This document shows positions 1 through 64,000 of a stretch of DNA of 64,000 nt, one piece after another. A program made the position numbers and the translations under genes. The stretch is taken from positions 1 through 64,000 of the forward strand of contig RFGC01000037.1 of NCBI GenBank assembly GCA_003697135.1, written 5' to 3'. How positions within the stretch are numbered: the stretch's first letter is position 1; every line of letters starts with the position of its first letter. The notes below the pieces were generated by a model, which was not told where the DNA came from, made no database searches, and worked only from the letters and a program-made list of their open reading frames with translations. This DNA is from Acidobacteriota bacterium. GTDB taxonomy: Bacteria > Acidobacteriota > Blastocatellia > Pyrinomonadales > Pyrinomonadaceae.

Positions 1-307
1 ACCAAAGGAAAGGTATCTGGAGAAGATGGAAGAGGAAATGATGGTCGTTGTAGTTTTCTGGGTCTAGGATTGTGAGAGGAAGCCATTTGAACTCTGGTAG
101 GCCGTTGCCGCTACTGAGGCTTTCCCAAAGCATTTGACTCCAGCGAATATGATAGTATCCGTCCCAATCGCCACAGCAGATAGCATCGGTTGCTCGCTGC
201 AAGATTGTCATCAGCATCAAGATAGCCAAAAACCCGAAAATCAAATAAACCCAGCGAATAGCATCTTCACTACCTAGCCACTCTTTCCACGAGTGTTTCT
301 CGTCCAT
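1..307 (-). CDS. GT-C-like membrane glycosyltransferase, N-terminal part (runs off window)
   Basis: The frame opens with ATG at 307 and stays open to the window edge, so only about 102 N-terminal residues are seen. There is a short charged N-terminus, then one hydrophobic segment (about residues 19-36), then an extracytoplasmic-looking loop with a D-W-D-G-Y-Y-H-I-R motif, a W-L-P pair and an N-D-H-H-F-L-F-H motif. An acidic DxD followed by YYH and later DHHF after the first membrane helix resembles GT-C polyprenyl-sugar transferases of the STT3/PMT superfamily. That family assignment is inference from motif layout in a fragment. No clear Shine-Dalgarno sequence is seen. Donor and acceptor cannot be named. 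Confidence 0.55.
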   Translation of the reverse strand, partial: MDEKHSWKEWLGSEDAIRWVYLIFGFLAILMLMTILQRATDAICCGDWDGYYHIRWSQMLWESLSSGNGLPEFKWLPLTILDPENYNDHHFLFHLLQIPFLW

Positions 308-415
308 ACATTTTTGAGTCAAGAAGAAAATTAAAATCCTAAAATATCACAGAAGCCTTCGCTGTTGTCAATGAAGATCTTGAAACAAAGCCGATTCAGA
401 CTTAATCTTGTATCT

Positions 416-871
416 ATGTCCATCAAAATAAGGCTTGCTGAGGAAAATGATGCTTCTGCTCTTGTAAATTTCAACCAAGCAATGGCAATGGAAACCGAAG
501 GGAAATCTCTCAGCACGGAAACCTTGACAAAAGGCGTAAAAGCGGTCTTCCAAGACGCAAACAAAGGTTTTTATGTTGTAGCGGAGGACGAGGGAAAAGT
601 TGTAGGCTGTTTGATGATTACCTTTGAATGGAGTGATTGGCGCAACGGCTGGTTTTGGTGGATTCAAAGCGTGTATGTCATGCCGGAATATCGAGGAAAA
701 GGCGTTTATCGGCAGCTTTATGAATTCGTCAAAGAAAAAGCCAAAAAGACGGGAAGTATATGCGGTTTCAGGCTTTACGTTGATCGTGAGAACAAAATAG
801 CTCAACAAGTTTACAAAAAACTCGGCATGGAAGAGTCGAATTACATCATGTTTGAGGAAAGTTTGTGGTAA
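416..871 (+). CDS. GNAT family N-acetyltransferase
   Basis: A protein of about 151 aa with the GNAT fold. The N-terminus (MSIKIRLAEEND) is the usual first beta strand and helix. The central part has the beta-strand pair ending VGCLMI, the strand QSVYVMPEYRGKGV carries the acetyl-CoA pyrophosphate loop (R-x-x-G-K/V-x), and the C-terminal motif is N-x-x-A-x-x-x-Y-x-K-L-G. It probably transfers acetyl from acetyl-CoA to an amine on an unknown small substrate. In-frame starts exist upstream at 365 (TTG) and 371 (ATG); 416 is chosen because the domain begins there. The stop is 3 nt from the convergent dehydratase gene's stop. The two may share a termination zone. Confidence 0.85.
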   Translation: MSIKIRLAEENDASALVNFNQAMAMETEGKSLSTETLTKGVKAVFQDANKGFYVVAEDEGKVVGCLMITFEWSDWRNGWFWWIQSVYVMPEYRGKGVYRQLYEFVKEKAKKTGSICGFRLYVDRENKIAQQVYKKLGMEESNYIMFEESLW

Positions 872-874
872 TTA

Positions 875-1927
875 CTACCAGCTTTTTGAATGTTGGAAAA
901 ACTGAATTTCCTCGATTGCAGAAGCCAGTAGTTTTCTTATTTCATCAACGCTTATGTTTCCGTTTTGTGATGAATACTCACCTTTGAGTGCTGGTTGAAT
1001 GTTCTTTTCGCTTCTCAATTCAGGCAGAACCGGGAGTATCACGTAATATCCGTTTCGTTCTATCGTCCGATAAACTTCCTCTTCAGAAACCATTATTTCG
1101 TGGATTTTCTCGCCCGGACGAATTCCGATGAAAACAATCTCTAGTTCTCGTCCGTTCATCAATGCTTTCGCGATGTCAACGACTTTTGCTGAAGGAACTT
1201 GTGGAACGTAAGTTTCGCCGCGCCGAGCTTCGCGAATCGCCGCAAAGATTGTGTCAACGGCTTTATCTAGACTCAGCAAAAATCTTGTCATTTCGGGCAA
1301 AGTTATTGTCAGTGGCCCGCCGCTTTTTATTTGTTCGATAAATAGCGGCACTACGGAACCGCGAGAGGCTATGACGTTACCGTATCGAACGCAGATGAAA
1401 CGAGTATCGGGCAAATCTCTATTTGCTTCGATTAAGATTCTCTCTTGCAAAGCCTTTGTCATTCCCATTACGTTTATCGGTTTGCAGGCTTTGTCGGTTG
1501 AAATCCCTACTACAGTTTCGATTTTCAGGTTGTTTTCTCTTATTGCCCGCACAATGTTGTAAGCGCCTATTACATTTGTTTGAACGGCTTCAAAGGGTGC
1601 ATACTCGCATGTTGGAACTTGCTTGAGTGCCGCCGCATTAAAAACGACATCAGCTTCGCGCATTGCCGCAACTAACGAAGGATAATCACGAACATCGCCG
1701 ATGCGAAAGTGCAAGATTTGTTGCGAATTTTCGTAAATTATCTCATCGGTTGCCGTTTTCCGATGCAAAAAGTCAAGTCGCATTTCATGTTGTTTTGCTT
1801 CATCACGCGAAAAAACAGTTATTCGTGCTGGTTTTCCCATTTCTCCCGTCAAAAGTCTTCTTACGAGTTTTTGGCCCAACGAACCAGTTCCACCTGTTAC
1901 CAAGATTCTTTTATCCTGCAAAATCAT
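875..1927 (-). CDS. CapD/FlaA1-type UDP-N-acetylglucosamine 4,6-dehydratase family protein
   Basis: A 350-aa extended short-chain dehydrogenase. The Rossmann motif GGTGSLGQ is near residues 12-19. The active-site segment reads STDKACKPINVMGMTK. Soluble PseB enzymes have Tyr at the catalytic position (YGxTK); here it is Met, as in WbpM- and CapE-like members that use an S/M/K arrangement. The family makes UDP-4-keto-6-deoxy sugars for capsule, O-antigen or flagellin glycosylation. A Shine-Dalgarno (TGAGGT) lies about 8 nt before the ATG. It follows the SIS-domain gene by 11 nt, so they are probably cotranscribed as an amino-sugar module. The exact product (4,6-dehydratase with or without 5-epimerase activity) cannot be read from sequence. 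Confidence 0.85.
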   Translation of the reverse strand: MILQDKRILVTGGTGSLGQKLVRRLLTGEMGKPARITVFSRDEAKQHEMRLDFLHRKTATDEIIYENSQQILHFRIGDVRDYPSLVAAMREADVVFNAAALKQVPTCEYAPFEAVQTNVIGAYNIVRAIRENNLKIETVVGISTDKACKPINVMGMTKALQERILIEANRDLPDTRFICVRYGNVIASRGSVVPLFIEQIKSGGPLTITLPEMTRFLLSLDKAVDTIFAAIREARRGETYVPQVPSAKVVDIAKALMNGRELEIVFIGIRPGEKIHEIMVSEEEVYRTIERNGYYVILPVLPELRSEKNIQPALKGEYSSQNGNISVDEIRKLLASAIEEIQFFQHSKSW

Positions 1928-1938
1928 CGTTTTTTACC

Positions 1939-2966
1939 TCAGATTGTTTTAGTGACTTTTGATAACGAACGTGGCGCATCGGCATCGAGTCCTTTGGTTT
2001 TTGCCAAAAGCGCCGCAAAAAGCTGAGCTGGTATGATGAAAGGAATTGGCGATAAGAATTCGTCAATTTCCTTCGGCATCGCTATATGACGTGAGCTAAG
2101 CGATGCTATTTCCGAATCGTTTGTTATGGACAGACTGTCGGCGTGAAGTTGATTCAGCCGTTTTAGCAAGTCCATATTGCTTTTTTTGGTAACGCCCGAT
2201 GGTGCAAACATTATAACCGGAAATCTTCTTTCAACAATAGCAAGCGGTCCATGAAAGAAATCGGCTGAGGAAAATCTCTCGGCTACGACGTAGCAAGTTT
2301 CCATAAGTTTCAATGCTAATTCATAGGCATTTCCGTAGTTGAGGCCGCGTCCTACGACAACGCAGTTTTCCATGAAGGCATATCGTTCGACCATGCTTTC
2401 AACCGTTGTCCTAAGTTGCAAGGCTTCGGCGCAAAAAGACGGGATTTTTTCATAGCCGATTTTTTCATCCGTTAGTGCCGATGCTAGCATGTAAAAGTGA
2501 AGCATCTGCCCCGTGTAGGTTTTTGTTGCCGCAACTGATTTTTCTTTCCCGGCGTGTATCAGCAAAGTTTCATCGGCAATTTTTGCCATTGCAGAACCTG
2601 CTTCGTTTGTGATACCGATTGTAAAAGCGCCTGCTTCTTTTGCTTTTCTAAAACCAAATTTACATCAATACCTTCGCCTGATTGGGAAACTCCTATGACG
2701 ATTGCTTTACTCAAATTCAGCTTTGCGTTGTAAAGCGTGAATACTGAGGGAGCGGACAGAGAAACAGGTATGCCGGTGGTTATTTCGAGCAAGTATCGTC
2801 CGAAAAGAGCGGCATTATCGGAGCTTCCACGCGCAACTAAGACCAAAAGATTAAAATCTCTCTTGCGTAGAAAGTTCCCTAAAGAGACAGCCTTTTTCTT
2901 TTCGGCTTGTATTGTTCTTTCCAAAACTACAGGTTGTTGGATAATTTCTTGAAGCATTAGCGACAT
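1939..2966 (-). pseudogene. SIS-domain amino-sugar-phosphate isomerase/deaminase (GlmS C-terminal/NagB-II-like), frameshifted
   Basis: Two abutting reading frames together make one double-SIS protein of about 342 aa. The first (from ATG 2966, with AAGGAG 8 nt upstream) carries ARGSSDNAALF and the sugar-phosphate motif SQSGEGIDVNLVLE. The second resumes as KEAGAFTIGITNEAGSAMAK and contains GKEKSVAATKTYTGQM, typical of the second SIS domain. The frame changes at about 2642-2643, where one base appears to be missing after the GAA-AAG codons: adding a G gives EKAKEAG, the expected family sequence. I see no X-XXY-YYZ slippery heptamer in the right frame. The rest looks undamaged, so the lesion is either very recent or an assembly error. 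The family isomerises or deaminates glucosamine-6-phosphate-like substrates. The start overlaps the yihY stop region. Confidence 0.8.
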
Positions 2967-2968
2967 AA

Positions 2969-3781
2969 TCAAGCTCCTTGGCGCATTTCATCAAAGATCG
3001 AGTCTATCTCGGCACCAATCAAGATTACCAACGCTGTTAGGTAAAACCAAAGCATGAGGATAATCACTGCTCCGAGAGAACCATAAACTTTAGCGTATGT
3101 ATTGAAATGACGCAAATAAAGGCTAAATCCTGCGGAAACTAGAATCCAGAGAAATATGCTAACTGCCGTTCCCCATGAAAACCATCGCCATTTTTCTCGT
3201 GTCTTGTTTGGACAGAGATTATACACTAAAGCGAATGCAAAAAATAGGCTTGCTAAGATTATCAAAGATTCAAAAAACTTCAGAAAGTAAAAAAACTTTG
3301 CTGGAAAAACATTGGAGAGAAAATTTAAGCCTTCAAGGTTAAGAATCACGGTTAAGAAAATCAAAATGCCGACAATAATTGTCAAAGCTATTGATGTTAG
3401 TTTTGATTTCAAGAATGAACGAGTTTCTTGTAGTCCGTAAACTCGGTTCAATGAGCTTTGAAGACTATCGAAACCTGATGAAGCCGACCACACGGCTACC
3501 AAAAGCCCAAAAGTGATTTTCCCACCTGAACTTGCTTCTGTTACTTCTTTCATGGTCTTTTCGACCAGATTGTAGGCTTCAATCGGCATGATTTGCTTCA
3601 GGTAAAGGAAAAATTTGCTTTCAAGATCGCTTGCTTCCTTCAAAACCAGCCCGAAAAGCGACACAAAAAAGAACAATAACGGGAAAAGCGAGAAGAAAAA
3701 ATAAAAAGCGATTTCAGCAGAACGCCCGAATATCTCGTCTTCAAAAATTTTATTGTAAAATCTCCCAAAAAATTTCTTCAT
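2969..3781 (-). CDS. YihY/BrkB family inner-membrane protein
   Basis: A 270-aa protein with about six hydrophobic segments. The N-terminus carries the family signature SAEIAFYFFFSLFPLLFF, and the central region has SSGFDSLQSSLNRVYG, another hallmark of YihY/BrkB (once annotated ribonuclease BN). The C-terminal membrane segment reads YGSLGAVIILMLWFYLTALVILIGAEID, typical of the last helices. The function of the family is unsettled; it is an integral inner-membrane protein. The annotated start at 3781 has no visible Shine-Dalgarno and sits 7 nt after the terminator hairpin of the upstream ATP-grasp gene, so it either has its own promoter or depends on readthrough. The SIS gene starts at its stop codon. 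Confidence 0.85.
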   Translation of the reverse strand: MKKFFGRFYNKIFEDEIFGRSAEIAFYFFFSLFPLLFFFVSLFGLVLKEASDLESKFFLYLKQIMPIEAYNLVEKTMKEVTEASSGGKITFGLLVAVWSASSGFDSLQSSLNRVYGLQETRSFLKSKLTSIALTIIVGILIFLTVILNLEGLNFLSNVFPAKFFYFLKFFESLIILASLFFAFALVYNLCPNKTREKWRWFSWGTAVSIFLWILVSAGFSLYLRHFNTYAKVYGSLGAVIILMLWFYLTALVILIGAEIDSIFDEMRQGA

Positions 3782-3788
3782 AAAACAA

Positions 3789-3821
3789 AGGCAGTAGCCT
3801 TTTCTCTAAAAGCTACTGCCT
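3789..3821 (-). terminator. Intrinsic terminator after the ATP-grasp gene
   Basis: A perfect 10-bp inverted repeat (3789-3798 pairing with 3812-3821; AGGCAGTAGC/GCTACTGCCT). Read on the minus strand it is followed by TTTGTTTT. It lies between the stop of the ATP-grasp gene and the start of yihY. Confidence 0.7.
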
Positions 3822-3830
3822 GAGAAAAAT

Positions 3831-4865
3831 TCATTCTCCTTTCTTCTTTGTCTTGCTTTTCTTGGTTGTTTCCTTCCTTTTTGTTTTTTCTTTTTTAGCG
3901 TTTAGCTTTTTTTTTTGAACGGTGCTATCGTTACCGTTTAGTAGCGAAAGCCAGCGGTACTCAGGTTGTTTTATTTCGCCACTGAGTTTTTCAAAGACAA
4001 ACTCAGCTACTGCATTTACAAACCAATTATGATTAAACTCACCGACGGAAGCTAATTCGGCATCGGGAGCAGGATTCATGAAGTCAATCGCATAAGGAAT
4101 GCCGTCTTTAATGGCAAACTCAACCGTGTTGATGTCATATCCGAGAGCATGGCAGATTTTGATAACGTCTTCCTCGACTCTGGCACTAAGCTCTGGCGAG
4201 AGATAGTTTTCTATGTTCATGTATTGCTGACCTGAGAGATATGGTTTGGTAGGATCGTAGGGCATTATCAAGACTTTCTTTTGCCCAATGCAATAGCAAC
4301 GCACAAACTTTTCGTATTCGATTGCTTCCTGCAAGACCATGCATCTTGTGCCGGTTTGGTTGTAGTGGTAGAGGAGTTGCTCGATTGAGTTGACCTTAGT
4401 AACCATCTTCCAACCGCCGCCATCGTGCGGTTTCAAAAATGCAGGAAAACCGACGTAATCAGCAATTCCTTCCCAGTCTATCGGGAATTCTAGATTCCTT
4501 AGCGATTCACTGCTTATGTCAGGAATGTAAGAATGTTGCGGCAAAAGCACTGTTTTTGGGATCGCAACACCTAATTTTGATGCCAAGCTGTAATTGAAAA
4601 ACTTATCGTCGGCTGACCACCAGAACGGATTGTTGATTATGTAAGTGCCTTCCAAAGCCATGCGCTTCAGCATTGCCCGATAGTAAGGCACTTCATGAGA
4701 TATTCTGTCAATTATGATGTCATAACGCTTTTCTTGGTTAAGTGGTATTCCACCAACTTTTATCATTTCAGCTACGACTTCGCCATGTCCTCTTTCATTT
4801 ATGGTTTTGATAATAGCTTCTGGAAAACTTTTTTCTCTTCCTACTAAAATCCCAACTTTTTTCAT
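3831..4865 (-). CDS. ATP-grasp (RimK-like) protein with lysine-rich tail
   Basis: A 344-aa protein. Residues from about 100 to 300 form an ATP-grasp fold: FPAFLKPHDGGGWKMV provides the nucleotide-binding Lys and glycine loop, followed by MVLQEAIEYEKFVRCYCIG and a C-terminal metal-binding segment YAIDFMNPAPDAE with the acidic and Asn ligands. The N-terminal part contains NNPFWWSADDKFFNYSLA, the pre-grasp region. The last about 30 residues are almost all Lys, Thr, Glu and Arg, a disordered basic tail that could bind nucleic acid or polyanions. ATP-grasp enzymes ligate a carboxylate to an amine or thiol; substrate unknown. It is the 5' gene of the minus-strand run, downstream of rnpB. Confidence 0.75.
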   Translation of the reverse strand: MKKVGILVGREKSFPEAIIKTINERGHGEVVAEMIKVGGIPLNQEKRYDIIIDRISHEVPYYRAMLKRMALEGTYIINNPFWWSADDKFFNYSLASKLGVAIPKTVLLPQHSYIPDISSESLRNLEFPIDWEGIADYVGFPAFLKPHDGGGWKMVTKVNSIEQLLYHYNQTGTRCMVLQEAIEYEKFVRCYCIGQKKVLIMPYDPTKPYLSGQQYMNIENYLSPELSARVEEDVIKICHALGYDINTVEFAIKDGIPYAIDFMNPAPDAELASVGEFNHNWFVNAVAEFVFEKLSGEIKQPEYRWLSLLNGNDSTVQKKKLNAKKEKTKRKETTKKSKTKKKGE

Positions 4866-5027
4866 CTGCTCTTATCTCCTTGTTAGAAACTTCGGTTTTT
4901 AACCGAAACTGCAATTTTAATTGATGAACAAGATAAGGGCAAGCAGAAAATGACGCGGCTGGTAAATTCTGTTGCAGGGCGAGCTTTGAAGTGTTGCTTT
5001 ATTGAATTTTGGAAAATTCTGCCTGAG

Positions 5028-5510
<483 letters not shown>

Positions 5511-5710
5511 ACCTCAGGCAATCTTTATTCTACCAAAAATGCAAAGCCTTTACAGCAAATTTTCACTGATAAGTCCGCAAGAAATATATTCTGAAAAGCC
5601 CTTTGCGTCTTTTAGCTGAAGGTTTTTTGATTTATGAGCGGGTGAATCCATGCTTTTCTTGTGGGCGAATTGATGTTCGTGAAACCTCTGGTAAGAAGGG
5701 AGAAAATTTT

Positions 5711-8083
5711 ATGGCTTCAATGAGACGAAAACGATTGCAAACAATAATTGCGCTTTCGGTCTTTGTGGTTTTACTTACAACCGCCGAACTTGCAAAAGCA
5801 GTTACTCTCTATGGTGTGACTGCGTCAAATCAGCTTATCAGATTCGATTCTGCAACCCCGAATAACGTTACGGTAGTTGGAACAATTACGGGCTTGCAAT
5901 CGGGTGAGAATATTTTAGGCATAGACTTTCGCCCTGCTACAGGTCAGCTCTATGCACTTGGTAGCACAGGGCGGTTATACATTATTAACAAGACGAACGC
6001 CAGCGCGACGCTAGTTGCACCTTTGAGCGTTGCTTTGAACGGAACAGATTTCGGTTTCGATTTTAATCCTGTTCCAGACCGTCTCAGAATAGTCTCAAAT
6101 ACGGGACAAAATTTGCGTGTAAATCCTAACGACGGTTCAACAATCGTTGATGGAACTTTGAATCCTGGCACCCCATCGGTTACAGCGGCTGGTTATACAA
6201 ATAACTTTGCTGGTGCCACCTCGACGACACTTTACGTGATTGACACAAACACAGACCAATTGCTTATACAGAACCCACCAAACAACGGCACGCTCAATCC
6301 TGTAGGCTCTCTCGGTGTAGATGCTTCAAGCGCGAACGGATTTGATATTTTTGCCGGTGATGGGATTGCTTATGCTGCTTTGACTGTGTCTGGAACTACG
6401 TCGCTTTATACGATAAACCTGATGACAGGCGCCGCAACGTTAGTTGGTCCGATAGGTTCGGGTTCAACATCTTTGCGTGGACTTGCAGCTGATATGGGAA
6501 CAACAGCGGGTTACATGGCTTTTGGTGTAACTATGTCCAATAATCTAATATCTTTCAACACGGCAAGACCTGCAATAATTCTATCAACGCTTCCAATCAC
6601 AGGCTTGCAAACGGGTGAAAATATCGTAGGTATAGATTTTCGCCCGGCAACTGGACAGCTTTATGCTCTTGGTAGCAATAGTCGGCTTTACATAATAAAT
6701 CCAAGCACGGGCGCAGCAACTTTTGTTGCGAGCTTAAGCGTTGCTTTGAATGGAACTGATTTTGGTGTTGATTTTAACCCTGTTCCCGACCGTCTCAGAG
6801 TTGTTTCAAACACAGGGCAAAATCTACGCATAAATGTTGCAGATGGTTCAACAATTGTTGATGGGACTCTGAATCCCGGAACTCCAACTGTTACAGCGGC
6901 AGCTTATACAAACAGTTTCCCGGGTGCTACTTCAACAACGCTCTACGTGATTGACACAGGCACAGATCAATTGCTGATACAAAATCCGCCGAATAACGGC
7001 ACGCTCAATCCTGTTGGCCCTCTCGGGTTTAACGCTACAAACACAAACGGATTTGACATTTCAACAGGCAACAATACAGCACTTGCGGTTCTTCAAGTAG
7101 GCTCGACTATTGGTTTATACAGCATAAACTTGGCGAACGGTAGTGCTTCTTTCATAGGTCCAGTAGGAAACGGAATGACTGCGTTGCGCGGGTTTGCTGT
7201 AGTTTCTGGATCAACGGCTTCGGGTAGTATTGCTTCGGCGCTTGATTTTGATGGAGACCGTCGCCAAGATATAGCCATTTTCCGTCCGTCGAATAACAAT
7301 TGGTTCATACTTAGAAGCTCGACAGGAAACTTCTTCGGCTTCCCATTTGGTTTAAGTAGCGACATCTTAACGCCCGGAGATTACGATGGTGACGGGCGTT
7401 CTGATGTGGCTGTGTTCCGTCCTTCCGAAGGAAGATGGTATATTTTGAGAAGCTCGGATAATCAGGTAATAACCGCACAGTTTGGCTTGAGCGGTGATCA
7501 GCCAGTTCAGCGCGACTACGATGGCGACGGCAAAACAGACCTTGCCGTTGCTAGAAATGTTAGCGGAAGCAAGATATGGTATATTCTCAATAGCTCTAAC
7601 AACAGTATCAGAATAGAGCAATTCGGCTTGTCAACCGACGTGGTTGTTCCTGGCGATTACGATGGTGACGGACGATTCGATATTGCTGTCAGGAGAGGTT
7701 CAGGAAGTAGCCAAGCGATTTATTACATGCTTCAAAGCACAGCAGGTTTTGCCGCAAGACAATTCGGGCTTGGTTCTGACATTATGGTTCCCGGCGATTA
7801 CGATGGCGACGGAAGAACCGATCTAGCAGTTGTTCGCCCCGGAACAAACTGGATATGGTATGTTTTGTTAAGCTCCAACAACTCGCTTTTAGCAGTTCAG
7901 TTAGGCGGACAAGGACAGACTCCCGCCCAGGCTGATTACGATGGTGACGGTAGAACCGATATAGCTAGCTTCGATCCTGCTAGTGCCGCCTTTTACTACA
8001 TAAGAAGCTCAAACGGTTCTTTGACCATTCAACCTTTTGGTCAAAGTGGAGATATTCCGGTTGCGAGCCACAACGTTTTCTGA
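5711..8083 (+). CDS. Secreted protein with two DUF4394-like domains and FG-GAP/VCBS-type repeats
   Basis: About 790 aa. The start at 5711 is chosen because AGAAGGGAG lies just upstream and a clean signal peptide follows (basic MRRKRLQ, hydrophobic IIALSVFVVLLTTA, ending AKA). Two near-identical modules of about 235 aa follow, each with VGIDFRPATGQLYALGS, LNGTDFGVDFNPVPDRLR and DGTLNPGTP: a tandem DUF4394-like duplication. The last about 280 residues hold six to seven repeats of the form PGDYDGDGRTDLAVxRPxxxxWYxLxSS, i.e. FG-GAP-like beta-propeller blades with Ca2+-binding DxDGDG loops. It is probably an extracellular or surface-exposed propeller. No catalytic residues are recognised. A strong terminator follows directly. 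Confidence 0.85.
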   Translation: MASMRRKRLQTIIALSVFVVLLTTAELAKAVTLYGVTASNQLIRFDSATPNNVTVVGTITGLQSGENILGIDFRPATGQLYALGSTGRLYIINKTNASATLVAPLSVALNGTDFGFDFNPVPDRLRIVSNTGQNLRVNPNDGSTIVDGTLNPGTPSVTAAGYTNNFAGATSTTLYVIDTNTDQLLIQNPPNNGTLNPVGSLGVDASSANGFDIFAGDGIAYAALTVSGTTSLYTINLMTGAATLVGPIGSGSTSLRGLAADMGTTAGYMAFGVTMSNNLISFNTARPAIILSTLPITGLQTGENIVGIDFRPATGQLYALGSNSRLYIINPSTGAATFVASLSVALNGTDFGVDFNPVPDRLRVVSNTGQNLRINVADGSTIVDGTLNPGTPTVTAAAYTNSFPGATSTTLYVIDTGTDQLLIQNPPNNGTLNPVGPLGFNATNTNGFDISTGNNTALAVLQVGSTIGLYSINLANGSASFIGPVGNGMTALRGFAVVSGSTASGSIASALDFDGDRRQDIAIFRPSNNNWFILRSSTGNFFGFPFGLSSDILTPGDYDGDGRSDVAVFRPSEGRWYILRSSDNQVITAQFGLSGDQPVQRDYDGDGKTDLAVARNVSGSKIWYILNSSNNSIRIEQFGLSTDVVVPGDYDGDGRFDIAVRRGSGSSQAIYYMLQSTAGFAARQFGLGSDIMVPGDYDGDGRTDLAVVRPGTNWIWYVLLSSNNSLLAVQLGGQGQTPAQADYDGDGRTDIASFDPASAAFYYIRSSNGSLTIQPFGQSGDIPVASHNVF

Positions 8084-8093
8084 ATCGAAGAAT

Positions 8094-8121
8094 AGCCACG
8101 CCTCTTTCTTGAGGCGTGGCT
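8094..8121 (+). terminator. Intrinsic terminator after the FG-GAP protein gene
   Basis: An 11-bp perfect stem AGCCACGCCTC/GAGGCGTGGCT with loop TTTCTT, followed by CTCTTC, 10 nt after the stop codon. Confidence 0.8.
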
Positions 8122-8457
8122 CTCTTCAAATTAGCCTGCCGTTCACTTACCTGCCATTAAAAACTCAAGGAAAACAAGATGCGCTCTGTAGATAACTTCA
8201 TCCTCACCCTGTTTCGACGGATTTTGATTATCTCGAAGGATACGAAAATTCTTTCTCTGTTTGTGAATCAGATTGAAGTTGGGAGAAGCGGCGATATACT
8301 GATGGTCTGACCATGATTGGCTATCTTACGTTGGTGATTTCAGGAGCGATTTCACAATGATAAAATTTTCTTTTTGGTGATTTCAGAGCAGATTGTAGGA
8401 TTGTGTGCGGCATTCCAAACCTGAAATAGCCTAGAAGTCATCAAAAGGTAAAAAGAG
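8122..8457. other. Intergenic region of about 336 bp
   Basis: No convincing gene or RNA. It contains a short imperfect direct repeat (GGTGATTTCAG followed by AGCGATT or AGCAGATT) at about 8332-8352 and 8376-8395, upstream of the VWFA gene. These could be protein-binding sites, but no promoter elements stand out. Confidence 0.4.
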
Positions 8458-9522
8458 ATGAGGCTTTCGGTTTGCTTGGCTCTGATTCTTTTTGTTACCG
8501 CGGTTTGCGCTCAAAGTGGGCGTGTGAGATCGGATGAAAAGGAAAAGCAAAGGAAACCGACAGAGGTCCGCACTGCTGAGCCGGAAAATCGCATCGTTGA
8601 TCCCACACAATCCACACATAGAAATCCTACTCAGCCAATTTCTGATGAAGAGATAATAAAGGTTTCATCAGTGCTTGTTACTATTCCCGTATCGGTTGCA
8701 GATAAGAATTACAGACCCGTTTTGAATCTTTCATCTGAGGATTTTTGGCTAGAGATCAACGGTAAACCTGCTCAAATCGGCGGTTTCTCTGTTGCTGAAA
8801 GAGTTCCTATAAGGCTTGCTTTGATTTTTGATAAAAGCTCTAGCGTGGCTTCAGCTTGGGACTTTGAAAAAAAGGCAGCAAGCAAATTTTTGCGTCAAGT
8901 TTTACGCTCAGAGAAAGACATGGTTGCTTTGTTTTCTATTTCTTCCGCTCCGAAACTAGAGCATCCGTTGACGGAAAATATCTCTGCAGTAACAAAGGCT
9001 ATAGAAAATCTTGGAGAGCCTAAAGGTGCAACTGCGCTTTTTGATGCAGTTGTCATGGCTTCTGAATATCTGAAAAATGCCGAGGGAAGGCGTGTGATAG
9101 TTATCATTTCTGATGGAGACGATAATTTAAGTGACGCTACTTTGGAGGATGCTATTCGTTCGGTTCAGGTGAACAACTGTTTGGTTTACGTGGTTAAGAC
9201 TTCTGATTTTGAGAATTTCAAGCGGACAGGCAGTAAAGTCGGGAATGCCAATACGGTTTTTTTGATAGCTGATAAGAGAATGCAGCAACTTGCTTCACAA
9301 ACTGGAGGAGCTGTTTATTCGCCAATTGATGAAATTGAAATGGAAAGATTTTTTGCTCAAATAGCAAGCGAGCTTTCCCAGCAATATATCTTGAGTTATT
9401 ACGCAGAAAACGAGAATTCAATTCCGGGAAATTCGTATCAAATTGCTGTGAAAGTTAAAGATCGTCCTGACCTGATTGTTAGAGCAAGAAAAAGTTATTT
9501 CATACCGAAAAGCAAGGAATAG
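8458..9522 (+). CDS. Secreted VWFA-domain protein, Acidobacterial VWFA-related family
   Basis: A 354-aa protein. Residues 1-19 are a signal peptide ending VCA-Q. After a polar linker comes a beta-rich domain (VLVTIPVSVADKNYRPVLNL, then EDFWLEINGK), then a von Willebrand A domain with the MIDAS motif DKSSS near residue 125, the Thr position at GATALFDAV, and IISDGDDN. The layout matches the Acidobacteria-associated VWFA-related family (TIGR03436 type); the role is probably protein-protein or adhesive interaction outside the cytoplasm. It is a taxonomic hint. It is followed by a 167-bp gap before the histidine kinase. Confidence 0.85.
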   Translation: MRLSVCLALILFVTAVCAQSGRVRSDEKEKQRKPTEVRTAEPENRIVDPTQSTHRNPTQPISDEEIIKVSSVLVTIPVSVADKNYRPVLNLSSEDFWLEINGKPAQIGGFSVAERVPIRLALIFDKSSSVASAWDFEKKAASKFLRQVLRSEKDMVALFSISSAPKLEHPLTENISAVTKAIENLGEPKGATALFDAVVMASEYLKNAEGRRVIVIISDGDDNLSDATLEDAIRSVQVNNCLVYVVKTSDFENFKRTGSKVGNANTVFLIADKRMQQLASQTGGAVYSPIDEIEMERFFAQIASELSQQYILSYYAENENSIPGNSYQIAVKVKDRPDLIVRARKSYFIPKSKE

Positions 9523-9689
9523 TTGCAGTTTTTCAGTGTGGCTGAGCCTTTTCCGATAGGTTACTTATGCGCTTGTAGGAATGGGAGGGCACTCAAAAGT
9601 TAAGAATCTTGACAAAAACTTGAAAATCCTTTTCAATCTAAAAAGAGAGTTTTTCCTTACATTCGATTCTTCTAGGGATTTTTAGCAGA

Positions 9690-11336
9690 ATGAAAATGCT
9701 TGTACCGAAGCCTTCAAGAAGCCAAGTTGTCAACTCGGCTAGCGATCTTGACAATGCGTTAGAGTTTATAGCTGATCTTGGAAGAAGTCTTGCAGGTGTT
9801 CTTCATCCCAAGAAAATTGCAGACAAAGTTGCGTCTAGTTTGGTGAAGGCGATAGGAGCGAAAGTGTGTGCCGTAGTTGTGGAGCTTGAGAAAGCGGGCC
9901 TTGTTAGTTCGGCTTTCACTTCAGAAGGTGAGCTTGAGAATTTTCTTAACAAAACCCGTTTTAAGCAGTGGATTCAATTGCTACCTGCGCATGTTTCAAT
10001 TTGGGTTGATGACAAAGAAGATTTTTTCTTGGACCTTGAGAATCACAATCTTGAATATGTTTCACCAATTTTTGTTGGTGGAAGAGTCAAAGGAGCGATA
10101 ATTTTGGGCTTTCATGATTTAGAAAATTGCGCAGGCAAATGTCAAAAGCTGATTGAAGCTACGACCCAGATTTTGTCCATTGGTTTGAATTCTTGTGAAA
10201 ACTATGATGATGCAATTGATACGTCGGTAAGCTACGCCAAAGAAGAAAACCAGAGATTTATAGAGGCTATTCTAGACGCCTTGCCTGTTTCGCTTTATGT
10301 TGTTGACCGAAACTACAGAATCATTGCATGGAATAAAAACAGAGAGTTGGGACTTCAAGGTGTTGCGAAAGATGAAGTAATTGGAAGAAGCATATTTGAA
10401 GTTTTGAGTCGTTATCCTGAGAGTGACTTGCGCTTTGAGTTGGAAAGAATTTTTCGCACAGGTAAGATTCAACGGATTGAGCAAAAGATGATTGATGCAG
10501 ATGGCACCACGAGGCATTGGTTGATAAGCAAAGTGCCGATGCGTGATCCAAAAACTGGTGAAATAACTCATGTAATCACAATCGGAGAAGATATAACTGC
10601 GAGGGTTGAAGCAATCCAAGCCATTGCAAGAGCTGAGAAGCTAGCGGCAGTAGGAAGGCTTGCCGCAGGTGTGGTGCATGAGATCAACAATCCTCTGGCG
10701 ACGATTGCCGCTTGTGCTGAATCTTTGGAAAACCGGCTACAGGAAGGAGCATTCAAAGATAGTCCTGAAATAGAAGATTTCCGAGAATATCTTAGCTTAA
10801 TCCGAAGCGAGGCTTTTAGGTGTAAGACTATCACAAACAGCTTGCTGGATTTTAGCCGTGCAAGAAGCGGGCATCGCATTCCATTAGATGTCAATTCGGT
10901 AATAAGTTCATCTGTTAGGCTTCTAGAACATCAAAGGAAAAGGGAAAACATTTCAATTCAGCTTGAGCTGGAAGAGAATCTTCCGCTTATAAAGGCTGAT
11001 GAGGGTCAGATACAGCAAGCCATAATTGCACTTGCGACTAACGCTGTTGATGCGATGCCTAACGGTGGTATTCTGACTTTCAGAACATTTTCACGATTTG
11101 ATAAGGTATTTATTGAAGTGCAGGACACAGGAATCGGTATTCCGCCAGAGAATCTTCCGCAGATATTTGAACCATTCTTTACTACTAAAGAGATTGGTAA
11201 AGGAACAGGATTAGGACTTGCTGTTTGCTACGGAATAGTTACAGAGCATCAAGGTAAGCTGACGGTTCGGTCAAAAGTTGGCGAGGGTTCGACCTTCACA
11301 ATGTCTTTTCCCATTTTCCGTGAACAAGAAGAGTGA
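9690..11336 (+). CDS. Sensor histidine kinase with GAF-like and PAS domains (NtrB-like)
   Basis: A 548-aa soluble kinase with no membrane segment. Residues about 25-180 look like a GAF-type sensory domain. Residues about 190-310 are a PAS domain ([20 protein letters not shown], ending [14 protein letters not shown]). The HisKA box is [12 protein letters not shown] with phospho-acceptor His330. The HATPase domain has the N box ([11 protein letters not shown]), G1 (DTGIGI), the F box (FEPFFTTK) and G2 (GKGTGLGL). It should autophosphorylate in response to a cytosolic signal and phosphorylate the regulator encoded 3 nt downstream. The ligand is unknown; the PAS core shows no obvious haem or flavin residue. 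Confidence 0.9.
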
Positions 11337-11339
11337 GTT

Positions 11340-12719
11340 ATGGCTAAAATCTTGGTAGTTGATGATGAAAGTAGTCTGCGTTTGGTGGTCAAAAAGGAAC
11401 TAGCCAGATTAGGCCATGAGGTCGAAACTGCGTCTGATGGTGAAGAGGCATGGCAACTTCTTGAGGAGAAAGACTTTGAGGTCATACTGGCTGATATAAA
11501 CATGCATCGAATGAACGGAATGGAATTGCTTAGGCGTTTGAAAGAAAAACGGCAAAATCCACCTGAAATAATAATGCTCACAGGTCATGCCACTGTGGAA
11601 TCGGCTATAGAGGCGATGAAGCTTGGTGCTTACGATTATTTGACTAAACCCTATCGGATGAGCGAACTAGCGGTGCTTATATCGCAAGCTGCCGAAAAAT
11701 ACAGACTTAAAATTGATAACCAACGCTTACGCGCTCAGATAGAAAGGAAAACCCTGGATACACTCGAAATAGTAGCCGAGTCACCGCAGATGAAAGAAAT
11801 CTTAAGACTTGTCCAGCGTGTTGCACCTAGCGAGACAAATGTTTTAATCACGGGTGAAAGTGGCACGGGGAAAGAGTTGATTGCGCAAGCTATACATCGT
11901 CTCAGCCCTCGTTCATCAGGTGCTTTTGTTGACCTCAACTGTGCCGCTCTTTCAGATAGCTTGTTGGAGTCAGAGCTTTTCGGATACGAAGCAGGTGCTT
12001 TTTCAGGTGCACGTGGACGCAAACTCGGACTTTTTGAGATTGCTGATGGGGGCACTCTGTTTCTTGATGAGATAATGGAGATGCCGCTAACGCTTCAATC
12101 GAAATTACTTCGTGCTTTGGAAACAAGGTCTTTCTTCCGTGTTGGTGGCATAAGAAAAGTAGAAGTGAATGTTCGGGTGATAGCGGCAACAAATCGCGAT
12201 CCTCAAAAAGCTATTATCGAAGGCACCTTCCGCCCTGATTTGCTTTATCGAATCAACAGTTTTGAAATCCACATACCACCGCTTCGGGAAAGGCGCGAAG
12301 ACATCGAGCCGTTGACACGGCATTTGCTACGAAAAATCGCTGGGCAGAATGCTCCTGAAGTAAGCCCTGAAGCGATGGAAGCGCTTAAGTCTTACGACTG
12401 GCTCGGAAACGTTCGACAACTTCGCAACTGCCTTGAAAGAGCTGTTTTGCTTTGCGATCACGGAGTCATAACTTTGAAAGAACTTCCACCTGAGGTGGTT
12501 AATAGAACTCAACCAACACCATATCAGATTTATGAACCGCAGAAAGAAATCTCTCTAGACTCACAACCTTCTACATTGGCACTTCGGGAACTAGAGAAAA
12601 GGCAGATTCTCAATGCACTTGAGCGAACCGGGTGGCATCGTGGTAAAACCGCAAAACTTCTCGGAATTTCGCCTTCCACCCTTTACAGGAGATTGAAGGA
12701 ATACAATTTAGAAAGATGA
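11340..12719 (+). CDS. NtrC-family sigma54-dependent response regulator
   Basis: A 459-aa protein. The receiver domain (1-125) has the acidic pocket DDE and phospho-acceptor Asp52 (LADINM). The AAA+ domain starts near residue 145, with Walker A GESGTGKE, the sigma54 loop as GAFSGA instead of the usual GAFTGA (about residue 218), and Walker B GTLFLDEI. The C-terminus is a Fis-type HTH (LERTGWHRGKTAKLLGISPSTLYRRLKEY). When phosphorylated it should remodel sigma54-RNA polymerase at unknown targets. The Thr-to-Ser change in the loop is conservative and probably functional. It forms a two-gene operon with the kinase. Confidence 0.93.
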   Translation: MAKILVVDDESSLRLVVKKELARLGHEVETASDGEEAWQLLEEKDFEVILADINMHRMNGMELLRRLKEKRQNPPEIIMLTGHATVESAIEAMKLGAYDYLTKPYRMSELAVLISQAAEKYRLKIDNQRLRAQIERKTLDTLEIVAESPQMKEILRLVQRVAPSETNVLITGESGTGKELIAQAIHRLSPRSSGAFVDLNCAALSDSLLESELFGYEAGAFSGARGRKLGLFEIADGGTLFLDEIMEMPLTLQSKLLRALETRSFFRVGGIRKVEVNVRVIAATNRDPQKAIIEGTFRPDLLYRINSFEIHIPPLRERREDIEPLTRHLLRKIAGQNAPEVSPEAMEALKSYDWLGNVRQLRNCLERAVLLCDHGVITLKELPPEVVNRTQPTPYQIYEPQKEISLDSQPSTLALRELEKRQILNALERTGWHRGKTAKLLGISPSTLYRRLKEYNLER

Positions 12720-12795
12720 GCTTTTTGTTTGAAAATTCTAAATGTTTCGATTTTCTTAATCTTTAGCTCATAGGACGAAAATGCCATGATTTCGG

Positions 12796-12824
12796 TTGAC
12801 AAAGTTTTTCCTAGTTTTTATTCT
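12796..12824 (+). promoter_or_regulatory. Sigma70-type promoter for the riboswitch/htpX transcript
   Basis: TTGACA at 12796-12801, a 17-nt spacer, and TATTCT at 12819-12824. The predicted transcription start near 12831 falls at the first base of the riboswitch P1 helix. Confidence 0.75.
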
Positions 12825-12830
12825 GAATTT

Positions 12831-12926
12831 TGCAGGGGGAGTAGATATGAAAGAAGGTTTGGTAAGTCGTCAAGACGATTGCCTAAAAAAGCAATCCGGC
12901 TTACCGAGAAAATATCGAGACCTTGC
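12831..12926 (+). promoter_or_regulatory. yybP-ykoY-type manganese riboswitch aptamer (predicted)
   Basis: The 5' part contains GGGGAGTAG (12836-12844) and the 3' part CCGAGA (12904-12909) and CGAGA (12916-12920), the conserved loop sequences of the yybP-ykoY motif. Pairings I can draw are P1 GCAGGG (12832-12837) with CCTTGC (12921-12926), P2 GATAT (12844-12848) with ATATC (12912-12916), and an arm 12861-12905 with a 9-bp stem (GGTAAGTCG/CGGCTTACC, one U-G), a 7-nt bulge and a 6-bp GATTGC/GCAATC tip. The class binds Mn2+ and often controls TerC/Alx-type exporters; a terC gene lies two genes downstream. The P1 3' strand is also the 5' arm of the terminator, which predicts an ON switch. Confidence 0.7.
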
Positions 12927-12967
12927 TCCAAATAAGCTTTCTAGGTTTATTGGAGCAAGGTTTTTTA
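12921..12967 (+). terminator. Riboswitch-controlled intrinsic terminator upstream of htpX
   Basis: CCTTGCTCCA...ATAA pairs with TTATTGGAGCAAGG (ending at 12960), about 14 bp with one bulged A, followed by TTTTTTATTT. Formation is mutually exclusive with aptamer helix P1, because both use CCTTGC at 12921-12926. Confidence 0.8.
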
Positions 12968-13033
12968 TTTGGTATTCTCTAATGGTTTTTCGGGAAAACA
13001 AACGAAAGTTTGATGGCAAGGAGGTGAGAGTCT

Positions 13034-13879
13034 ATGTTTAATCAAGTTAAGACATTAGTTTTGTTGGCTTTTTTAACTGCATTGTTCTTGTTTTTCGGTA
13101 ATCTAATAGGCGGTTCTATTGGGATTGTGATTGCCGCTTGTTTGGCGATCTTGTTGAATTTTGGTGCTTATTGGTTTTCTGACCGAATCGTTCTGCGAAT
13201 GTATAACGCTGAAGAGATCACCGAACAAGAAGCACCAGAGCTTTATGAAATGGTTAGAAAGCTCGCCGCAAAGGCTGAGATACCAATGCCGAAGGTTTAT
13301 CTGATTCCGGAAGAAACACCTAATGCTTTTGCAACAGGCAGGAATCCAAAGAATGCTTCGGTTGCCGTTACAACTGGCATTTTGCGACTCCTTGACAAAG
13401 AAGAGCTTTATGGAGTTTTGGCGCATGAAATCGGGCATGTGAAGAATCGAGACACTTTGATAATGACAATTGCGGCGGCTCTTGCAGGAGCAATCAGTTT
13501 TATTGCTGATATGGCTTTTTGGAGCTGTATCTTCGGTGGTTATTCTGATGATGAAGAAGGCGGCAATCCTGTAGTTGGGCTTTTAGCTTTGATGGTTGCA
13601 CCTTTTGCAGCCATGTTGATTCAACTTGCGATTTCAAGGTCGCGTGAATTCATAGCTGATGAAACAGGAGCGCGCCTTTGCGGTAATCCGAGAGCGTTAG
13701 CTTCTGCTTTACGCAAGATCGAGGCTTGGTCGCAGAGAATACCGATTCACAGCGGTAGTCCTGCTACTTCTCATCTTTTCATTATCAATCCATTTTCGGG
13801 AAGGAGTTTGAGCAGTCTTTTCAGCACGCATCCTTCTACGGAAGAGCGCATAAAGCGACTTGAAGCAATGAGAGTTTAG
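13034..13879 (+). CDS. htpX: HtpX-family M48 membrane metalloprotease
   Basis: A 281-aa protein. Two hydrophobic N-terminal segments (about 8-50) precede the protease domain with the zinc motif HEIGHVKNRD (catalytic Glu within HExxH) and the third ligand in SREFIADETGA. Further hydrophobic stretches lie between them (ALAGAISFIADMAFW, LLALMVAPFAAMLI). A strong Shine-Dalgarno (AAGGAGGTGAG) precedes the ATG. HtpX degrades misfolded inner-membrane proteins. Its position behind a predicted Mn2+ riboswitch and ahead of terC suggests it belongs to a metal or membrane-stress response; that link is inference. Confidence 0.92.
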   Translation: MFNQVKTLVLLAFLTALFLFFGNLIGGSIGIVIAACLAILLNFGAYWFSDRIVLRMYNAEEITEQEAPELYEMVRKLAAKAEIPMPKVYLIPEETPNAFATGRNPKNASVAVTTGILRLLDKEELYGVLAHEIGHVKNRDTLIMTIAAALAGAISFIADMAFWSCIFGGYSDDEEGGNPVVGLLALMVAPFAAMLIQLAISRSREFIADETGARLCGNPRALASALRKIEAWSQRIPIHSGSPATSHLFIINPFSGRSLSSLFSTHPSTEERIKRLEAMRV

Positions 13880-13885
13880 GCTTAC

Positions 13886-13911
13886 AAAGAAAGAAGCCCT
13901 TTTCTTTCTTT
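13886..13911 (+). terminator. Candidate terminator between htpX and terC
   Basis: A 10-bp inverted repeat AAAGAAAGAA/TTCTTTCTTT with a 6-nt loop, followed by a T-run and CG. The stem is A/U-rich and thus weak, so partial readthrough into terC is plausible. Confidence 0.45.
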
Positions 13912-13965
13912 TTCGTTCAAGCAATTTTTAAGGAAATTCGACAAAAACTTTGGGAGAAATAGGCT

Positions 13966-14946
13966 ATGGAACTATATTTTCCGTTTTCTGAGTATTGGTG
14001 GTTTTATCTTGGTTTTACTTTTTTTGTGCTGTTGATGCTGGCATTAGACCTTGGGGTGTTCCATCGAGAAGCTCATGAGGTTTCATTCAAAGAAGCTACA
14101 ATCTGGAGTATTGTCTGGGTTCTACTAGCAATGCTCTTCAACTTGATCCTTTACTTTTATTCATCGGCTAAGTTTGGCCATGCAGTTGGTAAAGAAATCT
14201 CGCTCGAGTTTTTAGCAGGTTACATAGTCGAAAAATCTTTGTCTGTTGATAATATCTTCGTTTTTGTTGTCGTTTTTTCGTATTTTGCGATTCCTGCGAA
14301 ATATCAGCATCGTGTTTTGTTCTACGGAATAATTGGAGCTTTAGTGTTTCGAGCCATATTTATTGCGGCGGGCGCATGGCTGATGCAGTTTCATTGGGTA
14401 GCTTATATCTTTGGAGCCTTTTTGATAGTAACCGGTATCAAGCTGATTTTCTCTCCTGAAAAAGAAATTCACCCGGAAAAAAACCCTGTAATAAGGTTAT
14501 TCAAAAAGTTTGTTCCTGTAACGGCAGAGTTTCGAGGACAAAATTTCTTTGTTCGTGAAGGTAACAAAATTTTCGCAACACCGCTTTTCATCGCATTATT
14601 GTTTTTAGAAATGACTGATGTGATTTTTGCTGTTGACAGTGTCCCGGCGATTTTTGCATTGACAAAAGAACCTATGATTGTTTTCACGTCAAACATATTT
14701 GCGATTTTAGGCTTGCGTGCAATGTATTTTATGCTTGCAGGAATGATTGATAGATTCCACTATCTTAAGTACGGGCTTGCGGTTGTATTAGTTTTCGTAG
14801 GACTTAAGATGATTTGGCTTAACGATGCTTTCGGTGGCAAATTCCCAATTACATGGTCACTTGGATTCATAGCGTCAGTCCTAATGCTTTCTGTTCTAAT
14901 TTCTCTGCTTTTCCCGGTAAAGTTTGAGAAAGTAACTGAGGAGTAG
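13966..14946 (+). CDS. TerC/Alx family membrane protein, likely metal (Mn2+) exporter
   Basis: A 326-aa polytopic protein with about nine membrane segments. Family hallmarks are LALDLGVFHREAHEVSFKEA near the N-terminus, the paired acidic motif EKSLSVDNIFVF in the first half, and LLFLEMTDVIFAVDSVPAI in the second half; these Asp/Glu residues within helices form the proposed metal path. The TerC family includes Alx, which exports Mn2+ and is controlled by yybP-ykoY riboswitches. The candidate riboswitch lies about 1 kb upstream with htpX between them, so coregulation depends on readthrough past 13886-13911. The start is supported by GGGAGAAATAGGCT. Confidence 0.9.
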   Translation: MELYFPFSEYWWFYLGFTFFVLLMLALDLGVFHREAHEVSFKEATIWSIVWVLLAMLFNLILYFYSSAKFGHAVGKEISLEFLAGYIVEKSLSVDNIFVFVVVFSYFAIPAKYQHRVLFYGIIGALVFRAIFIAAGAWLMQFHWVAYIFGAFLIVTGIKLIFSPEKEIHPEKNPVIRLFKKFVPVTAEFRGQNFFVREGNKIFATPLFIALLFLEMTDVIFAVDSVPAIFALTKEPMIVFTSNIFAILGLRAMYFMLAGMIDRFHYLKYGLAVVLVFVGLKMIWLNDAFGGKFPITWSLGFIASVLMLSVLISLLFPVKFEKVTEE

Positions 14947-15010
14947 GTTAAAAGCTTAAGAAAACTTCATTAAATGCTTTTGAAAAAGCAGTTAAAGCGG
15001 CATTGGGTTT

Positions 15011-15039
15011 TTGACATTTAGCCGCAAAGGCATTACTAT
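15011..15039 (+). promoter_or_regulatory. Sigma70-type promoter for the lipoprotein gene
   Basis: TTGACA (15011-15016), a 17-nt spacer, TACTAT (15034-15039). It is about 90 nt upstream of the lipoprotein start. Confidence 0.65.
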
Positions 15040-15130
15040 CTTCTCAACTATAAAGCGCGTTTGTTTTCACGCTGATTTGGTTGGGTTGTGAAGATGAATG
15101 TGCAAGAAAAGTTAATCTCGGAGGAATGTA

Positions 15131-15964
15131 ATGTCTCAAAATTTCAAAAAGATAAGTGCTTCTTTAGCAGCTTGGATGATAACTTTTTTGTTTATTTTGG
15201 GATGTGTTTGTCCAAGAGGAGGAGATAGTGGCAAGCCTTTACCTACAGAGTATTTTGGTGTTTGGGCTGGATCAGATGGTTCAGTTTTGGAAATTGCTTC
15301 AGGTGGGGTAGCTAACTATAAGAAGGGCGGTGAGGAATACAAAGGTGTTTCCGTAGAAATTGACGAAAGCGGTAAGGTGCTAAGGATGAAACTACTTGGC
15401 TTTGAGATAAAGAAATTCAACATAACTCAACCGCCATCGGGTGATCGAATGGCGCTTGATAATGTAACATACAGACGAAGAGACTCATTCAGTCAAGATG
15501 ATTACTCTTTTGGTGGAGAAGATTCAAAAAGTGGCTCTACTGATGATTATTCCGGCGGAAGCAAAAAGCCTCTTGATAAAGGAGCGCAAACTTCTGATGC
15601 CGAGATGGTTTCTTTGGTAAGAGAGACACTCCTAGACTTCAACGAGGCAATTCAGAAAGAAGATTTCTCAGAGTTTCTCAGATTACGCACCTCAAAGGTC
15701 TTTCGTCAGCAATATACCCCAGAGCAAATGGCTTCAAGCTTTTCCAGCTTTATTGCCCAAAAAGATTCCGTAGGATTAACTCTAGATCAAGTTGTGACCG
15801 CCACTCCTTCATATTCACACAGATTCAGGAAAATCCAAAACAATGACGTTTTGGAGATAAAAGGCAATTTCAACACAACACCTAACAAGACTTACTTTGA
15901 TAACCAATATCTACTGGAAGACGGGGAGTGGAAGCTTGTAAAAATTCAGGTTGAAATTAGGTGA
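15131..15964 (+). CDS. Lipoprotein with C-terminal NTF2-like domain, function unknown
   Basis: A 277-aa protein. The hydrophobic signal ends in the lipobox LFILG-C, so it is a predicted lipoprotein. Residues about 35-115 form a small beta-rich domain (EYFGVWAGSDGSVLEIASGG...). A Ser/Asp/Gly-rich linker follows. Residues about 155-277 resemble an NTF2-like fold: a long helix (EMVSLVRETLLDFNEAIQKE) followed by beta strands ending YLLEDGEWKLVKIQVEI. The start has an excellent Shine-Dalgarno (GGAGGAATGTA). It has its own promoter and precedes gatB by 53 nt. No enzymatic motif is seen. It is probably periplasm-facing. Confidence 0.75.
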   Translation: MSQNFKKISASLAAWMITFLFILGCVCPRGGDSGKPLPTEYFGVWAGSDGSVLEIASGGVANYKKGGEEYKGVSVEIDESGKVLRMKLLGFEIKKFNITQPPSGDRMALDNVTYRRRDSFSQDDYSFGGEDSKSGSTDDYSGGSKKPLDKGAQTSDAEMVSLVRETLLDFNEAIQKEDFSEFLRLRTSKVFRQQYTPEQMASSFSSFIAQKDSVGLTLDQVVTATPSYSHRFRKIQNNDVLEIKGNFNTTPNKTYFDNQYLLEDGEWKLVKIQVEIR

Positions 15965-16017
15965 GGTTTTGTCTCTGGCTCTGTTAAGAGTTATCATTTG
16001 AGCTTTGGGAAGAAGCG

Positions 16018-17487
16018 ATGAAGAACGGTTGGGAAGCTGTTATCGGGATGGAAATTCACGCACAGCTTTCTACGGAAACAAAGATTTTTTGTGCGTGTCC
16101 GACAAGTTTTGGTGAGACTCCAAATTCAAACACCTGTCCTGTTTGTCTGGGTTTGCCAGGAGCTTTGCCAGTTTTGAATTGGCGTGCCGTAGAATTGGGA
16201 GCAAGAGCGGCATTGGCGTTGGGATTGAAAATAAACGAAGTTTCAATCTTTGCCAGAAAGAATTATTTTTATCCAGATTTGCCAAAAGGCTATCAAATCT
16301 CGCAATACGATAAGCCGTTTTCTTCTGATGGTATTTTGACGATAATGACGGCTGAAAGGGACGATCAAGGTCGTCCGATTGAATGGAAGCCGATGACAAT
16401 CAGGATTGTTCGATTGCATCTGGAAGAAGATGCCGGGAAAAACGTTCATGAGGGCTTACCTGAAGTTGACAAGTTTTCCTACATAGACTTAAACCGCGCA
16501 GGCACTCCGCTTGCTGAGATAGTTACAGCTCCTGATTTTCGTTCGTCGTGGCAGGCCTACGACTATGTTAATCATGTTCGTCGAGCTTTACAGTGGGTCG
16601 GGGCTTCAGATGCCGATATGGAAAAAGGAAACCTTCGATGCGAAGCGAATGTTTCAGTCCGCAAAATTGGTGAGACAGGCTTTCGCCCAAAAGTGGAGCT
16701 TAAGAATCTAAACTCGGTTCGATTCATGCAAAAAGCAATCGAATACGAGATAAATCGCCAGATTGAGGCTTATGAAAGAGGCGAAGAAGTTGTTCAGGAA
16801 ACTCGCCTTTGGGACGAGAAAAACAATTGCACTAGAGTAATGCGCTCGAAAGAAGAGGCTCATGACTACCGCTATTTTCCCGAACCGGATTTGCCACCAC
16901 TCATTGTCTCAAAAGAATGGATCGAGAAAATAAAAGCCGAGATGCCGGAATTGCCTGATGCAATGCGTGATAGGTTCATCAAAGATTATGGTTTGAGTTT
17001 TGCAGATGCAAACCAACTTGTGAGCGAAAAGTCCTTGGCAGAATTTTACGAGCAGACAGCTAAACTTTCGGGAAGCCCGCGCACTTCGGCGAATTTTATT
17101 TTGTCGGAACTGCTGAGAGAGTTAAACAATGCTGGTATCACGGTTGCCGAGTCTAAAATCACGGCTGAAAAAATGGCAGAGCTTATAAAACTCAGAGATG
17201 AAGACAAAATCAACAACATTCAAGCCAAAGAAGTCTTAGCTGAGATGTTCAGAACTGGAAAATCTGCTCATGAAGTTGTAAAGGAAAAAGGATTTGAACA
17301 AATATCAGATGTTGCAACAATTGAAAAGCTTGTTGAAGAAGTAATCGAAAAAAATGCCAAGCAGGTTGAAGACTATAGGAAGGGAAATCAAAAAATCTTC
17401 GGTTTCTTCGTAGGGCAAGTGATGAAAGCATCGCAAGGGAAGGCTAATCCAAAAGTCGTCAACGAAGTTCTCAAGGCAAAGCTTTAG
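16018..17487 (+). CDS. gatB: Aspartyl/glutamyl-tRNA amidotransferase subunit B
   Basis: A 489-aa protein of normal GatB length. The N-terminal kinase-like domain starts WEAVIGMEIHAQLSTETKIFCACP and has the zinc-type Cys pair plus CPVCLGLPG. The signatures RKNYFYPDLPKGYQISQYD and EKGNLRCEANVSVR are diagnostic. The C-terminal helical YqeY-like tail ends GQVMKASQGKANPKVVNEVL. GatB binds misacylated Glu-tRNA(Gln)/Asp-tRNA(Asn), activates the side chain with ATP and accepts ammonia from GatA. It heads a gatB-gatC-lipoprotein-gatA run. Its presence implies indirect Gln-tRNA and/or Asn-tRNA formation. Confidence 0.97.
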   Translation: MKNGWEAVIGMEIHAQLSTETKIFCACPTSFGETPNSNTCPVCLGLPGALPVLNWRAVELGARAALALGLKINEVSIFARKNYFYPDLPKGYQISQYDKPFSSDGILTIMTAERDDQGRPIEWKPMTIRIVRLHLEEDAGKNVHEGLPEVDKFSYIDLNRAGTPLAEIVTAPDFRSSWQAYDYVNHVRRALQWVGASDADMEKGNLRCEANVSVRKIGETGFRPKVELKNLNSVRFMQKAIEYEINRQIEAYERGEEVVQETRLWDEKNNCTRVMRSKEEAHDYRYFPEPDLPPLIVSKEWIEKIKAEMPELPDAMRDRFIKDYGLSFADANQLVSEKSLAEFYEQTAKLSGSPRTSANFILSELLRELNNAGITVAESKITAEKMAELIKLRDEDKINNIQAKEVLAEMFRTGKSAHEVVKEKGFEQISDVATIEKLVEEVIEKNAKQVEDYRKGNQKIFGFFVGQVMKASQGKANPKVVNEVLKAKL

Positions 17488-17513
17488 TTTTAGTTTCGAT
17501 TTATTTAGGGCCT

Positions 17514-17801
17514 ATGGATGTTAGGAAGGTAGCAAAATTGGCGCATTTAGAGATAACGGAGGAAGAAGTTGCCATTTACACGCCGCAGATGCAAAAGATA
17601 GTTGCTTACGTCGAGCAATTAAACGAGCTTGACACGGAAAAAGTTGAACCGGCAATTGGAGGGCTAACACCTGAAGGGCAAGCGACCGAGGCTGTTCGCA
17701 AGGAAGACAAGCCTCATCAAACTTTGGGACAAGATTCGGCTATTTCGCAAGCTCCTGATGCACATGCAGGTTATTTTCGCGTTCCGAAAGTTTTGAGTTG
17801 A
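17514..17801 (+). CDS. gatC: Aspartyl/glutamyl-tRNA amidotransferase subunit C
   Basis: A 95-aa protein of typical GatC length. It begins VRKVAKLAHLEITEEEVA, continues with QKIVAYVEQLNELDTEKVEP, and ends DAHAGYFRVPKVL; all three segments are GatC signatures. It wraps around GatA and stabilises the GatCAB complex. It lies 26 nt after gatB. Confidence 0.95.
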   Translation: MDVRKVAKLAHLEITEEEVAIYTPQMQKIVAYVEQLNELDTEKVEPAIGGLTPEGQATEAVRKEDKPHQTLGQDSAISQAPDAHAGYFRVPKVLS

Positions 17802-17832
17802 AGTTTCGTTAGTCTTTTAGTTTTCAGCTTAA

Positions 17833-18273
17833 ATGCTAACTTCTCGAAGGCGAAACAGTTTAGTTTTGAGCATAATTTTTGTGTGTTTTCAGGTGTCTTG
17901 TAGTATTCCGAATCTGGAGCCTCCTGAATGCTCGGAGGCAAGGCAAAAGGTAAAAGAGTTTTATTCTTATCATTTTGCTGATGACATGAGTTTTTCAATT
18001 GAAAAACTTGAAAAAAGAAAGAATTATTTGACGGAAAGATTTTTCGAGGAATTGAAAGGCGAGCAAACTCAAGCAGACGTTTTTACTACGGGAGATACGG
18101 ATTTTCCAAAAAGTTTCAGTGTCGGTAGGTGTCAGCTAGTCGAGCCTGGCAAAGCCGAAATAGATGTTTTACTTTTGTGGAGAAGAGATAACTATACAAG
18201 CGAGCAACGCTTGATAAAGATTGAAATGCAAAAACAAAACAATACATGGTTGATAGACGAGATACGAAGATGA
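17833..18273 (+). CDS. Small predicted lipoprotein inside the gat operon
   Basis: A 146-aa protein of unknown function. A basic N-terminus (SRRRN) and hydrophobic stretch end in VSC, a plausible lipobox at Cys23. The mature part is polar with about two helices and a C-terminal beta section ([19 protein letters not shown]) that looks NTF2/DUF3828-like, a weak impression. Its stop overlaps the gatA start (ATGA), so it is translationally coupled to gatA. Its presence between gatC and gatA is unusual; a direct role in tRNA amidation is unlikely. Confidence 0.7.
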
Positions 18274-19676
18274 GTCAAATCAGAGCGAAAATCGAAAAAG
18301 TCCTTGACAACGCCGAAAGGCTGAATGAAGTGCTTAATGCGTTCTTGACGATTGATAGAGAATACGCTCTCAAGCGTGCAGATGAACTTGAAAACTCGCC
18401 TATTCATGGAAAGCTCCATGGTGTCCCGATTGCAGTCAAGGATAACATTTGCACAAGCTGGACTCGAACTACTTGTGCGTCGAGGATTCTGGCAAATTAT
18501 CGTCCGCAGTATAATGCAACCGTTGTCGAAAAGTTGCTTGCCGAAGGTGCTGTAATAATCGGAAAAACAAACATGGACGAATTTGCGATGGGTTCGTCTA
18601 ATGAGAACTCTGCTTTCGGGATTGTGCGGAATCCCTGGGATCTGGAGAGAGTGCCGGGTGGAAGTTCTGGAGGTTCTGCGGCGGCGGTTGCGGCAGGAAT
18701 TGTTGATGTTGCTTTAGGCTCTGATACTGGTGGTTCGATACGTCAACCTGCCTCCTTTTGCGGTGTTTTTGGCATCAAGCCGACTTACGGTAGGGTCTCG
18801 CGCTACGGGCTAGTTGCTTTTGGTTCTTCGCTTGATCAAATTGGAGTCTTTGGGCGAACAACACGCAACGTGGCTGAAGTTCTGGAAGTAATATCAGGCC
18901 GGGACGAGCGCGACGCAACTTCGGCTGATGTTCCTGTGCCCGAATACACAAAACAACTCGATGATGAAATCAAAGGAGTAAAAATCGGTTTTCCACGTTC
19001 GCTTTTTGGTGAAGGATTGGACGCAGAGGTTAAATCTACGATTGAGCAAGCAATTGAGAATTTTGCGTCAATCGGTGCCGAAATAGTCGAGATTGATTTA
19101 CCGCTACTCAAGTATGGCATTGCTGTTTATTACATAATTGCGACTGCTGAGGCATCGTCGAATCTAGCCAGATACGATGGTGTTAGATATGGCTTCCGTG
19201 CCGAAGATGTGCATGAGCTTCGTCAGATGTATTACAAAACGAGAGAAGAAGGCTTTGGTGCGGAAGTGAAAAGAAGGATAATGCTCGGAACTTATGTTTT
19301 ATCGAGCGGTTACTACGATGCATACTATGCAAAAGCGCAGAAAGTCCGAACGCTTTTGAGAAGCGATTTTCAAGCGGCTTTCCAAAAGTGCGATGTGATA
19401 ATAACGCCTACATCGCCAACAGTTGCTTTTCGCATTGGAGAAAAGACAGACGATCCTCTTGCAATGTATCTAAGCGATGTTTACACAGTAACGGCTAACT
19501 TAGTGAGCATTCCGGGCATTTCTGTTCCTTGCGGTTTGTCGAAAGAAGGATTGCCTATCGGTATGCAGATTTTAGGTAACTACTGGTCGGAGAGCTTGCT
19601 TTTGAGGCTTTCAAATGCTTATGAGTTGTTTTTCCCAATCCAAGCAAAACCAAAGGTTTGGGTTGAGAAAGAATAG
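18270..19676 (+). CDS. gatA: Aspartyl/glutamyl-tRNA amidotransferase subunit A
   Basis: A 468-aa amidase-signature protein. The catalytic Lys is in [10 protein letters not shown], the cis-Ser in [15 protein letters not shown], and the nucleophile Ser in [16 protein letters not shown]. It hydrolyses Gln to supply ammonia to GatB. The start at 18270 is preferred over in-frame ATG 18246 because family members begin near this point ([11 protein letters not shown]) and it overlaps the preceding stop as ATGA. The C-terminal PGISVPCGL and [10 protein letters not shown] segments are typical. Confidence 0.96.
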
Positions 19677-19766
19677 ATGTTTCAGTTTTTGTGAATTTCC
19701 CTAGAGATGAGCTATGAAACTGGTATCAAGTCTATCTTTGCAAATCCTCTTGAAATTGTGAGGTGG

Positions 19767-21545
19767 TTAGTCCCAGTCGAGTATTCTTATAATTGATTCG
19801 TCAACTACAATCTCATCTTCTTCAAGATTGAGAATATCAGAAGCTTTTTTCTTTTGTGGGGCTTCAGATTGTTTTGGTTGTTGTGGTCCTTTGATAGTAG
19901 AAGAATCAGCGATTTCTTTTGCCGTGTCTTTTTCAGGAGATTTTAAGCTAGTAGCTACTTGCTTCTGTTCTGTGATAGGACTTTTTGGTTTTGGTGAGGC
20001 GGGTTTTTCCAATTCTGCTAGCTCTGTTAATAGATTTTGCCAATTTATCTTATACTGAAGCAATTTTTCGGCTTTATCGGCTGGAAGTGGTGGAGCAAAA
20101 AGATAGCCTTGCCCCATGTCACAACCGAATTTTCTAAGGTGATAGAGTTGGTTTGCGTTTTCTACGCCTTCTGCGACTACCGATAAATTCAAACTCTTTG
20201 CTAATGTGATTATTGTTCGGGTTATTGCAACGTTTTCGGCTTTTCGCTCCATGCCGTTTATGAAGGAACGATCAATTTTAAGCGTATCTACAGGGAAGCG
20301 GTGTAAGTAACTAAGGCTTGAATATCCTGTTCCGAAATCGTCAATCGAAATTTTAGTTCCTAACTTTTTGAACTTTTCTAGAATTTCTACAGCCTTTTCG
20401 GCATCTTCCATGATCGTGCTTTCCGTTATCTCCAATTTCAGACTACCAGGAGGAATTCTGCTTTCGTGAATTACTCTTTCAACTTCGTCGTATAAGGATT
20501 TTTCTGAGAAATGAACACCTGAAAGGTTAACACTGATTGTAAGATCGGGAGCTAATTCCTGCCAGTAGAAGAGTTTTCTACAAGCTTGCGCCAGAATCCA
20601 GTAGGTCATGGGTTCTATGAGGCCGTTTTTCTCACAAAAACCTATGAACTCTCCGGGCATCACGATACCCCTTTTTGGGTGTCTCCATCGGATTAGAACT
20701 TCAAAGCCGACAAGCGTTAAACTCTGTATTGAAACTATCGGTTGAAAATAAGGCTCGAATTCTTTCTTTTCAAGAGCGTTACGCAGTTCTAATTCTAGTT
20801 GTTGGAGTTTCAATATTCGCTCTTGCATTGAGCTATCAAAAATCGCATAACCTTTTTCAGATTCTCTGGCCTCCTGCAATGCAATCTCTGCTTCTCTTAT
20901 TAGATCTTCTGAACGAATATGAGCTTCTTTGTATAGGCTTATTCCTATAACAGGTTTGATAGTCACTTCATTGCCGTCTATCTTATAAGGTTTTCTCAAT
21001 TTTGTAATCGTAAGGTTGGCAATGTCTTTAGCTTCTCTTTCGTTCACATTATTGAGAATAAAACCAAGCCTTGAGCCTTCTAGCCTTGCCAAAAAATCGC
21101 CTATTTTAGTGACTTCTCTAACTGTTTCTGAGACTCTTCTTATCAGCTTATCGCCATAGATGTTTCCTAAAGACTCGCTTATATCGCCGAACCCGTCTAA
21201 GTTCAATATCATCACGGCGAAATCTTCGCTGGAAGGATTTGTGCGTTTTTTTTCGATAGCGAGTTTTATATTTTCATGAAAAAGCTCTTTTCTCGGTAAG
21301 CCTGTTAATATATCGTGGTAAACAGCACGTCTTAACTTTTCCTTACTTTCCTTGAGTGCTTTATTTGCTTCTTCTTGTTCAATAAGTTGTTCTCGTAACG
21401 CCGAAATCGTATTTTCGGCTTCTTTGAGACGCAAACGCTCTTTCTCGAGTTCCTGCTCGAACTCTTTTTTTATACTGGAAATATATTTGAGTCCACCAAA
21501 AGCTATAAGCAAGCAGGCTATTGTGATTATTAAGATGGTTATCAT
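19767..21545 (-). CDS. Membrane-anchored GGDEF-EAL protein with degenerate GGDEF
   Basis: A 592-aa protein. It has an N-terminal membrane helix (about 2-18), then a coiled coil (about 25-75), a GGDEF domain (about 80-235), an EAL domain (about 250-500) and a Pro/Lys/Glu-rich tail. The GGDEF site reads LEGSR in place of GGDEF, so cyclase activity is unlikely. The EAL domain has EVL, ITESTIMED, IDDFGTGYSSLSYL, KIDRSFI and VAEGVEN, i.e. its metal-binding acids appear intact, so c-di-GMP phosphodiesterase activity is likely. The GGDEF could serve as a GTP-sensing regulatory domain. It is divergent from the pseudouridine synthase gene. Confidence 0.9.
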   Translation of the reverse strand: MITILIITIACLLIAFGGLKYISSIKKEFEQELEKERLRLKEAENTISALREQLIEQEEANKALKESKEKLRRAVYHDILTGLPRKELFHENIKLAIEKKRTNPSSEDFAVMILNLDGFGDISESLGNIYGDKLIRRVSETVREVTKIGDFLARLEGSRLGFILNNVNEREAKDIANLTITKLRKPYKIDGNEVTIKPVIGISLYKEAHIRSEDLIREAEIALQEARESEKGYAIFDSSMQERILKLQQLELELRNALEKKEFEPYFQPIVSIQSLTLVGFEVLIRWRHPKRGIVMPGEFIGFCEKNGLIEPMTYWILAQACRKLFYWQELAPDLTISVNLSGVHFSEKSLYDEVERVIHESRIPPGSLKLEITESTIMEDAEKAVEILEKFKKLGTKISIDDFGTGYSSLSYLHRFPVDTLKIDRSFINGMERKAENVAITRTIITLAKSLNLSVVAEGVENANQLYHLRKFGCDMGQGYLFAPPLPADKAEKLLQYKINWQNLLTELAELEKPASPKPKSPITEQKQVATSLKSPEKDTAKEIADSSTIKGPQQPKQSEAPQKKKASDILNLEEDEIVVDESIIRILDWD

Positions 21546-21652
21546 AAAAAGCCAATTTAAGGACGTTTGTAGTATAAGAAAAATTAACTAGATGTGCAAG
21601 GAAATTTTTGATACTTGTTTAATTTTTGTTTGTATGTGGAATTTTTCTGTCT

Positions 21653-22402
21653 ATGATGAAACTTATGGTTGAAGAAAGATTACAAAAACTGATAGCTAAA
21701 GCTGGTATAGCTTCTCGTAGGAAAGCCGAGGAGTTGATAAAAAGTGGTGTTGTTACGGTAAACGGTAAGGTTGTCACGCAGTTAGGGGCAAAAGCAGATC
21801 CCGAGAAAGATCACATAAAAGTTGAAGGAAAGTTGATAAATCCCAAGCTTGCGAAGCGACAAAAGGTTTATTTTTTGCTTAACAAGCCAAAAGGAGTTCT
21901 TTCCAGCACTGATGATCCGAAAAAAAGAAGGTTGGTTACTGATTTTGTCCCGAAAAAGTTTGGTAAAGTTTTTCCTGTCGGAAGGCTCGATTACAATAGC
22001 GAAGGATTGATAATCCTGACAAACGACGGTGATCTTGCAAATCTGATTGCTTCATCGAGAACTATACCGAAAGTTTACAGAGTCAAAGTCAAAGGAATAC
22101 CGAACGAAAAGGCTATTGAGCGATTGCGTCGGGGCATAAGGCTCAAAGATGGCTACAAAACTGCACCTGCGGAAATCAAGCAGATAAAAACAACTGAGAA
22201 AAATGCCTGGTTTGAAGTTACGCTTTATGAAGGTCACAATCAGCAAATTCGTAAAATGTTCGATGAAATCGGGCATTCAGTTGTGAAATTGCGTCGAGTG
22301 CAGATAGGTCACTTAACGGATAAAGGTTTGCCAGTCGGACAAATAAGAGAGCTTTCTGATGAGGAAATCAAAAGATTTTTCTCTAAAAGGCAAGAAGGCT
22401 AG
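21653..22402 (+). CDS. RsuA/RluB-family 23S/16S rRNA pseudouridine synthase
   Basis: About 249 aa. An S4 RNA-binding domain (EERLQKLIAKAGIASRRKAEELI...GVVTVNG) is followed by the catalytic domain with YFLLNKPKGVLSS and the active-site GRLDYNSEGLIILTNDG (catalytic Asp in the RLD triplet), and the C-terminal EGHNQQIRKMF. The family isomerises a specific uridine in rRNA (RluB/RsuA/RluE/RluF group); the exact site is not resolved here. Alternative starts are 21626, 21656 and 21665; no strong ribosome-binding site decides between them. Confidence 0.92.
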   Translation: MMKLMVEERLQKLIAKAGIASRRKAEELIKSGVVTVNGKVVTQLGAKADPEKDHIKVEGKLINPKLAKRQKVYFLLNKPKGVLSSTDDPKKRRLVTDFVPKKFGKVFPVGRLDYNSEGLIILTNDGDLANLIASSRTIPKVYRVKVKGIPNEKAIERLRRGIRLKDGYKTAPAEIKQIKTTEKNAWFEVTLYEGHNQQIRKMFDEIGHSVVKLRRVQIGHLTDKGLPVGQIRELSDEEIKRFFSKRQEG

Positions 22403-22507
22403 AAAAACAGAGAGAGCTGTTTAGAGTTTGCTAGATTGGATTTTTAAGATTGAAAAATGTTAAATTTTCAAAAGTAGCGAATTTTACAAGGATTGTTAGT
22501 TTGTGCG

Positions 22508-22831
22508 ATGAGTCAGAATACTGCTTATTGCTTGATAGTTGAAGGTAGTTATTTGGACGCTTCGGAAGCAGAACAGGCTTTGCGTGATCCTTTCATTGAA
22601 GAGTGGGTTGAAGAGACTGGAAATTTCAAGATAGACAATTTTGACGAGATTTTAGTAGTGCAAGGCATTTCGCTCGGTGATTTGGAAATAGAGATGATAG
22701 ATGATGAAGTTTTTAGAATCACCTGTAGCGGAGGGCGTCCACTAAACCGACATACGGCAAACCAGTTAGCAGAGACTTTAAGAAGGCAAGGTATGTTTGA
22801 TGAGGTGAGAGTCGAGCCTTTGGAAAAATAG
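22508..22831 (+). CDS. Conserved-looking small acidic protein, unknown function
   Basis: A 107-aa acidic protein without signal or membrane segment. Predicted order is a beta strand (AYCLIVEGSY), a helix rich in Glu/Asp, a strand pair (LGDLEIEMIDDEVFRITCSG), and a C-terminal helix (NRHTANQLAETLRRQG) followed by a strand. The alternation suggests a small alpha/beta domain. I do not recognise the family. ATG 22508 is chosen over 22493 (TTG). It sits between the pseudouridine synthase and the macro-domain gene, all plus strand with gaps of about 100 and 31 nt. Confidence 0.6.
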   Translation: MSQNTAYCLIVEGSYLDASEAEQALRDPFIEEWVEETGNFKIDNFDEILVVQGISLGDLEIEMIDDEVFRITCSGGRPLNRHTANQLAETLRRQGMFDEVRVEPLEK

Positions 22832-22862
22832 GACTGAAGACTAGTTTTTTCCGAGAATTGAG

Positions 22863-23444
22863 ATGGTTACTTTAGCGAGTTATTTGAACGGGAAAATCGT
22901 TGTAAGTGTTGGTGACATAACGAAGGAAGAAACAGATGCCATAGTCAATGCCGCAAATTCATCGCTTCTCGGTGGAGGTGGTGTTGACGGTGCAATCCAT
23001 AGGGCTGGTGGACCTGAGATTTTGCAAGAATGCAAAAAGATTAGGCAAACACTTTATCCCGACGGATTGCCGACGGGAAAAGCTGTTATAACGACAGGCG
23101 GGAAACTAAAGGCAAAATATGTTATTCACACCGTTGGGCCTATCTACGGACAAAATCAGGGCAAGGACGCAGAACTTTTAGCCGATTGCTACATCAACTC
23201 ACTTAAGCTCGCAGTCGAAAAGGGAATCAAAAGCATTGCGTTTCCTTCAATCTCTACAGGAGCTTTCGGTTATCCGAAAGATGAAGCAGCCGCAGTTTCT
23301 TCGCAAGCGATTGAGAATTTCTTGAGTAGCCAAGAATCAAAGACTTTGAATTTGATAAAGCTGGTTTTCTTTTCTGAACAAGATGCAAAGATTTTCATAG
23401 AAAACCAAAAGTTTACAGCAGTTCCAAAATCAACTGAAGGATAA
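22863..23444 (+). CDS. Macro-domain protein (ADP-ribose/O-acetyl-ADP-ribose hydrolase-like)
   Basis: A 193-aa single macro domain. Signatures are GDITKEETDAIVNAANSSLL, GGGGVDGAIHRAGG, the TGKAVITTGG strand, KYVIHTVGPIY and the phosphate loop SIAFPSISTGAFGYP. This is the MacroD/YmdB-like layout. Such proteins hydrolyse O-acetyl-ADP-ribose or remove ADP-ribose from acidic residues. No ADP-ribosyltransferase or toxin gene is adjacent, so a toxin-antitoxin role is not supported here. It lies 8 nt upstream of the glucan phosphorylase gene, probably the same transcript. Confidence 0.92.
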   Translation: MVTLASYLNGKIVVSVGDITKEETDAIVNAANSSLLGGGGVDGAIHRAGGPEILQECKKIRQTLYPDGLPTGKAVITTGGKLKAKYVIHTVGPIYGQNQGKDAELLADCYINSLKLAVEKGIKSIAFPSISTGAFGYPKDEAAAVSSQAIENFLSSQESKTLNLIKLVFFSEQDAKIFIENQKFTAVPKSTEG

Positions 23445-23452
23445 CAAGCCTT

Positions 23453-25729
23453 ATGATTTCTCCTGAACTTATCGAAGAAAACTCGGAGACAGAGAATTTT
23501 TTGATCAATCAGCAGAGCGAAAAAGTTTCCGAAATAGGTAGGAAGCTTCCCGATCCGATAAAAGGTTTGGAAGAAATTTCTGATAACTTCTACTGGTCAT
23601 GGCAAAGGGAGGGCGTAGAGCTTTTCAGAAGTCTTGAGCCTATTTTATGGGAAAAGGTCGAACACAATCCGAGGCGATTGCTTAAAGAAGTAAGTGAATT
23701 CTTGCTATGGCAAAAGGCAAGTGAAACGGATTATGTTGAAAAAGTTCAGCGCTTTGTCGAAAAGCAAAGAAAGTATTTGTCTGAGTCTTGCGTTTCATAC
23801 GGCAGAATTACTTCTGACAATCCAGTAGCTTATTTTTGTGCTGAATACGGCATTCACAGTTCGCTTCCGCTTTATTCGGGTGGGCTTGGTATTCTTGCTG
23901 GTGATCATTTGAAATCGGCAAGCGACATGAAGATTCCGCTTGTAGCGGTTGGGCTTTTCTATCGCTTTGGATACTTTCGTCAAAAAATATCTCATGACGG
24001 TTGGCAAGAGGAAAGATACGTTGATTCCTTCGGACTCGATCTGCCGATTAAGTTAGTCGTTGACGAAAAGGGCAGAAGAGTTGTTGTAATGGTGCATATT
24101 CGAGGAAGAGAGGTCAAGGCGCAAGCCTGGCTGATAAGTGTTGGGCGGGTTAGACTCTATTTGCTGGATACGAACATACCGGAAAATAACGAAATAGACC
24201 GTCACATAACCGGGCATCTTTACGGTGGAGACTCGGAAACTAGAATTGTTCAAGAAAAGGTTTTAGGCATAGGTGGCGTTCGATTGCTGAAAAAGCTTGG
24301 TATTCAACCTTCGGTTTACCATCTGAACGAAGGGCATTCTGCTTTTTTGACACTCGAGCTTGCAAGGCAATTTTTAGAGGAGAATCCGGATAAAAGTTTT
24401 CAAGATGCTGTTTCATATGTTCGTGAAAAATGTGTTTTCACAACTCATACTCCTGTTTCGGCAGGAAACGATGCTTTCTCGCCAGAGCTTATTGACGCTT
24501 GTTTTGACAAAGGTTTCATAAGCGCTTTGAAACTGACTAGAGAAGAGCTACTTGCCTTTGGGAAGGTGAATCCTTCAGATCAGAACGAATGGTTTGGCAT
24601 GACGCCTCTGGCTTTAAGAATGTCGGGAAAGTCCAACGGGGTAAGCAAAAAACACGCAGAGGTTTCCCGAAAACTCTGGCAGGCAATCTTTGTTACGAAT
24701 AGAGAAAGTTTCTTCGGGCAATCAGATTTTTCAGGTGCGTCCGAGAGTTTAGAAACTGCGTCCGAGAGTTTAGAAACAGATTCATCAAGCGTTCCAATAA
24801 TTCATGTCACAAACGGTGTCCATCCGCTTACTTGGATTGCTCCGCAATTTCAGGCACTTTATGAAAAATTCATAGGTGAGAATTGGATTGAGAAACTTGA
24901 GAATCCTATCGAATGGAAACAGGCAGTCGAACGAATCCCAGATGAAGAAATCTGGAAAGCGCATCAATTTCTGAAGAATCTTCTGATTCACTATATCCGT
25001 CGCAAGTTATTTGCAAGGGATACTGGAAGATTTGAGATGATTCATGAACACAAAGACACGAGACATTTTTTTGATCCGAACATTCTAACAATAGGCTTTG
25101 CCCGCAGAGTCACAGGCTATAAGAGATGGAATTTGATATTGAGGGATTTCGAGAGATTGATAAGGATCATTGACAATCCCGAAAGGCCAGTTCAGTTCGT
25201 TTTTGCAGGTAAGGCGCATCCGCAGGATAGGGAAGCTAAGATACTTTTGCAGAATCTCATGAGTCAAAATCAAAACGAGGCATGGCTTCGGCGAGCTGCT
25301 TTCATTGAAGATTACGATCAAGAGATTGCCAAGAATTTAGTTCAAGGAGTTGATGTTTGGCTGAACGTGCCAAGACGGCCGCTGGAAGCATCGGGAACAA
25401 GCGGACAAAAGGCGGCTATGAACGGCGTTTTGAATTTCTCTATTCTCGACGGATGGTGGATTGAAGGCTACAACGGTGAAAACGGTTTCGCAATTGGTGG
25501 GCTGGACGGTGATATTCATTCATCTAACCAAGATGAAGTTGATGCTCAAGATGCAGAATCGTTTTACCAAGTTCTAGAACATGAGGTTGTCCGACTGTTT
25601 TATGAAAGAGATGAAAAAGGGCTTCCGAGAAAATGGATTTCAATGATGAGAAACTCAATTCAGACTTTGACACCTCAGTTTTCGAGTAATCGAATGCTCA
25701 AAGAATATCTGGAAAAGATTTACACATAA
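23453..25729 (+). CDS. Alpha-glucan (glycogen/maltodextrin) phosphorylase, GT35
   Basis: A 758-aa protein of the shorter bacterial alpha-glucan phosphorylase type. The N-terminal DUF3417-like segment (LEEISDNFYWSWQREGVELF) is followed by AYFCAEYGIHSSLPLYSGGLG and LAGDHLKSASDMKIP. YHLNEGHSAFLTLELAR and FTTHTPVSAGNDAF are family motifs. The PLP-site motif is EASGTSGQKAAMNGVLN with the Schiff-base Lys. It releases glucose-1-phosphate from alpha-1,4-glucans. A short in-frame tandem duplication (ASESLET twice) lies in a surface-like linker near residues 430-442. It follows the macro gene closely. Confidence 0.93.
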   Translation: MISPELIEENSETENFLINQQSEKVSEIGRKLPDPIKGLEEISDNFYWSWQREGVELFRSLEPILWEKVEHNPRRLLKEVSEFLLWQKASETDYVEKVQRFVEKQRKYLSESCVSYGRITSDNPVAYFCAEYGIHSSLPLYSGGLGILAGDHLKSASDMKIPLVAVGLFYRFGYFRQKISHDGWQEERYVDSFGLDLPIKLVVDEKGRRVVVMVHIRGREVKAQAWLISVGRVRLYLLDTNIPENNEIDRHITGHLYGGDSETRIVQEKVLGIGGVRLLKKLGIQPSVYHLNEGHSAFLTLELARQFLEENPDKSFQDAVSYVREKCVFTTHTPVSAGNDAFSPELIDACFDKGFISALKLTREELLAFGKVNPSDQNEWFGMTPLALRMSGKSNGVSKKHAEVSRKLWQAIFVTNRESFFGQSDFSGASESLETASESLETDSSSVPIIHVTNGVHPLTWIAPQFQALYEKFIGENWIEKLENPIEWKQAVERIPDEEIWKAHQFLKNLLIHYIRRKLFARDTGRFEMIHEHKDTRHFFDPNILTIGFARRVTGYKRWNLILRDFERLIRIIDNPERPVQFVFAGKAHPQDREAKILLQNLMSQNQNEAWLRRAAFIEDYDQEIAKNLVQGVDVWLNVPRRPLEASGTSGQKAAMNGVLNFSILDGWWIEGYNGENGFAIGGLDGDIHSSNQDEVDAQDAESFYQVLEHEVVRLFYERDEKGLPRKWISMMRNSIQTLTPQFSSNRMLKEYLEKIYT
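24736..24777 (+). repeat. 21-bp in-frame tandem duplication within the phosphorylase gene
   Basis: Two perfect head-to-tail copies of a 21-bp unit (24736-24756 and 24757-24777), each contributing ASESLET. It is in frame, in a polar linker. Confidence 0.9.
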
Positions 25730-25776
25730 AGCTCTTAATCTATTGGGCTAGAATTTGGTTTGGTGTATTCGGAAAT

Positions 25777-26517
25777 ATGATGCATGCGGTTCAGAACGAA
25801 TACGCAAAACGCAAAATTTTGCTTTGGGATATTGACGGGACTTTGATTTTATCAACTACGCGTGGGAGCTACAAGCTCTATTTTGCTTCAACGATGCAAA
25901 AAGTTTTTGGTTCGTCTGGAGACCTGGAAGCTGTCATGCCTTCAGGTATGACTGATACTCAAATCATGTATGAATCTCTCAAAAACAAAGGTTTCACGCC
26001 CGAGAAGATTTTGAGCAAGAGAGATGTGCTTTTGAGAACTTTCAAAGAAGAAATGCTCAAAGTTCACGAAAGCGGGAAAGAAAGCTACAGAGTTTTAGAA
26101 GGTGTCGAAGAAATTCTGACAGCAACGTTGCAGAAACAAAATTTTGTAAATGCTCTTCTGACGGGAAATTTATCAGTAGCGGCAGAAATAAAACTCCGTT
26201 CAGTTGGGCTTTGGAATTATTTCATAGATTCGTTGAATGTTTTTGGCGAGGTTTCATGTAACAGGAAGGACTTAGCATTTGAGGCTTTGAGGCGCTTTCG
26301 AGAAAGATACAAATTCAATTTCTCTCCCAGCCAATTTGTCATCATCGGTGACACTCCAAACGACATATCTGCCGCTAGGGCAATAGGCGCAAAGGTTTTG
26401 TCAGTAGCAACAGGAAGAGTTCATGGAAAAGAAGATTTACTCAAACACAAACCAGATGCCTTAGTTGAAAGTCTGAAAGATACAGAACAAGTCTTGGAGA
26501 TTTTGGAAAACCTTTAA
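25777..26517 (+). CDS. HAD-superfamily hydrolase, phosphoglycolate phosphatase-like
   Basis: A 246-aa HAD subfamily I protein. Motif I is LLWDIDGTLI (nucleophile and acid Asp residues), motif II LLTGNLS, motif III the conserved Lys before the VIIGDTPNDISAARAIGAK motif IV. A four-helix cap lies between motifs I and II. It is a predicted small-molecule phosphatase with unknown substrate. ATG at 25777 or 25780 are equally possible. It is 47 nt after the phosphorylase gene, perhaps the same transcript. Confidence 0.85.
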   Translation: MMHAVQNEYAKRKILLWDIDGTLILSTTRGSYKLYFASTMQKVFGSSGDLEAVMPSGMTDTQIMYESLKNKGFTPEKILSKRDVLLRTFKEEMLKVHESGKESYRVLEGVEEILTATLQKQNFVNALLTGNLSVAAEIKLRSVGLWNYFIDSLNVFGEVSCNRKDLAFEALRRFRERYKFNFSPSQFVIIGDTPNDISAARAIGAKVLSVATGRVHGKEDLLKHKPDALVESLKDTEQVLEILENL

Positions 26518-26609
26518 TTTGATTAGTTTTAATTGCTCTCAAGCCCTTGATTCGCCTAATTTCGATATTATCTGGCGGAAATGCTAAAATAATACTTTGA
26601 AAATTTTAA

Positions 26610-30341
<3,732 letters not shown>

Positions 30342-30419
30342 TTCAGCCAAGTAGCAGAAAGTATGCGAGTGGCGTCATCATAGTTGTTGATTAGTCCTTT
30401 CAGGAAGGGCTTACTTAAA

Positions 30420-30677
30420 ATGGCTGACTTCCGAAAAAAGTTGCCCGATAATGTGGAAGGTAGGTTCTACGTTGATTCGAGTTGTATTGATTGTGACGTT
30501 TGCAGAGATACAGCACCAGCAAATTTCAAGCGTAACAATCAGTTCGGTTATTCCTACGTTTACAAACAACCGCAAAACGAAGAAGAGCTAGCCCGATGCC
30601 AGGAGGCAATGAATGCTTGTCCAGTTGAGGCGATAGGTGACGACGGAATTGTCGTAAAGACAAAGTCTCACCATTGA
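30420..30677 (+). CDS. Single [4Fe-4S] ferredoxin
   Basis: An 85-aa protein. The cluster ligands are C-I-D-C-D-V-C and a distant Cys in NACPVEAI, i.e. CxxCxxC...CP for one [4Fe-4S] cluster; the second cluster site is absent. This resembles small monocluster ferredoxins that carry electrons between soluble enzymes. ATG 30420 is chosen because AGGAAGG lies upstream; an upstream in-frame start at 30384 would add an unlikely 12 residues. It is convergent with the sigma-like gene. Confidence 0.88.
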   Translation: MADFRKKLPDNVEGRFYVDSSCIDCDVCRDTAPANFKRNNQFGYSYVYKQPQNEEELARCQEAMNACPVEAIGDDGIVVKTKSHH

Positions 30678-30688
30678 GGCGTGAAATG

Positions 30689-31759
30689 TTAGGTTTTTAG
30701 CTTCTTTTTAGTTTTTTCTTTGGAGATTACTGATAGAACTTTTGCTTTCAGCTTTTGCTCGAATTTTCTTGCTTCAGTGGTATTTGCAAAAGAAAGTTTA
30801 CGAAGTGCATTGTCTATTCGGTGGCAGTAACCAGAAATCAATGATTCTGAGATTCCAAGAATTTCTGCTATTTCCTGCCGAGTTGTTTTCGCATCTGACA
30901 GATAGCAATGCCAGAGAATTTTCATTATTTCGTTCTGACGTTTGGATTTTCCATTAGCTTTCTGATCGAGGTTTCCAAGAAAGTCTTCGATTGAGCGGGT
31001 TATTTTTTCATCGTCGAGAGGTTTTTCTAATGTTTCAGCAGGTTCTTTATCTTCTTCATCTATGAGGATTGGGGAAATATCAACTACGGGGAGACACGAC
31101 ATTACAAGAGAACGAAGGTTGCAAATGTTCATTGGTGAATCTATAGTTTTCAGAACTTTTACTATCAATTCTTCAAGCTCGCTATTGCTGATCGCCGAGT
31201 CAAAAATATGTTCGGACTTTGCACCATTCTTTTGGTTGTAAGAAGTTATAGTTTTGACTAGTTCTTTTGCTTCTTGGTAGCTACGAATTTTCTTTTCATC
31301 AGGCCATTCTGATAAGCCATAAATTTCTGCTTGCTCGGGGCTATCGAATTTTCTCAAAGTATTACTCGTTTTGATTAGGGTTTTGATACGACGTGCCAAT
31401 CTGTAGCTTTCAGGGTAGTGTTTTTTTAGTTCTGTTGTTATGAGATTCCTTAAATGGATTTCAGTTAACTCTGCTTCTATTTCAGAATCGCTTGTTTTTT
31501 GATCAAGAAAAAATTGAAATCGGTTTTTGCTAAGAAGAGTGACGAATAATTCTTGAGCCAAACGAATATCGCATCTTTCGTGTTCAAACATTAGGCCTAC
31601 TTTTCTAGCTCTTTCGATTAAAGGATGGGAGTTTACTATACGATAAAGTTCAACCCAAATCTGTTTAGCATCGGCTTTGCTTAGAATTTCATGCCATTTG
31701 CCTTTGCTTTTGCTTGTTAAGGATACATTTACATTGTTAGCTCGGTCTGAAGTAATCAC
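30689..31759 (-). CDS. Sigma-factor-like HTH protein, function unknown
   Basis: About 356 aa. The GTG at 31759 is chosen because AAAGGAGG lies 8-9 nt upstream; the in-frame TTG at 31795 lies before that site. The N-terminal 110 residues are helical (RLAQELFVTLLSKNRFQFFL). The C-terminal part (about 270-330) has a sigma region 4-like HTH: ILWHCYLSDAKTTRQEIAEILGISESLISGYCHRIDNALRKL. The last residues are Lys-rich. I associate such proteins with Blastocatellia genomes but cannot name a family. It probably binds DNA as an alternative sigma factor or activator. Region 2 is not obvious, so it could be a regulator rather than a true sigma. Confidence 0.65.
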   Translation of the reverse strand: MITSDRANNVNVSLTSKSKGKWHEILSKADAKQIWVELYRIVNSHPLIERARKVGLMFEHERCDIRLAQELFVTLLSKNRFQFFLDQKTSDSEIEAELTEIHLRNLITTELKKHYPESYRLARRIKTLIKTSNTLRKFDSPEQAEIYGLSEWPDEKKIRSYQEAKELVKTITSYNQKNGAKSEHIFDSAISNSELEELIVKVLKTIDSPMNICNLRSLVMSCLPVVDISPILIDEEDKEPAETLEKPLDDEKITRSIEDFLGNLDQKANGKSKRQNEIMKILWHCYLSDAKTTRQEIAEILGISESLISGYCHRIDNALRKLSFANTTEARKFEQKLKAKVLSVISKEKTKKKLKT

Positions 31760-31880
31760 AGGATTTTCTCCTCCTTTGCTTAAAGCTTTTATCAACTTGT
31801 TTTTTCGAGGTTTTCAGCACTCAAAATGAGCTAAGTTCTCAAACCTGCCTACTTTTCAGATATTATCAACAATCTCGCTT

Positions 31881-33227
31881 TTAGGCAACGTTTTTTTTGA
31901 GAAGTGACGATAAAGCTTGCACGGTTTTAGCAGTTGCTCCTTTGTTAGCTTCTATGAGTCGGAAAGCCCTTTCTGCCATTTCTCTGCGGAGAGAGTCATT
32001 CTGCAAAAATTCGAGGAAAACTTCTTTTAGCTTTCTTACGATTTCTTCTTCCTTCAGCGGCGGAAGTTGAATCAGTGCGCTATTCGCTCTGAATTCTTCA
32101 ACGATTGAAGAGAAATTCATCGTATAAAATCCTGTGACTATAACTTTACGAGCAACAGCCGCTTCTAGAATGTTCTGTCCACCATGAGGAATTAAACTGC
32201 CGCCTACAAAAACGATTTCCGCTAGTTTCATTGCCGATCGTAGTTCGCCGATACTGTCAAGTAGAATAACCTTCGATGTTTTATCAGCTTGATTTGGTTT
32301 TGCACTTCTTCTTGCCAAGTCAAATCCTTTGTTTCGGACTAGTTCGGCAACTTCATCGAATCTTTCAGGATGTCTGGGAGCTATCATTAGTCTAGCGTGT
32401 GGTGAAGATTTAAGAACTAAGCTGAATGCATCTAAAATCCAACTTTCTTCAGGGCGATGTGTGCTTGCAGCCAAGATAATTGGGTTTTCGTCGGCGAAAC
32501 GCTCTTGCAAAACCCGGCTCAATTCATTTTCCGCTTCATCGAAGTCGAGATCGAATTTCAAATTTCCCGTCATTTTGACCTTTTCGGCTTCTGCTCCGAG
32601 TTGCAAGAATCTTTCGGCATCTATTTGGCTTTGTGCCAGAATTAAACGAATATGACTTAAAATTTGCTCTATGGTTTTTCTTATCATCGAATAGCGGCGA
32701 AAAGATTTTTCGGAAAGGCGGGCGTTGGCGATGCAGATTTTCACTCCTTTTCGAGAGGCTTCACGAATGAAGTTGAACCAAATCTCAGTTTCCATCAAAA
32801 TGACCACTTCAGGATTGATTTTTTCAAGCGCCTTTCGCACGGAAAATTTGAAATCGAAAGGAAAATAGAAAACTAGATCAGCATCTTGCGCAAATACTTT
32901 TTTAGCTAAGGATTGACCTGTTGAGGTTGTTGTGGAAATTACAAGTTTGTATTCAGGAAGAGTTTGCCGCAGAAGGCGAACCAGCGGTCTTGCGGCTTGA
33001 GTTTCGCCAACTGATACGCAGTGAACCCAAATAACCTTCCTTCCGTTGACAGTGAAATCGGGCAATCTCCCGAATCGCTTCCAGAAATTTTGCTGGAAGA
33101 TGAGTCTTGGTAGTAAAACCAAAAAGCCAAGATAAAGAAGGAAATTGTAAACAGCAAACGGCAAGCAGTGGAATTTAGAAAAAGGCAAAGTTTTATTATC
33201 TTCATTTGGATTTTCTTCAACTTTCAT
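31881..33227 (-). CDS. waaA: 3-deoxy-D-manno-octulosonic acid (Kdo) transferase
   Basis: A 448-aa GT30 enzyme. A hydrophobic anchor lies near residues 25-45 (FAVYNFLLYLGFLVLLP). VHCVSVGETQAARPLV holds the conserved Glu of the acceptor site, followed by STTTSTGQSLAKKVF. ILMETEIWFNFI, ILAASTHRPEE, MIAPRHPERF and FVGGSLIPHGGQNILEAA are all KdtA/WaaA signatures for CMP-Kdo binding. It adds Kdo to lipid A precursor at the inner membrane. With LpxK in the same window it shows an LPS-making cell. The start codon at 33227 is the longest plausible. Confidence 0.95.
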   Translation of the reverse strand: MKVEENPNEDNKTLPFSKFHCLPFAVYNFLLYLGFLVLLPRLIFQQNFWKRFGRLPDFTVNGRKVIWVHCVSVGETQAARPLVRLLRQTLPEYKLVISTTTSTGQSLAKKVFAQDADLVFYFPFDFKFSVRKALEKINPEVVILMETEIWFNFIREASRKGVKICIANARLSEKSFRRYSMIRKTIEQILSHIRLILAQSQIDAERFLQLGAEAEKVKMTGNLKFDLDFDEAENELSRVLQERFADENPIILAASTHRPEESWILDAFSLVLKSSPHARLMIAPRHPERFDEVAELVRNKGFDLARRSAKPNQADKTSKVILLDSIGELRSAMKLAEIVFVGGSLIPHGGQNILEAAVARKVIVTGFYTMNFSSIVEEFRANSALIQLPPLKEEEIVRKLKEVFLEFLQNDSLRREMAERAFRLIEANKGATAKTVQALSSLLKKNVA

Positions 33228-33302
33228 AATGGCGCAGAATCGTAATTTGCATGATAAAAGATTTTGGAGCTTGCCGCTTGCTCAGATGCTTTGCTGTTTG
33301 TT

Positions 33303-33863
33303 TTATTCTTTAACTCTTTCAATATATTTGCCTTCGATAGGATTGACGCGAACCTTTTCGCCTTCAGTAATGAAAGGTGGAACCTGAATTGTAACGCCGT
33401 TTTCCAAAGTTGCAGGTTTATTGGAGTTTGAAACGGTTGCACCTTTCAAGAAAGGTTCAGTTGAAACAACAGTTAACTCCATGACTTGTGGAAGTTTTAT
33501 GCTTATAGGAGTATCTTTGTAAAACTCGATTTCTAGTTTTAGGTTAGGCATTAGCCACTGCGCCGTTTCGCCAAGCTCTTCTTCCGTCATTACTACTTGC
33601 TCGTAGGTTTCAGAATCCATGAAGTGATATTGATCTCCATCTGCGTAGAGAAACTCGAATTTTCTGACGTCGAGAACGATTCTTTCTACTGGTTCAGTTG
33701 AGCGGAAGCGGTGCTCAAATGAGTTTCCTGTTAGAAGATTTCTTAATCGTGTTTGCACCACAGCTTGACCTTTTCCGGGAGTGTGGTGATGAAAATCCAT
33801 TACCTTGCAAGGGGTTTCATCTACGAGAATAACCATTCCTTTGCGAATATCATTTGCCAGCAT
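33303..33863 (-). CDS. efp: Translation elongation factor P
   Basis: A 186-aa protein with the normal three OB/KOW-domain length. It begins LANDIRKGMVILVDETPCKVMDF. The tip loop is HTPGKGQAVVQ with Lys at the site that is beta-lysylated in E. coli-type EF-P; no modification gene is visible in this window. The C-terminus PPFITEGEKVRVNPIEGKYIERV is typical. It relieves ribosome stalling at polyproline. AGGAGA precedes the ATG. Confidence 0.97.
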   Translation of the reverse strand: MLANDIRKGMVILVDETPCKVMDFHHHTPGKGQAVVQTRLRNLLTGNSFEHRFRSTEPVERIVLDVRKFEFLYADGDQYHFMDSETYEQVVMTEEELGETAQWLMPNLKLEIEFYKDTPISIKLPQVMELTVVSTEPFLKGATVSNSNKPATLENGVTIQVPPFITEGEKVRVNPIEGKYIERVKE

Positions 33864-33974
33864 TTTTCAGTCTCCTGTGAAGATTTTGGAGCAAACATAT
33901 AGTTTAATTTCGTTTATGGTGTTTTGTCCAGCGGTGGCTTGTGGATTTAGCATGGTAAGGGAAAAGAGTGCTTT

Positions 33975-35396
33975 TTGGTGAAGCAGAGCGTCCAAAGTAA
34001 AATAAAAAAAGTGCAAATAAAAACGGCTCATCTAACAAATTACTATCATGAAAACTCTGGTGGTGTAAGCACCAGTCTAAACAATTTGCTCGCAGAGGCG
34101 GAGCGAAGTAGAAGGCAAGTTCGGCTGATTGTTCCGGGCGAAAGGTTTCAAATCAAGCAGGTGAATGAATACGGAAAAATCTATTACGTTCCTGCAAGGC
34201 GTTCGCCTGTTTTCGATAGACGCTACCGCTTGATAATGCCATGGCAATATGTTTTGAAAAATTCCGTAGTTCGCCGAATACTATCCGATGAAAAGCCGGA
34301 CATAATTGAAGTGACCGATAAATACACGCTTAGCTTTATTGGGGCAATGCTTCACAGAGGCTTTTTTTCTAGTCTTGGCCGTCCCGTGCTGGTTCACTTT
34401 AGCGCAGAAAGGATGGACGATAACATTGCATCATACTTGACTGGAAACAAAGTAGGTAAACTTTTCGCAAATCTCTTCATGGCTAATTACATTTTGCCAA
34501 GCTTTGATTTTCATATTGCAAACTCACAATACACAGCCCAAGAATTTTTCGAGGCTTACGAGAAGGCTTCGGAATTTTCAGGATGGTTGTTGAAAAAAAG
34601 TCACAAATTCTTCAAAGCGCCGAGCATTCCATTACAAGAAAGAATTTTTGTGTGTCCACGTGGTGTGGACACGAAGTTTTACAATCCTTCAAGAAAGAAT
34701 GCGGAGTTTAGAAAAAAGATAAATCAAGATTTGGGTTTGTCCGAAACCGCAAAACTTCTTCTCTATTCAGGAAGAATCTCGCCGGAGAAAAATATTGAGC
34801 TTTTACCAGAGTTGATGAAGATTCTTTGCGCAGATGAGAAGGACTTTCGTCTTTTGGTGGCTGGTTCTGGACCTAAAAGAGACTGGCTTATCAAGCAGAG
34901 CGAGCTTTTTCCGCAAAGAAAGATAATCCTTCTTGGGCATCTCGATAAAGAAACGCTGGCAAACTACTACGCTAATGTTGATGTGTTTATTCATCCGAAT
35001 CCAAAAGAGCCGTTTGGAAATGTTGTTTTAGAGGCTATGGCATCTGGGATTCCGGTTGTTGTTCCAAATGCTGGTGGTGTTTTAACATGCGCTAATTCTG
35101 AAAATGCTTGGGTTGTTGAGCCGACACCACAAGAATTCGCAAAAGCTGTAAAGACAGTTGTGGAAGGAGAGGAATTGGCGAAGTTGAAAATATCGAAAGC
35201 TCTTGAAACAGTGGCAGAAAACAGCGTTGAAAAAGCTGTTAGTAGGCTTTTTGCGACTTATGACAGGATTTATGAAATTTTCCACAGTAGATTTTCTGCT
35301 GAATCAACGAGAGAGTCCATTGATTCTGTAAAAAAGTTTGCCGTAGGTTGTTTGATAGGACTTATTGGGATTGAAAGATGCTTGAATTGGTTTTAG
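33975..35396 (+). CDS. GT4-family glycosyltransferase
   Basis: A 473-aa GT-B fold protein. The N-terminal domain has AHLTNYYHENSGGVSTSLNNLL (glycine-rich acceptor loop). The C-terminal donor domain has YSGRISPEKNIELLPELMKIL, AGSGPKRDWL, and the E-x7-E motif in PKEPFGNVVLEAMASGIPVVVP. It probably transfers a sugar from a nucleotide donor to a lipid or glycan; substrate not predictable. The start is TTG 33975 or GTG 33978; no ATG fits. The last 19 nt overlap the downstream permease gene, so they are coupled. Confidence 0.88.
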   Translation: MVKQSVQSKIKKVQIKTAHLTNYYHENSGGVSTSLNNLLAEAERSRRQVRLIVPGERFQIKQVNEYGKIYYVPARRSPVFDRRYRLIMPWQYVLKNSVVRRILSDEKPDIIEVTDKYTLSFIGAMLHRGFFSSLGRPVLVHFSAERMDDNIASYLTGNKVGKLFANLFMANYILPSFDFHIANSQYTAQEFFEAYEKASEFSGWLLKKSHKFFKAPSIPLQERIFVCPRGVDTKFYNPSRKNAEFRKKINQDLGLSETAKLLLYSGRISPEKNIELLPELMKILCADEKDFRLLVAGSGPKRDWLIKQSELFPQRKIILLGHLDKETLANYYANVDVFIHPNPKEPFGNVVLEAMASGIPVVVPNAGGVLTCANSENAWVVEPTPQEFAKAVKTVVEGEELAKLKISKALETVAENSVEKAVSRLFATYDRIYEIFHSRFSAESTRESIDSVKKFAVGCLIGLIGIERCLNWF

Positions 35397-36478
35397 CAAA
35401 TTTGAAGGCACGGCCTTTTAGAACATTTATAAGCGTTATTGGTGTAGCCTCTGGGGTTGCGCTGATTGTTCTTTTTACAGGGCTTGCGCGTGGGATTACG
35501 AACGACATGGCAAGAAGAGCTTCAAATTGGAAAGCCGAAATAGTCTTCACGCGCCCAGGGGCTATGGAATTGACAAGTGCAAGTCCTTCGCTTTCGACTA
35601 CTTATGTCAAAAAGTTAATGGAAATTGAAGGCGTGGAATCTGTTGTCCCTGTGATTCGTTATATCTCACCGAATCCAAAAGGACGTTGGGGATTCCAACA
35701 GCTCGACGGTGTTGATTGGAAACCTTTTGCTGAAATGAATGAAATGGAGATAATCGCTGGTCGTGCGCCCGAAGCGAACAACGAGGTAATTGTTGACGAA
35801 CGACAGATGAAGCAGGAAAACCACAAAATCGGCGATACGATCGAGCTTTTCGGTGGGAAGCCTTACAAAATCGTTGGCGTTTTTTCTCCACCTTCGGGTG
35901 CAAGAATCAAAATGTCTCTTTCAGCCATGCAAGAAGTTTTGGAAGCGCCAAATAAATGCACATATATTTTGGTCAAAGTTAAAGACGGAGAAGACGTTGA
36001 ACGGGTAGTAGCAAGAATCAATGAGAAATTGCCGGGAAATAAAATCAACTTAACGCGTGATTTCGTCATTGATGCTCAAGAACGCTTGCCCGGTTTGAAT
36101 ACATTTCTTCAGGCACTAGTCGGTTTGGGAGCTTTTGTGTCTGCTATCTTTGTTTTGCTTTGTCTTTATACGACGATAGCAGAAAGACGCCGTGAAATCG
36201 GTATCTTGAAATCTTTAGGAGCTTCAAAAGGGTTCATAATTTCTGCTATTGAAGGCGAAGCTTTTTTGATTGCAGTTCTTGGGATTTTCGTTGGGCTAGT
36301 TGTTTCTACTCTGGCGGCTTTTGTCATACAGAAAAACTTTGAGTTGCCCGTAGAATTTAGTTTTGGTTGGATTCTAACTGCTGCAATCATAGCGATTGTT
36401 GGAGGTTTTGTAGGAGCACTTTATCCCGCATGGAAGGCTTCAAGAATCGATCCGGTCGAGGTGATGGCAAATGAGTAG
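35378..36478 (+). CDS. FtsX/MacB-type ABC transporter permease
   Basis: A 366-aa protein. One N-terminal membrane helix (SVIGVASGVALIVLFTGL) is followed by a large periplasmic MacB-PCD-like domain (about 45-240) and three C-terminal helices with the FtsX motif ERRREIGILKSLGASKGFI and the terminal ALYPAWKASRIDPVEVMANE. The partner ATPase is not adjacent in this window, which is unusual because such permeases are normally next to a LolD/MacB-like ATPase. Overlap with the GT4 gene suggests export of, or signalling about, an envelope glycoconjugate; that is inference. Confidence 0.9.
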   Translation: MLELVLANLKARPFRTFISVIGVASGVALIVLFTGLARGITNDMARRASNWKAEIVFTRPGAMELTSASPSLSTTYVKKLMEIEGVESVVPVIRYISPNPKGRWGFQQLDGVDWKPFAEMNEMEIIAGRAPEANNEVIVDERQMKQENHKIGDTIELFGGKPYKIVGVFSPPSGARIKMSLSAMQEVLEAPNKCTYILVKVKDGEDVERVVARINEKLPGNKINLTRDFVIDAQERLPGLNTFLQALVGLGAFVSAIFVLLCLYTTIAERRREIGILKSLGASKGFIISAIEGEAFLIAVLGIFVGLVVSTLAAFVIQKNFELPVEFSFGWILTAAIIAIVGGFVGALYPAWKASRIDPVEVMANE

Positions 36479-36489
36479 CCGGTAAGTGT

Positions 36490-37005
36490 TTAATTGGAAG
36501 TTCGACTTCCGATTCGGGATTTTACAAAGTTGAACCAATACACTATATTTAAGTAAATTCCGCTTAAGGCAAGAAGGCAAGCGAGTGTGGAGAAAGTGAT
36601 TAAAAGAGGTTTTTGCCAGCTACCTGCAAAAAAGTAAAAGTGAGCCTCGCGAGCAAATCTTGTTCTTAGAGAAGGCGGTTTAGAAAATTCTGCTGTGCCG
36701 GTTTCGGCATTTATGAAGATCGAGTCTGCGCCTAGCCCACCGATTGCCTGATAATGTGGAACGCCATCTTTCATTAAAAGCGTCAAGGCTGTGATCGGAA
36801 GAGTTCTTCCGGCAAGCTCGTTAGCTTTCTGTATGGCTTCTGACGGGCTGATTTTGACCTTTGAAGTATCAATCTTCTCAACCTTTGAGCTTCCTTCAGA
36901 ACTGCTTGGAAGAACATACAAAAGTCCGCTCAAAGACCATGCTAGAACGGGAATAGAAGCGAGAAGCCCTAGAATTAAATGAGCCTGATAAATCCACTTT
37001 CGCAT
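36490..37005 (-). CDS. PepSY-type membrane protein
   Basis: About 171 aa from ATG 37005 (an open frame extends upstream to 37158, but those 51 residues do not look like this domain). The N-terminal WIYQAHLILGLLASIPVLAWSLSGLLY is the typical first helix of PepSY-associated membrane proteins. A periplasmic PepSY-like portion follows (ISPSEAIQKANELAG...HYQAIGGLGADSIFINAETG). A second helix lies near the C-terminus (LLITFSTLACLLALSGIYLNIVYWF). Function unknown; family members are often near metal uptake or reductase genes, which is not so here. Confidence 0.75.
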   Translation of the reverse strand: MRKWIYQAHLILGLLASIPVLAWSLSGLLYVLPSSSEGSSKVEKIDTSKVKISPSEAIQKANELAGRTLPITALTLLMKDGVPHYQAIGGLGADSIFINAETGTAEFSKPPSLRTRFAREAHFYFFAGSWQKPLLITFSTLACLLALSGIYLNIVYWFNFVKSRIGSRTSN

Positions 37006-37169
37006 AAGAATAAAGATGGAAGCAAAAAGCACGGATAAATGCAAGTTCGAGAGGGTGTGACTTTCTCGGCTTTTTTGCTGGCAGAGGTTCAAACTTGGTT
37101 GCATTGGTCTAAAATCCGACTCTTTTGTGATATTCTTTCTTTTTGAAAAATTTCTCAAAGGAGACTTCT

Positions 37170-37607
37170 ATGGCAGATCAACCTACAGTATCGGAAATTT
37201 TTCGCAGAGCCTTGCAGATCAGGGAAGAAAAGCCAAATGCTTCTTACGGGGAGATAAAAGCGCAAATAGTGAAAGAATTTTCAGGGCGTCCGTTCCCGTC
37301 GCCGACGAAACTTGCAATTCCTGAATACGATAACATTGCGCCTGAAGAAGACTGGACAGCAGGCTTGCCGGTGATTTTGCGCGGCATTCAAAACGAAGAC
37401 TGGAACGAGATTGCCCATGGAATCATAATATGCTTAGACCAAATAGAAAACTATCCAAAGGAATCGGGGCGCGAAGATGACCCACGCAAAGAGTGGAGGA
37501 ATCGCCGTCGAGGTATAGAAGAAGCTGAAGAGAAAAACCTTGCCAAATGGATGCCTGAAGAATTGATGGAGCTTGCAAGAAAAAGTATGTTAGGCTCGAA
37601 ACGATAA
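37170..37607 (+). CDS. Hypothetical protein, 145 aa, unknown function
   Basis: A strong Shine-Dalgarno (AAAGGAG) precedes ATG 37170. The protein is soluble, rich in Glu/Arg and Pro, with an N-terminal helix-rich part (VSEIFRRALQIREEKPNASYGEIKAQIVKEF) resembling a short HTH-like or DUF fragment, and a C-terminal helical part (RRGIEEAEEKNLAKWMPEELMELARKS). Trp/Asp/Glu-rich segments such as EEDWTAGLP and NEDWNEI lie between. I do not recognise a family. It is divergent from the PepSY gene and stands alone. Confidence 0.7.
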   Translation: MADQPTVSEIFRRALQIREEKPNASYGEIKAQIVKEFSGRPFPSPTKLAIPEYDNIAPEEDWTAGLPVILRGIQNEDWNEIAHGIIICLDQIENYPKESGREDDPRKEWRNRRRGIEEAEEKNLAKWMPEELMELARKSMLGSKR

Positions 37608-37766
37608 CAACTAAGATTTCACACCTGGTTCGATTTATGAGCATATAGCTCATTTTTCGGGCATTGCGAGATAGCAGTTTTTCAAAATCCAGCTTTAACC
37701 TACAAACTTCGCTTTCCGATTAGGCATCTTACTTGCAAAATCGAAAGCCGATGGAATCAAGAGATT

Positions 37767-40052
37767 ATGAAAAAGTTATCGCTACCTTTTCTTTTAACTC
37801 TGATTTTCGGGTTGTCAATAGTAGCTTGTAGTCAAGGTCCGTTAAAGAACGAAGAGCAAGCTCTACAGAGAATTTCGGAATTCGTTAAAAACGGCAGTTT
37901 CCCACCGGAAGATTTGCTTGTGGAAATTGAAACGCAGTTACCGAAAACTAGAGTAGCGTCTCTTGCGAAAATTTTAAGAGCCTATCTGTTGATGCGTAGA
38001 AACGAAGCAAAAAAGGCGGCGGAAATTCTTGATACTGAAATCATTGATCAAACAACCAATCTCGGCGATTATGCTTTGTGGCTTCGTGCAAGGGCTTTGA
38101 TGCAGGCATCGGACTATGCAGAAGCCGTGAAGGTTTCTCGAAAGCTCATCGAAAAATATCCTGATTCTCTGCGCTTGGTAGAGGCTAAACTTCTATCGGC
38201 AGAAGCATCACTACAAATGTCAAAGCCCGACGATGCGATCAGTTTTATCAAAGATTTGGCAGAAAAAAACGATCCGAAAGCTTTGTATCTAATGGCGAAA
38301 GCCTATAAGCTAAAAAGCGATGCAGAGAAAGCTTCTGATTTTCTTCATCGAACGAGAGCCTATGGAGTTGGGACACCAGAAGCAGAGCAAGCAGAAGCAG
38401 AACTGAAAGCAAACGGTGAAGCAGTTGTTCCGAAAAAGCTCGATTATCTATTGGCTCGTTTTGACGGGCTTTTAGAAAGAAAAAGGTTTACAGATTTGCT
38501 TTCCGAATACGATGCGGCAAAGAGCTTTTTTGCCAAGTTTTCCGACGAGATCGAGCTAAAAAGGCTTATTGCATTGGTGAGTCTAAAGCGACTTGGCGAA
38601 GCTCAAAGCGTTTTTAATCTGATTGCTGAACCTTCGACAAAAGAAGAGGCTTACCATCATCTAGCAAGAGGTTACGTTACGGCACGCCAATGGAGTCAGG
38701 CACGTAGCGTGATTGAGCAGATGCGCCGTACCTACCCGAAAAGCAATTTGGTTTTGAGGACTCTCATAAACGCAGGTAACACGGCAAAAAGTGCCAAGAA
38801 CAAAATTGAAGGAAGCTATTATTTTCGGCTTGTTTTATCGGATTATCCTGATTCTACGGAAGCCGTGCATGCACATTTTGAGCTTGCATGGCTTGAGCAT
38901 GAAGCGCAGAATTTCTCCGTTTCATCTCAGATGCTTACAGAGCATCTTGAGCGTTATGTTGAAAAGGACAATTCCTATCGTGGACGAGCTGGCTATTGGG
39001 CGGCTAGGGATTTTGAACAGATTGGAAAATTCAAGGAAGCTTGTTTTCTTTACGATGCACTCATCTATCGCTACAGTGCGAACTGGTATGGTTATTTGGC
39101 AGTCCAAAGACTTTCTGCTTTGAAAGCGCAAGACAGATGCCGAGATGCAAGTTTCCCGAAAGATTCTCCGATAGGGAAAGCCGCTTCAAACCTGAAAACC
39201 ATCGCGGTAGCTTCGGAGACGGCAACTGAAAAAGAGGAAAGAAAACTTGCAAAAGCCGAGCAACTTAGCGCAGTTGGACTTACTGATTGGGCTTTCGAGG
39301 AGCTTCAAGAGGCTTCAAAAAATGCTCCCAAAAGCCCAAAAGTCAATATGGCTTTGGCAAAACATTATCGGATGAAAAACGAAAATTTCAAGGCAATAGT
39401 TGCTCTGGCTCGAAGTTACCCAGATTATGCTCAAATGTTTCCTGAAGAAATGACGAAAGAGGAATGGGCGATTTTTTATCCGCTGAATTACTGGGACTTG
39501 ATAAAACTCTGGGCAGGAAGACGTAATTTAGATGCATATCAAGTTGCAGGTTTAATCAGACAAGAATCGGCTTTCAATCCGCGTGCAAAATCTCCTGCGA
39601 ATGCCTATGGGCTAATGCAACTTTTAATTCCGACAGCTCAGCAGACGGCAAGAAAATATGGCGTAAATGCCACAATAACCGAGGAGGCGCTTTATGATCC
39701 TGCGTTGAACATTGAGCTTGGAACTGCCTACCTGCGTGGAATGCTTGATAGGTTTGGGCGCATCGAATATGCTGCGGCGGCTTACAACGCAGGACCAGGG
39801 CGTATTCCGCAGTGGCGCTCAAGCCTACCATCACAGATTGATGAATTCGTAGAGGCTATTCCATTTAATGAAACTCGTAGTTATGTTCAAGGTGTAATTC
39901 GCAACACAGCGCAATATCGCCGACTGTATGATGAACAAGGGAATTTTCGCCCAAATGTCGGCACAAAGCCTGTGAAAATCACTCCAACGATGACACGCCA
40001 AAGAATTGCGCAGGATTTTCCCGATGTAGTCGTTTTGAACTTTGTGGAATAG
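37767..40052 (+). CDS. Soluble lytic murein transglycosylase (Slt-like) lipoprotein
   Basis: A 761-aa protein. The signal ends LSIVAC-S, a lipobox, so it is probably anchored rather than free. Residues about 40-560 are TPR-like helical repeats. The C-terminal GH23 domain has the catalytic Glu in IRQESAFNPRAKSPANAYGLMQL, followed by ALYDPALNIELGTAYLRGML and AAAAYNAGPGRIPQWR. It cleaves the MurNAc-GlcNAc bond in peptidoglycan, making 1,6-anhydro products. Length is like E. coli Slt70 plus extra repeats. Confidence 0.93.
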   Translation: MKKLSLPFLLTLIFGLSIVACSQGPLKNEEQALQRISEFVKNGSFPPEDLLVEIETQLPKTRVASLAKILRAYLLMRRNEAKKAAEILDTEIIDQTTNLGDYALWLRARALMQASDYAEAVKVSRKLIEKYPDSLRLVEAKLLSAEASLQMSKPDDAISFIKDLAEKNDPKALYLMAKAYKLKSDAEKASDFLHRTRAYGVGTPEAEQAEAELKANGEAVVPKKLDYLLARFDGLLERKRFTDLLSEYDAAKSFFAKFSDEIELKRLIALVSLKRLGEAQSVFNLIAEPSTKEEAYHHLARGYVTARQWSQARSVIEQMRRTYPKSNLVLRTLINAGNTAKSAKNKIEGSYYFRLVLSDYPDSTEAVHAHFELAWLEHEAQNFSVSSQMLTEHLERYVEKDNSYRGRAGYWAARDFEQIGKFKEACFLYDALIYRYSANWYGYLAVQRLSALKAQDRCRDASFPKDSPIGKAASNLKTIAVASETATEKEERKLAKAEQLSAVGLTDWAFEELQEASKNAPKSPKVNMALAKHYRMKNENFKAIVALARSYPDYAQMFPEEMTKEEWAIFYPLNYWDLIKLWAGRRNLDAYQVAGLIRQESAFNPRAKSPANAYGLMQLLIPTAQQTARKYGVNATITEEALYDPALNIELGTAYLRGMLDRFGRIEYAAAAYNAGPGRIPQWRSSLPSQIDEFVEAIPFNETRSYVQGVIRNTAQYRRLYDEQGNFRPNVGTKPVKITPTMTRQRIAQDFPDVVVLNFVE

Positions 40053-40106
40053 GGCTTGGAAAGACTCACGGAAAAATCTGATATAATCCAAAACGAAGGA
40101 GGTTTT

Positions 40107-40787
40107 ATGAGGAAAATTTTAACGCTTTTATCTCTGCTGATTCTGTTTTCTTTCTACATTTTTGGACAAGGTGAGAAAGCACCAATCCAAGAGAAAGTTA
40201 TAAACTACAGAGATTGGACTTACGATTCTGTTTTGGGTTCGGGCAAAGTGAATCTAAGGGAATTTTCAAAGGACAAAAAGTTGGTTTTGGTTGTGTATTT
40301 TTCGCCGTGGTGTCCGAATTGGAGAAATCAAGCACCATTTACGCAGAAACTTCATGAAAAGTATTCAGCACAAGGATTGGGTGTCGTAGGTGTTGGTGAA
40401 TACGATTCTGTGGAAGCCATTAAGAAGAGTGCTGAGGATTTTAAGATCACTTTTCCTGTTGTTTACGAATCCACAAGTCGCGACGCAAAGCAGAAGACGA
40501 CGCATTATGAATATCGCAAGGCGGCCGGCGATAATCGAAACTGGGGTTCACCTTGGAATGTTTTTATAGAAACGATGAAGTTGAGTAAAGAAGGTGATGT
40601 TCTTGTAGAGAAAGCTTATGTTGTTAATGGTGAACTAATAGAAGAAGAGGCAGAGAATTTCATTCGTGAAAAGTTAGGTTCAAAACGAGAAGAGAAATCA
40701 ACCGTGCAGAAGCCAAAAAGCAATGTTGTCGAACCATGTGATCCAGAAAAGAAGTTTTCTGAACTTAAAAAGCCGTATTTTCGATAA
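40107..40787 (+). CDS. Secreted thioredoxin-fold (TlpA/redoxin-like) protein with single Cys
   Basis: About 226 aa from ATG 40107, preceded by GAAGGAGG. A signal peptide runs to about residue 20 (YIFGQ). The thioredoxin fold reads VVYFSPWCPNWRNQAPFTQKL: Cys69 is present but the position of the second CxxC Cys is Trp72. Thus disulfide exchange of the usual kind is doubtful; a peroxiredoxin-like or chaperone role remains possible. The C-terminal tail has one further Cys near the end (VEPCDPEKKF). It is 55 nt after the transglycosylase stop. TATAAT lies at 40082-40087. Confidence 0.75.
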   Translation: MRKILTLLSLLILFSFYIFGQGEKAPIQEKVINYRDWTYDSVLGSGKVNLREFSKDKKLVLVVYFSPWCPNWRNQAPFTQKLHEKYSAQGLGVVGVGEYDSVEAIKKSAEDFKITFPVVYESTSRDAKQKTTHYEYRKAAGDNRNWGSPWNVFIETMKLSKEGDVLVEKAYVVNGELIEEEAENFIREKLGSKREEKSTVQKPKSNVVEPCDPEKKFSELKKPYFR

Positions 40788-40876
40788 GCTTTTCCAGTTC
40801 AAAAACTGCGGTGTTGAACTTGAGAATTAGCGATGCGAAAGCATCAGGACCAAATGGCTGAAGCCGAGAGTCTAAT

Positions 40877-42097
40877 TCAGTCGTCATGATGTTCCTTTGC
40901 AGGAAGAACCATCAAGTATTCTTCTGTTATTCTTTCAGCGTAACTATTTAGAAGTTGGTGCAAACGCTCTTTGTTTTGAGTTTGGAAGATAAATCCAACA
41001 TGCCTTGGTTTATCAATCCGGTAAACGATTTCCTGATCGTTGTAGTTTGAAGTGTCGGGAAACTCTTCTTTTGCTAAAGCAAGGCAAATGCCTGCGTAAG
41101 ACTGATGCAATTTAGGTGGTTGGTAAGGCGCGTCTTCTGTTGCTGTTTCCAATTTTGCCCATTCTCGCCAAAGATTAAAGCCGTTTCCGTATTCGTGCAT
41201 GTTTGCAATGTAAGCTCCACCGACACGGCAGGCAACTTCTAAGAAGTAGATTTGGCCTGTTTCTGCTGATTGCAAAAACTCTGCATGTGCCACACCGCGC
41301 TGATATTCAAAGCCTTTCAAGAGTTTCTGGTTTAACTCAAGAAGTTTCGTTCGGATTTCGCTTTCGTAGTCAAGCGTAAAGGTAATAAAAACTCCGCCAT
41401 GATGAGAGATTCTGTAAGGTGGTGCGCCGTATTTTCCGATACCGACTGCTACTATCTCACCGTCGCATACTACCGAATCAACATGATAAACTTCGCCTTC
41501 GATGAATTTTTCCAGCAGATATTGCGATGGATGATCGCGCCATGTGTTTCGACTATCAAGATTCATCAAAACTTGCCAAACTTGTTCTTTTGTTTCGCAT
41601 TTGCGAATACCAAAAGCCGCTCCTTCGGTTCGTGGCTTCACTATCCAAGGTGGTTGCGTTCTGTTTAAGAATTCATCAATCTGCGCTTTGTTGAAGATGC
41701 CTGTAAACTGTGGGCAGGGCATACCGATTCTGGAAGCTAAATTTCGCATGTGCAATTTATCGCGGAAACGTAGCGAATAACTTGCGCTAAGACCTTGTAT
41801 CTGGAGATGCTCGCGCACTCTTGCCGCTGTTACAATGTCGAATTCATCAAGCCCAACCACTCTGTCAACCAACTTACTTCCGGCTATATTTGCGATTGTG
41901 CGTATGTAATCATCTACTGTTGCCGATCCCTCGACAGTTTTAACTTCATTCAAGCTTGTCCAAGCCCAAGGTGAGTCAAGCAAGTTTTTTCTTGTGACTA
42001 ATGTTACAAACCAGCCTGCATTTTGACATTCTTCTAAGAATTCATTGCCTTTGAATTCACTTGCTATGCAAACGATATGACCTTTACTTTCCGTCAT
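40877..42097 (-). CDS. ATP-grasp carboxylate-amine ligase-like protein
   Basis: A 406-aa protein with the D-Ala ligase/carbamoyl-phosphate-synthase-like ATP-grasp architecture. The N-terminal pre-grasp domain is Rossmann-like (HIVCIASEFKGNEFLEECQNAG). The grasp domain has PWIVKPRTEGAAFGIRKC (Lys, glycine loop), YLLEKFIEGEVYHVDSVV, and metal-binding FLEVACRVGGAYIANMHE (Glu and Asn/Arg ligands). It ligates an amino group to an acyl phosphate; the substrate is unknown. It ends a minus-strand run, 4 nt after doxX. Confidence 0.82.
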   Translation of the reverse strand: MTESKGHIVCIASEFKGNEFLEECQNAGWFVTLVTRKNLLDSPWAWTSLNEVKTVEGSATVDDYIRTIANIAGSKLVDRVVGLDEFDIVTAARVREHLQIQGLSASYSLRFRDKLHMRNLASRIGMPCPQFTGIFNKAQIDEFLNRTQPPWIVKPRTEGAAFGIRKCETKEQVWQVLMNLDSRNTWRDHPSQYLLEKFIEGEVYHVDSVVCDGEIVAVGIGKYGAPPYRISHHGGVFITFTLDYESEIRTKLLELNQKLLKGFEYQRGVAHAEFLQSAETGQIYFLEVACRVGGAYIANMHEYGNGFNLWREWAKLETATEDAPYQPPKLHQSYAGICLALAKEEFPDTSNYNDQEIVYRIDKPRHVGFIFQTQNKERLHQLLNSYAERITEEYLMVLPAKEHHDD

Positions 42098-42100
42098 AAC

Positions 42101-42529
42101 TTATAGACTTCCTCTTCTTCTTATAATTCCATCAACACTCCAAGAGCTTGCACCGAAAAGCAAGAAACACAACGCAATGAAAAAATATAAGAGAGCCAGC
42201 TCTTGCTTTTGGAACGGATCGTTTAAGTGAACGCCGATTAGAGCAGTTGCCATTGTGAAAGCTACAAAAAAGCCTGCGATTCTGGTCAAAAAACCCAAGA
42301 TTAACAAAACGCCACCAGCACTTTCCGACAAAGCCGCTGCCCATGCAAAGAACTGAGGCATTGGGAATCCAATGTTTCCAACCAACTGAACGAATTGCTC
42401 AGATGGCGGTAGTTTAGTGTAGCCATGCGATATCAAGCCGATTCCGGCAAAAATTCTCAGCAAAGTTAATCCTAGATTTCCTGTAACAGAAACAGCATCC
42501 TCACCGCCGAACAAAATTCGCTTAAGCAT
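42101..42529 (-). CDS. DoxX family membrane protein
   Basis: A 142-aa protein with four membrane helices and the family pattern: LLRIFAGIGLISHGYTKL, GFPMPQFFAWAAALSESAGGVLLILGFLTR, FFVAFTMATALIGVHL and LALLYFFIALCFLLFGASSWSVDG. DoxX proteins are linked to thiosulfate:quinone oxidoreductase subunits or oxidoreductase helpers, but most of this large family has no defined role. The next gene downstream is the ATP-grasp ligase. Confidence 0.9.
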   Translation of the reverse strand: MLKRILFGGEDAVSVTGNLGLTLLRIFAGIGLISHGYTKLPPSEQFVQLVGNIGFPMPQFFAWAAALSESAGGVLLILGFLTRIAGFFVAFTMATALIGVHLNDPFQKQELALLYFFIALCFLLFGASSWSVDGIIRRRGSL

Positions 42530-42616
42530 TTTTATTACCTCCTTAGTTTGTTTTTACTCAAAAATTACAACGTCTGCGTCAATTTTGCAAGTTCGGAGGT
42601 TTGTTTTGCAAAAGAT

Positions 42617-43789
42617 TTAATCTTCACTGTGATTTAGTTTTTCCAAAAATGCGGTTTTGAAGGAGTCGAAACTGCCCTGGATTATTGCGTTTCTGGCTTT
42701 TCGCATCAAGTTTAGAAAAAACGCAAGGTTATGGTGCGAAATCAAGATTGCGGCGAGCATTTCGCCTGCTTGGTAAAGATGCCTCAAGTAAGCTCTGCTA
42801 TATCTTTTGCAAACCGAGCAATTACATTCTGCATCGAGCGGTTCGTTGTCGGTTGCAAAGCGTGCGTTTCTGATATTGATTTTGCCATTTGAGGTAAAGG
42901 CGCTTCCTGTTCGTCCGTTCCGAGTTGGCAGGACGCAATCAAACATATCAACTCCGCATGAAATGGCTTGTAGCAAATCTTCAGGCGTCCCAACTCCCAT
43001 CAAATATCGCGGCGTTTCTTCAGGCATCTGAGGCGCTAGGAATTCTAAAATCTCATACATAATCGGTTTTTCTTCTCCGACACTCAAACCGCCAATTGCA
43101 TAGCCATCAAAGCCGATTTCAACGGTTCTTTCCAAACTTTCTTTGCGTAGCTCAAGATAACTTGCGCCTTGCACTATTCCGAATAAAGCTTGTCTGCCGC
43201 TTAATCCATCTACAGGCAAAAAACCTGTGTCGGCATTTTCTTCTTGCATACGCAAAAAACTTTCTTTAGAACGCTTTGCCCATCGGAGCGTCAGTTCAAG
43301 ACTTTTTTTTGCATTAGCGAAGTCAATTTTGCCAGGTGGGCATTCATCAAAAGCCATCACAATTTCTGCTCCTAAAGCGGCTTGCACTTGAATAGAAATC
43401 TCTGGAGAAAGAAACTTTTTGCTCCCGTCAATGTGGGATTGAAATTCGACGCCTTCTTCGGAGATTTTTCTAAGCTGTGCAAGACTGAAAACCTGAAATC
43501 CGCCTGAATCTGTCAGAAAAGAGCGAGACCAAGAGCAAAATTTATGTAAGCCACCGCAGGCGCGGATTATTTCTGTGCCGGGACGTAAGAAAAGATGATA
43601 CGTATTTCCCAGAATTATTCTGGCATCAAGTTCGCCTTCTAGCCATTCAAATCTTATTCCCTTGACAGTTGCCTGTGTTCCAACGGGCATGAATACGGGA
43701 GTTTCAATAATGCTTCGTCTTGTTCTTAGAATCCCAGCGCGAGCGTTGCCTTGAGTGGCAACTATTTTCCATTCGATTGGTTTTGCCAT
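42617..43789 (-). CDS. tgt: Queuine tRNA-ribosyltransferase
   Basis: A 390-aa protein. Nucleophile and base-binding motifs are FLTDSGGFQVFSL, MAFDECPP, VGEEKPIMYEIL and FDCVLPTRNGRTG (catalytic Asp). The zinc site is ECNCSVCKRYSRAYLRHL plus a later His in ISHHN. It exchanges guanine-34 with preQ1 in the bacterial pathway in tRNAs with GUN anticodons. No preQ1 riboswitch is visible upstream. The next gene upstream is the nitrilase-like gene at 15 nt, so they may share a transcript. Confidence 0.97.
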   Translation of the reverse strand: MAKPIEWKIVATQGNARAGILRTRRSIIETPVFMPVGTQATVKGIRFEWLEGELDARIILGNTYHLFLRPGTEIIRACGGLHKFCSWSRSFLTDSGGFQVFSLAQLRKISEEGVEFQSHIDGSKKFLSPEISIQVQAALGAEIVMAFDECPPGKIDFANAKKSLELTLRWAKRSKESFLRMQEENADTGFLPVDGLSGRQALFGIVQGASYLELRKESLERTVEIGFDGYAIGGLSVGEEKPIMYEILEFLAPQMPEETPRYLMGVGTPEDLLQAISCGVDMFDCVLPTRNGRTGSAFTSNGKINIRNARFATDNEPLDAECNCSVCKRYSRAYLRHLYQAGEMLAAILISHHNLAFFLNLMRKARNAIIQGSFDSFKTAFLEKLNHSED

Positions 43790-43804
43790 CTTTTCTAGAA
43801 ATAG

Positions 43805-44830
43805 TCATATTAAGCCTTTTTCGCTGAGTTTTTCAATGACGCTTCTTTGGGTTTCGATGAAATGCTCTCTTGAAGGGCTTTTTTCAAGCAAAGTGTTGGG
43901 TGGGTAGAAGGAATTTTGCGCATACATTGGCGCATAGAGTTCAAATCTTTGACGCGAAAGAACATTCATAAGTCCCGGACGTCGCCGATACCTTCTTAGC
44001 GCGCTCAAGTCAATCTCTGCAAATGCACTCATTGTTTCGCCATGTGCCGCTTCGGCTATCACGATGCCTCTGTAGTCAACTATTTTCGAGCCACCGTTTG
44101 TAGAGTCTTCCGGAATTGGTATATTCGCAATGCCTGCGGAGTTCGCTGAAACAACATAAACCATGTTTTCGTAGGCGCGTGCTTGCTTTGCAATATCTTT
44201 TGGCGTTTTGGTCGGCGAGATGGCTTCGGATGAGGAATGACATATAACTTCGGCGCCTCTCATCACAAGGCATCTGGTGATTTCCGGATAGACGATTTCT
44301 TCAGAGACGACACAAGCTAAATTCCCGATTTCCGTTTTAGCAACGGGGAAAACACCTTCAAGGCCATAGATTTCAAGATATTTGTCCCAAACGTCATGCG
44401 GAGTTGGTGCAAACATCGAATACAAACGCCGATAGCGGAGAATAACATCGCCGTTGGGCGCGATTATGAAAGAAGTTTGGAAGTAAAGGTTGGGAAAATG
44501 GCGATCAAGTTCATAAGCATTTCCGCTCAAAAATATCCGATTTTTGCTTGCTACTTCGCCGAGAAGCTCATAAATTTCGCCGTCCGGTTCTATGCAGGCT
44601 TTTTGTTGCCATTGTTCTATGGACTCGCCCATCGGAAAGCCTGTTAAAAAATACTCAGGTAGAACAACCAAGGCAACATCTCTACCGACGAAAGCGATGC
44701 TTGCCGCTATTTGCTTTGCAAGTCTTTCGATGGTTTGTTTCATAATAGATACCGCTTCTTCTCTGGAAGAAGCGGCGTTCACGGCGTAACATTTTGCTTG
44801 TAGCGCAATTGCACGATAACTTTCAGCCAT
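43805..44830 (-). CDS. Nitrilase-superfamily (carbon-nitrogen hydrolase) protein with Arg at the catalytic Lys position
   Basis: A 341-aa protein with the nitrilase fold. Glu59 (VVLPEYFLTGFP) is the general base and Cys173 (LACVVSEEIVYPEITR) the nucleophile. The expected Lys of the Y-R-K motif reads RYRRLYSM, giving Arg135; I checked the codon. The C-terminal part has LVMRGAEVICHSSSEAI and RAYENMVYVVSANSAG, like formamidase/aliphatic amidase or N-carbamylase branches. Its neighbours are hyuA (26 nt upstream) and tgt. It could act on hydantoin-derived or related amides if catalytic; the Lys-to-Arg change may reduce or abolish hydrolysis. Confidence 0.75.
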   Translation of the reverse strand: MAESYRAIALQAKCYAVNAASSREEAVSIMKQTIERLAKQIAASIAFVGRDVALVVLPEYFLTGFPMGESIEQWQQKACIEPDGEIYELLGEVASKNRIFLSGNAYELDRHFPNLYFQTSFIIAPNGDVILRYRRLYSMFAPTPHDVWDKYLEIYGLEGVFPVAKTEIGNLACVVSEEIVYPEITRCLVMRGAEVICHSSSEAISPTKTPKDIAKQARAYENMVYVVSANSAGIANIPIPEDSTNGGSKIVDYRGIVIAEAAHGETMSAFAEIDLSALRRYRRRPGLMNVLSRQRFELYAPMYAQNSFYPPNTLLEKSPSREHFIETQRSVIEKLSEKGLI

Positions 44831-44856
44831 AACTTTTTATTTTTCAGGTCATCTTG

Positions 44857-46929
44857 TCAAAATTGGTGGCTGTTTTTCCTATCGTTCGGATAAATCAGAA
44901 TGTTTAGGTAATCGTCAACAGTGCCGTAATAGCCTGGCAAGATGACCGTTGTCGAGTCTTTTTGAGTGATTATTGCAGGCCCGAAAATTTCATGTCCGGG
45001 ACGAAGTTTGCTTCTATCGTATATTGGTGTTTGCATCAGCTTACCGTCAAACCATGCTTCATGAACTTCATATTTTGCGCTTTCGACTGGCTCTGTTGCT
45101 TTTGGATATTTTGGAAGTTCTACCTTGCGGACTTGTCCGATTCCTACAACTCGCAGGTTAACAACTTCAATATCAGATTCAATGTTGAAGCCGTAGTTTC
45201 TTTCATGGACTTCTTTGAAGTCATCAATAAATTTCTTAATTCCCTCTTCGGTGTTGAATTGGTCTGGTGTTACACGGATCGGGAACTCATAGCCTTGCCG
45301 ATAATATCGAACATCAACTTGATAGTCGAGTTTTTGACTTTCTTTTGGTATGCCTTCACCATCGAGCCATTCGGTTGCTTCTTTGGCTAAGACCTCAAAA
45401 ATTTTGCTGAATTCTTTCAAGTCTATTTCGTGGAGTTTCCTTATCATTGTTTGGGAGAATTCGTTTTTAATGTCTGAGTGCAGGAATCCCAAAGCTGAAA
45501 GGACACCGGGCATAGGAGGAATTATTGCAGGGAAACTGCCTGTGAGCCTTGCCAAGTAATTTGCATGGAGCGGACCTGCACCACCGAAAGCGACAAGTGC
45601 AAAGTCTCTAGGATCGAGTCCACGTTGGACGGTTACCAAGCGCAAAGCTCCAAACATGTTTTCGTTTACGATGTCAATTATTCCTTGTGCCGCTTCTTCG
45701 ATTGTTAAGCCCATAGCATCAGCGATTTTCTTAACGGCTTGTCTGGCTTTTTCGGTATCAAGCACCATTTCTCCACCTAGAAGTTTCGGGGGAAGGTGAC
45801 CTAGAACAACGTTTGCATCTGTAACCGTGGGTTCTTCGCCGCCTTTGCCATAGCAGGCAGGACCTGGATCGGCTCCCGCTGATTGAGGACCAACTCGCAA
45901 GGCGCCTGTGATTGGCACGTGCGCTATCGAACCGCCACCTGCACCGATTGTTCGGACGTCAACAGATGGGGCTTTTACTGGATAGTAGCCGACACGAGTT
46001 TCGCGAACTAGATTCGGTTCTCCGCCCATCGAGACTGAAACGTCTGTTGAAGTTCCGCCCATATCGAACGCCAAGACATTTTTGAAACCTGCTAGTTCAC
46101 CAATATAAGCCGCCGCTACAGCTCCACCACTTGGACCTGAAAGGAGCGTGTTTACAGGCGAACGCTTCGCCGCTTCTATTGACATTACTCCACCGTCGGA
46201 GCGCACAATGTTCACCGTCGGATTCAATTTTGCTTGAGCCAATTTCTCTTGAATTCCCTGAAGGTAATGTGCCATTTTCGGGCGAACGTAGCTATTCATT
46301 ACCGTAGTCAAGCATCTTTCGTATTCGCGGAATTCAGGCAAAATATCTGTTGAGATCGTTACAGGTAAGTCCGGATACATCTCTTGCGCAATGTCTCTTA
46401 TTCTTCTTTCGTGAGCAGGGTTAGCAAAAGAATTTATCAGACAAACCGTTAAGGCTTCTATTCCGGCATCGTGCAGTTCTTTAACGTATTTTCTAACTTC
46501 TTCTTCGTCAAGTGGAACCATTTCAACGCCTTTTGCGCTCATTCTCGCCGAGACACCGCGAGTCAGATAAAGCGGAGCCAGTGGATCAGGTTTTTGCATT
46601 ATAATCCAGCCAGCAAGCGGTCCTGGAGTTTGTGAACGCGCAACGTGCAGAATCTGCTCGAATCCTTTGGTTGTTATAAGCCCAACCAACGCACCCTTTT
46701 CCTCTAAAACTGCATTCGTCGCAATCGTCGTTCCATGAAGGATTAGCTTGATTTCATCGGGAGATATGCCAGCAGTCTTAACAATTTTGTGAATACCGTT
46801 CAAAATACCTATAGATTGGTCTGAAGGTGTTGAAGGTGTTTTTTCCATTTTCAATTCCCCTGTTTCTTCGTTAAACAATAAAAGGTCTGTGAAAGTTCCT
46901 CCAACATCTATGCCCAAGCGATAGGTCAT
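44857..46929 (-). CDS. hyuA: HyuA-type N-methylhydantoinase/5-oxoprolinase ATP-dependent subunit
   Basis: About 690 aa. It starts YRLGIDVGGTFTDLLLF (sugar-kinase-like phosphate motif), with ILHGTTIATNAVLEEKGA, then NVLAFDMGGTSTDVS and AGGGSIAHV in the Hydantoinase_A domain and FGPAIITQKDSTTVILPG near the C-terminus. HyuA usually needs a HyuB partner; no hyuB is in this window. ATG 46929 is preferred, with TAGGAGG upstream, over 46944. A TTGACA-N17-TAATAT promoter lies at 46981-47009. It is probably an operon with the nitrilase-like gene. Confidence 0.85.
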   Translation of the reverse strand: MTYRLGIDVGGTFTDLLLFNEETGELKMEKTPSTPSDQSIGILNGIHKIVKTAGISPDEIKLILHGTTIATNAVLEEKGALVGLITTKGFEQILHVARSQTPGPLAGWIIMQKPDPLAPLYLTRGVSARMSAKGVEMVPLDEEEVRKYVKELHDAGIEALTVCLINSFANPAHERRIRDIAQEMYPDLPVTISTDILPEFREYERCLTTVMNSYVRPKMAHYLQGIQEKLAQAKLNPTVNIVRSDGGVMSIEAAKRSPVNTLLSGPSGGAVAAAYIGELAGFKNVLAFDMGGTSTDVSVSMGGEPNLVRETRVGYYPVKAPSVDVRTIGAGGGSIAHVPITGALRVGPQSAGADPGPACYGKGGEEPTVTDANVVLGHLPPKLLGGEMVLDTEKARQAVKKIADAMGLTIEEAAQGIIDIVNENMFGALRLVTVQRGLDPRDFALVAFGGAGPLHANYLARLTGSFPAIIPPMPGVLSALGFLHSDIKNEFSQTMIRKLHEIDLKEFSKIFEVLAKEATEWLDGEGIPKESQKLDYQVDVRYYRQGYEFPIRVTPDQFNTEEGIKKFIDDFKEVHERNYGFNIESDIEVVNLRVVGIGQVRKVELPKYPKATEPVESAKYEVHEAWFDGKLMQTPIYDRSKLRPGHEIFGPAIITQKDSTTVILPGYYGTVDDYLNILIYPNDRKNSHQF

Positions 46930-46980
46930 ACAGCCTCCTAACAAATAAGTTATATTTTTATGACAAATCTTATCGTTTTG

Positions 46981-47009
46981 ATATTATTATGCCTGCAGAG
47001 AATTGTCAA
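46981..47009 (-). promoter_or_regulatory. Sigma70-type promoter for hyuA
   Basis: On the minus strand TTGACA (47009-47004), a 17-nt spacer, TAATAT (46986-46981), about 52 nt before the hyuA start. Confidence 0.75.
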
Positions 47010-47197
47010 AGCGAAAGTATCCAGTTTGTGATAGATTTATGCTGATTTGTTGCAAATTTCAAAAATCATGATTCGTTTTTGCTAAACAGAGCAAAAGTTC
47101 AGAGTAGTTGAATTCAGGCATGTGAGTTTTAGGTGGGAATAATTTGCTTGGGAAGGGAGAATTTTCAAGAATTTGGAGATCAAAGTGTGCATTGAAA

Positions 47198-47224
47198 ATC
47201 GGCAGAGCAAAATACTCTGCCGAT
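47198..47224 (-). terminator. Terminator after the protoglobin gene
   Basis: A 10-bp perfect stem ATCGGCAGAG/CTCTGCCGAT with a 7-nt loop, about 37 nt after the protoglobin stop; a short TTTTC follows on the minus strand. Confidence 0.7.
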
Positions 47225-47260
47225 AGGTTTAATCTACACTAGAGTTTTTCAGAGGAAGGT

Positions 47261-47845
47261 TCAAAAGTCGCCTTCCTTGATATAAGGATAGCTCCACAAG
47301 GCTACTTGCATCACGACAGACTTAAACCAAGCCTGATGCATTTTTTCCACCTCTTCAGGGCTATGTCCTTTCTTTGCCAAAAAAGGTTTAATAGTAGCCG
47401 TAATCGGGTAAATGAAGGCTACCATGTAGCGATAGCTAACATTTGGAACCGACTCCACATTGTCGGTTTTGTTCTTTTTAGTGCGGTGATGCCGTAGTCC
47501 TATTTCGTAAGCATAATCTAGCCATGCTTTGTCGTAAGGGCGATTGCAAGTATCCAGAATCCATTGGCCAAAGCGTTTGCGCACAGCCGCTAGGTATTCG
47601 GTGTTTGCATTGCCCTTACCGTCGGTGAAATAATAAACTAAGTGCGGGTGAGAGCCTACAAAGCCATACCATAAGTCAAGCACATCTTCGATTTGGTCTG
47701 CTAGGACCTCACCCGCCATGCGCAGGTATTGTTCATCTTCAGCAGTAAAGAGGACTGCCTTTTTAAGATTTTCAAAATCCTCCATCGTAAGTGGAGAAGA
47801 AGAAACTTCCTGTGTCCCGTAAGTATATCCAGCAATTTCAGCCAT
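47261..47845 (-). CDS. Single-domain protoglobin
   Basis: A 194-aa protein. AAGGAGG lies upstream of ATG 47845; the longer open frame (to 47899) adds residues without a ribosome site. Residues Trp59-Tyr60, Phe92 and His119-His120 (in RHHRTKKN) fall almost exactly where Methanosarcina protoglobin has Trp60, Tyr61, Phe93 and proximal His120. It is a haem protein binding O2, CO or NO. It has no fused output domain, so its role is sensing, scavenging or redox chemistry. It lies 67 nt downstream of a MarR gene with a Cys-rich tail, probably the same transcript. Confidence 0.92.
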   Translation of the reverse strand: MAEIAGYTYGTQEVSSSPLTMEDFENLKKAVLFTAEDEQYLRMAGEVLADQIEDVLDLWYGFVGSHPHLVYYFTDGKGNANTEYLAAVRKRFGQWILDTCNRPYDKAWLDYAYEIGLRHHRTKKNKTDNVESVPNVSYRYMVAFIYPITATIKPFLAKKGHSPEEVEKMHQAWFKSVVMQVALWSYPYIKEGDF

Positions 47846-47912
47846 AGTTTTCTTCCTCCTTATAAGTTTTATGAGTGCCTTTTTAGAACAATCTTTCAAC
47901 CGCAGAACAAAT

Positions 47913-48536
47913 TTATTTTCCCGTTTCTATCGGGGTGGAATCGGGGCATTCAAGATATGTTTCAGGTTCGGATAGCGGAGCGTCCATAAAAGCGCAATGG
48001 TGAGGGGTTTTCGGATTATCAGGGTGTGCATTTGGACGGAAAAATTGGCATTTCCAGCACATTTCGTAAACATTCACATATCCTGCTTTTTGAAGACGTC
48101 GAACAATCGTTTGAGTTGCTTTCAGCAAAACCATTTTTTCTGAGGTAGGCAATGATTCTATTGCAGATTCAATTTCATCGAGCACATCTTCGAGTTTTTC
48201 TATTTCACCCTTGCCTTTTTGCGTCAGCTCAAGCTCTATAATTCGCTTGTCTTCGGCTGAGGGAATTCGGCGGATCAAATCCTTTCGTTCAAGCGCATCG
48301 GCGACGCCACTCGAAGTGGCATAAGTAACTCCCAGCCGTTCAGCAAGTCCTCCAATGGTGCGGACGCCCGAACGAGCATATTTCAAAAATATGAGCGATT
48401 GAATCTGAGCAGAGGAAAGATGCGCGCTTTTACCCCGTTCTCGAAAAAGACGTTCTATGGCTTGAGCAATTCGATAAAATGCTATCGTGATTTGTCCGCT
48501 AAGCCTGTTTCTATGTTCTGGGTTGAAAGATGTCAT
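47913..48536 (-). CDS. MarR-family regulator with C-terminal four-Cys motif
   Basis: A 207-aa protein. The winged HTH (about 40-105) has HLSSAQIQSLIFLKYA, VRTIGGLAERLGVTYATSSGVADALERKDLI and the wing RIPSAEDKRIIELELTQKG. After the dimer helices a tail carries Cys160, Cys163 (CWKCQFF), Cys181 (HHCAFMDAPL) and Cys197 (YLECPD). Such a tail could bind zinc, an Fe-S cluster or sense thiol/NO chemistry. AGGAGTG precedes the ATG, and a palindrome overlaps that region. The gene precedes the protoglobin gene, suggesting a gas- or redox-responsive unit. Confidence 0.88.
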   Translation of the reverse strand: MTSFNPEHRNRLSGQITIAFYRIAQAIERLFRERGKSAHLSSAQIQSLIFLKYARSGVRTIGGLAERLGVTYATSSGVADALERKDLIRRIPSAEDKRIIELELTQKGKGEIEKLEDVLDEIESAIESLPTSEKMVLLKATQTIVRRLQKAGYVNVYEMCWKCQFFRPNAHPDNPKTPHHCAFMDAPLSEPETYLECPDSTPIETGK

Positions 48537-48555
48537 TATTTAGCACTCCTAAATA
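48537..48555. promoter_or_regulatory. Palindromic operator candidate in the marR 5' region
   Basis: TATTTAG-CACTC-CTAAATA, a perfect 7-bp inverted repeat with a 5-bp spacer. It lies between the -10 element and the start codon and overlaps the Shine-Dalgarno, a position suited to autorepression by the encoded MarR dimer. Confidence 0.55.
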
Positions 48556-48585
48556 TTTATAATAAGCAATACGATTGTCTGTCAA
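48556..48585 (-). promoter_or_regulatory. Sigma70-type promoter for the marR-protoglobin transcript
   Basis: On the minus strand TTGACA (48585-48580), an 18-nt spacer and TATAAA (48561-48556), about 20 nt upstream of the marR start. Confidence 0.75.
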
Positions 48586-48634
48586 GTTGCTTTTTTGAGC
48601 TTTTCAAGATAGGCGAAAAATTTGGTTGGAAGAT

Positions 48635-50350
48635 TCATTGAGTGAAACCGAGTTTTTTGGCAAAAGCTCTGTAGATTTTGTTGACTTCTTCAACTTTAAG
48701 GAGTTTTGCCGATAAGAAAAATACTATAACGCCGAATGCTACTGGGATTAGGCATTCAATAGCTTTGGCAATCAAGCTAGATGCTTTGAGCTGTGAATGA
48801 AGCCAAGAAAAGAGTAGCCAAGTGCTGATAGACATAATTGCCGATGCAATGGCGATCTTGAAGAATGCAGATGCGATTTTTCGTCCGTTCAGTCCTTTTA
48901 TTCTCCTTCTCATTATTGCTGCGAGGGCGAAGAAATTTACAAGAGCAACGCTTGAAGTAGCCAGTGCCACGCCAACATGAGCTAGTCCGTGTGGATGTTC
49001 GGCAGAAACATGAAAATGTGAAAGCCAGTTGCGGAAAAAGTATGATGCAAGTGCATTTACCAAAATTGATAGAACCGCTATTAACATCGGCGTTTTAGCA
49101 TCGTTTAATGCGTAAAATGCAGGAGAAAGCACTTTGATTGCGGCATAGCCTGTTAATCCTATGGCGTAGCCTGCAAGGGCGTAAGCAGTCATCGGAACGT
49201 CTGTTTCCTTAAATGCGCCGCCATGCGAGTAAAGAAGCCTTATAATCGGCTCGCCCAAGACTATCAAGCCACAAGCTGATGGCACGGTCATCAGGAAAAC
49301 TAAAGTGAGTGAGTCGGAAAGTGTGTTGCGGAATTCTACAAGTTTATTCTGGCTTGCCATTCTAGAAAGCACAGGCACGGAAGCCGTTCCGACAGCAACG
49401 CCGAAAACACCGATGGGAAACTGCATCAAGCGAAAAGCATATTGTAGCCATGAGATTCCTCCTTCAATTCCCGACACGAAAAAGGTATTTACCATGACGT
49501 TTATTTGCACCGCCGATGTTCCCAAGATTGCGGGCGTCATTAGTTTCATAACTTGGCGAACGCCTTCGTCGGTAAAGCTCAGGATTGGAGAAAATCGAAA
49601 GCCGACTTTTAGGAGTGACGGAACCTGCATTAAAAATTGTGCCGCTCCGCCGATGAGCGTTCCTATAGCCATGCCGATTATCGCCCATTGAGCATTCATG
49701 CTTGGGACGGTTTCCTTGTCGAAAGACCTTTCCCAACTGCCACCTGAAAGCCAATAAGCGAAGCCTAAACCAAATAGGATCGAAACGATGTTGAAAACCG
49801 TTGAAGCCGATGCAGGAATACCAAAAATTCCTTTGGTATTCAAAACTCCCATCGCAACTGCGGCGAGTGCAACTAGCAGAATGAAGGGAAACATTATTTG
49901 AGTCATTACGGTTGCAAGCCATGCTTTTTCGGGCGAGAAACCATCGGCAATTAGATTGACTATTTGTTCGGAGAATATGATTCCGATTATTGTGATGATA
50001 CTCAAGACAACTGCTAGAGCATTCATCACCAGCGAAGCTAATCTCCATGCTTCTTTTTCGCTTTTGTTTATTTGGTAATCAGTGAAAACCTTTACGAAAG
50101 CGGCTGATAAAGCACCTTCGGCGAAGAGATCACGTAAGACATTGGGAATGCGAAACGCAACTTGGTAAGCATCATAAAGAAACCCAGCTCCGAAGTAATA
50201 CGCAAAAACCTGCTCTCGGATCAAGCCCATTATTCGGGAAAACATCACGGCTATCGAGACAACTCCGGCCGAGCGGGCTACGCTCGTTTGCTTTGTCATG
50301 GGCTTTTTTTCTGATTCAGCTGATTGACTTATGCCTGTCGTTTGATTCAT
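48635..50350 (-). CDS. murJ: Lipid II flippase MurJ
   Basis: A 571-aa protein with about 14 hydrophobic helices. The N-terminal VARSAGVVSIAVMFSRIMGLIREQVFAYYFGAG and AFRIPNVLRDLFAEGALSAAFVKVF are the MviN/MurJ signatures. It moves lipid II across the inner membrane for peptidoglycan synthesis. The start may be 50350 (GGATGAG upstream, overlapping plsC by 35 nt) or 50299. It is followed by 98 bp to marR. Confidence 0.95.
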   Translation of the reverse strand: MNQTTGISQSAESEKKPMTKQTSVARSAGVVSIAVMFSRIMGLIREQVFAYYFGAGFLYDAYQVAFRIPNVLRDLFAEGALSAAFVKVFTDYQINKSEKEAWRLASLVMNALAVVLSIITIIGIIFSEQIVNLIADGFSPEKAWLATVMTQIMFPFILLVALAAVAMGVLNTKGIFGIPASASTVFNIVSILFGLGFAYWLSGGSWERSFDKETVPSMNAQWAIIGMAIGTLIGGAAQFLMQVPSLLKVGFRFSPILSFTDEGVRQVMKLMTPAILGTSAVQINVMVNTFFVSGIEGGISWLQYAFRLMQFPIGVFGVAVGTASVPVLSRMASQNKLVEFRNTLSDSLTLVFLMTVPSACGLIVLGEPIIRLLYSHGGAFKETDVPMTAYALAGYAIGLTGYAAIKVLSPAFYALNDAKTPMLIAVLSILVNALASYFFRNWLSHFHVSAEHPHGLAHVGVALATSSVALVNFFALAAIMRRRIKGLNGRKIASAFFKIAIASAIMSISTWLLFSWLHSQLKASSLIAKAIECLIPVAFGVIVFFLSAKLLKVEEVNKIYRAFAKKLGFTQ

Positions 50351-51248
50351 TTATGCTACTCATCCAAGTTTTGTCTTTTTCCGCCAGTTCTTTGATCTTT
50401 TCCATGAGAAAGTCTGCAATCTCTTTGTGAGTTTTCAGCCGGTTTGGCTTTGAAAAGAATTCTGAAAGGTCTAAAGGTTCACCAAACCATATACGGATTT
50501 TCTCTCCACCTGTCCAGTTTCCGATTATTTGTTTTGGTAGATTGTTTCCCAAACCCGCAATAAAGATCGGCACAACCTGCGGTTTTGCTTCCATTATCAA
50601 TTTGCCTACCCCTGTTTGAGCAGGTAGGAAACTATAAGGATCATCACTTAAATTTCGTTTGCCTTCTGGGTGGAAACCGATTATGTTTGGTTTATTTTCC
50701 GAACATACATGCACGAGGAAACGGAGCGAGAATTTGTCGAACTGTCGTTTCTTAGACTCTCCCGCTTCACGAAAAAATGGTGGAAACATCGAAAACCATC
50801 CCATAATGAAGTTCACAAACCAGCCTAAAGGTGATTCGTAAAAGAATCTAGCTCTGACAGGAAAATAAAGATAAAAGCGCCTCTTTGTTCTGCGGAAAAG
50901 CATTGCTGAAACGACATACATATCAAAAAACGAGCGATGGTTTGCAACTAGCAAGATAGGCCGATTAGGGTCGGTTTTTTCAAAGTTTTCAAGACCGAAA
51001 ACGTTCATCAAGTTGTAAGTGCATATCTTTATCCAGAGCGAGCCGATATGCCGTTGGAAAAAAGTCATCAATTCTTTCAACCAGCCTTTGTTCATTCTTT
51101 CGGCAAGCCGAAAGCCGATGAGTTCTATTTTTGAAAGAGGTTCTATTTCTTCCGGCGTGGGAGAAACCAATTCTTTTCTTTTGTTTTGTGTAATTTCCTC
51201 ACGCCTTTCAGGTAGTTCAGTTCTGTGGGTTTCTGAAACTCTGCTCAT
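50316..51248 (-). CDS. 1-acyl-sn-glycerol-3-phosphate acyltransferase-like (PlsC family)
   Basis: A 310-aa protein. The acyltransferase motif I is ANHRSFFDMYV (His-x4-Asp). Motif III is GFHPEGKRNLSDDPYSFLPAQTGVGKLIMEA, and the VVPIFIAG segment is motif IV. A hydrophobic stretch lies before motif I. It acylates lysophosphatidate or a related lipid. The 3' end overlaps the murJ start; gpmA is 6 nt upstream, so gpmA-plsC-murJ is probably one operon. Confidence 0.88.
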   Translation of the reverse strand: MSRVSETHRTELPERREEITQNKRKELVSPTPEEIEPLSKIELIGFRLAERMNKGWLKELMTFFQRHIGSLWIKICTYNLMNVFGLENFEKTDPNRPILLVANHRSFFDMYVVSAMLFRRTKRRFYLYFPVRARFFYESPLGWFVNFIMGWFSMFPPFFREAGESKKRQFDKFSLRFLVHVCSENKPNIIGFHPEGKRNLSDDPYSFLPAQTGVGKLIMEAKPQVVPIFIAGLGNNLPKQIIGNWTGGEKIRIWFGEPLDLSEFFSKPNRLKTHKEIADFLMEKIKELAEKDKTWMSSINESNDRHKSIS

Positions 51249-51254
51249 TTCGGC

Positions 51255-52013
51255 TTAATTTTGCTTGATTTTACCTTGTTTAGCCACAGCTTCTTGAGCC
51301 GCTTTGACAGCTTCTGGATCGCCCAAATAAAAACTCTTCAAAGGCTTTAGGTCTTCGTCCAATTCGTAAACTAAGGGAATGCCTGTTGGGATATTGAGAT
51401 TTACGATTTCCTCGTCACTTATTTGATCAAGGTGTTTGACAAGGGCGCGCAAGGAATTCCCATGGGCAACTATTATGAGTTTCTTACCTGATTGGATTTT
51501 AGGAGCTATTTCTTGTTGCCAAAGCGGAATCACTCTTGCAACTGTATCTTTGAGGCATTCGGTTCTCGGTAGTTCTTCTGCAGGGATCGAGCTGTAACGT
51601 GGGTCGTTTTTGATTTCGATTAGTCTTTCGTCGTTATCGCTTAGTTCTGGCGGGCGAGTTTCATAGCTTCTTCGCCATATAAGGACCTGCTCTTCGCCGT
51701 ATTTCATTGCCATCTCGGATTTATTCAAACCTTGCAAAGCGCCGTAGTGGCGTTCATTAAGACGCCATGTTTTGATTTCTGGAATCCACATCAAGTCCAT
51801 TTCGTCCAGTATGATCCAAAGCGTGCGTATGGCACGCTTTAACACTGAAGTATAGGCTTCGTCGAATGAAAAGCCTTCTTCTTTGAGTAATTTCCCTGCT
51901 TGTCTAGCTTCTGTGATGCCTTTTTCAGAAAGATCAACATCTTTCCAACCCGTAAAACGATTTTCTTTATTCCATTCACTTTCACCGTGCCTGACTAAAA
52001 CTAGCTTGTGCAT
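51255..52013 (-). CDS. gpmA: 2,3-bisphosphoglycerate-dependent phosphoglycerate mutase
   Basis: A 252-aa protein. It begins [22 protein letters not shown] with the catalytic His in RHGES, then [33 protein letters not shown], and the second His in [17 protein letters not shown]. It interconverts 3- and 2-phosphoglycerate in glycolysis/gluconeogenesis. ATG 52013 is chosen, with GAGAGG upstream; an in-frame start lies at 52028. It is divergent from rnc. Confidence 0.97.
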
Positions 52014-52148
52014 ATTTAGACCTCTCAAACATGGAGCAAAACCTTAAAAGAGATTCAGACTTCGATTATATTTGCATGCAAGAAACAATCAAAACGGAAG
52101 AACCTTTGCGAGTCTCTGTAGCCAATAGAGATATGCTAAAATTCTTTT

Positions 52149-52871
52149 ATGCCGTCTTCTGATTTAGTTATTTTGGAAAGAGAGATTGGGCATCAATTCA
52201 GAGACAGGGAACTGCTCAAGAGGGCTTTGACTCATAGGTCTTGGGCCTATGAAAATGCTCCAACGAGAGAGGATGAAAACAAGATTAGGAAGCTTCATAA
52301 CGAATCGCTAGAGTTTGTGGGTGATGCGGTGTTAAACCTTGCAATTGTTGAGATTCTTTACCATAAGTTTCCAGAATGCAGTGAAGGCGAGCTTACCTTG
52401 ATGAAACATTTTTTGGTCAGTGCATCAACGATTGCCAAAGTAGCTCAGAAGATAAAATTAGGTGATTACATAATCATCGGGCGAGGAGAAGAAAAGACAG
52501 GTGGTCGGGCAAAAAGAACTTTGTTAGCTGATAGTTTCGAGGCTTTGACGGGGGCTATTTTTCTTGACGCGGGTTACATCAAGGCAAAATCTTTTGTCGA
52601 AAAGATGTTTGCTGATGAACTTAAAGAAATTACGCCTGAGTCTGCTTTGGACTACAAGACGCTTTTGCAAGAAATACTGCAAGCCCAAAAGAAGGAAGCA
52701 CCTAGATACAGGGTTATTGAAAAATTAGGCCCGCCGCACAAACCGACCTTTTTTGTTGAGGTTGAATGGGATGGCGGAAAAGCTGTGGGTAAAGGCTGTT
52801 CAATAAAACAAGCCGAAACCGCAGCGGCAAGTTTGGCACTTGAGAAAATCAGAAATGAATCAGCCTTTTAG
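52149..52871 (+). CDS. rnc: Ribonuclease III
   Basis: A 240-aa protein. The catalytic domain signature is NESLEFVGDAVLNLAIVEIL (Glu and Asp metal ligands), with a second acidic site at TLLADSFEALTGAIFLDAG. A dsRNA-binding domain occupies about 160-235 (DYKTLLQEILQAQKKEAPRY...GKGCSIKQAETAAASLALEKI). It processes rRNA precursors and dsRNA. It is 49 nt upstream of the chosen lepB start, same strand. Confidence 0.97.
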   Translation: MPSSDLVILEREIGHQFRDRELLKRALTHRSWAYENAPTREDENKIRKLHNESLEFVGDAVLNLAIVEILYHKFPECSEGELTLMKHFLVSASTIAKVAQKIKLGDYIIIGRGEEKTGGRAKRTLLADSFEALTGAIFLDAGYIKAKSFVEKMFADELKEITPESALDYKTLLQEILQAQKKEAPRYRVIEKLGPPHKPTFFVEVEWDGGKAVGKGCSIKQAETAAASLALEKIRNESAF

Positions 52872-52920
52872 TTTCACAAATTTTGATACTTGCGATAATT
52901 TCGCTAAAGAGGAAACGATT

Positions 52921-53766
52921 ATGAAGGCAAAGGAAGAAAAAGAAAAGGTAGGAGAAATCGAAGCAGAGGAACGCCAGAAGAGTCTGATCAGAGAATACTT
53001 TGAATCCCTCGTAGAGACTTTGATAATAGCGTTGTTCGGAATGACCTTTGTTGTTCAAGCGGTGACAGTGCCAACAGGCTCTATGCAAAACACCATCTTG
53101 ATAGGTGATTACTTGCTTGTCAACAAGTTTATTTTCCCGCCCGGTGGAAATCCAGTCCCATTTTTTCCGCAAAGAGAGATTCGACGTGGAGATATAATCG
53201 TTTTTAAGTATCCGGGCAACAAAATCAACCCTTATCCTGATATAGCCAGAGGAATCGTTCCTTATCAGGTCAATTACGTCAAGCGTGTAATTGCCCTTCC
53301 CGGCGAGACGGTTGAGTTTCGCGATAACAATGTTTACATAAACGGTGAATTGCTGCCAGAACATAGAATAATTGCCGATCCACCCAGGAGTTTTGGGGAT
53401 GATGGCGAGATGTCGGCATTGAGAATAAAATCAGAGGAGCCGCGTTTACCTGAACACAAGTGGGACGTCTATTACTCAAGCGAATCTATGGAGGCTGTGA
53501 AAAACGGGACATACAAGGTTGATCCGAGAATGAATTTTGGTGTGCCGGGCAAAATAATTAAAGTTCCCGAAGACAGCTATTTCGTTTTAGGCGATAGTCG
53601 AGATCAGAGCGAGGATAGCAGATTCTGGGGTTTCGTTCATAGAGATTTAATCGTCGGGCAGGCAATGTTTGTCTATTGGTCTTGCGACAAAACTGCGGCA
53701 GGAGATTCTTTCTTAGGGTGCTTGCTTCATCCACGCCTTGATAGAATCGGGAAGGTTATCAAATAG
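52921..53766 (+). CDS. lepB: Signal peptidase I
   Basis: A 281-aa S26 serine protease. A membrane helix (ETLIIALFGMTFVVQAVTV) precedes the catalytic Ser in PTGSMQNTI; the general-base Lys is in YVKRVIALPGE, and the C-terminal box is YFVLGDSRDQSEDSRFWGFV. It cleaves signal peptides on the outer face of the inner membrane. The ATG at 52921 is chosen for the AAGAGGAAA upstream; in-frame starts at 52840 and 52855 overlap the rnc end. Confidence 0.95.
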   Translation: MKAKEEKEKVGEIEAEERQKSLIREYFESLVETLIIALFGMTFVVQAVTVPTGSMQNTILIGDYLLVNKFIFPPGGNPVPFFPQREIRRGDIIVFKYPGNKINPYPDIARGIVPYQVNYVKRVIALPGETVEFRDNNVYINGELLPEHRIIADPPRSFGDDGEMSALRIKSEEPRLPEHKWDVYYSSESMEAVKNGTYKVDPRMNFGVPGKIIKVPEDSYFVLGDSRDQSEDSRFWGFVHRDLIVGQAMFVYWSCDKTAAGDSFLGCLLHPRLDRIGKVIK

Positions 53767-53773
53767 GCTGGAT

Positions 53774-54559
53774 ATGCCAGTTTGGAAACTTGAGATTGAA
53801 TACAAAGGCACAAGATATAGCGGCTGGCAAATCCAGAAAAATGCAAGAACCATCCAAGGCGAGCTAATGAAAGCCGCTAGGGAGATTTTTCGTTCGGCTG
53901 AAAAAATCGAGATTGGCGGAGCAGGCAGAACCGATGCAGGTGTCCATGCGATTTCACAAGTTGCGCATCTAAAAGTCTCGAAAGCTTCTGAAACACTAAA
54001 GCCCTTGCAAATCCAGTTTGCTTTCAACGATTTGCTCCCACACGATATAAATATCTTAAAAGTGCAAAATGCTCCCGAAAATTTCCATGCTCGTCATGAT
54101 GCTATTTCGAGATATTACCTTTATCAAATAGCCACTCGCCGAACTGCTTTCGGAAAGGATTTCGTGTGGTGGGTTAAAGACAAACTAGACGTTGAAAGAA
54201 TGAAGAAGGCTTCAAGTTTGATAGTGGGAGTTCATGATTTTCGGGCTTTTTGCGATATTGAAAAGAATCAATCAACAATTGTTCGCGTTGAGAGATCAGA
54301 AGTCTTCATTGATGGCAGTTTGATTTGTTTTCGCATCGGAGCGAGCCATTTTTTATGGAAAATGGTAAGAAGGCTTGTCGGCACGCTCGTAGAAGTTGGG
54401 CGCAAGAATATCACGGTTGAAGAATTTGCAAAGATTTTGAACACTAACTCAAGGCATATCAAAGAATTTACAGCTCCGCCTTCGGGATTGTTTTTAGAGA
54501 AGGTTATTTACAAAGATGACGAACCGCCAAAGGAGTTCAAAGCCGTTTTTCCTGTTTGA
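53774..54559 (+). CDS. truA: tRNA pseudouridine synthase A
   Basis: A 261-aa protein. The catalytic Asp is in GGAGRTDAGVHAISQVAH; other family segments are YKGTRYSGWQIQKNARTIQGEL, FHARHDAISRYYLYQI and ASHFLWKMVRRLVGTLVEVG. It makes pseudouridine at positions 38-40 of the tRNA anticodon arm. ATG 53774 is preferred over the in-frame start at 53738, which lies inside lepB. It follows lepB by 7 nt. Confidence 0.96.
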   Translation: MPVWKLEIEYKGTRYSGWQIQKNARTIQGELMKAAREIFRSAEKIEIGGAGRTDAGVHAISQVAHLKVSKASETLKPLQIQFAFNDLLPHDINILKVQNAPENFHARHDAISRYYLYQIATRRTAFGKDFVWWVKDKLDVERMKKASSLIVGVHDFRAFCDIEKNQSTIVRVERSEVFIDGSLICFRIGASHFLWKMVRRLVGTLVEVGRKNITVEEFAKILNTNSRHIKEFTAPPSGLFLEKVIYKDDEPPKEFKAVFPV

Positions 54560-54628
54560 ATTTGCGTTTTCGGAAAATTTTTGAGAAATTAAAAACTTAA
54601 ATTTCTAGGCTTATAAGCGGAGTCTTCT

Positions 54629-54961
54629 ATGGCGAAAATCGTTGCTGAAACAGCTAATGGCACAATTACTTTCGATGCAGAGCAAGGTAGAAAACTGGTC
54701 TTGTGTTTGGAAGATAACGGAGTTGATATTCTCCATCGTTGCGGTGGAAACGCTAGATGCACGACTTGCAGGGTTGAGGTAATCTCAGGAGAAGTCGAGC
54801 CAATGGGCGAGGCAGAGAAGGCAATCCTATCAACAAAACCTGATGTGACCGATAAAATAAGGCTTTCTTGTCAGCTCCATGTGATCGGAGATTTGCATAT
54901 TAAAGTGATAAATCAAGCCAGCGTGAAAGGAATTGATCCTGGACCACGTCCTTCAGAGTAG
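54629..54961 (+). CDS. [2Fe-2S] ferredoxin
   Basis: A 110-aa plant/adrenodoxin-type ferredoxin. The ligands are in HRCGGNARCTTCRVEV (C-x5-C-x2-C) with the fourth Cys in RLSCQLHV. The C-terminal part is short. It carries electrons to an unknown partner. It is convergent with lpxK. Confidence 0.9.
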   Translation: MAKIVAETANGTITFDAEQGRKLVLCLEDNGVDILHRCGGNARCTTCRVEVISGEVEPMGEAEKAILSTKPDVTDKIRLSCQLHVIGDLHIKVINQASVKGIDPGPRPSE

Positions 54962-54994
54962 AACTTAGCGAAAATCGAAAGAAACTTACCTTTG

Positions 54995-56047
54995 TTAAGT
55001 CCAAAGAGCATCGAGAAAGTCCTTGAATCTTTGCTCTGGAAGGATTTGTGTTTTCAAAACAAAGCAAGGTAAATCGAATTGAAATTCCAGAAGTTTTACG
55101 GCATCTTTTGCTGTTGTCAAGAAAACTTCAGCGTCAGCGCTCATAGCTTCTGAATGAAGTTTCTTGATGTCTTTCAGCGTGTAGAAATGGTGGTCACGAA
55201 AAATTGATTTTCTAACGACGTTGTAACCTTCAGATTGCAGTTGTTTGAAGAATGCCTCAGGGTTTCCTATGGAACAGAAAACTAAAGCCTTCTTTTTTTT
55301 CAAATCTGATTGCCTATTTTTTGCAGTTTCTTCAAGTCCTTCCGCTGTCAATTTTGTTAGAGAAATAGGTTTCAAAGAGGAATTTTCAGCCGAAAATATC
55401 TTTTCTTCAGAGCAGAACTCACCTAGTTTAGTCTTTAACTCTTTCAAGGTTTTTTCTTGAACCAGATTGGTGCGGGTGATGACGACCGCATCAGCTCTTT
55501 TTAGGCTCGAGATAGGTTCACGCAAAATCCCTGCTGGCAAAAGATAGCCGTTACCAAAAGGATTCAGAGCATCAATTAAGACTATGTCAAGGTCTCTCTT
55601 TATTTTGAGGTGCTGAAAGGCATCGTCGAGAATGAACAGATCAGATTGAAAGTTCTGGATAGCCCAGCGTCCAGCTCTGATTCTATTGGCATCGGCGATG
55701 ACTTTAGCAAGTCCGCGCAAAGAGAGTGCGATTTCTAGAGGTTCGTCTGCTGTGAATTTGACGTCTGTTCTGAGTCTGCTACCGTCGGAAACAATAATCA
55801 TCTCTGATGCTTTTTTGCGCTTGTATCCCCTCGTCAAGACACAAATATTTTTGTTTTTTTTAGCGAAAAACTCGGCAATGAAAATAACCATGGGCGTTTT
55901 CCCAGTCCCGCCGACGGTTATGTTGCCAACGCTTATCGTCTTGGCAGTCAGCTTTTCGCTTTTCAGGAGATTTTTTTCATAGAGCCTGCTTCGTGAGCTT
56001 ATCAAAAAACCATAAATAGAACTTGCCAGATTCAAAAGCGGATTCAT
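54995..56047 (-). CDS. lpxK: Tetraacyldisaccharide 4'-kinase
   Basis: A 350-aa kinase. The P-loop lies in SVGNITVGGTGKTPMVIFIAE, and the Walker-B-like LILDDAFQHLKIKRDLDIVLID follows. Other family pieces are LTRGYKRK and DEPLEIALSLRG. It phosphorylates the 4' position of lipid A disaccharide. With waaA it supports a Kdo-lipid A outer membrane. It is divergent from galE. Confidence 0.96.
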   Translation of the reverse strand: MNPLLNLASSIYGFLISSRSRLYEKNLLKSEKLTAKTISVGNITVGGTGKTPMVIFIAEFFAKKNKNICVLTRGYKRKKASEMIIVSDGSRLRTDVKFTADEPLEIALSLRGLAKVIADANRIRAGRWAIQNFQSDLFILDDAFQHLKIKRDLDIVLIDALNPFGNGYLLPAGILREPISSLKRADAVVITRTNLVQEKTLKELKTKLGEFCSEEKIFSAENSSLKPISLTKLTAEGLEETAKNRQSDLKKKKALVFCSIGNPEAFFKQLQSEGYNVVRKSIFRDHHFYTLKDIKKLHSEAMSADAEVFLTTAKDAVKLLEFQFDLPCFVLKTQILPEQRFKDFLDALWT

Positions 56048-56147
56048 CTCTGCTTGAAATTATAATGCGAAAGCGCAATTTTGATAATCAACGTCCTGTC
56101 TTTTCGGATTCGCTTGTTGTTAGTAATCCTGCTAGACTAAAAGGTTT

Positions 56148-57161
56148 ATGAAAATCTTAGTCACTGGCGGAGCTGGGTATATTGGGAGTGTGACAGTTGA
56201 GCAGCTCCTGAAAAGAAATCACGAAGTAATTGTTTACGACAATCTTTCGACTGGAAGACTCAGTGCAGTTGCTGAAGGAGCAAAGTTCATCGAAGGCGAT
56301 GTTCTTGATGCTGAAAAACTTGCAGAAGTATTTTCGACGAATCGAGTCGAAGCAGTAATTCATCTTGCTGCTTGTGCGCTTGTTGGTGAATCAATGGCGA
56401 ATCCGCTTAAGTATTATCAAAACAATGTTATCGGAAGTTTGCGGTTGCTGGAAGCAATGACAAATGCCGGTGTGAAAAAGATAGTTTTTTCTTCAACATG
56501 CGCCGTTTACGGTGAACCAAAAGAAATCCCAATAAAGGAAACACATGAAACAAACCCAACAAGTTCTTATGGAGAAACAAAGCTAGCTGTTGAAAAAGCT
56601 TTGCGATGGTTTGAGAAAAGTTATGGCATTAGGCACGTCAGTTTAAGATATTTCAACGCCGCTGGTGCAAGTGAAAACTATGGAGAACTTCATGAGCCTG
56701 AAACTCATTTAATACCGAACGTTCTGAGAGTCGCGCTTGGAGAGAAAGAGCATGTTGAGGTTTTCGGAACGAATTATCCTACGCCCGATGGAACTTGCAT
56801 TCGCGATTATGTTCACGTGATTGATATAGCTTCGGCACACATTAAGGCGCTTGAAATTCTTGATGAAAAGAGTGAGGTTTTCAATATAGGTTGCGGTGAC
56901 GGTTATTCAGTGAAGGAAGTTATAGAAACGGCAGAGAAGGTAACAGGCAAAAAGATCAAGGTTATCTATGGCGATAGACGCACGGGCGATCCGGCTGTTT
57001 TAGTTGCAAGCTCCGAAAAGATTCAAAAAGAATTAGGCTGGAAACCGCAGTTTCAAAATCTCGAACAAATAATTTACTCCGCTTGGATTTGGATGAAAAA
57101 AATGCTTGAAGTTGAAAGTAATCAACTTCAAGCGTCGCAGGGAAGTTTTCATGAAACGTGA
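56148..57161 (+). CDS. galE: UDP-glucose 4-epimerase
   Basis: A 337-aa extended SDR. NAD motif GGAGYIGS at the N-terminus, the catalytic region SSTCAVYGEP and SSYGETKLAVEKALRW (Tyr-x3-Lys), then FNAAGA and the substrate segment DGTCIRDYVHV. Family-typical SSEKIQKELGWKPQ ends the domain. It interconverts UDP-glucose and UDP-galactose for envelope glycans. It is convergent with the PBP4-type gene (2-bp gap). Confidence 0.94.
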   Translation: MKILVTGGAGYIGSVTVEQLLKRNHEVIVYDNLSTGRLSAVAEGAKFIEGDVLDAEKLAEVFSTNRVEAVIHLAACALVGESMANPLKYYQNNVIGSLRLLEAMTNAGVKKIVFSSTCAVYGEPKEIPIKETHETNPTSSYGETKLAVEKALRWFEKSYGIRHVSLRYFNAAGASENYGELHEPETHLIPNVLRVALGEKEHVEVFGTNYPTPDGTCIRDYVHVIDIASAHIKALEILDEKSEVFNIGCGDGYSVKEVIETAEKVTGKKIKVIYGDRRTGDPAVLVASSEKIQKELGWKPQFQNLEQIIYSAWIWMKKMLEVESNQLQASQGSFHET

Positions 57162-57163
57162 CT

Positions 57164-58537
57164 TTAGTTTTTCACTGTATTCGAGAAAATGATGCGTGAT
57201 TGTGCTAGTTTTTGAGAGTTCATGGGGGAGTAAGCAAACGTTACAGGTCCGCCAAATTCATTCTGTATCTGTTTTATGTAAGAATCTTGGAAGTTTCTGA
57301 AGCGATGAACGCTGCCACGTTGGTTAAATATGACGAACAGAAGTTTTCCGCCGTTTCTTGTTTGCATTTCTCCACTGAGTGAGCTAACTCCGCCGTCTGT
57401 ATTGCCTAAAGTTCCAGTTTTACCGACTAAGCTTCCTATTGAGTAAATATCATTAAATCGGTTTTGTAAGGTTCCAGGGTCTATTCCAGCGACAGGCATT
57501 ACGTCGGCTAAAGTCATTCCGTAGCTTTCCAATTCCTTGAGAAAGACGCGCAGCAGTTTCATCATCGCACGAGGAGTAGCACGATTTATTCCTAGACCGC
57601 TGGAAGTTTGGAGATAAAATTCCTGATATGAAACGCCAATATCTCTTTGAACTATACTTGCGACCATGTAAGCTCCGCCAAGCTCATTTCCCAATCTCTC
57701 CGCAATGAAATTATTTGAGTAGCACATCATTAGCTTTACAATTTCCTTAAGCGGAATGGATTCATGCACGAAGAGAAGCTTGGCATTTTCCGGAATGATG
57801 CCTACATAGGTTTCTCCGAATATGGAAACGCCAGGTGAATAAATACCTTGAATTGCCATTCCTGACGTTTGCAGATATTCGAGCCAAGCTCTGGTTGCTG
57901 ATGCGCTTCTTTTTGCTGGGTCGAGAGTTGAAAGCAAAATCCTTGCTGATGTTTGAGGAGAGTTCGATTGATTGATTGTAAACTTGCCTGTTACAACTAG
58001 GTTGCCGTTTACTTCGCGAATTCCAAGTTTATTGAGTGCATCGGCGATCATTACGGCGTTTTGGGATTGGAATACAGGATCGCGCCCAGAGATATAAAGA
58101 TTGCCTTCCAACCTAGCATTCTGGTAGTCTATTGTTCCGTCTGTATAAACGGCAGTTTGAAATCTATAATCAGGACCGTGACTCTTCAAAATTGCATAGG
58201 CAGTGGCTACTTTGACATTTGAAGCAGGGTTAAAAGTCAAATCGGCATTGTATTCTCGAATTACTCTACCATCTAAGGTTTCAATCAAAATCCCGCTATA
58301 GCCCGGTATTACACTGCCTGATGTAATATCAGTTACAACATTGCTAGAGTCTAATTCTACGGAATTCGTGGGGGTAATCGGAATGTTGCTTCCTGTTTTC
58401 TTGACGAAGGGAGTTGGAGACGGTGTAGGATAAATGTTTATGGGTTGCAGAAATGGCGGTGGCCCGCTTTGAGCAAGAACTCCAGCCGTTGAGACAACTA
58501 AAGTTATGAAAATTATGAATAATTGCAGTTTCTTCAT
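57164..58537 (-). CDS. D-Ala-D-Ala carboxypeptidase/endopeptidase, PBP4 (S13) family
   Basis: About 457 aa. The ATG at 58537 has GGAGGAAAGG upstream; an upstream in-frame start at 58594 would add 19 residues before the signal peptide. The signal peptide ends GVLAQ, then a Pro/Thr-rich linker. The active-site triad motifs are SxxK in NPASNVKVATAYA, SxN in CYSNNFIAERLG and KTG in LVGKTGTLGNTDGG. It trims or cleaves peptidoglycan peptides in the periplasm. Confidence 0.92.
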   Translation of the reverse strand: MKKLQLFIIFITLVVSTAGVLAQSGPPPFLQPINIYPTPSPTPFVKKTGSNIPITPTNSVELDSSNVVTDITSGSVIPGYSGILIETLDGRVIREYNADLTFNPASNVKVATAYAILKSHGPDYRFQTAVYTDGTIDYQNARLEGNLYISGRDPVFQSQNAVMIADALNKLGIREVNGNLVVTGKFTINQSNSPQTSARILLSTLDPAKRSASATRAWLEYLQTSGMAIQGIYSPGVSIFGETYVGIIPENAKLLFVHESIPLKEIVKLMMCYSNNFIAERLGNELGGAYMVASIVQRDIGVSYQEFYLQTSSGLGINRATPRAMMKLLRVFLKELESYGMTLADVMPVAGIDPGTLQNRFNDIYSIGSLVGKTGTLGNTDGGVSSLSGEMQTRNGGKLLFVIFNQRGSVHRFRNFQDSYIKQIQNEFGGPVTFAYSPMNSQKLAQSRIIFSNTVKN

Positions 58538-58802
58538 CAGCCTTTCCTCCGTATTGAGTAAATCTAAAAATCGGCAAGTTTGTGGAATTCCCAAGGAAAC
58601 TTGCCAAATTATAACATGAAAAAGCCACTACTCCTCAAGCCTAATTTTCAAGAATTTACTTTCAACGCTTGCAAGACGATCTTTAGATGCAAGTTTTGCT
58701 CTTACAGCGGTTTTATTTTTCAGGTTTTCTGATGTTTTCCATCAGAATATATTTTAGCAAACCTCAATGTGTTGTTATGCTTATTTCTAAGGTATTTTTG
58801 CG

Positions 58803-59333
58803 ATGTCGAACTTGCGGCGGGATTACGACAGCAAAGTAGCTTTGGTTGGGTTCATGGGAGTTGGTAAATCGAGCGTAGCAAAAGCTCTGGCTGTGATTCT
58901 TCACTGTGAAGAATTGGACTTAGATGAGTTCATCGAGAAATCAGAAAAAATGCTTGTTTCGGAGATAATCGAGCGAAAGGGAGAAGCTTATTTTCGCACA
59001 ATTGAAACTCAATATCTTAGGAGAGCGTTGGAGAGAGGTGTGAGGATAATTTCTCTAGGCGGCGGCACCTGGACGATTGAAGAAAACAGAAACTTGATAA
59101 AGGAGTTCGGCTACACGACGCTTTGGCTTGATTCTTCGTTTGACCGTTGCTGGGCTAACATAAAGGCTTCAGGTCAAGAGAGACCTTTGGCAAGAAGTCG
59201 GAAAAAAGCCGAGAGAGTGTTTTCTGAAAGACAGAAGTTTTACGCTCTGGCAGATTTTCGGTTGTATGTGGAGTTTCAAATGACGCCGTATGAGGTTGCA
59301 GAAGCTATTGTGAAAAAGTTAGCACTAAGATAG
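58803..59333 (+). CDS. aroK: Shikimate kinase
   Basis: A 176-aa P-loop kinase. Walker A is GFMGVGKSSVAKALA; ELDLDEFIEKSE provides the metal-binding Asp pair; the substrate-binding Arg precedes ISLGGGTW; the lid has ERPLARS. It makes shikimate-3-phosphate for aromatic amino acids. The second glycine motif is GGGTW, slightly off the common GGG(A/S/T) form. It stands alone, upstream of tRNA-Arg. Confidence 0.93.
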   Translation: MSNLRRDYDSKVALVGFMGVGKSSVAKALAVILHCEELDLDEFIEKSEKMLVSEIIERKGEAYFRTIETQYLRRALERGVRIISLGGGTWTIEENRNLIKEFGYTTLWLDSSFDRCWANIKASGQERPLARSRKKAERVFSERQKFYALADFRLYVEFQMTPYEVAEAIVKKLALR

Positions 59334-59437
59334 CGCTTTGTTTTGCGCTCCAGCAGTTATAGGGAATAAAAGCTAGAAGAAAGATTCAGCAGATTAAGAT
59401 TTGCAGAGGAAAAATCTTGAATTTAGCCGCAGCTTGC

Positions 59438-59487
59438 GATTTTTTGTTTATTGAAAAAACTTGATTTTTTGTTTATTGAAAAAACTT
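59438..59487 (+). repeat. 25-bp perfect tandem repeat upstream of tRNA-Arg
   Basis: Two head-to-tail copies of GATTTTTTGTTTATTGAAAAAACTT (59438-59462 and 59463-59487). The second copy supplies the -35 element of the tRNA promoter, so the first copy holds a spare -35. Confidence 0.9.
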
Positions 59488-59504
59488 TCGCTGAAATTTA
59501 GAAT
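59476..59504 (+). promoter_or_regulatory. Promoter for tRNA-Arg
   Basis: TTGAAA (59476-59481), a 17-nt spacer, TAGAAT (59499-59504), about 20 nt before the tRNA 5' end. Confidence 0.7.
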
Positions 59505-59524
59505 TAGAAGTAGCCAAGGCTTAG

Positions 59525-59600
59525 GCTCGCGTAGCTCAGCGGATAGAGCGTCTGCCTCCGGAGCAGAAGGTCGCTGGTTCGATTCCAGTCGCGAGCGCCA
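59525..59600 (+). tRNA. tRNA-Arg (anticodon CCG)
   Basis: A 7-bp acceptor stem GCTCGCG/CGCGAGC closes the cloverleaf. The anticodon arm TCTGC-CTCCGGA-GCAGA has CCG at the centre of the loop, reading CGG codons. The T arm is GCTGG-TTCGATT-CCAGT. The 3' CCA is encoded (59598-59600). It has its own promoter and terminator. Confidence 0.97.
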
Positions 59601-59636
59601 CTAAATAATTTTTCCGAAGTTGTAGGTAATCAAGAA

Positions 59637-59670
59637 ACAAAAACAGGTCTACTACCAGACCTGTTTTTGT
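59637..59670 (+). terminator. Terminator after tRNA-Arg
   Basis: A 14-bp perfect stem ACAAAAACAGGTCT/AGACCTGTTTTTGT with a 6-nt loop. T-rich arms on both strands make it usable in either direction, so it may also end the convergent haemoglobin transcript. Confidence 0.85.
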
Positions 59671-59723
59671 CTTTGAGAGATGAGAGATGGATTTCACCGT
59701 TTGACAAGCTTTTCTTCAGGCAT

Positions 59724-60185
59724 TTATTGTTTTTCGACAATATCTTTTTTGGTACCGCCGACTGCGGCTAGAACTTCGGATTGCTCCTTGTCAGGGACTT
59801 TGAACTTATTAAGAGTATCTTTCAAATGCTTGACAGTGATTTCCCAATCTTCTTCGGATATTCCAAGCCCTGCATGGGAAGTTTTCATATCACGTCCTGT
59901 ATAGACGCAAGGTCCACCTGTAGCGGCGCAGAGAAAGTTTACAAGGTGTTGTCTAAGCTTTTTCTTTGAGTCGGTGCTCAGTCCTATGAAATAACGCCCT
60001 AGTTTCTTATCATTGACAAGTCTTCCGATAAGATCATCTGTCACTGCGGCGATTGCATCGTATCCGCCGAGTCTTTCATAAAGCGACTTCTCTTGAGCGG
60101 AAGTTGATACGACAGCACCAACGGCGAAAAAAACTAGTGCAAAAACTGTATTCAGAAAAAACTTACTCAAATGTCTTTTTGTCAT
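59724..60185 (-). CDS. Group 1 truncated haemoglobin with signal peptide
   Basis: A 153-aa protein. The first about 31 residues are a signal peptide (basic KRHLSKF, hydrophobic FALVFFAVGAVVS, cut near TSAQ). The globin begins SLYERLGGYDAIAAVTDDL, with FLCAATGGPCVYTGRDMKTSHAGLGIS carrying the proximal His in the MKxxHxGLGI motif. Two Cys (in FLCAATGGPC) sit close together. Group 1 truncated globins bind O2/NO; an exported form would work in the periplasm. It is divergent from the MOT1-like transporter gene. Confidence 0.9.
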   Translation of the reverse strand: MTKRHLSKFFLNTVFALVFFAVGAVVSTSAQEKSLYERLGGYDAIAAVTDDLIGRLVNDKKLGRYFIGLSTDSKKKLRQHLVNFLCAATGGPCVYTGRDMKTSHAGLGISEEDWEITVKHLKDTLNKFKVPDKEQSEVLAAVGGTKKDIVEKQ

Positions 60186-60387
60186 ATTTCCCTCCAGATT
60201 CAGAAAATTTGGTTTCTCGTTTTATCTTTTCGCTGAATTTGTAGCTACGGATTCAGAAGATTTTTTGCTTTTTTGTGAAAGTTGAGCTTAGGAGAAATAA
60301 AGCATATTTCAAGCTCTTTGGCTTATGTTTTTGCATACATAAAATTGTTCGGTAGTACTCGAAAAGTCGAAAATATCCGTAAAAATC

Positions 60388-61551
60388 ATGAGCGAAAAAC
60401 TTTTCTTGAACAAGACTTTTAGGAACATTCGATTTGACAGAAATGAGTTTGCAGGTGCTTTTGGAGACTTGGGAACGGATTTGCCTTTGATCGTAGGTAT
60501 AATTTTGGCGGCTAAGCTCGACGGCACAAGTGTTTTGGTTATGTTCGGACTTATGCAGATTCTGACGGGCATTTTATATCAAATGCCAATGCCCGTTCAG
60601 CCGCTTAAGGCTATGGCTACGATTGTGATTACTCAAAAGGTTAATGCATCGGTGTTGTATGGAGCAGGGCTTGCTATCGGGTTTACAATGCTTCTTCTCT
60701 CGATTTCAGGAATGCTTGAAAAATTGGCAAAAATCGTTCCCAAAAGCGTTGTGCGTGGTATTCAATTTGGTCTCGGACTTCAACTTGGGATGCTAGCTCT
60801 TAGGGAATACGTTCCGGCAGATGGAGTTAGTGGATATTGGCTGAGCCTAGTAGCCTTTCTAATCGCTATATTCTTTTTAGGCAACAGAAAATATCCGGCG
60901 GCGCTTTTCCTTATAACGCTCGGTTTGATTTACGCTTTCAGTCTCAAGGGTGAAATTTCATCGTTAGCGCAAGGACTTGGTTTTAGCTTGCCTACGTTTC
61001 ATTCGCCGACTTGGGAAGATATTTTGACAGGTTTTTTGTTGCTAACACTTCCGCAAATTCCATTGTCACTTGGTAATTCGATTCTAGCGACGCGGCAAAT
61101 TGCGGAGGATTTGTTTCAAAGGAAACTCACGATCAAGCAGATTGGTTTAACGTATGCTTTTATGAATTTGGTAAATCCTTTTTTCGGTGGAGTTCCAACT
61201 TGTCATGGTTCCGGAGGAATGGCAGGTCACTATGCTTTCGGTGCACGCACGGGTGGCTCCGTAATAATCGAAGGCTCTTTTTATTTAGCCTTAGGATTAT
61301 TCTTCGGACACGGATTTGAATTGCTCGTTAGTGTTTTTCCATTGCCAATACTTGGAATAATCCTATTTTTTGAAGGGCTGACTTTGATGCTTTTGATAAG
61401 GGATATGTTTGAATCAAAGCGAGATTTGGCAATAGTTATGTTTGTCGGACTTATTGCTGTAGGATTTCCTTATGGCTATCTCATAGGACTCATAGCAGGG
61501 ACGGGAATAGCATACCTGATAAAATACAGAGTTGTTAACTGGACTGATTGA
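60388..61551 (+). CDS. MOT1-like molybdate/sulfate transporter
   Basis: A 387-aa protein with about ten membrane helices. The two MOT1 signatures are visible: NEFAGAFGDLGTDLPLIVGI with PMPVQPLKAMA, and FFGGVPTCHGSGGMAGHYAF followed by GARTGGS. MOT1 proteins are high-affinity molybdate transporters of the SulP-like fold. No molybdenum cofactor genes or Moco riboswitch are visible nearby. Confidence 0.85.
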   Translation: MSEKLFLNKTFRNIRFDRNEFAGAFGDLGTDLPLIVGIILAAKLDGTSVLVMFGLMQILTGILYQMPMPVQPLKAMATIVITQKVNASVLYGAGLAIGFTMLLLSISGMLEKLAKIVPKSVVRGIQFGLGLQLGMLALREYVPADGVSGYWLSLVAFLIAIFFLGNRKYPAALFLITLGLIYAFSLKGEISSLAQGLGFSLPTFHSPTWEDILTGFLLLTLPQIPLSLGNSILATRQIAEDLFQRKLTIKQIGLTYAFMNLVNPFFGGVPTCHGSGGMAGHYAFGARTGGSVIIEGSFYLALGLFFGHGFELLVSVFPLPILGIILFFEGLTLMLLIRDMFESKRDLAIVMFVGLIAVGFPYGYLIGLIAGTGIAYLIKYRVVNWTD

Positions 61552-61601
61552 GTTTGTGACAGCACCTGCTGTAGTTTCACAGTGCGTTTTTGCTCGAATT
61601 T

Positions 61602-62453
61602 ATGCTTTCGTATTACTGGAGAAAATTTTATTGGGCGCTTATTTATTCTCTTCCAGAGCATGAGGTTACTTTGAGAACCGAAAATGGTTTACTGAGCTTC
61701 AGCAACAAGGACTGGCTCATTGGCAAAACTTTGTTTGTAAACCGTAGCTATGAAATCGAATTGATGAATTTAGCAATTGGATTCCTTGTAAAAGAAGGTT
61801 TGCTGGAAAGTAAAGGCATTGTTTGTGATGTGGGTGCAAATTTAGGAATGATTTCAATCGCGCTTCTGAAAAAATACGGATTTGCAAAAGCAATTGCATT
61901 TGAGCCTTCGCCAAAAAGTTTTCGCTTTTTGTCTAGAAACGTTGAGCAAAATGGATTTGCTGAGAGAATATGCTGTTTTCAAATTGCTTTATCTTCGGAG
62001 AATGGAGTGTTTCCGCTAGAAATTGCAGAAGAGAATTCAGGTGATAATCGAATTCGCAAAGTTTACGATAGTGGAAAACTCAAAGAAGAAAAAAGAAAAG
62101 TTGTCTTTGTAGAAACAAAGACATTCGATTCGTTTTTGCGGGAGCACGAAGGCATTGAGAATGAAGTGAGTTTTATTTGGATTGATACTCAAGGACATGA
62201 AGGTCATTTTTTTCTCGGTGCGCAGGATTTTTTCAAACGTAAGAAAGTCCCAGTAGTTAGTGAATTCTGGGCTTATGGGATTGAGCGTTCCGGGCTTTCC
62301 CGTTCAGATTATTGCGATATATTGGCTAGGACTTTCAGCAGGTTTTACCTTCTAACCAATGAGGGCTTTCGGTTAAAATCAATAGATGAAATAGAAAAGC
62401 TCTTCGAGAATCGCCACGATCCAAGGCATATTGAGAGCTTGATTTTATATTGA
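61602..62453 (+). CDS. FkbM-family methyltransferase
   Basis: A 283-aa protein. The SAM motif I is VCDVGANLGMISIALLKKYG, followed by AIAFEPSPKSFRFLSRNVEQN, and the FkbM hallmark FIWIDTQGHEGHFFLGAQDF. It likely O-methylates a sugar or lipid; the target is unknown. ATG 61602 is preferred to the TTG 12 nt upstream. It is followed by the polyprenyl synthase with a 15-nt gap, so the two may be cotranscribed. Confidence 0.87.
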   Translation: MLSYYWRKFYWALIYSLPEHEVTLRTENGLLSFSNKDWLIGKTLFVNRSYEIELMNLAIGFLVKEGLLESKGIVCDVGANLGMISIALLKKYGFAKAIAFEPSPKSFRFLSRNVEQNGFAERICCFQIALSSENGVFPLEIAEENSGDNRIRKVYDSGKLKEEKRKVVFVETKTFDSFLREHEGIENEVSFIWIDTQGHEGHFFLGAQDFFKRKKVPVVSEFWAYGIERSGLSRSDYCDILARTFSRFYLLTNEGFRLKSIDEIEKLFENRHDPRHIESLILY

Positions 62454-62468
62454 TTTGCGGGATTTACA

Positions 62469-63482
62469 ATGTCTGTTTTTACCTACAATTTAACTGATTC
62501 TTTCAAAATCGCTCGTAAGTTTTTCTCTTTGATAAAAGAGGAAATAGCACTCGTAGAACTTGAGTTTGAGGCGAGTGCAAGATCGAATAATCAAGTTATT
62601 GATTATCTGAGCGAGTATCTAAGGGCATCTGGTGGGAAGAGGGTTCGTCCTGCGCTTTGCATACTTTCAAGTTATGCCGTTGGTGGGCGTAATCCTAGGC
62701 AGAATCTTATACGCATGGCTACAGTCATGGAGATGCTTCACACAGCAACCCTTGTTCATGACGACATAATTGATAACGCTGATATGAGGCGCAATCGCCC
62801 ATCTGTTAATGCTCGCTTCGGCAATCAAACAGCGGTTTTGATGGGTGATTGGCTCTATATGAGAGCTTTCGAGATTTCACTTCAAGAGAGAAACCTTCAA
62901 ATTTTGGACATTCTAACAGACATAACGCGAAAAATGACCGAAGGCGAGTTGACTCAGCTAACAATGCTCGGAAGAACAGATGTTTCAGAAGAAGAATACT
63001 TCGATGTTTTGCAAAGAAAGACCGCTTATCTCTTTTCAGCTTGCTGCGAGATTGGAGCTATCTTGGCAGGCGCTTCACCAGAGGTTCAAAAGGCCTTGCG
63101 AGATTACGGAATGAATTTGGGAATCGCGTTTCAGCTTGCAGATGATTTGTTGGATTTCACGGCTGATGAGGAAATTCTTGGAAAAGCGGCTGGTGCTGAT
63201 TTGCTCGAAGGAAAAATCACGCTGCCTTTGATTTTGCTTCTCAAGAAAGAACCTTCATTTGCCGAGAAACTTGAACAAGTGATGTATGACGGAAGTTATG
63301 AAAACGTGTCTAGAGAAACGATCTTAATTGCACTAGAAAAGCACGGAACACTTGAAGAAACACGGATGCGCGCATACGCTTTTGCTGAAAAGGCTAAAAA
63401 AAGTCTTGAACTTTTGCCAAAATCGGAGTATCGTTTTTCGTTGGAAGAGGTTTCATCTTATATGATAGAAAGAGCAAGGTGA
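62469..63482 (+). CDS. Trans-polyprenyl diphosphate synthase
   Basis: A 337-aa protein. Motifs are GGKRVRPAL, the first Asp-rich LVHDDIIDNADMRR, GDWLYMRAFE, and the second LADDLLDFTADEE. It elongates allylic diphosphates with IPP to a long-chain product (quinone side chain); the length cannot be told by eye. It is of the IspB/HepT type. Confidence 0.93.
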   Translation: MSVFTYNLTDSFKIARKFFSLIKEEIALVELEFEASARSNNQVIDYLSEYLRASGGKRVRPALCILSSYAVGGRNPRQNLIRMATVMEMLHTATLVHDDIIDNADMRRNRPSVNARFGNQTAVLMGDWLYMRAFEISLQERNLQILDILTDITRKMTEGELTQLTMLGRTDVSEEEYFDVLQRKTAYLFSACCEIGAILAGASPEVQKALRDYGMNLGIAFQLADDLLDFTADEEILGKAAGADLLEGKITLPLILLLKKEPSFAEKLEQVMYDGSYENVSRETILIALEKHGTLEETRMRAYAFAEKAKKSLELLPKSEYRFSLEEVSSYMIERAR

Positions 63483-63519
63483 GTATTTACAAGAAAGCGT
63501 GAAAACAAGAGTAGAAATT

Positions 63520-64000
63520 ATGCTTGATGAGAATCTTATTGCCACGTTGGAACAAAGTTTAAGGCAGACGCGGAACGCCCAAGATCGTCTTATGGCGCGT
63601 CTTAGGGAAGTAGAGGCTGAAGCTGAAAGGTTGAGACAGGAAATACAAGCACTCGAAAATAGCGCACAGCAAACTGAACAAGCTATTTACAGCCTTTTGA
63701 CGACGATGCGTTCTTCCGGTCCAAGAAAATGGGAGCAAAGAGACTTGCAAGCTGAATCTTACGAAGATATGAAGCATTTGCACAGAACGCCTTCTGCACG
63801 AACAGCAGGGCTTTCGGGTTACTCAAATATGCAAAGAACTTCAACCCAACAACCCGTTGCTCCGATAATCGAGCCGATGAATCGGCGATTTGCTGATAGA
63901 ACAATAACGCAAGCCTGCACTTTGCTTTTAAGAGAAGCCGGCAGACCGCTTCATGTCAATGAATTATACAAGCTTTTAGTTGCAGGCGGTATGGAATTCA
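63520..64000 (+). CDS. Coiled-coil protein with HARE-HTH-like domain, 5' part (runs off window)
   Basis: About 160 residues are visible from ATG 63520 (an in-frame GTG lies at 63499). An N-terminal coiled coil (about 1-65) has heptads such as ARLREVEAEAERLRQEIQALEN. A Ser/Thr/Gln-rich linker follows. The last residues, DRTITQACTLLLREAGRPLHVNELYKLLVAGG, resemble the HARE/winged-helix HB1 domain found in bacterial restriction-linked and RNA polymerase delta proteins. It may bind nucleic acid. The C-terminus is outside the window. Confidence 0.65.
   Translation, partial: MLDENLIATLEQSLRQTRNAQDRLMARLREVEAEAERLRQEIQALENSAQQTEQAIYSLLTTMRSSGPRKWEQRDLQAESYEDMKHLHRTPSARTAGLSGYSNMQRTSTQQPVAPIIEPMNRRFADRTITQACTLLLREAGRPLHVNELYKLLVAGGMEF

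Follow-up and report, generated by a model that had tools for sequence, protein, structure and literature searches.

Protoglobins bind O2 and CO, and their role has been described as unknown (PMC3680402). The locus characterized here, from a 64-kb stretch of acidobacterial DNA (the window), joins a gene for a MarR-family regulator with a cysteine-bearing tail to a gene for a single-domain protoglobin, and raises the question of which signal the regulator answers and what the globin does in response. We consider it rather probable that the two genes form an operon for nitrogen-oxide defence, in which an autorepressor with an NO-responsive four-cysteine (Cys4) domain controls a globin that detoxifies.

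Organization of the Locus

Both genes lie on the minus strand, the regulator gene first and the globin gene 67 bp behind it (Table 1). The initial annotation had described the pair as framed by one promoter, a 19-bp palindrome and one terminator; the sequence bears this out, and the promoter layout recurs in relatives. The promoter directly abuts the palindrome, in which 8 of 9 pairs match and which contains AGGAG and adjoins the ATG of the regulator gene. A generic promoter scanner, which applies a stricter rule, misses the promoter. The globin gene is followed by a hairpin with a perfect 10-bp stem and then TTTT. A second operator was looked for in the intergenic gap, and none was found there. 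Since palindromes of similar quality occur at six 19-mers within the window, the element is not significant by itself, and its judgement on window sequence was dropped; its significance derives from conservation across relatives.

Table 1. Features of the regulator-globin locus, with positions in the window.
Feature	Position	Strand	Basis or remark
Promoter, TTGACA-18-TATAAA	48556..48585	(-)	Read from sequence; Chloroflexota relatives with matching layout
Candidate operator palindrome, TATTTAGGAGTGCTAAATA	48537..48555	(-)	Overlaps expected transcription start and ribosome site
MarR-family regulator, 207 aa	47913..48536	(-)	ORF; Pfam MarR; AlphaFold2 MarR fold; Foldseek
Regulator winged helix-turn-helix and dimerisation helices	residues ~1-150		
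Regulator C-terminal Cys4 domain	47916..48086	(-)	Residues 151-207; Cys160, 163, 181, 197
Intergenic gap, 67 bp	47846..47912	(-)	AAGGAGG ribosome site for globin
Single-domain protoglobin, 194 aa	47261..47845	(-)	PF11563, E=9e-40; 2veb, E=3.4e-99
Terminator-like hairpin, ATCGGCAGAG-TATTTTG-CTCTGCCGAT, then TTTTC	47198..47224	(-)	Read from sequence

The Regulator and Its Cys4 Tail

The regulator contains a MarR-type winged helix (PF12802, MarR_2, 42.7 bits with a cut-off of 27; PF01047, MarR, 41.3 bits with a cut-off of 24.6). It has four cysteines in all, every one of them in the C-terminal extension, where the initial annotation had placed them. Their spacing of 2/17/15 gives the pattern CxxC-x17-C-x15-C that marks what we call the Cys4-MarR family. 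The tail has no match in Pfam or NCBIfam, and neither collection holds a model for the subfamily. All four cysteines are invariant across 79 diverse relatives, in an alignment that was pre-filtered on the Cys4 pattern after a search with a profile seeded with tailed sequences; the filter dropped a single HMM match, which was frameshifted (L087).

When modeled by AlphaFold2 with these 79 sequences, the protein reached a mean pLDDT of 92 and the tail was predicted as folded, at block means of 72-96. Short strands and a turn surround the cysteines in this model; the tail had been uncertain in an earlier one built from 29 sequences. Foldseek matches to the model are ordinary MarR structures (MepR, ST1710, PefR, and others) that cover the first ~150 residues only, and no solved structure among the top matches reaches over the Cys4 tail. 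With canonical MarR proteins such as MepR, ST1710, SlyA, and PefR, the regulator shares the winged helix-turn-helix fold and the dimerisation helices, together with a palindromic candidate operator and probable autoregulation; its tail sets it apart.

The Protoglobin

The globin matches PF11563, has no further or transmitter domain, and possesses Trp B9, Tyr B10, Phe E11 and the proximal His. Its best solved relative is the protoglobin of Methanosarcina acetivorans (MaPgb; 2veb), to which it is ~75% identical and with which it shares the heme-pocket residues, here W59, Y60, F92 and H119. The assignment of Trp59, Tyr60 and Phe92 in the initial annotation stands, but its label for the proximal histidine was off by one: His119 of the window protein aligns with the proximal His120 of MaPgb, and residue 120 of the window protein is also His. 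A 212-aa reading of the globin from a TTG at 47899 was rejected as a mechanical extension. Unlike the window copy, the archaeal copy in Methanosarcina (L036) has no Cys4-MarR that we could find beside it. In vitro, MaPgb acts both as a nitrite reductase and as a peroxynitrite isomerase (PMC4020757).

Conservation and Descent of the Pair

Scanning genome contigs from the globin outward, we found a Cys4-MarR gene within the fetched flank at 42 of 70 loci, frequencies that describe a sample of close relatives, to which the scan's reach is confined. Gene calls in relatives were ORF-based, and many of the genomes are metagenome bins. The paired loci come from nine phyla (Chloroflexota, Armatimonadota, Cyanobacteriota, Acidobacteriota, Planctomycetota, Bacteroidota, Chlorobiota, Actinomycetota, and Calditrichota), so that the proposed conserved adjacency of a Cys-tailed MarR and a protoglobin is strongly upheld. 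Three cassette orders were seen (MarR-globin, globin-MarR, and divergent), often with a small third gene between, whose product is a glutaredoxin or in some cases DUF2024 in Chloroflexota, and DUF2024 in Bacteroidota. Distances among the regulators correlate with those among the globins (r=0.57 vs. a permutation maximum of 0.22), and the two trees agree. Where the globin locus lacks a Cys4-MarR, 21 of 27 genomes have none anywhere. An HxlR-type regulator, a second and unrelated type for the same globin, is often found near such loci (L017, L019, L037, L043, L057, and L065); at L017 its gene is divergent and just upstream of the globin.

Both genes of the window cassette group with copies from Chloroflexota and Armatimonadota (70% identity for the MarR, 84% for the globin). 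Among named genomes, the host is closest to Pyrinomonadaceae SKYG66 (Acidobacteriota; same-genus genome G001), which carries a different Cys4-MarR, 27% identical to that of the window, and a globin of 70% identity, 1.3 kb apart. The simplest reading is that regulator, putative operator and globin moved together by lateral transfer. Close to the window cassette there is also a gene for a carbon-nitrogen hydrolase (43805-44830), and in SKYG66 such a gene separates globin and MarR (L016, 5888-7135).

The Operator Across Genomes

The palindrome in the window exemplifies a putative operator, TATTTAGGANTCCTAAATA, that recurs across phyla and stands before the first cassette gene in whatever gene order. 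Scored at 14 positions with a threshold of at most two mismatches, it was present in 49 of 64 distinct MarR-globin pairs, with a consensus derived partly from loci that were later counted, a circularity against which the controls and the regulator-first loci guard in part. A reversed-pattern control matched in 0 of 64 pairs, composition-matched random palindromes reached 0.7%, and a site was present at 1 of 31 globin loci that lack Cys4-MarR. In the remaining 15 pairs the best site exceeded two mismatches; some GC-rich genomes have a weak element or none. We counted 21 exact copies of the core, TTAGGANTCCTAA, in 36 genomes, 18 of them at the cassette when positions were compared, with four sites for the reversed control. 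These comparisons lend strong support to the earlier proposal of a genuine operator at this position, and the conserved 19-bp palindrome at the regulator's own promoter is a candidate for the kind of site, a palindrome of 16-20 bp, that MarR dimers bind.

Among matches in the host genome, that in the window ranks first, with one mismatch. We sought a wider regulon genome-wide in the host, and since other matches there were at control level, the window regulator appears dedicated to its own operon. In Pirellulaceae KatS3mg110 (L054, at about 4907 and 9811), a second protoglobin start lies about 4.9 kb downstream of the first, and each is preceded by the same operator, ATGTTAGGAGTCCTAACTA. A Leptolyngbyaceae contig (L055) carries a protoglobin and two operator copies (266 and 1482) with no Cys4-MarR on the contig; Cys4-MarR genes are present elsewhere in that genome.

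Other Targets of the Regulator Family

A census taken from the regulator outward covered five phylum-level samples, each a set of about 300 genomes. At 73 of 83 Cys4-MarR loci, at least one member of a single small gene set lay within 3 kb: protoglobin (33 loci), a CPVC mini-thioredoxin (21), DUF2024 (15), a secreted protein of about 240 aa (11), cytochrome P460 (7), glutaredoxin (5), hybrid cluster protein (Hcp; 2), YgbA_NO (2), a DUF438-hemerythrin-PAS protein (2), and a multihaem cytochrome (1). In this census a globin adjoins 14 of 20 Cys4-MarRs from Chloroflexota and 12 of 15 from Actinomycetota. At the Hcp, YgbA_NO, DUF438-hemerythrin-PAS, and multihaem cytochrome loci, the operator lies directly before the MarR gene and the target follows the MarR, while P460, mini-thioredoxin, DUF2024, and secreted-protein genes have operators of their own. 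Nitrosative-stress targets are present for the regulator family across genomes; in the window, the globin is the sole target seen. The targets found in many aerobic members of Bacteroidota and Pseudomonadota, namely mini-thioredoxin, DUF2024, and secreted protein, do not point to NO in particular.

YgbA is a nitrosative-stress gene under NsrR control in bacteria, and the Pfam name agrees. The same holds for Hcp (Filenko 2007, cited in PMC12343034), and P460 enzymes have hydroxylamine and NO as substrates (PMC5872139, PMC11928373).

The 77-aa mini-thioredoxin, with weak Pfam matches only, repeatedly precedes DUF2024 and Cys4-MarR, mostly with its own operator (L153, L157, L164, L165, L167-L169, L171, L208, and L213). 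The secreted protein (~240-280 aa, motif TSHPDFDDTPLWDEN, no Pfam match) likewise recurs beside Cys4-MarR in the Bacteroidota, Chloroflexota, Pseudomonadota, and Acidobacteriota sets (L153, L160, L163, L208, L213, L227, L234, and L181).

Discussion

Comparison among genomes establishes the linkage of regulator, putative operator and globin, the identity of that operator, and the invariance of the four cysteines, and it strongly supports the pairing of the predicted repressor with its site. In the mechanism we propose, a dimeric MarR-type repressor would bind TATTTAGGANTCCTAAATA, an element that spans the operon's transcription start and ribosome site, and would so keep both MarR and protoglobin switched off. 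NO, or a relative such as peroxynitrite or hydroxylamine, would react with the C-terminal Cys4 domain, which may hold a metal or an Fe-S cluster; the repressor would then leave the operator, and the globin would be made and would scavenge or convert the nitrogen oxide. We infer repression rather than activation, a mode that fits because the operator covers the expected transcription start. Sensing of NO or an oxidant by the Cys4 site, as first suggested, has become more likely because the same regulator family targets P460, Hcp, YgbA, and hemerythrin. Nitrogen oxides are preferred as the signal mainly because the Hcp, YgbA, and P460 targets and the activities of MaPgb converge on them, and the globin would act as a detoxifying enzyme.

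Cys4 knuckles often hold zinc and thiol-sensing MarR proteins are well known, so the regulator might be a thiol or zinc sensor of oxidants. Its Cys4 site would then coordinate Zn or become oxidized to disulfides, its signal would be hypochlorite, peroxide, electrophiles, or low-molecular-weight thiol stress instead of NO, and the globin would count as one of several redox-protective proteins, in keeping with neighbours such as glutaredoxin, the CPVC mini-thioredoxin, and DUF2024 with its CRFCH. However, this explanation does not account for an operator shared with the genes for Hcp, YgbA_NO, and cytochrome P460, and we regard it as rather unlikely. It is improbable that the tail holds an O2-labile cluster and serves as a switch for O2, CO, or redox status, with globin levels tuned to oxygen and no detoxification: Hcp and YgbA, the regulon members of anaerobe-like genomes, are nitrosative-stress genes, and genes for oxidases or oxygen respiration were not found among the recurrent neighbours, even though protoglobins bind both gases (PMC3680402) and many carriers look microaerophilic or thermophilic.

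The MarR fold, the presence of PefR among the structural matches, and a heme protein as target would also suit a PefR-like regulator that receives heme or a small molecule in the canonical MarR pocket, with a purely structural tail. Yet nothing in the family is as well conserved as the four cysteines, and its targets are other than heme synthesis or export genes, which makes such a regulator improbable. Finally, the window cassette appears to have moved as a unit, judging from its nesting among Chloroflexota and Armatimonadota copies, and horizontal transfer could have carried the two genes along as neighbours that are unconnected in their regulation; given pairing in nine phyla and in three gene orders, with an operator that follows the regulator, we consider this extremely improbable.

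A working precedent for the proposed nitrogen-oxide mechanism is ArnR of Corynebacterium glutamicum, the nearest functional analogue we found. ArnR has a MarR/ArsR-like winged helix-turn-helix and a C-terminal Cys domain that binds [4Fe-4S]; it targets narKGHJI and hmp, represses the latter, which is the flavohaemoglobin gene, releases DNA upon reaction with NO, and is reported almost only in Actinobacteria (PMC12343034). The likeness extends to the dimerisation helix and to the control of an NO-detoxifying globin gene. ArnR has three conserved cysteines (179, 193, and 223), whereas Cys4-MarR has four, and the latter is further distinguished by its own putative operator, its protoglobin partner, and its occurrence in at least nine phyla. 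By the cysteine number and spacing given in PMC12343034, the family is not ArnR. With a spacing that differs from ArnR, the Cys4 site could equally be a structural zinc site.

In the open-access literature searched, we found no link between protoglobin and MarR, no record of the operator sequence, no description of the Cys4-MarR subfamily, and none of DUF2024 or P460 with MarR. Within that literature, a MarR repressor with this sensor-like domain and conserved regulon appears to be new. The target types shared with NsrR, HcpR, and NorR are Hcp, YgbA-type, hemerythrin-like, and NO-handling heme proteins. The folds of these regulators differ from MarR, being Rrf2 in NsrR, CRP/FNR in HcpR, and NtrC-type in NorR. 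On balance we lean toward a phylum-spanning class of NO regulator that joins MarR to a Cys4 sensor, of Fe-S or Zn type, at the C-terminus, recognizes TTAGGANTCCTAA, and targets protoglobin, P460, Hcp, YgbA, hemerythrin, and small thiol-redox proteins.

Such a class would add a MarR-based Cys4-domain type to the known NO regulators and would partly fill the role played elsewhere by NsrR, HcpR, or NorR. Two uncharacterised families, DUF2024 and the secreted protein, would be linked to the same response as protoglobin. Because the protoglobin has a dedicated, conserved regulator and this regulator a defined operator, the inducing signal is open to direct tests, and the pairing predicts a protoglobin regulon shared with recognised nitrogen-oxide genes. 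If the proposal holds, it would give protoglobins a physiological role.
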